Shown here: positions 1 through 31,071 of the stretch, piece after piece
Layout of the letters: each line of letters starts with the position of its first letter
Position numbering within the stretch: the first letter of the stretch is position 1
Source of the DNA: Spirogloea muscicola
Lineage: Eukaryota; Streptophyta; Zygnematophyceae; Spirogloeales; Spirogloeaceae
Direction: 5' to 3'
Length of the DNA: 31,071 nucleotides
Assembly (NCBI GenBank): GCA_009602725.1
Contig: WELB01000117.1
Span: 113,269 to 144,339 of the forward strand
Translations under genes and position numbers: made by a program
Notes under the pieces: model-generated
What the model saw: only the letters and a program-made list of their open reading frames with translations
The model's database searches: none
What the model was told of the DNA's origin: nothing

Positions 1-66
1 GGGGGGATGCCGGGAGGGCCGGGGGGAGGGAGGGAGGGAGGGAGAGAGGGAGGGAGGGAGGGAGGT
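1..66. repeat. G-rich (GGGA)n microsatellite at window edge
   Basis: The first 66 bases are almost only G and A, in repeated GGGA units with a few GAGA interruptions. Such purine-rich tracts can form G-quadruplexes and often break assemblies. The other window end is also a poly-G tract, so this may be a contig edge. The stretch from here to the pectate lyase stop at 219 holds only its probable 3' untranslated sequence. Confidence 0.85.
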
Positions 67-218
67 AGAGCTCGCGTCACTCCCTTAAAACAAGCATCTC
101 AAGCAAAAATGTGACAGGCATCCTTCATCAGCGGTTTCATTTGTCCATCTGCAGATCGTTCAAATGCACTGCGAGCAGCTGACATTGCAAGTGATGCCCT
201 TTGGGGAGCTGGACGGCC

Positions 219-2142
219 TCAGCTGTCCCGTGGAAGCTGAATGTCCTGCCACCCTGCGTTCACCTTGATTTGTTCAATCAGGGCCGGCGTCGGTGGCGCC
301 ATTGTCCACGCTTTGTAGAACTCCTGGGGCACAAAGACGGCCTCGGACCGTAGGGCCTCCCCTTGCGCGCCGCACAAGAAGAGGTCGCCCTCTGAGCGAA
401 TGCTCCCCGAAGCTGGCGCCGGGCGGTCACTGGCCTGCCGTTAGGGGGATGGGCTGGCCAAGTTAGTGGAATCATACTGAGGTTCCTGCTTTTTGTGAAG
501 CCACGAAACTTGCGGTTGCTGAAGATGGATCTCAGCTCCAAGACCTTGTTAGGCGGCCAGCGGCAGGGAGGTCAGCAAGAGGCATATGACGTGGAAGCCA
601 TTGACGAAGGTCAAGTCAGATGAAGTTTGGGATCACAAGAATTGAGAGCAGACCTGCTCAATGTAGTATTCGAAGGCCTTCCGGTGCACAGCCGCTTCGT
701 ACACGTTGCACTGCGATAGGACCTGAGCGCAACTTGGCAGGCACAGCACTCATTTTGAGAATGACTCAGGGCTGGTAACTTGTCAACTCTTCTGCCCTTG
801 CGAGCTGCAGCAGGAGGCCTGCTTGGCAAGTTTGAGACTGTCTGAGTCAAGTACGGTGCAGTGGCACGGCAGGATGCTGACCTGGGCCTCTACAGATGCA
901 CAGACGGCGTAGATGCCCCAGCCACGCGTGTAATTATTCCAGAGGTGCACCCGGCCAAAGCGAACCCGTGGGTGGCGCTGCCGTGTTCCATCAAAGAAGC
1001 ATGCATGCACGCTGATGCGCATGCAGCGGTCCTCCACGTGCTTCGGGTCTGCGCCAATGAGCATTGTCTTGTCGTGCTTGAAAAAGTGGCACCTGCCCGC
1101 ATTCCACTCATTCCACTCATGGCAACGAATTCCACTTGGGAAGAGGGAAGAGTAAGGAGCAGGATGCTCTAGATGTCCAGAGGGCAAAGGAGAGACTGAG
1201 AGCATTGGAAGAGAGAGGAGAGAGGGGAGGGACTGGACAACAGGGGGGAAGGAAGAAAGTTTTGTGTATTTGAAACAAACGAAGGCCACACGGCCAAGTA
1301 CAAAGGCAAGCACATCTACAGACGTACATCACCCACAGCAGATTGACCCGCTCAGTAACCACGGGTCAATCCATACAGGAAGGAAGGGGGGGGGATGTGA
1401 GAGTTGGGTGAGGAAGGGTGAGGGCACAAACAGGATACTTTTTGCTTTCGAAAGGGGTGTGAGCAAGGGAGCAAGGGGTGGCTGCTGCATTTTCCAGGGC
1501 GACGCTGAAAGTGACCCTGACCTGGAAATGGTAATATCGGTAGAAGCGCGTGTGATGTCAATGAGGCCATCGTCATAGTCAGAGAGGGAGCATCGGTCGA
1601 TCCAGAGGTGCTGCGCACCCGGCTTCACCTGGATGCCATCTGCGTCATGGCCGCGGCCGCCCGTGAAGGCCAGGTTGCACACAATCACGTGGGTGCTGCC
1701 GCGCAACAGCAGGCCGGCGCCGAGCAGACGGACGTGCGCGCCGCGTCCGTCCAGCGTCTTGTACGAGCCCACACGAACGCCGGAGGCCAGCTTGATGTCG
1801 CCGGACACGTCAAAGACGATCCAGAGGGGCTCCTGACGCCCGCAGGCCTCACGCAGGCTCCCAGGCCCAGCATCTGGGGCAGCCACCGTACAAGGCCGCC
1901 ATCAGCCCGGGGTTTCGCAGGATGAAGAGCATAAAAGATGCAAAGATGACGGCGACAGTGGCAGTGGCCATGGCGGCAGTGGTGGCAGCGGCATACGACT
2001 TGCCTGCAAGCGAGGTGACGTGGAAGACGGGGCCGTCGCGGCCGCCCACAGCGGCGGCGCCGAAGCCCTCGGCGGCGCCTGCCAGGCCGCGCAGTGAGGT
2101 GTCCACGGCCGCGTACGGGGCTGGCGGCGGCGGCGAGGTCAT
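219..2142 (-). CDS. Pectate lyase (polysaccharide lyase family 1)
   Basis: Five exons: 2142-2004, 1873-1522, 1092-882, 722-654 and 434-219. They total 987 nt and 328 residues, and all phases close. The family cleaves polygalacturonate by calcium-dependent beta-elimination. The family signature GPGSLREAC follows the first splice. It is followed by DADGIQVKPG, then WIDRCSLSDYDDGLIDIT with acidic calcium ligands, then HDKTMLIGAD, then FDGTRQRHPRVRFGRVH carrying the RxPxxR catalytic arginine region. The C-terminal block is SEGDLFLCGAQ. The usual WIDH motif reads WIDR here. The RQRHPRVRFG style resembles bacterial and fungal enzymes more than land-plant ones, which is an impression, not a computed result. 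No secretion signal follows the chosen start, so a further 5' exon may be missing. Intron 1 uses a GC donor (GCAAGT). The gene is divergent from the lumen-protein gene. Confidence 0.9.
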
Positions 2143-2527
2143 GGGCCTCGTTGCCAAGTGCGGTGCCGCCCGCGGCGCAGATGGCCGCGGGCGGCTGCAG
2201 CACTGGCCAATGGCTGTCGGGGTGACGCAGCAACGACAGAGCTGGGCTACGAGGTGGGCCACGGCTTCCTGGCGATCAGCCGATGATGGGTTAGCTGACG
2301 GCCGCCGGCAGCTTGAGCTGTGCGCCGGACCAGCACGGGGGGCCAGCAGCTGGAGGAGCTCTCGACTAGCGTGCTGCGGGCAGAGCCAGGAGCGGAGGAA
2401 GCCGGGCAAGAGAGATGGTGGGAGTGACGGGAAAGCAGGGGGAGAAGGAGCTAAGGACGGCTGTGAAAGCCAGCCAAACTGTCCACGAACCAGAGAAGGC
2501 GCGCGGGTGCGAGGAGGGGGAGAAAGT

Positions 2528-2865
2528 GCTCGCCCATTGAGAATAGGGGCTGGAACAACCAGCCCGAAAAAGAATGAACAGAGTACGAGAAGGGGGCCAG
2601 GGGAAGCGCTAAGTAACAGAAACAAAGCTGCTACGAGACACTCAGTAACCCCTGCTAAGCAGCCGCAGATCAGAGATGCTGGGCGAGGAAGGAAAGAAAG
2701 TGGCTCTCCCAATGGAGGCAAGGGCTGTGAGAAGCCAGCCCGAAGTAGTGGCACTCCCAATGGGGGCAAGGGCTGCGAAAAGCCAGCCCAAAAAGAATTC
2801 ACAAAGGTTCAGAGGGGCCTAAGAGTTGGGCTGGCTTGTCCAGCCCCTATCCTCAATGGGCGAGC
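2528..2865. mobile_element. MITE-like element with 26-bp terminal inverted repeats
   Basis: Bases 2528-2553 and 2840-2865 are inverted repeats of 26 bp with one mismatch. The similarity extends a few bases outward with an indel (GGAGAAAG on one side, its complement on the other). The inner end of each arm carries its own 7-bp hairpin: GGGCTGG-AACAA-CCAGCCC at 2547-2565 and GGGCTGG-CTTGT-CCAGCCC at 2828-2846. The interior holds no coding sequence but has two tandem units of the same hairpin family. No clear target-site duplication was found, so calling it a transposable element is an inference. Confidence 0.55.
2701..2800 (+). repeat. Two tandem 48-bp hairpin units
   Basis: Copies start at 2701 and 2749 (period 48). 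Each begins with a TGGCxCTCCCAATGG block and continues with GGGCTG, an 8-base spacer and CAGCCC. The hairpins are at 2722-2741 and 2770-2789. The second copy runs into an AAAAAGAATTCACAAAGG tail, which is also seen in diverged form at 11.9 kb. Confidence 0.8.
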
Positions 2866-3255
2866 CCTTTCTTTCTCCTAAGAGCGGTGAGCAGCTACGA
2901 AGGCGGTGAGCAGCCCGAAGGAGCTTCCGAGTGCAGCTCTGCCAGTTGACGGCAGTGGCTGGGGAGGAGGTTTGAGATAGCGAGAGAAAGCGAAGGGAAG
3001 ACGCTTCCATCAAAAGAGTAGAGCTAGGGCCAATTCCCATTCGGTCGCGGCAGAGGGAGATGTGGCGCGCTTTGTATGGACGCTCAAGGTCAAAACCTTG
3101 CCAATTCGAGGCCAAGGTAATGTTAATATGCGACCGACCGACCAGTCGTGAGTTGGCCCTTAGAGGGCGCTGGCTGGGAAGCGAGGCTGAGCCACTTGGC
3201 GTTGGGCGCCACGCCAGCGAGCAGCCCCCTCCCCCCCGTCCCCCTTGAGGCGGCC

Positions 3256-4998
3256 ATGGCGGCGGCCGCCGCGGCGTGCCTCGCGGCCCCCGCGCCGCCC
3301 TGCGCTGCTGGAGTGCGCAGAGGGTCGCCCGCGGCGGCGGCGCGAGAGCCCACGCGGAACTCCTCCTCCTCCTCCTCCTCCTCCTCCTCCGCCTCCGCCT
3401 CCTACTTCTTCTTCTCCTCCTCCTCCTGCGTCTCTTCTCCTTCTTCTCCTCCTTCTACTTCTTTTTGTGGGCTGAGATAGCTGCTCGTGCATCGGCGCTG
3501 ACACCGGTGCCCCTCACGCGGGCCGCTCAGGAGGAGAGCGGCAGGGCCTCGAGCTCCGTTGCCGACCTGGGCTCCCGGGCGCCAGCCGCCGCCTCGCCGT
3601 GGCCAGCAGCGGCGGCAGCCGGGCAAGCCGGGAGGGCGGCCGTGGCGGCGCTGGCGGCCGCGGTAGTCCTGCTGCCTGGCGGCGCCGCTGTGGCCTACCT
3701 GGTTGCCACCTCGTCGCCTGCCCAGCTGCACCGCAAAGCGAGCTGCACTAAGACATTGGAAATATTGCTAAATGGAAAGCGTCTTGCAACTGCAACCACT
3801 GATGCTTGCTCCGGGCGGCGCCTTTGGCGGGAGGCGCAGGGGGGTGGCCCATATGGCGTCCAGGTGACGCGTGGCCAGGACCTCTCTGGCAAGGACTTCT
3901 CCGACTATGACCTGACTGGCAAGGACTTCAAGACGGTCCGCCACCGCCCAACTTGCCATCGCCGCTATCTTGTTGGCACAATTGCTCCTTTTTGGAAGGC
4001 GGCAAGGAGCAGCAGGATGATAGCATCTGGCTCAACCTGAAAATGGCCGTTGTTTGCTTTGGTTGCACGGCCAGTCTATTCTGCGTCAGGCGCTATTCAA
4101 GGGCAGCAGACTCGTCGGCGCGAGCTTCTTTGACGCTGACCTTACAGGTGGGCCTCCTGCGAGCTCCTTCCTGCACTCTCTCCCTCACATTGTAGCCCGG
4201 GCTCACTTTGCGTATTTGCACTCAGAGCGGCCCTTGCTCCAGGTCAGGTCAGAAGCTCTCCAGGCTGACCGGTTCTTGCTGTCCTCTGTGAAGGGGCTGA
4301 CTTCACAAATGCGGACCTCCGCGGTGCGGACTTCTCCCTCTGTAGTGCTCAGAAGGTGAGCTCCACACAGCCACGCCTCTCATCTGGGGATGTTATGGAC
4401 GCGGCAGAGCCCTGGTCGCGCACAGCAAGCTCGCCTGACCTTGTAAGCGACCATCTCGGCCGCCATGCAGGCCAACTTCACCAATGCCGTCCTCGAGGGC
4501 TCCACAGTGACAGGGAACACGTCGTTCAAAGGCTCAATCATAACAGGGGCAGGTGTGCAGTGCCTACTGTCCTCAGAGCGTCGCATCTACCATCCGCGTT
4601 TGCTTTGCCTTATCAATCTTGCCACCTCACTGTATGCTCTTCACCTGTACTCCACAGCAACCAATAGCATGTCATGTGTCTTGATTGCTACCCCCACATA
4701 AAGTTGTCTTCGTTGCTGTCTCACTGCTCTCAGATTTCACGGATGTCTTCTTCCGTGAGGACCAAAAGGCCTATCTATGCAAGGTTGCAGATGGGTGAGG
4801 CAGTAAGCCTGAGCCAGCGCTGCCGCTGCTGGACAGTCCATAGCTTGCTCACAATTCCTCCATGTATGCCGCAGGCTGGGGTCTGTGAGCGCTTTCCAGG
4901 GTGCCGCCCACTGACCAAGCTAACAACTTTCAATGTGGCGGGGCAGGGTCAATTCGGTGACAGGCAATGAGACGAGGGAGACGCTCCTCTGCAACTAG
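3256..4998 (+). CDS. Thylakoid-lumen pentapeptide-repeat protein (TL15-like)
   Basis: Exons: 3256-3323, 3545-3935, 4075-4147, 4294-4355, 4471-4552, 4734-4794 and 4947-4998, giving 262 residues with consistent phases. The conserved part runs from GGGPYGVQVTRGQDLSGKDF through pentapeptide repeats (ADLRGADF, ANFTNAVLEG, TSFKGSIITGA) to YLCKVADG and the extreme C-terminus TRETLLCN. This is the plant TL15 (At2g44920-type) lumenal protein pattern as I know it. The N-terminus is Ala/Arg-rich and is followed by a hydrophobic segment (AAVAALAAAVVLLPGG), as expected of a bipartite lumen-targeting peptide. The first intron is provisional. A CTC-rich microsatellite lies in it, and an unspliced start at 3276 would read a poly-Leu tract. 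About 25 residues just before GGGPYG look unlike the family and may be a further unrecognised intron. The biochemical role of the family is unclear. Confidence 0.88.
3361..3462 (+). repeat. (CTC/TTC)n trinucleotide microsatellite
   Basis: A pyrimidine-strand run of CTC, CTT and TTC triplets, placed within the proposed first intron of the lumenal protein gene. It reads as poly-Ser, poly-Pro or poly-Leu depending on frame, which makes the 5' gene structure hard to fix. Confidence 0.85.
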
Positions 4999-5508
4999 GG
5001 CTGCATGTTGAGCATCCCCGTGGAGTGCTCACTCCCAAAGCTATGGATCTTTGGGCCTATACAAACAGGCTTTGCAGCTGTGCAGTGAATTGGCAGCGCT
5101 TTGTACTAAAAGCAGCACTGCTGCTAGCCAATTACTCTTGACTGAGACCCACAATTTTGAATGCCAGCATGAGTTGCACAGAGTATCTCTGCTGCATACA
5201 TAATGCAATGAGTAGCAGGTTGTCCTTCACTTTCATGTGTTGCAAGTCGAGGGATTGAGGAAATTCTTGTGGCTGGCCTTGTGGGCCTCATCTGTGTTGT
5301 CAGCCTGCCAGCATCTCTGCAGTGAACGTTCATTTATGTTGTCAAAGCATTGTTACAGCATAATGTCTGCGCTCCATGTGAGAGCCTCTGCTGAAATTGT
5401 TCAACAACGCAAGCGCTGTTGTGAGAAGTGTTCATCAAAAGCTCCCAGGAGTTTCCAGTTTTCCTAGTAAGGGGCTCAGAAGTGCTAGCGGCAAACTAAA
5501 AGCCGCTA
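4999..5508. other. Convergent 3' intergenic region
   Basis: About 500 bp lie between the 3' end of the plus-strand lumenal protein gene and the 3' end of the minus-strand protease gene. It should contain both 3' untranslated regions. I see no coding sequence, repeat or RNA gene. Confidence 0.6.
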
Positions 5509-8500
5509 TTAGTGCAGCGGACCAGTGGCTGCCTCTTCGTTCTTGGCTGCATCCTTCAGAAGACTCGTGCTGAGCATCTTCTGGTCTGCATTGCCACCAC
5601 CTTCACCACCATCGTTGTCACCGTCCAACATCTCATCAAGCTCCAGCACGCTATCATATGACGGCAACGCCTGCCGGCGCCTAGCCCGCCAAATCATGCC
5701 TGCCGCAAGCAGGCTTCCTACGGCAATGATGCTCGCCACGGCTGCGATTGCATACCCCTGCTGGGCTGTCAGCTTCGCCTGCTTGGACCTGCATCATAAC
5801 AGGGCGCAGCCAGGACCAAGTGCAGAAATCAGAGTCTGCTCGGGATGATTACTGTAATGAATCTCAGAAACAGATGTGTCTCACCATCAGTCAAGTAGAA
5901 CCAAAGACCTGTGCAAGAGACTAGAACATAGGTGCCGATACTTATGCCCCAGCCGACCAAATAAGCCAAAAAATAGGCTGGAGATAAAGGCTTGCATGAC
6001 ATCAGCCACCAGTGAAGCAGACTCATTCTGTTTGATCGATGCTTTGAAAGCAGAAGCTCACCGGCTGGCAGCATGCAGAGGGATGAAAGCTACATCCTCA
6101 ACCCGATAGTCACCAAATGTTGCGTCAAGCGTGACATGGTGGTTGAGGAGGAGATCTTGTATCCGCTGCAAGCGATGGGACACAATAAATCAGATAGCAG
6201 CGCATGGGCTCAGGAACTTCCAAGTGCACGAAGATAGGAGGCTGGAGCTATTTGCGTGATGATGACTGACCTGAACTTCCTGGGAAGTAATAGAAGCAGC
6301 AGGTGAAGGAGGTGTTATTGCAAGCTGGAGGTCCACGCCAGTTGGCTCAAGGCCCTGGTGACTTAGAATTTCCAACTGCGCACATGGTAATGATGGTCAG
6401 TGCACCATATATATAGATGCTCAACAACTTCAGCCTCAGCAGAGAATTCGGTAGAAACGCGGTGTGGTCCTCTGACTGGGCCCTCACCTGCCCCGCAAGG
6501 ATGCCAAGTCCGCTGGCTAAAAGAGCCACAAAGGCCTCAGACTTGGGCCCAAAGTCTGAGTGATTCATGCCCAGCGTCATATTCACAAGGAGTCTCGATG
6601 CGCAGTCCTTGCAGGCTGCAGGTCACAGTATATTGCACGTTGCCACGAGCTATCAAGGCCCGCCAACAAGGACCCAAGCTTTATGTAGGCAACATCACTT
6701 TCTGGGTTAGGCTTCGAATTTTGAGAAATCAGATATACTTGATCAAGGCTTGCATGTACGCACATGAAGAATCTGCGGCAGGAGGGCCAGGTTGTGGTTG
6801 TGGGGATGGAGATGGTGTCTTAAGGCCTCCATCCTGTGCCACCGGAGTTGGCGCATCGGCTGTGGCAGGCATTGGTGCCATGCCGGGCGCCTCGGCCGGC
6901 GGTGCACTTGGTGCCTTAATTCCAGTTGCTGACAAACTGGCAAATGGGTCGTCGCAGTCCGTTTTCCATAGGCCAATGCGCGAGTTGACGCGGTCATATG
7001 TCACCAACGTATTGCGCACCAGGATACCTGCATTTCACTGTATCTCAGTGGAGAAACGCTTCCTCTAGAAAGGACAACAACAGATGATGCACAGGACAAA
7101 GTGCCTCGGACTCCTTTTGGGCTCTGGACAACAAGGACAAGGCCGCGGTGACATGTTGCAGCCGCGAGAGCACCCCAAGTGGAGCAGGACATTTGTTGTG
7201 CAGTATCAAGTCAGGCAACGGCCAGCACTTATGATGAGCAAATCTCCTCAAAGGGAAGAGCACAGTGGCTGATGCAGGGGTTAGGAGGCGGGCAAGAAGG
7301 TCAAAGGGTGACCTCCAAGCAGGGATCCAGCGCCGTCACTGTTGGCAAACACGCCGAGGCAATAAGCTCCCGACTGCTTGGCATGCTGCAGGAGAGGAAG
7401 TGGCACCCACGTCACTAAGGACTGGGCTTGTGACCATTGAGGCTGAACAAGGGAAGCTGCAGAGCGGCCAGAGCCAGAGCTAGAGCTTCAGGCAGGCATG
7501 CACCTGGAAGAGGTAGTTCTCCGGGTGGAGCTTGTACACAATCCCGCCGCCAAGCACAAGGTCCACCTGGGGGAAATAGAAGTGCAGCTTGGTAACTTCT
7601 CTGCAGGGACGCGCACCCCACTTGCAGCTCATGTTACCTTCAAGACTTTCAAGTAGGTGCTGAGTGGCTGCTAAGGAAGCCATGACTTGCAAAAACAGTG
7701 TGACGGCTTAAGGAAAAGACATATCTTGCACAATGGAAACTGCCAGTGGCAGACTTACTCGCCAGCATCAGCATAGCAAATGTCGTTGAACTTGGCGTCA
7801 GGACCGTCTACTCTGTGGAGAAACGGCGTTGCCCCATCAACCTGAACAGCACAGACTACCACCTCGTGACTTAATGTCGAGTCATGGAAGTCATTAAGCT
7901 TTTCGCGACGAATACAGTGGTCACAAGAGTGATCAGGCGAAGCATCACATAGATCACAGACTGGGCGCTGGTGTGCAGCTCACAGCATGCCGGAATGCGT
8001 TGAACGCCTCTTTTGGGAGGTACATGAAGGTGGTGCCGCTGTCAAGTACCGCCCCGTAGCCACGGTCAAAGACGTCGGCGGACAGCTCCAGCGCTTCGCC
8101 ATCCACGCGCAGCTCCTCAACTTTGACATTGTAGTACTGGCTGTTCAGGCCCAACCAACAGGCTTGGCTTCTCAGGGTGTCGTACAACACCGGCCAGCTT
8201 GCCACGCACAGGTGTTACTGCAGTCGCACTATTGCTGATACCTCACCAAAGGGGCCATTAATTGTCCGGCACAGCACAGATGGCATCCCTCACCTGCGAC
8301 CAGCCTCGAGCTCAGTGTAAACCATGTCAGGCGGCTGCACTTCAGAGGACCCAAGGATCATGGTGCCCCCGTCGTATGCCATGCCGCCATAGCACAGGCT
8401 GAAGACGTCATCGATCAGTCCAGCAGCCACAATCTGGTCAATGATGCCGAGCGGCCCCCGACCGAGCGCGATGATGCCGTCAGCTTTCTGCTGATAGAGG

Positions 8501-9311
8501 TCGCCCGTCTCGTCCGTCTCGCACCCGAATGTCACTCGCGCCGGGCCGATGGAGCTCGTCCCTCCACTAAATGTTACAATGTCAGAGACCAGAAGCCCCT
8601 TGGACGAGCTCTGCTCCGCATAGTGCCGCTCGTAGACGCACATGCCGTCGCTGTTGCAGCCCCTCGACGAGCACCCTTTGTCAATGCACGGGATGGTGCG
8701 GTAAGTCGTCGAGTTGGCGGCCACGAAGGGGCCATCCTGGCACGAGGAACCAAGCCCACGCGCAATCGTCATCACCACGTCCACAACGCTCGGGAGAACA
8801 TAATCTTCACGCTGCAAGCGCTCACCCTTGCAGAGTTCTATCCGGGCTCAGCTTCCCAAGAGGCATGCTGACTGCAGAGGGCGCAGCTGCGCCTCGCACC
8901 TGGTGGTTGCCGCAGTGCTTGCAGGTAGAGCAGGGCACGTAGGTGACGGTGCTGCCTGTGTCGACGATGAGGTTGAACGACTGCGGCGGCGTGCCGATCG
9001 ACACGTTGGTGTAGTAGTACCTGCGTGGGGCGCCACGGCCGCGGAGCCGAGGCAGCGTCACAGAGCGAGCAGAGACTGGCTGTCATGAGACCAAGCACGT
9101 CTTTGAACGCCATGGCGGCGGCGGGACGAGGCGGAGCTCGGCGAGGGACATTATAGCAGCGAGTCGAGGACCAGAGGAGCGCTCACCCCCTCGTTAGGAC
9201 GTGGCCATGGAGCCACATCTGCGCCTCGCCGCGGCGCAGCATGCGCCCGGGGGCGCCGACGGCGGACGGCGGCGGCCGCGCGCCCGGCNGCGAGGGGGGC
9301 CTCGCCGCCAT
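5509..9311 (-). CDS. Membrane-anchored pepsin-type aspartic protease (A1 family)
   Basis: Twelve exons: 9311-9187, 9020-8900, 8736-8294, 8140-7984, 7841-7759, 7600-7504, 7385-7313, 7027-6764, 6615-6488, 6375-6271, 6165-6062 and 5788-5509. They total 1980 nt (659 residues) with every phase closing. Both catalytic aspartates are present: VDTGSTVTYVPC near residue 62 and LDSGTTFMYLP near residue 264. Plant-type blocks include SIGTPPQSF, ADGIIALGRG, FSLCYGGM, PENYLF and RNTLVTYDR. A Pro-rich linker and a juxtamembrane domain follow, then a transmembrane helix near residues 576-598 (GYAIAAVASIIAVGSLLAAG) and an Arg-rich, acidic tail. This fits a type I endomembrane or surface protease. Exon 1 is supported by family resemblance around VLTRG-YYYT. 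The start is uncertain because the 5' end is very GC-rich with an N at 9289, and no signal peptide is visible. Confidence 0.93.
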
Positions 9312-10132
9312 CCGCGGCGGCGGCGACGGCGGCGGCGCCGGAGCATGGCGGCGGCGGCGGCGGCGGCGACGGCGGCGGCGGCGGGGAAGGCGGCCGGCCG
9401 GCAGTTGGGGGAGGAGGGGGGTTGTGAAAAAGCGAGCGGCTGGGTCAGCCGATGGTCGGTTTCTGGGGAGGGAGGGGCGAGCGGCGGGCCAACCCCGGCG
9501 TACCCACGGCAGGCTCCGTCCAGACGGCGGGCAAGTCCGGCCGTCGGCAGGGCCGTTTCTCCCATTGGGGGAAGTGAGCCGCTCCCGCCGCTTCCCCCCG
9601 TTGGGAGAGCCACACGGGCCCGCGCCCCAATTGGGAGCGCCACTTTCCTCGTTTGGGAGCGCCACTCTGTTCGTTTGGGAGTGCCACTTTCTCTCTCCCA
9701 GCCCACCGTCGGCCCCTCCTCCCGCGAAGGCCCCCATGATCGCCGCGCCGCGCCTCCCCGCGCGCCTGCCGCTGCTGCGGGTGGGGCCCCGATCGCCCGC
9801 CTCCTCGGATCCGCTCTCGCGGCTGCCCTCCACACCCGCTTTTCCGCCCGGCCTGACCCCAAGAGCTTGCCGCTGCGACTGTGCAGGCGAGCGCAGCCAC
9901 CGGGAGCGATCCGTTTGGCCACACAGCCCCGCCACCGCGCTGCGCTGCCGCTGTTGGTGAGCCCCGATGAGCAGCTGGGGCAGTGGGGCTGCCCGCCTGC
10001 TCCGATGGTGTACTGAAAGGGTTCCCTGCAGCTTCGAGTGGCACTTCAGCCACATTGCCGCTGGGTTGGCTGTGAACGATTCAAGGGCTTTGCGCAGGCC
10101 CTGCAGCTGGCGAGCTGCGTGGCATTGCCACA
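9312..10132. promoter_or_regulatory. Divergent intergenic region between protease and HAD phosphatase genes
   Basis: Head-to-head spacing of about 0.8 kb. It holds a GGC-rich microsatellite (about 9340-9390) and a cluster of degenerate TTGGGAG(A/C/T)GCCAC units. Long open frames on both strands are compositional. The true first exon of the protease, with a signal peptide, may lie in this stretch. Confidence 0.4.
9601..9688 (-). repeat. Cluster of four degenerate GTGGCxCTCCCAA units
   Basis: Copies of TTGGGAGxGCCAC lie at 9601-9613, 9631-9644, 9653-9666 and 9675-9688, spaced 22-30 bp. Read on the minus strand they match the leading block of the hairpin repeats at 2.7 kb and 11.9 kb, without the GGGCTG hairpin part. 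They are probably relics or modular parts of the same family. Confidence 0.6.
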
Positions 10133-11303
10133 ATGGCTCGGGAGCTGCCGCCGTTGGCAGAACTGCGGGCGGTGCTCTTCGACGTTGACGGCACGCTCGC
10201 GGACTCCGACCCCCTCCACTTCCTTGCCTTCCGCGAGTGCCTCCAGGAGGTCTTGCCTCTAGCTTCCCTCCTTTTGCAACCCCTTCATACCTCCTGACGA
10301 GATGGAAGAGAAGGACAAGTCCCGTCCTTCGTGCACAGTATTTGCCAACCTTAGGCTGCTGGAATACAGAGCGGTCCCGACGCTACGACTCTACTTGCAG
10401 GTGGGCTTTCAAGACGGTGTCCCCATCGATGAAGCCTTCTTCCAGCAGCGCATCAGCGGCCGCGCCAACTCCGAGATTGGCGCCGACCTCCTCCCTCTGT
10501 GGCCGCGCGAGAAGCGGGACAAGTTCCTGGACGACAAGGAGGCCCGCTTTCGCTCGTCAGTCTCGCCGGCCCTCCTGGGGCGATCCTCACTTCCTCAGAT
10601 CGAGCATGATGAGCTGCCAGCCATGTTGTGACGGTCACTGGGCCACAGAAACTGACTACGTCCCCGTCGCAGGATGGCGGCGCAGGAGCTGCGGCCTGTG
10701 CGGGGCCTCCAGCGGCTGTGCAATTGGGCTGCAGCAAGGGGGCTGCGCGCGGCTGCTGTCACCAACGCACCGCGTGCCAACGCCGAGCAGATGATTGAAG
10801 CTGTCGGGCTCAGCCATTACTTTGAGCACCTTGTGATCGGGTCCGAGTGTGCGCGGCCCAAGCCGTACCCCGAACCCTACCTCGAGGGCCTCGCCTGCCT
10901 TGGCGAGGATGCGCGGCACGCATTCGCTCTTGAGGTCTTGAGTCTGCCATTCCTCATCCTTGTCTGTGATGAGTTGATTGAAAGTCTTGGTCAAGTCTCT
11001 CCTCTTGTGCAGCCGACCGCTGATGTGCAAATACGGCACGTTGGTTTACATTGGCCGTTACTTGATATGGTCTCGTCTCAGCTTGCCCTTTTGGCGGCTC
11101 TGCTGTAGGACTCCCCGTCTGGCATCAGGGCGGCCGTGGCCGCTGGCGTGGCGGTCGTTGGCGTCACGACTGGCAACCCTGAGGGCATGCTCCGTGACGC
11201 AGGGGCCTCACTCATCATCGCCGACTTTGACGATGCCTTGCTGTGGGACTACCTCACACCTCCGCAGGCCACTGAGGACCTGACTACGCAACCCAGACCC
11301 TGA
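10133..11303 (+). CDS. SGPP: HAD-superfamily sugar-phosphate phosphatase (SGPP-like)
   Basis: Four exons: 10133-10249, 10401-10555, 10673-10934 and 11109-11303, giving 242 residues, all phases closing. HAD motif I is LFDVDGTLADSDP. The cap-region block is GVPIDEAFF, motif II threonine is in AAVTNAP, motif III lysine is in ARPKPYPEPYL, and the motif IV acidic pair straddles the last intron (FALE-DSPSGIRAA). The C-terminus has VVGVTTGNPEGML. Length and motif order match the Arabidopsis At2g38740 (SGPP) type, which dephosphorylates small sugar phosphates. No targeting peptide is evident, so a cytosolic location is inferred. The start is the first ATG in frame just before motif I. Confidence 0.93.
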
Positions 11304-12073
11304 GTCCTTGATCACTATGTTGCCATCGGCCTGCTCCGAAAAGGACTGCCAGCAACCTCTTGAAGCATTTCCTTCACTACCACATCCGAAGTTGCTGGGA
11401 GCGCACGGCAATTGCAGCATAGGCTTGCTAATATTATTTCTTCGCATTTAGATGCAATCAGGCGAGATCCACCTCCTTCTGCAAAGCAGCTGCAAAGCTG
11501 CGCAACTCATCGTCTCATACTCCAGCAGATAGATTACTTGCGTGACAGGCTTCAATGATATCTGTCATCAGACCAGATGTTCCTCTGTTTATTCATGTGT
11601 TTACCAGCGCTCATTAAACTAGCAGCCACATTGCCCTTCTCTTCAAGGATTTCAGTAGTCTGCATTGTTGACATCCAGATGCCAAATCTATGCCTTGAAG
11701 AAGAGGCAACGCTTCTACAGTAAAATGTGCTCATCCTGGCAAGCTGTCAAGACAAAGGCTACAACATTGCTTTGTGTGAAGAGCAGGTGATCAATCATGT
11801 TACCAAAGTCCGTCAACCAGGAAGAGGCCCAGTGCTTGGCTAAAATTCAATAAAGACAGCGGCTCTCCCATAGGGGGCGAGGGCTGTGAACAGCCAGCCC
11901 GAAAAGAATTGACAAGGTCCGAAGAGGCCAAAAAGCGCTTTCCCAGAGGTCCCTTAAAGGTCCCCTTCGTCAAAACAGGTGCCACAACGACAACTGCTGA
12001 GGAGAAGGTCGTCACAACCCTTTGACACACTGATGCCATCATCGAGGTTGCTTCTGAAGTCGGTAATAGGCAC
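11304..12073. other. Convergent 3' intergenic region
   Basis: About 770 bp between the 3' ends of the phosphatase and the Spen-like gene. It is relatively AT-rich and has no recognisable coding sequence. It contains one copy of the dispersed hairpin repeat. Confidence 0.6.
11860..11930 (+). repeat. Dispersed hairpin repeat, single copy
   Basis: Starts with a GGCTCTCCCATAGGGGG block. The hairpin GGGCTG...CAGCCC is at 11881-11900, followed by a GAAAAGAATTGACAAGG tail. It aligns block by block with the units at 2.7 kb. Confidence 0.75.
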
Positions 12074-16805
<4,732 letters not shown>

Positions 16806-16880
16806 CCTGCGGCGACGGCGGCGGCGGGCGACCCGGCGCTGGCCACCGGGACGCAGCGGCGGCTGCGCGGGCGGGCGGCC

Positions 16881-18673
16881 ATGAACAACGTGACGATCAA
16901 GCGCGACGCCTCGTTCGGCATCTGGGTCTTCTCCCTCTACAACCTCCTCCTCAAGGCGAGCGCCAGTCCTGCCTGCCGGCAGCCAACGCCGGCAGCCCTC
17001 GTAGCCTCGCATTGCCTCTGAGTGGGAGCTCCCTGCACAGTTCTTGGCGTTCTCTGAGTGCGCAGCTCGTCGAGCTGTTGCCCCAATGCAAGGCCCCACC
17101 AAGCGGCAGTCAGACATCCGTAGATGACAGAGTTGGTCATTCGAAGTCGGTGTACCTCCCACACTGAGTCGCCGTCGAAAGGCCTTCTGGCCAACGCAGC
17201 AGCCCGCGACTGACTGAAGCTTGCTCGCGCGCCTTCCGTCCGCGTCCAGATGTCGTTCCCGTCGTTCGTGCTGTGCATCATGCTCGGCCCACTGGCGCTC
17301 AGCGTCCTCTTCACCGGCCTCTACCTCCTCGACCTCGACGGCCTCCAGATCCCCTCCGATGACTCGCCCGCCTGGCAGGGCCCGCTCGTACGCACCACCG
17401 TCTTCAAGGTCTTCGTGTTTTCCTTCTCGCTGGCTACCATGTACGGGGGCTCGCCTGTGCACCCGCGCTCCCCTTACGCGCTCGCGCTCGCCAACCTCAA
17501 CACGCTCGCCAGCAACCTCCTCTTTGTCTTCATCAGCGGCGCCGGTGCGTCTGCCCTGCTAGTCCCCGACCCTCATGCCAGCAAAAGGAGTTGTGCCACT
17601 TAACTATCAGTCGATGCATCTGCTTCCACAGTCAGGCTCTATGGATAGCTTTGCTGCTTGTCCTCCTGGTCTTGCATAGCATCTGAGACTCTCCCGTCTG
17701 CCCAGAAGGCTTGCCTTGGGCAGGGCTCACGGCCTTGGGACTGACAGTGGTAGCAGCCGGCGTGGGGCCAGTGTTTCAGCGGCTGTCGCAACCCAGCTCG
17801 CCCGTGCAGTGGTCCAAGCACCTGCTCATCACGGACGACCTCATCGGTGAAGCCTCGGCAAGGAACCCCGGCAAGGAGAATCGTAATTACAAGTGAGTCC
17901 CGGGCGCTGCTGGCCTTCACGACCTCCTCCCTCCACGGTCTACTTCCCCGCTGTTGTGCAGAATTGAGGCTCACGCTGACTGCTGCTGCGCTATGCGGTT
18001 GCTGTGCACTGCCAGGCTCGTGGTAGGGAGGCTAATGCTCCTGGGCACGGGCGCAGCGCTCATCGATGTCAAGTTCGACCTCGTCATGCGTCGCACCAAG
18101 ATCACGCGCAATTCGACGTTCGTGCACACCTCCCGCCTGCCGCTCGTGCGGTCAGAGATGTCTCAGCTCAAATATGGCATGGTGATGCGCCACGTGATCA
18201 ACGAGGACAGCCCCCTCTGGAACCAGTGCTCTTACGACGTAAGCAAAGCGGAACCCTATTGCTGCTATGTGGAAATTCTAGTCCCGCTTGGCTACGACAC
18301 AATGAAGCAGTGCCTGACAATTCCTCTGTCATTGTCTGTCGCCACACAGGACCTGGTGCAGGACGATACAAATTTCACCATCACGCTGTCAGGGGTTGAG
18401 AGGACATCAATGCAACAGATTTTCGACTCACGGGTGTACACGGTGTACGACCGCGACGTCCTTTGGGACCGGCAGTTTGCTGACATCGTCAAGATTGACG
18501 CTAAGGGTCAGTACGTTATGTACCAGAATCGGCTCAACTTGCTTGAACCTCCGCCAAATGCGGTGGATGCCACCGAGGATGCGGCTTGGGAGGAGGATGT
18601 GCGGCCTGCTCAAGGCAACTCGCCACGTGCATCAGGCCTGCTCAGGCAGCGGACTGCGTCAGTCAGACAATAG
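16881..18673 (+). CDS. Inward-rectifier potassium channel-like protein (Kir/KirBac family), atypical filter
   Basis: Five exons: 16881-16955, 17250-17544, 17772-17892, 18016-18238 and 18350-18673, giving 345 residues with phases closing. The order is an N-terminal slide-helix segment (SFGIWVFSLYNLLLKMSF), TM1 about residues 30-53, a pore loop, TM2 ending VFQRLSQPSSPVQWSKHLL, and a Kir-type cytoplasmic beta domain (ALIDVKFDLVMRR, RLPLVRSEMS, VMRHVINEDSPLW, YTVYDRDVLWDRQFADIV). TM2 to the SQP junction aligns without gaps to KirBac in my recall. The filter, at 17436-17450, reads TMYGG, not TIGYG. Intron 1 appears to use a GC donor (GCGAGC). The acceptor of exon 4 could instead lie at about 17963 in the same frame. 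The true start may lie upstream in the gap. Confidence 0.85.
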
Positions 18674-19673
18674 TGCCAGCCTTTTGGCAGCACATTTTCG
18701 TGTTCGATCTGCCAATCTCAGCAATCACAGCTGACTTGTAGGGCATAGGCTCAGGATGACAGCTGTGCTATTTGACTAGGTTCTCAAGGTCCACAGCCTT
18801 GAAGAGCTCGAGCTGTTGTGGCTCGTAGACCACAGCTTGGCCGCTTCTCAAACGTGCCTCATTATACCTGGTGGTATTGCTACCTTGTAGCTATGGCTAC
18901 TGCATCAATCTATGTTGATGTTAAGTCAATGTTACATTGTTATACATGTGTTACACATGGTATATACGATTTATTGATGCGCAGGTTTTAGCCAAATTTG
19001 GCTATTCTGCTCCCAGTCAGGCCCTCAGCCCGTGTGCCAATTCACCCCCAGCCCCTGTCCTGCCATTTCGAACGAATTCCCACTGTCCGCATGCAGGTCG
19101 ACTGCCATCATTAATTCATAACTCCTAATAACATGTTCTCATTTTTCGTGAGGGCACCTTCCCTTGGCCTGGCCCATGACCAACGCATCAAACTTCTGCA
19201 AAAGTACATGCTAAGAGAAGTGATGTAGTTCACACATGCATGAATGCATCATCACAGCAATGGCAATCTGCAGAGTGCACCTCCATGCTGGAAGTCCAGG
19301 CCCCCATGTCAGCTCGGCCAAAAACTCTAGCAATTGTACACTGAGGAAAGTACAACAGAAATTCCTGTGCGTTGCTGCCACAAGGTGCAGTCAAGCAGAT
19401 ATGCAGCAGCAACCGCTGCTTGCCATTTATGGCGGGAGTGTCAAAAATCTTGCTACGGGCTGTACATGCTTTTGTCAAGCAAGCTAGTGGGCTTCTCAAA
19501 GCGGCATTCTGAGGTAACATGCCTGGCTGTGAAGGTGGCCCGCGTTTCCGCGGGGCCATTCCTCATCACTTTCGTGCATGCTTGTGCAGTGAAGATGGTG
19601 TCTCGGGCCAAGTATGTGAGACATCTCCGAGCCTGCATCTTGGGAAAAGGGCGCCTGTACTCGACCCTGCTCC
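18674..19673. other. Convergent 3' intergenic region
   Basis: One kilobase between the 3' ends of the channel and methyltransferase genes. It is AT-richer than its surroundings, with no recognisable protein, repeat or RNA gene. Short open frames here match nothing I know. Confidence 0.6.
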
Positions 19674-20634
19674 TCAAAACACCTCGCCAGTGAGCTGCGC
19701 ACTGCGGCTGGTGAGCGGCACGTAGCGCACGCCGGCGGCGACCGAGTCTCGGAGCGTGCCGTCGGGCAGCTTGTCGATCACGCGCAGCTCCTGGCTGGCC
19801 GTGCCGACGGGCACGACCAGGCGGCCGCCGATGGCGAGCTGGTCCACGAGCGCCAGCGGGATGCTCTCGGCGGCGGCGCCGACGTGGATGGCGTCGTAGG
19901 GCGCGCAGGGCGCCCAGCCCTCGCGCCCGTCGGCGCAGTGCAGCTTCAGGGCGCCCGTCTCCAGCAGTGGCGCCGCGGCGCTGCGGCCCACGCTCGCCCG
20001 CGCCGACTCGACGAGCTCTGAGTGCCACGGCCAGCACGACTCCTCGATCGAGGTCAGAGCTGACGGCGCTGATGGCCCCGAAGCAGGAGTATGCATGCAC
20101 GCTTACGTTACTGCGGGCCCACTTGAGCGCTTCGACTGCCATGGAGCCGTGCTGGAGGTGGCCATGAGACAGCCCCGGTGCTGCGAAGGGCAGCAGGGGC
20201 GCAGGGAATGGAGTGGGTATTGCGTGATGGAGGGCCTGAGTGGCCAAGTAAAAAGCAGGGGTGGTGGGGGCGAGGGGGTTCGAACCGGGGATGTGCTCCA
20301 CGCCGATGGTCTTGCCGGCGTCGCCGACCATGGTGGCGAAGCAGGCGGCGAGGTAGCCGCTGCCGGCGCCGACGTCCAGGGCGCGCGCGCCGGGCTTCGC
20401 GAGGTGGTCCTCCAGCAGCTCCAGGCAGAGCGCGTGCATGTGCGGCGCGGAGATGGTGGCGTTGAACCCGATGGGCTGCGGGCTGTCGGCGTACGCGGCG
20501 CACGACGGCGGCACGAACAGGCCGCGGTCCACGGCCGCCATGACCGCCGCGGCTCGGCGCGACGACAGCACGCCCAGCCGCGCCAGCTGCTGCACCAGCT
20601 CGTTGTTGCTGCGCCCGCTGGCCAGCCACGCCAT
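19674..20634 (-). CDS. PCMT: Protein-L-isoaspartate O-methyltransferase
   Basis: Two exons, 20634-20286 and 20017-19674, giving 230 residues, the usual length for the family. The enzyme transfers methyl from S-adenosylmethionine to isoaspartyl residues, starting their repair. Visible motifs are the N-terminal NNELVQQLARLGVL, IGFNATISAPHMHA, the SAM-binding motif ALDVGAGSGYLAACF, GVEHI-PELVESA across the intron, YDAIHVGAAAE and GGRLVVPVG. The C-terminal VRYVPLTSRSAQL is typical. The donor after HIP (GTTCGA) is weak but gives the exact family junction. An upstream in-frame ATG at 20673 has an N at 20665 between the two starts. No organelle signal is obvious. Confidence 0.93.
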
Positions 20635-21738
20635 GGCGCCCCCCGGCGGCGCCAGGCCCGCGGCNGGCCCCATAACCCCCTATGCTCGAATACAATAAGG
20701 ACTCTCTCTCTCCAACTGGGTGTTCAGGGCGAGATTCTTTACAAAGGCCCACCGTCTTGCGGGCGCGGGCCGCAGGCTCTACCGCTCGCGCCTGCGCAGG
20801 CAAATAAGACTGCAGCTGCTGATGTATAAAGAAAGAGCGGCTGCAAAGAGCGTCTTACTCAACAAGCTGTCCTGGCTCGTCGGAGTGGCTCAACGCTTTG
20901 CCGATCTATGAGTCCCTTCGGCTCCCCGACGACCTCTTCTTTTGCACAAGTACAAGGACCATGTCATGCGCAAGGGCGTCGATTGCGCCATGGCGTCGAC
21001 TAGTCTAGATAACGACAAACAGTGACGTGCTAGGCTACACATGTAACAAACCGAATGGAATTGTCGACCTTGTTGGCCAAGCTGAAAGATAACAGTCAAA
21101 CGAGAGGCCAACATTGAGAATTGTTAATAGTCTCACAACATAAGAAGAAAAGTAAATACAGTCCAACTTAGAACTTGTAGCTTCCCCCCCCCCAACTGTC
21201 AGTCCTGGCACAGGATGACAAGTTGGGTTAGCACTTGCATAGTTCACACCGAGGATATCAGGTTGTGGAACAAAATCAACACCAATACATCCATATCACA
21301 TATCTTTACTCCCCGCGCGCCGCACCGCGGCCGCCAAGGCCGCGTGCCTTCCGCCGCAAGGCCCCCTCCCCTCCCCCCCTCCTCCTGCAGGCCGCGCCGC
21401 CAGCCTCCTCCCCCTCCCTCCCTCCTCCCTCTGCAGCTCCTGCTGCTGCCGCTGCTGCTGCTCCTGCCGCTGCTACTGCTGCTGCTGCTGCCGCTGTCGC
21501 GCCAGTCCGACCCATTATCTCTCTGCGGCCTGCGCCCACCTGTCGGCCGCGCGGCGGGCCTATCTGCCTCCTCCTGCTGCCGCAGCTGCCGCTGCTGCTG
21601 CTGCTGCTGCGACTGTTCGACGACCCACTTGCTCGCCGCGGCCGGCGCCCACCTGTCGGTGTCGCGGCGGGGCACCGTCGCCGCAGCCGCCGCCGCCGGT
21701 GCCGCCGCGGCCGGCAGCTCGCGCACGCTCCAGCCGCC
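20635..21738. promoter_or_regulatory. Divergent intergenic region with triplet repeats
   Basis: About 1.1 kb head to head between the methyltransferase and the Cys-rich protein gene. It holds a poly-C run near 21184, dense CT-rich sequence and CTG/CCG triplet runs at about 21430-21620. An open frame crosses into the downstream gene in frame, so an N-terminal extension cannot be excluded. Confidence 0.4.
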
Positions 21739-23174
21739 ATGAACATACCGACGATGGAGCAGGCCAAGTCGGCGTGGGCCGCCTTCCTGCAGGCCGAGCG
21801 CGTCAAGGTGCTGGGCGACGAGCCCGCGATGGAGGCCATCGCCAAGCTGGGCAAGAAGCGGTGCACGTTCAAGACCAAGAGCTTTGCGCTGGCCAGCGTC
21901 GCGGCCATCAGCGGCCTGCACGCGATCGCGGCGCCGCAGGCGCACGGCGACTCGGACTGGTTCGGCGGCCTCGTGGAGCCCGCCTCCGCGGTGCTGGGCA
22001 TCGGGATGCCGGACGAGGAGAGCCGGCAGTCGCTGAAGAAGTACCTGCACGAGCAGATCTCCAACGTGCAGTACAAGATCCCGCTCTTCATCTTCAAGCT
22101 CGTCGTGGGAGAGATCACGTTCAAGAAGCACCGGCCCAGCAAGAAGCAGCGCCTCTCCGTCAACCTCAACGTGCCGCTCAGCCCCGAGCAGGCCGGGCAT
22201 GCGGCCATCAACCACGCTGCGGAGGAGTTTGCCGAAGGTGCACAAGGTCTCTCTCTGCTGCCACTTTCTGTCTCTAGCTGGCGCTGTAGCAGCGGCGCAG
22301 ACTAGGAGGCATGAAGCAGGCATGTCTCGTGCTGCTTGTGAGCTCGACTGCGCTAAGAGAGTCCATGCTCAGCCTTATGCCTTGTGATTGCAGACAATGT
22401 CCCACTGGCCAATCGAGATCACAGCGGCGTGTGGCGTCAGCCTCAGCCAACCTCGCATGGGCAGGGCGATCCTGGTCAGTCCCCGGCCACCCACTGCCTC
22501 TCTCGTGTCAGGAGCTGCTCGACCTAGAGCTCAGGCTGATGAGCTTCACAACTTGATGAGGCCCCTGGCTAGGCTTCATTGCCACTGACTGTCGCTGCCG
22601 TGTTTGGGCCTTGCCAGGGTCATCAAGCATACACGCATCCGGTCAGGAGCTTGACGACGAAATCGAGCTGGACTCGGAAGGCAGCTACGAGGACGAGAGC
22701 GTCGAGGTCCCGCAGTGCAGCTGCTGCATGGGCCTGCCTGCGCAGGGCCTCGGTTTCCGCCAGTGCGGCACCTGCGGCTGCGTGCGGCAGGCCGCCGTGG
22801 CTGTCAAGTGCCGAAGCTGCGGGCACACTATGACAAGGAGGAGCAGGGACTGGGTTCCGCCCCCTGTTGACCCCAGCGAGATATTCCCGTTGCTCGACTC
22901 GGCAACATACGTGCAGCGGAAGGACCTCATTTGCCAGTCCGCGTGGAAGCTCGTGCGGCAGTCGCGTGGCAACGTGCAGTGCGCCATCTTCATGTTGAGC
23001 AGGAGCACTGGCAAGCGGACGGGGCGCAAGAAGGAGGCTTACTTCTCCTATGGAGCTGGTACAGCAGCCTTCCGCTTCAGCAAGAGCGAGCAGGCACGCA
23101 CCATATTCGTGTCGCTCTTCAACACTGCCGAGAAGGAGGAGCCTGCTGAGACCTCCATGAAGCTGGCGGCATGA
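21739..23174 (+). CDS. Unrecognised protein with a Cys-rich (possible zinc-binding) module
   Basis: Three exons: 21739-22237, 22394-22474 and 22618-23174, giving 378 residues with all phases closing. I do not recognise the family. The N-terminal 165 residues are basic and helical, with a hydrophobic-amphipathic patch (QYKIPLFIFKLVVGEITFKK). Next comes a Ser/acidic linker (ELDDEIELDSEGSYEDES). Then a cysteine cluster follows: CSCC, 13 residues later CGTCGC, then CRSCGH, a spacing suited to one or two zinc sites. The C-terminal 130 residues include a basic stretch (GKRTGRKKEAYF) and a KEEP-rich end. The start is the first ATG after the triplet-repeat region; codon use downstream looks coding. 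Nothing in the neighbours suggests a function. Confidence 0.75.
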
Positions 23175-24539
23175 GAGCCCTCCGATGACTGTGCGCTTGG
23201 CCGCTGCACTGATCTTGGCCATAGAATGGGTTGGCTACGACATCCAGCTCCACACGCGCTGTCGCTGTACATCCATAATGAAGATGCCAGCAGGACTTAC
23301 ATGGATCACCCTCAAAGATGCATGCGTGGTAAAGCCCAGGTGATACTTCCTTTCTGGTGTCGAGAACATCAGGACACTGTGACAAAGTAGTTCAGAGATT
23401 TCAAACAAGCAGGAGCCAGTGACTACAGCAGATCGCATGCCGCGTGCATCAAACTGCAGCCTCACTTAGACCAGTTCCGCGGTCACACTTTTCGGCTCGT
23501 GCAAAAGCCTTTAATGTTTCAATCTTTGATTGTGGGCAAACCACTGCGTCAATGCACTGGAGGTGGTCAGCAACAAAGACTGCTCAGCACCCTCAGACAC
23601 CGGACAAGGATGAAAGTGCCATCAGAATTACATGGAGCTTCTGGCTACTTGCCAACCCTTGGGTGAAGTAGAGCTGCAGTTAGTGATGCGGACTTAGTGG
23701 AGTTGCATGCGAGTCGATGAGATATGCTCTTGTGGAGACTGCTCAGCAATGAAACAAGCAGAGCTGATGCTGTGCACTGGTCTACTTCAGCATGAAGAAA
23801 GGCATCAACTACCATCCACCAATTATAGAGCAGATGGGCCACTTGTTCAAGGGCGATGTAAAATACGAAAGTGAGCTCTTCCAAAGGGGTAAGGGGCTGT
23901 GAAAAGCCAGCCCAGAGAGGATGGACAAGGTCTAGAAAACCACGCAGCTATGAAATACACTACAGCGAATAGGATCTTAGCAGTCTCAAGTCAGCAGCCG
24001 CAAATCGGAGAAAGTTGCAGCTGGAACAGAAGAAGAACAGAGGCATCCCGACAAGACCCAGCCTACTCCGAAGAAGTAGAAGACAGGCGCTTCCAGGGGA
24101 GGGCAGTGGCTGTGCGAGGCCAGCTCTGAAGCCTTAGGCCAGCTCCTGTTGCGGACTGACACTGGGTTTGTGGCCAATCACAGCAATTGGAAGAGTGCTT
24201 CTGTACCGACAACTGAAGCTCGCCACTGTCGCCGCCGCCAGCTCTCGAGGCTCGCCGGCGCGCGGCCAGCCGAGCTCGCACGGCGGCTCGGGCTGCCCAT
24301 CTCCCGCGCCGCTTTGGCGATCGCTTGCGGCGCGTCGATCGGGCTGTGGAACGTCGCTGTGACCGCCGGCTGCGGGAGCGTCGTCGCCGCGCCCCATGCA
24401 CCGGCGCGCCTGCGGCGCAGCGCGGCCGTCGCGGCGGCTCGGCTGCCGGCCGGCTTCTGGTGGCTCCGTGAGCGAGTCAAAGGCCCTTTGAGCTCGGTGC
24501 ACTTGGTGGGGACGCGAGGTCCTCGCCGGGCCGGCAGCC
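23175..24539. other. Intergenic region between two plus-strand genes
   Basis: About 1.4 kb holding the 3' region of the Cys-rich gene and the 5' region of the synaptotagmin gene. It contains one hairpin repeat. The last 350 bp are very GC-rich with open frames on both strands, none of which resembles a known protein. A small gene cannot be excluded. Confidence 0.5.
23875..23932 (+). repeat. Dispersed hairpin repeat, diverged copy
   Basis: The hairpin GGGCTG...CAGCCC is at 23894-23913, preceded by a CTCTTCCAAAGGGG block and followed by a GATGGACAAGG tail. It is more diverged than the copies at 2.7 and 11.9 kb, but with the same module order. Confidence 0.65.
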
Positions 24540-27500
24540 ATGGGCGTCGTGTCCAGCATCGCCTTCGGCTTCCTCGCCGGCGTCTGCTCCGTCGCCGCGC
24601 TCCGCGTCGTGCAGCGCCGGCGGTCGCGCGAGCGCCGCCAGAAGGTCAGCGAGCTCGCTTAGCGCAGGCAAAGCCAGCTCTTGGCAGCCGCTGTAGTAGC
24701 TCCTCAAGCGCCAAGAGGGCTTCGCCGGTGCGCCGCTGAGGAGCCCCCGCATGGCGCCTCGGGGCGCAGCGCAGGCGGCGGACCTGGCGGCGCTGGGGCG
24801 CGCGACGCCGGAGGACCTGCGCAAGCTCTTCCCCGAGGGCCTCTTCCCGTCCTGGGTCTCCTTCCCCGAGTACGAGCACGTACGGACGCTGGCCGGCCGA
24901 GCCACAGGCCATCTCTCATTAATCCCGCTGCTTGGATGCGCACCCTCCTTGCGCCCGTCTCTGCATGGCTTGATGTAGCTGCTGCACAGCCATGTAACCC
25001 AGCTCCGGAGTTCGCAGTTCGGATACTGAAGCCGTAGTTGGCCTGCGCCATCGGCAGGTCCATTGGCTCAACACAGAGCTGCGGGAGTTGTGGCCGTACC
25101 TTAACAAGGTAAGACTGACAGCAAGGCCCTCGATAGTACGGGAGCAGGACCCGTGAGGTTCTTCAGACAGTGTCGCTCACTTGGTGTTCCCACATCACCT
25201 GCGGTTCTTGACGCTATATGGGCAATGCTACTGCATATGTAGGCGTTTCAAGCAGCTATTTACCTTAATGGACAAACAATCTATCCTTGCTACATGACAG
25301 GCAATCTCAGCCGTCATTCGTGCATCCGTTGAGCCGGTTCTGGAGCACTACAGGCCGCCTGTCTTTGCCTCCCTGAAGTTCCAGAAGCTCACCTTGGGGA
25401 CTGTCGCACCCTTTGTTGGAGGTAGGACTCCTTTTCTTCGGTGAGCCAATGCACAAGCGGTTGCTGGGCAGCGTCCTGTACTTGTCATTTCTGGAATTGC
25501 ACACGACAATGTTAATGGTAGCACGGAGCATAGTGGAGTAGCTGCCAGTATACAGTGCAGTGGCTGTATTGACTGGCTCCAGAAACTTCTGTGCAGGCGT
25601 GAAGATGCTGCCATGCGGCGATGACGAGGTCGTGATGCAGATCCCATTCAAGTGGATTGGCAACCCGTCATGCATCCTTGCTGTGCAGACGATCGTGGGT
25701 GTTTCTCTTCCTGTTCAGGTAGCACCTGAACTCTGGCCTTCCATAGCTAAGTCGCAGGCCAGCGACAGTACTGCTTGTTGTGAGTAAGCTTCAGGGTTGA
25801 GGTATTTCATTTCAGTGTCACACTTGCTACTTGTTAGCAGGTCCTGAGTGACTTGACTACCTGCCCGAGAACACCATGTTGGAACAAGCGGCTCGGAGGA
25901 GACAGCTCGCTGCTTTAGCTTGCAGGAAGGCTGCATGTGCAGGTAAAGGACGTAGCTTTCCATGGTGTGTTCAGGATTGCCCTCAAGCCACTCATGCCGC
26001 AGCTCCCCTGCTTCGGAGCCATGGTGCTGTCCCTGCACGACAAAGTGAGTGTGCATCTAGAGCAACACTCACTGTATCACAAAGTATCTATCGTATTGTC
26101 CGTGCGAACTAGCTTGAACTTTTGGAACTGCATGCACTTGCCAGTAAAGTTGGAAGTGCAAACGGCCATTCTGATGGGCTATGGGCTTCTTGAGGTGTCA
26201 TTCAAGTCTAACGCCTTTGTGTGTGGATCTCAGCCAAGTCTGGACTTCACCTTGAAGGTCATCGGCGGCGATATCAAGGCCCTTCCTGGCATCTCAAGCA
26301 CCATAGACGTGAGCATTTGACTTTCGCCAAGACCCGACTGACTTGGTTTGCATCTGCAGCAGTGCAAGTAGTATGGTCCCACTTCAGCTAGCACGGGCAC
26401 TTCATGGCATCTTACAGGGGCGCAAGGGCTTCGAGCCAGACTCTCATCATTAGTCATGACTTGTGCTGTCAAGGGATGGCAAACGATCTGTTTGCTATCT
26501 CTTGACAGCACATAGCTAGAGGGGTAGTACAGTAAGCTGATAGCACATTGTCTGATGTCTTACTGGACCCCAGTTCTAAGTCTTGTCTTGCAGGGCCTCA
26601 TTCGAACAGCTGTCACCGACTCCCTTCTCTACCCTGCACGGATCGTTATCCCACTCATTCCTGGAGACTACAAGTAAGCCTGCTGGTGCACGCCATGCCA
26701 CTCAACAGGTGGAAGAAGGTCATGTACATCACTATATCTGATATCTGCTATCTGCTCGTGGATCACGTCTTTCATTCAGGGACCTGGAACTGCGGGCAGT
26801 GGGACAGCTTGAGGTGAAGATTGTTGGAGCCAAGAGTCTGCTCAACAAGGATCTCATTGGCAAATCTGATCCCTTTGTCATACTTTATGTCCGGCCCATC
26901 CCAAGCCGCATGTGCCGAACATCCGTGCAGGTGGGGTATCATCACGGGTTCCAGCTCAGTCTTTGTGTCGGACCAATTTTGAGTAGCCTCAATTGCATTG
27001 AGTTCTTATATGAGGTGCGAGCATGTCAATAGTCTTTTGGAAATCAGGCCGCAAAGTGCTGGCGACGTCCAAGAGCGCCAGAAGTGCAGGACAGGCCTAC
27101 AATGATCTGCAAGGAAGACTTACAATGACTATTCTTGCATGTTTGGTACCAATATCATACTCAAGCCATTGAGGGGATAAAAGTCATGTGCAACAGGCTT
27201 GAGAAGTTTGACATGAGTAAATTGGACGTGCAGAAGAACAACCTAAATCCGATCTGGAATGAGAGCTTCTCACTCGTGGTGGAGGACAAGTCTGCCCAGA
27301 ACCTGGTGATAACAGTCATGGACGACGACGGAGTTGGCCAGTCGGAGTTTCTTGGGATGGCACGGCTGGCCATAAATGACTTGCAACCCTGTGCGCCAGT
27401 GGATACGTGGCTGCCACTGCACCAGGACGCACCTCCGTCTGGGTCAGATGATGAGAACCGTGGTTCCATTCACATTGAGATCTTGTACAGGACGCTTGAC

Positions 27501-28325
27501 GAGGATGGCCGGCCGATTGGGTCTGTGCCAGGGGCCCCGCCCTCCTCGGCTGGTACCGTGCTGGAGCGGGAGATGGGCATCGCAAGAAGGCCCACAGTCT
27601 CGCAGGAGGTACCATACTTGAGGGGTGTCCTTGTCGTGACGGTCATCCGCGGCGAAGAACTGGTTGTGCGGGACCTGAATGGCACCTCGGACCCTTTTGT
27701 GCAACTGCAAATGAAGAACGGGGGCCCCAAGAAGAAAACCAAGGTTGCCTGCCTGTACTCTGAGTGTGCTTGCACCTGGTTGTGCTTGGGAGAGCCGCCT
27801 CAGTAGCAACTTAACAACAACACGACCTCCTTCTGCAGATGGTGCCAAAGACCTTGAACCCCGAATGGAATCAGACCATCGAGTTCCTGGTGGAGGATGC
27901 CACACATGACATGTTGGTGGCCGAGGTCTGGGATCATGACATGTTTTTCAAGGTAAAAGGAAATCTGCAGTACCGGCTTCTACACTCTTATTCATCGCTC
28001 TTTCTAAGTGCATGCATCACTGCTTTCTTGTCAAGCTGGCCTAGGGGATGTCCATTGCTTGCCAGTCATAGTATCCCGCTTGCAGCTGTGCAGGCTTTTG
28101 GCAGCTTAAGTATGGTCAAACTAGTGATGAAGGCACATACTGCAATTTGTGGCGCTTCCACTTGAGACATGGTCACGTGCTCGTCATGTGCAGGACTTCA
28201 TGGGAAGAGCAGTTTTTACGCTCACGAAGCTGCTGCAGGTGGGGGAGTACGAGGAGACGTTCACTCTCACAGATGTTCCATGTGGCAGGCTCACCCTACG
28301 GCTCAGGTGGAAGCCCTTGCAGTGA
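24540..28325 (+). CDS. Synaptotagmin-like protein (TM-SMP-C2A-C2B, plant SYT/E-Syt type)
   Basis: Twelve exons: 24540-24644, 24775-24879, 25058-25108, 25301-25421, 25597-25718, 25943-26044, 26234-26308, 26594-26673, 26780-26930, 27234-27743, 27839-27952 and 28194-28325. They give 555 residues with every phase closing. An N-terminal membrane segment (GVVSSIAFGFLAGVCSVAAL) is followed by the SMP lipid-transfer domain (about 70-250; WLNTELRELWPYLNK, FKWIGNPSCILAV), then C2A (about 254-360) and C2B (about 432-550). Both C2 domains keep acidic calcium-ligand positions: KDLIGKSDPF and MDDDGVGQSEF in C2A, RDLNGTSDPF and WDHDMFFKDF in C2B. Such proteins tether ER to plasma membrane and move lipids. 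A paralogue lies tail to tail downstream. Intron 7 carries a long hairpin. Confidence 0.94.
26462..26512 (+). other. 51-nt near-perfect intronic hairpin
   Basis: Arms 26462-26484 and 26490-26512 are 23 nt each and pair along their full length with two G-U wobbles and no bulge, around a 5-nt GATCT loop. It lies inside intron 7 (26309-26593) of the synaptotagmin gene, on the sense strand. It could be a small-RNA precursor, a MITE remnant or a splicing-related structure. The stem is shorter than typical green-algal miRNA precursors. Confidence 0.85.
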
Positions 28326-29214
28326 GATGGCCACAACGGGCTATGCCAGGCAGGCCATCATTGTGTGCGTTCTCTTGCTCTCAACGTCCTTTTCTGCTCT
28401 AATCATTTGACCTCAGCATAAGTTTGCTACCAGCTGGCACGCGCTTGAATCTAGCACCAAAGTAGTCTTGAGGAGGCATTGTTTGCCTTGCATCATCTTA
28501 TTTTGTAGACTAATTAGCCATTGATATGCTCAGCAGGCACGATTTGCCTCTCACATCATACCTGGGTTACAGGCTAGTCTCACACTGCACACCTGTAGAG
28601 GTGTCCATTGGGCACGGCTCCCCCTAGCTAAGTCGTATTTTTTGTGTTGCAAGACCTGGAGTGCTCGTGTGCTCACCCTCTGTTTCTCAGTGCTGCAACA
28701 AGCTGATTACTCCATACAACAGAGAATGGATGTATATGAGCAACAAGGCAGCGGCACTGATGTAGACTTGGCGTTCAATTGAGAACTTGTAAGGAAAGGT
28801 ATGACGGCCCTCGACCAGGTCAGGCGTCAATGTTATTGTCATAGCAAGACCAAATATACAGGCGCTCTACCTCGTCAGCAAGAGGAGATTGCATTAGACT
28901 GGAATATCACATCAAGGGTCTCGGACGATCTCACAATGTCCTAGCTAAGCTATATGTATGACAAAGCAACAATGCAGCAAGACCTGTCAGGCCTGCCACA
29001 GCTGCAAATTAAAGGGCAAAGGAGGATCACAGCAAGCTGAGACGACCCAGGAAGAAGGCAACTAGCAAGTAGTAGGCGGTAATGGAGCTCAATTCCTGGC
29101 TAGCTCAAAGGCAGCGCTACCAGGCTGCTGCCGCCAGCAGCATAATCTTTAGTAAGGACGACCATAGCGCAGGTGACCCCACAGTCTCCACATCCATGGC
29201 TGGCTGAGTACCGA
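28326..29214. other. Convergent 3' intergenic region between synaptotagmin paralogues
   Basis: About 890 bp, AT-richer than the genes, with no recognisable coding sequence, repeat or RNA gene. A TGTAA motif, used as a polyadenylation signal in green algae, occurs near 28788, but its use here is unproven. Confidence 0.55.
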
Positions 29215-30896
29215 TCAGGAGCTGTGACTGCTGGTCTTGTCACGGTGGAAGAGGTGAAGTGGCGAGCGGTGTGTGGGGGACTTGGCCGGCGGACCGAGGT
29301 CGCCGGTGCCTGTGGTGGGCACGACGCTCGCGCCGGGGCTCCCGGCTTCGCCCTTGCGCCGGTGCACAGCGCCTGTGATGGTCCCGACGAAGCCGCCGGG
29401 CTTCTTGGCAGCCCCACCTTGGACGCCTTCCACGGCAGAGCCGCCGGGCGGGGCCACCTTGGCGCCCTCCTGCTTGGCCTTGATGGCCTCCTTCTCGCGC
29501 TGAATGGCCGCCGCTTCCTCCTCCTGCGTGAACGCGTGGTACAGCAGCTGCGCCAGGCAGGCGGGTCCGGACGGACTCAGAGGCTTGCGGAAGGCACATC
29601 AATCTGGCAATGCATTCGGCAATGCCACTTGCCTTGAGGGTTATGGTGCCGAGATCCTTGTGCTCCAGGCGATCGTTGTCGAGCTCCCGGAGCAGCGGCA
29701 TGGTGAGCTCCTGGGGCTGCTCTGGCGCGAGCTTGGCGACTTGCACGGCAGCGGCTCCGAGGAGCGCATCGCCGCCCAGGAGGTCCTCGTCGAACACGCG
29801 CAGAACGAGGCGCTGCGTCTCGTGGTCCTCCACATTGAGCTCAAACGTCTCGTCCCACGTTGGGTGCAGCGAGTTGTTGATCGTGCGCGTGCGCACCTGG
29901 AACTTGGTGCGCACAAACAGGATGACGAGCGGGTCGGACTTGCCGATGAAATCAGCATTGCGCAGGCCCTTGGCGCCGACAACAGTGACGGTGAGGCATC
30001 CCTGCAGTCCGAGCTCGAGCGACTTGTAGTTGCCAGGCACAATGGGTGTGACGATGCGGTGCGGCCACACGAGCATGTCATTGATAGACCCCCAGATCAG
30101 GTCATCGACCATGTTGCCGAGGCCAGGCACGGCCTTCACGCTGCCGCCCACAGCCTTGAGCGTGTACGAGATCACAGGCTTGGGTGTCGCCAGGATGGAG
30201 GACACCACCGCTGCGACGCATGGCAGCGTCTCAGACAGCCGGAAGATGAGGCGCATCGTTGCAAAGAACTTGAGGTCCTTGAGCTGCACTCTGAGGGCGG
30301 CCAGCGCCAGCGTGCGTATCGCCAGAACGATGGACGGGTTGCCGCCCCACTTGAAGTCGACGTCCATCGTCACCAGTCCCTCCTTGGTCGTCAGCCGCAC
30401 ACCTGCGCCCACCACCCATGCCCAGATCATGGCTGCAGCCACCGCCAGCGACAGAGCAAGAGTGCAGCCTGCAGTCGTGCGCAAGTGAAACAATGCTCGT
30501 CAAGCCCGAGAGAGACAGACCTCCGATCTGGGGCGCCATGGTGCCGAGCGTCAGCTTTGCAAACTTGAGCGAGGACACGCCGATTGGACGGTACTGAAGC
30601 AGCATCGGTTCCACGACCGCCTTGATCAACTCCGACGCAGCCTGGCCAGAGCGCTCAGAGCAAGCAATACAACCGCGTCATGAATGTTGGCATCCCTACC
30701 GGATGCTCAGGAGGAGCAGCGGGCTTTCAGGTCCATCTTTCCAAGTGGGGTCCAAAGCAGCGGCCTTAAGACGCAGCCCCAGCCGCGGCACACAGCGGGC
30801 GAGGTCGCTCGTCTCTAAATGCCTAGTGGTCGCAAGCGCTCTCACCCTGTTGACGAACGGCCATATCTCCCGCAGCTCCACATTGAGCCAGTTGAC
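29215..30896 (-). CDS. Second synaptotagmin-like protein (SMP-C2), 5' partial
   Basis: Visible exons: 30896-30846, 30641-30521, 30402-29633 and 29547-29215, about 424 residues; the membrane anchor and start lie beyond the window. The SMP domain begins VNWLNVELREIWPFVNR and includes FKWGGNPSIVLAIRTLAL. One C2 domain follows (CLTVTVVGAKGLRNADF through VLRVFDEDLLGGD), with acidic residues in both calcium loops. Instead of a second C2 there is a charged, Gly/Pro/Lys-rich tail (QEEEAAAIQREKEAIKAKQ) ending SSHSS. The first two visible exons have the same lengths and phases (51 and 121 nt) as exons 3 and 4 of the plus-strand paralogue. The next 770-nt exon fuses what is split by several introns there. 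The last intron has a GC donor (GCAAGT). Confidence 0.93.
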
Positions 30897-31071
30897 CTGA
30901 AAGTGGCGGCCGGCCGCGCGGCAGAGGCGCTCGTGGTATCAGTGTCCCCCTCATCGGCCAAGACGACGGCGAGAGCAATGTGGTCCGTGCTAAGTGGGCT
31001 GATGGCTGGCTGGCGACACCACGTGGCCAGAAGTGGAAGTGGGGGCGGCGGGGGGGGGGGGGGGGGGGGAG
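30897..31071. other. Intronic or 5' sequence of the second synaptotagmin gene
   Basis: Upstream of an acceptor-like CTTTCAG on the minus strand; no exon is recognisable. It ends in a G-rich homopolymer tract (about 31047-31069), probably a contig edge. Confidence 0.5.

Follow-up and report, generated by a model that had tools for sequence, protein, structure and literature searches.

In textbooks, K+ channels are recognised by the motif TxGYG. Its loss on an otherwise intact Kir scaffold is described, among the literature matches listed, for NirBac and TbIRK. In the available part of the NirBac report, NirBac1.1 and NirBac1.2 are stable oligomers that pass monovalent cations with little selectivity (PMC4607889). 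TbIRK of Trypanosoma brucei carries a GGYVG loop whose glycines were probed by mutagenesis, has a pK/pNa of ~7 and is located in acidocalcisomes; in the excerpted text it is the sole IRK-profile match in T. brucei, with no reliable BLAST relatives beyond the TriTryps (PMC5429665). TbIRK shows that a K+ preference without TxGYG is possible. GYX-type homologues of protozoan K+ channels are predicted, in the excerpt concerned, to be non-selective or non-functional (PMC3283738). TcCat of T. cruzi is also without the signature but, according to the section consulted, has no significant identity to Kir (PMC3369953). In Picochlorum SENEW3, two 'inward rectifier potassium channel transporters' are counted in the part of the report available (PMC11092101). 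No report of green-algal Kir proteins without TxGYG was found among the matches listed from the open-licence literature.

A Kir-type gene with TMYGG in its pore loop

The gene lies in the window, by which we mean the whole stretch of 31,071 nucleotides analysed (positions 113269-144339 of contig WELB01000117.1), in a genome of 153 Mb and 471 contigs. The chlorophyll a/b-binding family has 68 matches in this genome, and the parts of the RuBisCO small-subunit genes are separated from one another, on contigs as long as 1.5 Mb; these matches and the split small-subunit genes fit a green-lineage photosynthetic eukaryote. On the + strand of the window, at least five exons join in frame and encode 345 residues from the first ATG. 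Exon 1 (16806-16955), which contains the first in-frame ATG at 16881, encodes the stretch before TM1 and is open at its 5' end, where it meets an assembly gap. Exon 2 (17250-17544) encodes TM1, the pore helix, the filter loop and most of TM2, exon 3 (17772-17892) the end of TM2 (VFQRLSQP) and the linker to the cytoplasmic domain, exon 4 (18016-18238) the Kir cytoplasmic domain including RHVINEDSPLW, and exon 5 (18350-18673) the remainder of this domain and the C-terminal tail, up to the stop codon TAG. The first of the four introns (16956-17249) is of the GC-AG type, with aag followed by gcgagc at its donor junction, and the other three are GT-AG. A spliced aligner returned the same junctions, in a run that was a self-alignment. 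GC3 of the gene is 0.81, against a GC content of 0.60 in its own introns.

The assembly gap (16344-16804) consists of 124 A, 214 N and 123 A and covers the 5' end of the gene; a gap flanked by homopolymers in this way is odd. Since the similarity to paralogues is already present upstream of the ATG at 16881 (RLRGRAAM in the window, RKMGRSAM in the paralogues), the true start of the gene probably lies in the gap. The neighbouring frames are both on the - strand, one for PCMT (protein-L-isoaspartate methyltransferase; 19453-20679, with one N at 20665) and one with an RRM (13958-15565).

The initial annotation had reported TMYGG instead of TxGYG in a Kir-like channel, and this was confirmed. The five residues are encoded on the + strand at 17436-17450 (ACC ATG TAC GGG GGC), where the K+ selectivity filter would be, in an open frame within exon 2; their context in the window protein is FKVFVFSFSLATMYGGSPVHPRSPYALALANLNTLASNLLFVFISGA, and the loop as modelled reads FSLATMYGGSPVHPRSPY. 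The remark that splicing takes place well away from the filter is correct for this gene, the junctions of exon 2 being 186 bases upstream and 94 bases downstream of the motif. In the genome sequence, no change of a single base restores GYG, and TxGYG is reached only by five substitutions, in either register tried; it follows that a base error does not explain TMYGG. GYG is also absent from both other reading frames through the site, and a base error or frameshift was therefore rejected on codon distance and on the other frames together. The filter letters given there for KirBac were nearly right, the PDB sequence being TLATVGYGDMHP.

The protein matched a single Pfam family, IRK_C (3.2e-8). 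This family (PF17655) was found in all five members scanned of the seven described below (best 2.8e-8), and the Pfam pore model PF01007 gave no match in the members scanned. A phmmer search of PDB sequences returned 2wll_A as the best chain (3e-13, residues 38-349 of a 370-residue query), and the KirBac1.1 chains were followed by KirBac3.1 and then by animal Kir chains; we take the entries 1p7b and 2wll to be KirBac1.1. With the family profile, a KirBac1.1-type chain was found at 8e-17 and KirBac3.1 at 1.5e-15 to 5e-14. An HMM of bacterial Kir proteins matched all seven algal proteins across the pore loop, TM2 and the cytoplasmic domain, with full-sequence E values of 4e-34 to 4e-26 in a search space of those seven sequences, and hhalign gave 99.9% and 3.4e-33. 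Judged by sequence, the cytoplasmic domain of the window protein is clearly that of a Kir protein. Searches of the same genome with PF01007 and PF17655 gave 0 matches and are uninformative, because control recovery was poor (no control genome positive with PF17655, one with PF01007) and the genes were searched exon by exon.

Seven loci, four loop types

What had been described as a single odd channel proved to have a real odd filter, but it belongs to a family of seven loci with four loop types. Six further loci were found in the genome, and queries with the window protein and with the C288 protein gave the same set of at least seven. A C266 match of the C288 query (E 0.6, with an internal stop) was left out of this count. 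The paralogue models were trimmed by hand, spurious terminal exons from the spliced aligner being cut, and their ends are incomplete. TxGYG is present at none of the seven loci. The loop is TMYGGS at one locus, the window gene; TTFGGS on contigs C46, C47 and C66 (loci L022, L021 and L023; LSLSTTFGGSPVSARSPY); TSLQTD on C288 (LSLSTSLQTDVTPKSEY); and TGLQPE on C42 and C8 (L025 and L026; LSLATGLQPEVVPLTPY). The loops TGLQPEV (L025, L026) and TSLQTDV (L024) are poor in glycine and contain an acidic residue, and are perhaps stranger than TMYGG itself. The scaffold around the loops is conserved (SL[AS]T, Y, NxN[AT]L and FVF[LI]SGAVF[AQ]R[LM]SQP), the pore helix ends in a Thr that is invariant in the family, and in an alignment of five members residues 85-131 contain 22 of the 59 invariant columns. 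In a 32-row tree with long branches and an arbitrary root, which leaves out animal Kir, NirBac and TbIRK, the seven algal proteins form one branch (100/100) and the GG-loop types group together (97/83).

The annotation had also asked whether the homologues all carry GYG, and in this genome none of the seven does. With six more loci likewise without GYG, the family as a whole cannot owe its loops to chance or error. When the seven loci were searched for [TSA]xG[YF]G in all six frames, a single stray match came up, at L026; it is on the minus strand and 1.4 kb upstream of the model's first exon, immediately follows a stop and has no pore sequence nearby. A hidden canonical pore exon was rejected, as this stray was the only hit in the six-frame listing of L021-L027.

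Copies that share a loop type are close to one another. Among the TTFGGS copies, dN and dS are 0.0157 and 0.1499 (C47-C46), 0.0118 and 0.1501 (C47-C66) and 0.0091 and 0.1398 (C46-C66); for the TGLQPE pair C42-C8 they are 0.0142 and 0.1521. The resulting dN/dS is 0.07-0.10. Across 24 aligned pore columns, all seven variable codons are silent (three in C46/C47/C66 and four in C42/C8) and there are 0 replacements. The copies of two of the four loop types, TTFGGS and TGLQPE, are under constraint at the protein level. This comparison covers those copies, the window gene and C288 having no close copy; silent sites are at or near saturation between loop types, and dN/dS does not bear on the loop change itself. 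Instead of separate genes, C46/C47/C66 and C42/C8 may each be one gene in more than one subgenome or haplotype. Both C8 and C42 also carry RuBisCO small-subunit genes, ~100 kb away from their Kir copy, and the 14-15% silent divergence together with these neighbours suggests homeologous or haplotypic segments in a hybrid or polyploid genome. The TTFGG copies on C46, C47 and C66 are all ~2-26 kb from a contig end, and are perhaps subtelomeric.

Channels with a canonical filter were found in the same genome. Fourteen Ion_trans_2 loci were read and ten were positive; as three of the ten duplicate a place already counted, TVGYGD stood at 7 of the 11 places above the cut-off, and at the remaining 4 TxG[YFL]G was not seen within the stretch read. 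A KirBac1.1 search of the genome, with E values up to 10 allowed, gave six matches; cytoplasmic exons of the family account for three (C46, C47, C66) and Ion_trans_2-type channels for the other three (C82, C41, C5), with no canonical Kir elsewhere among these six. Among 398 bacterial genomes from one phylum, that of Paraburkholderia xenovorans, all 16 that matched carried [TS]xGYG; the profile used was the algal one, which does not have GYG in its filter columns. The best 80 of 397 KirBac1.1 relatives all carried TxGYG (77 by motif search, 3 by tblastn), a figure that is biased because one of the six search patterns held GYG and only the best 80 were kept. The family was not confirmed in viral contigs (0 of 20 and 0 of 29 stretches in two scans), with family-alignment patterns in prokaryote genomes (0 of 51 stretches) or in phages (0); plasmids gave two weak Caballeronia records (21.8% identity, E 5e-3).

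Register, selectivity and competing readings

The loop had been described as having Gly and Tyr swapped and one residue added. This corresponds to one possible alignment; MAFFT aligns the loop without a gap, placing MYGGS or TFGGS on the TVGYG of KirBac1.1. The bacterial Kir HMM opens a one-residue gap in the pore helix of the window protein and inserts the Y, sets TFGGS of the TTFGG copies on TVGYG gap-free, and places TSLQT or TGLQP of the other copies there too, but with one gap in the pore helix. AlphaFold models of exon 2 alone, which are of low confidence (pLDDT 54 with 7 rows and 68 with 15), show helix, pore helix, loop and helix, the pore helix stopping at the Met or the Thr of the loop. 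Since the alignments differ on the register and the AlphaFold models do not decide between them, the swap is better read as the replacement of GYG by a loop with two adjacent glycines.

The annotation had offered two readings, altered selectivity or a non-conducting sensor. We take altered selectivity as the leading one, because no single base restores GYG and the homologues in the genome are without it; NirBac and TbIRK are its published precedents, and the sensor ranks lower. By analogy with NirBac, we put at roughly 0.5 the probability that this is a Kir-scaffold channel with a rebuilt, most likely weakly selective, filter. One family member would be a Kir-scaffold subunit with two TM helices, a pore loop and the Kir cytoplasmic domain, and, as in the wider family, four subunits would still come together as a tetramer around a pore. 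An inner cation site would be kept by the invariant Thr with which the pore helix ends, the outer filter would be wider or have fewer sites, so that monovalent cations might pass with weak selectivity, and the cytoplasmic domain would presumably gate the pore as in other Kir proteins. The residues that follow the Thr probably do not build the standard cage of four sites, and the glycine-poor types are the least likely to do so.

Alternatively, the loop might be a new K+-preferring filter in which the Gly-Gly carbonyls of TMYGGS and TTFGGS replace GYG, comparable to GGYVG of TbIRK. TbIRK with its glycine mutagenesis offers a precedent, the HMM and MAFFT alignments are able to keep one filter Gly in register, and the TTFGGS loop is kept at the protein level in three copies. 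Nevertheless, TSLQTD and TGLQPE on the same scaffold would hardly build a cage and none of the loops contains GGYVG, and we consider such a filter unlikely. Distinctly unlikely, in our judgement, is a non-conducting subunit that uses the Kir fold as a sensor, a scaffold or a dominant modifier of other channels. All seven members are without the filter and the cytoplasmic domain is yet conserved, and a phenylalanine is present in TM2 of all seven, which counts in favour of this reading; however, conservation is among the highest of the whole protein in the pore helix, in TM2 and on either side of the loop, and the pore codons of the recent copies have changed only silently, which a dead pore need not do.

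Obligate heteromers, with GG-loop and LQ-loop subunits forming a mixed filter in one pore, could account for two loop classes of unequal length on one scaffold in one genome, but separate channels would lead to the same two classes, and we regard this as quite improbable. A sequencing error, wrong splicing or a pseudogene might be suspected from the assembly gap, which ends ~630 bases upstream of TMYGG, and from the GC-AG first intron. The five substitutions to TxGYG, the six loci on other contigs that are also without it, the five exons in frame, the low dN/dS in copies of two other loop types and the six-frame search of the seven loci, with its L026 stray, make an artefact of this kind almost negligible.

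Beyond a weakly selective channel as the leading reading, the loop sequences allow a broader, possible but doubtful, scenario, in which the whole Kir family of this green lineage would have lost the K+ filter and then diversified, the four loops, the glycine-poor ones with an acidic residue included, each having a different cation selectivity, perhaps with a Na+- or a Ca2+-preferring Kir-type channel or mixed-filter heteromers among them. If true, the diversified loops would be a eukaryotic, paralogue-rich counterpart of NirBac. With four loops that have replaced the filter naturally on a single scaffold, and with TVGYGD channels in the same genome, the family lends itself to swap experiments on the loop features that set selectivity and provides a natural test of how ion selectivity evolves. 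In organisms of this sort, the annotation 'inward rectifier potassium channel' may be given to genes that do not encode K+ channels.

Relation to KirBac, TbIRK and NirBac

By sequence, the nearest solved relatives are KirBac1.1 and KirBac3.1 (PDB 1p7b and 1xl4), which share the domain order; their filters, TVGYG and TIGYG, are unlike the algal loops, and the identity of KirBac1.1 to four aligned members is 23-25%. The family has the features of Kir/KirBac proteins in IRK_C, the two TM helices and a Kir-homologous P-loop, whereas the TxGYG/TxGFG filter is found at 0 of 7 loci. Protozoan GYX variants retain GY and the Kir-like parasite homologues in the excerpted report have GYGS (PMC3283738); the algal family has neither. 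Picochlorum SENEW3 is alike in being a green alga with Kir-annotated genes, which are only counted in the available text (PMC11092101).

TbIRK, as presented in the excerpt, is likewise a eukaryotic IRK-family protein without TxGYG (PMC5429665); unlike it, the algal family has GGYVG in none of its loops. There is also a likeness in kind to NirBac1.1, 1.2 and 2.1 from Anaeromyxobacter and Gemmatimonas, which, in the part of the report available, combine a Kir scaffold with a P-loop without TxGYG and in which close relatives bear dissimilar loops on one scaffold (PMC4607889). The algal family shares the Kir scaffold and the non-TxGYG P-loop, but its introns, the split RbcS and the LHC matches do not agree with a prokaryotic gene: NirBac is bacterial, with the loop TTGTD in NirBac2.1 (PMC4607889, same part), and the algal genes are those of a eukaryote, are split by introns and have four loops unlike that one. 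Non-selectivity was measured for NirBac1.1 and 1.2 (PMC4607889, as excerpted), whereas the algal family is known from its sequence and is likened to NirBac by description. This Kir family without TxGYG is a new eukaryotic variant, of predicted selectivity, of a kind that has precedents.
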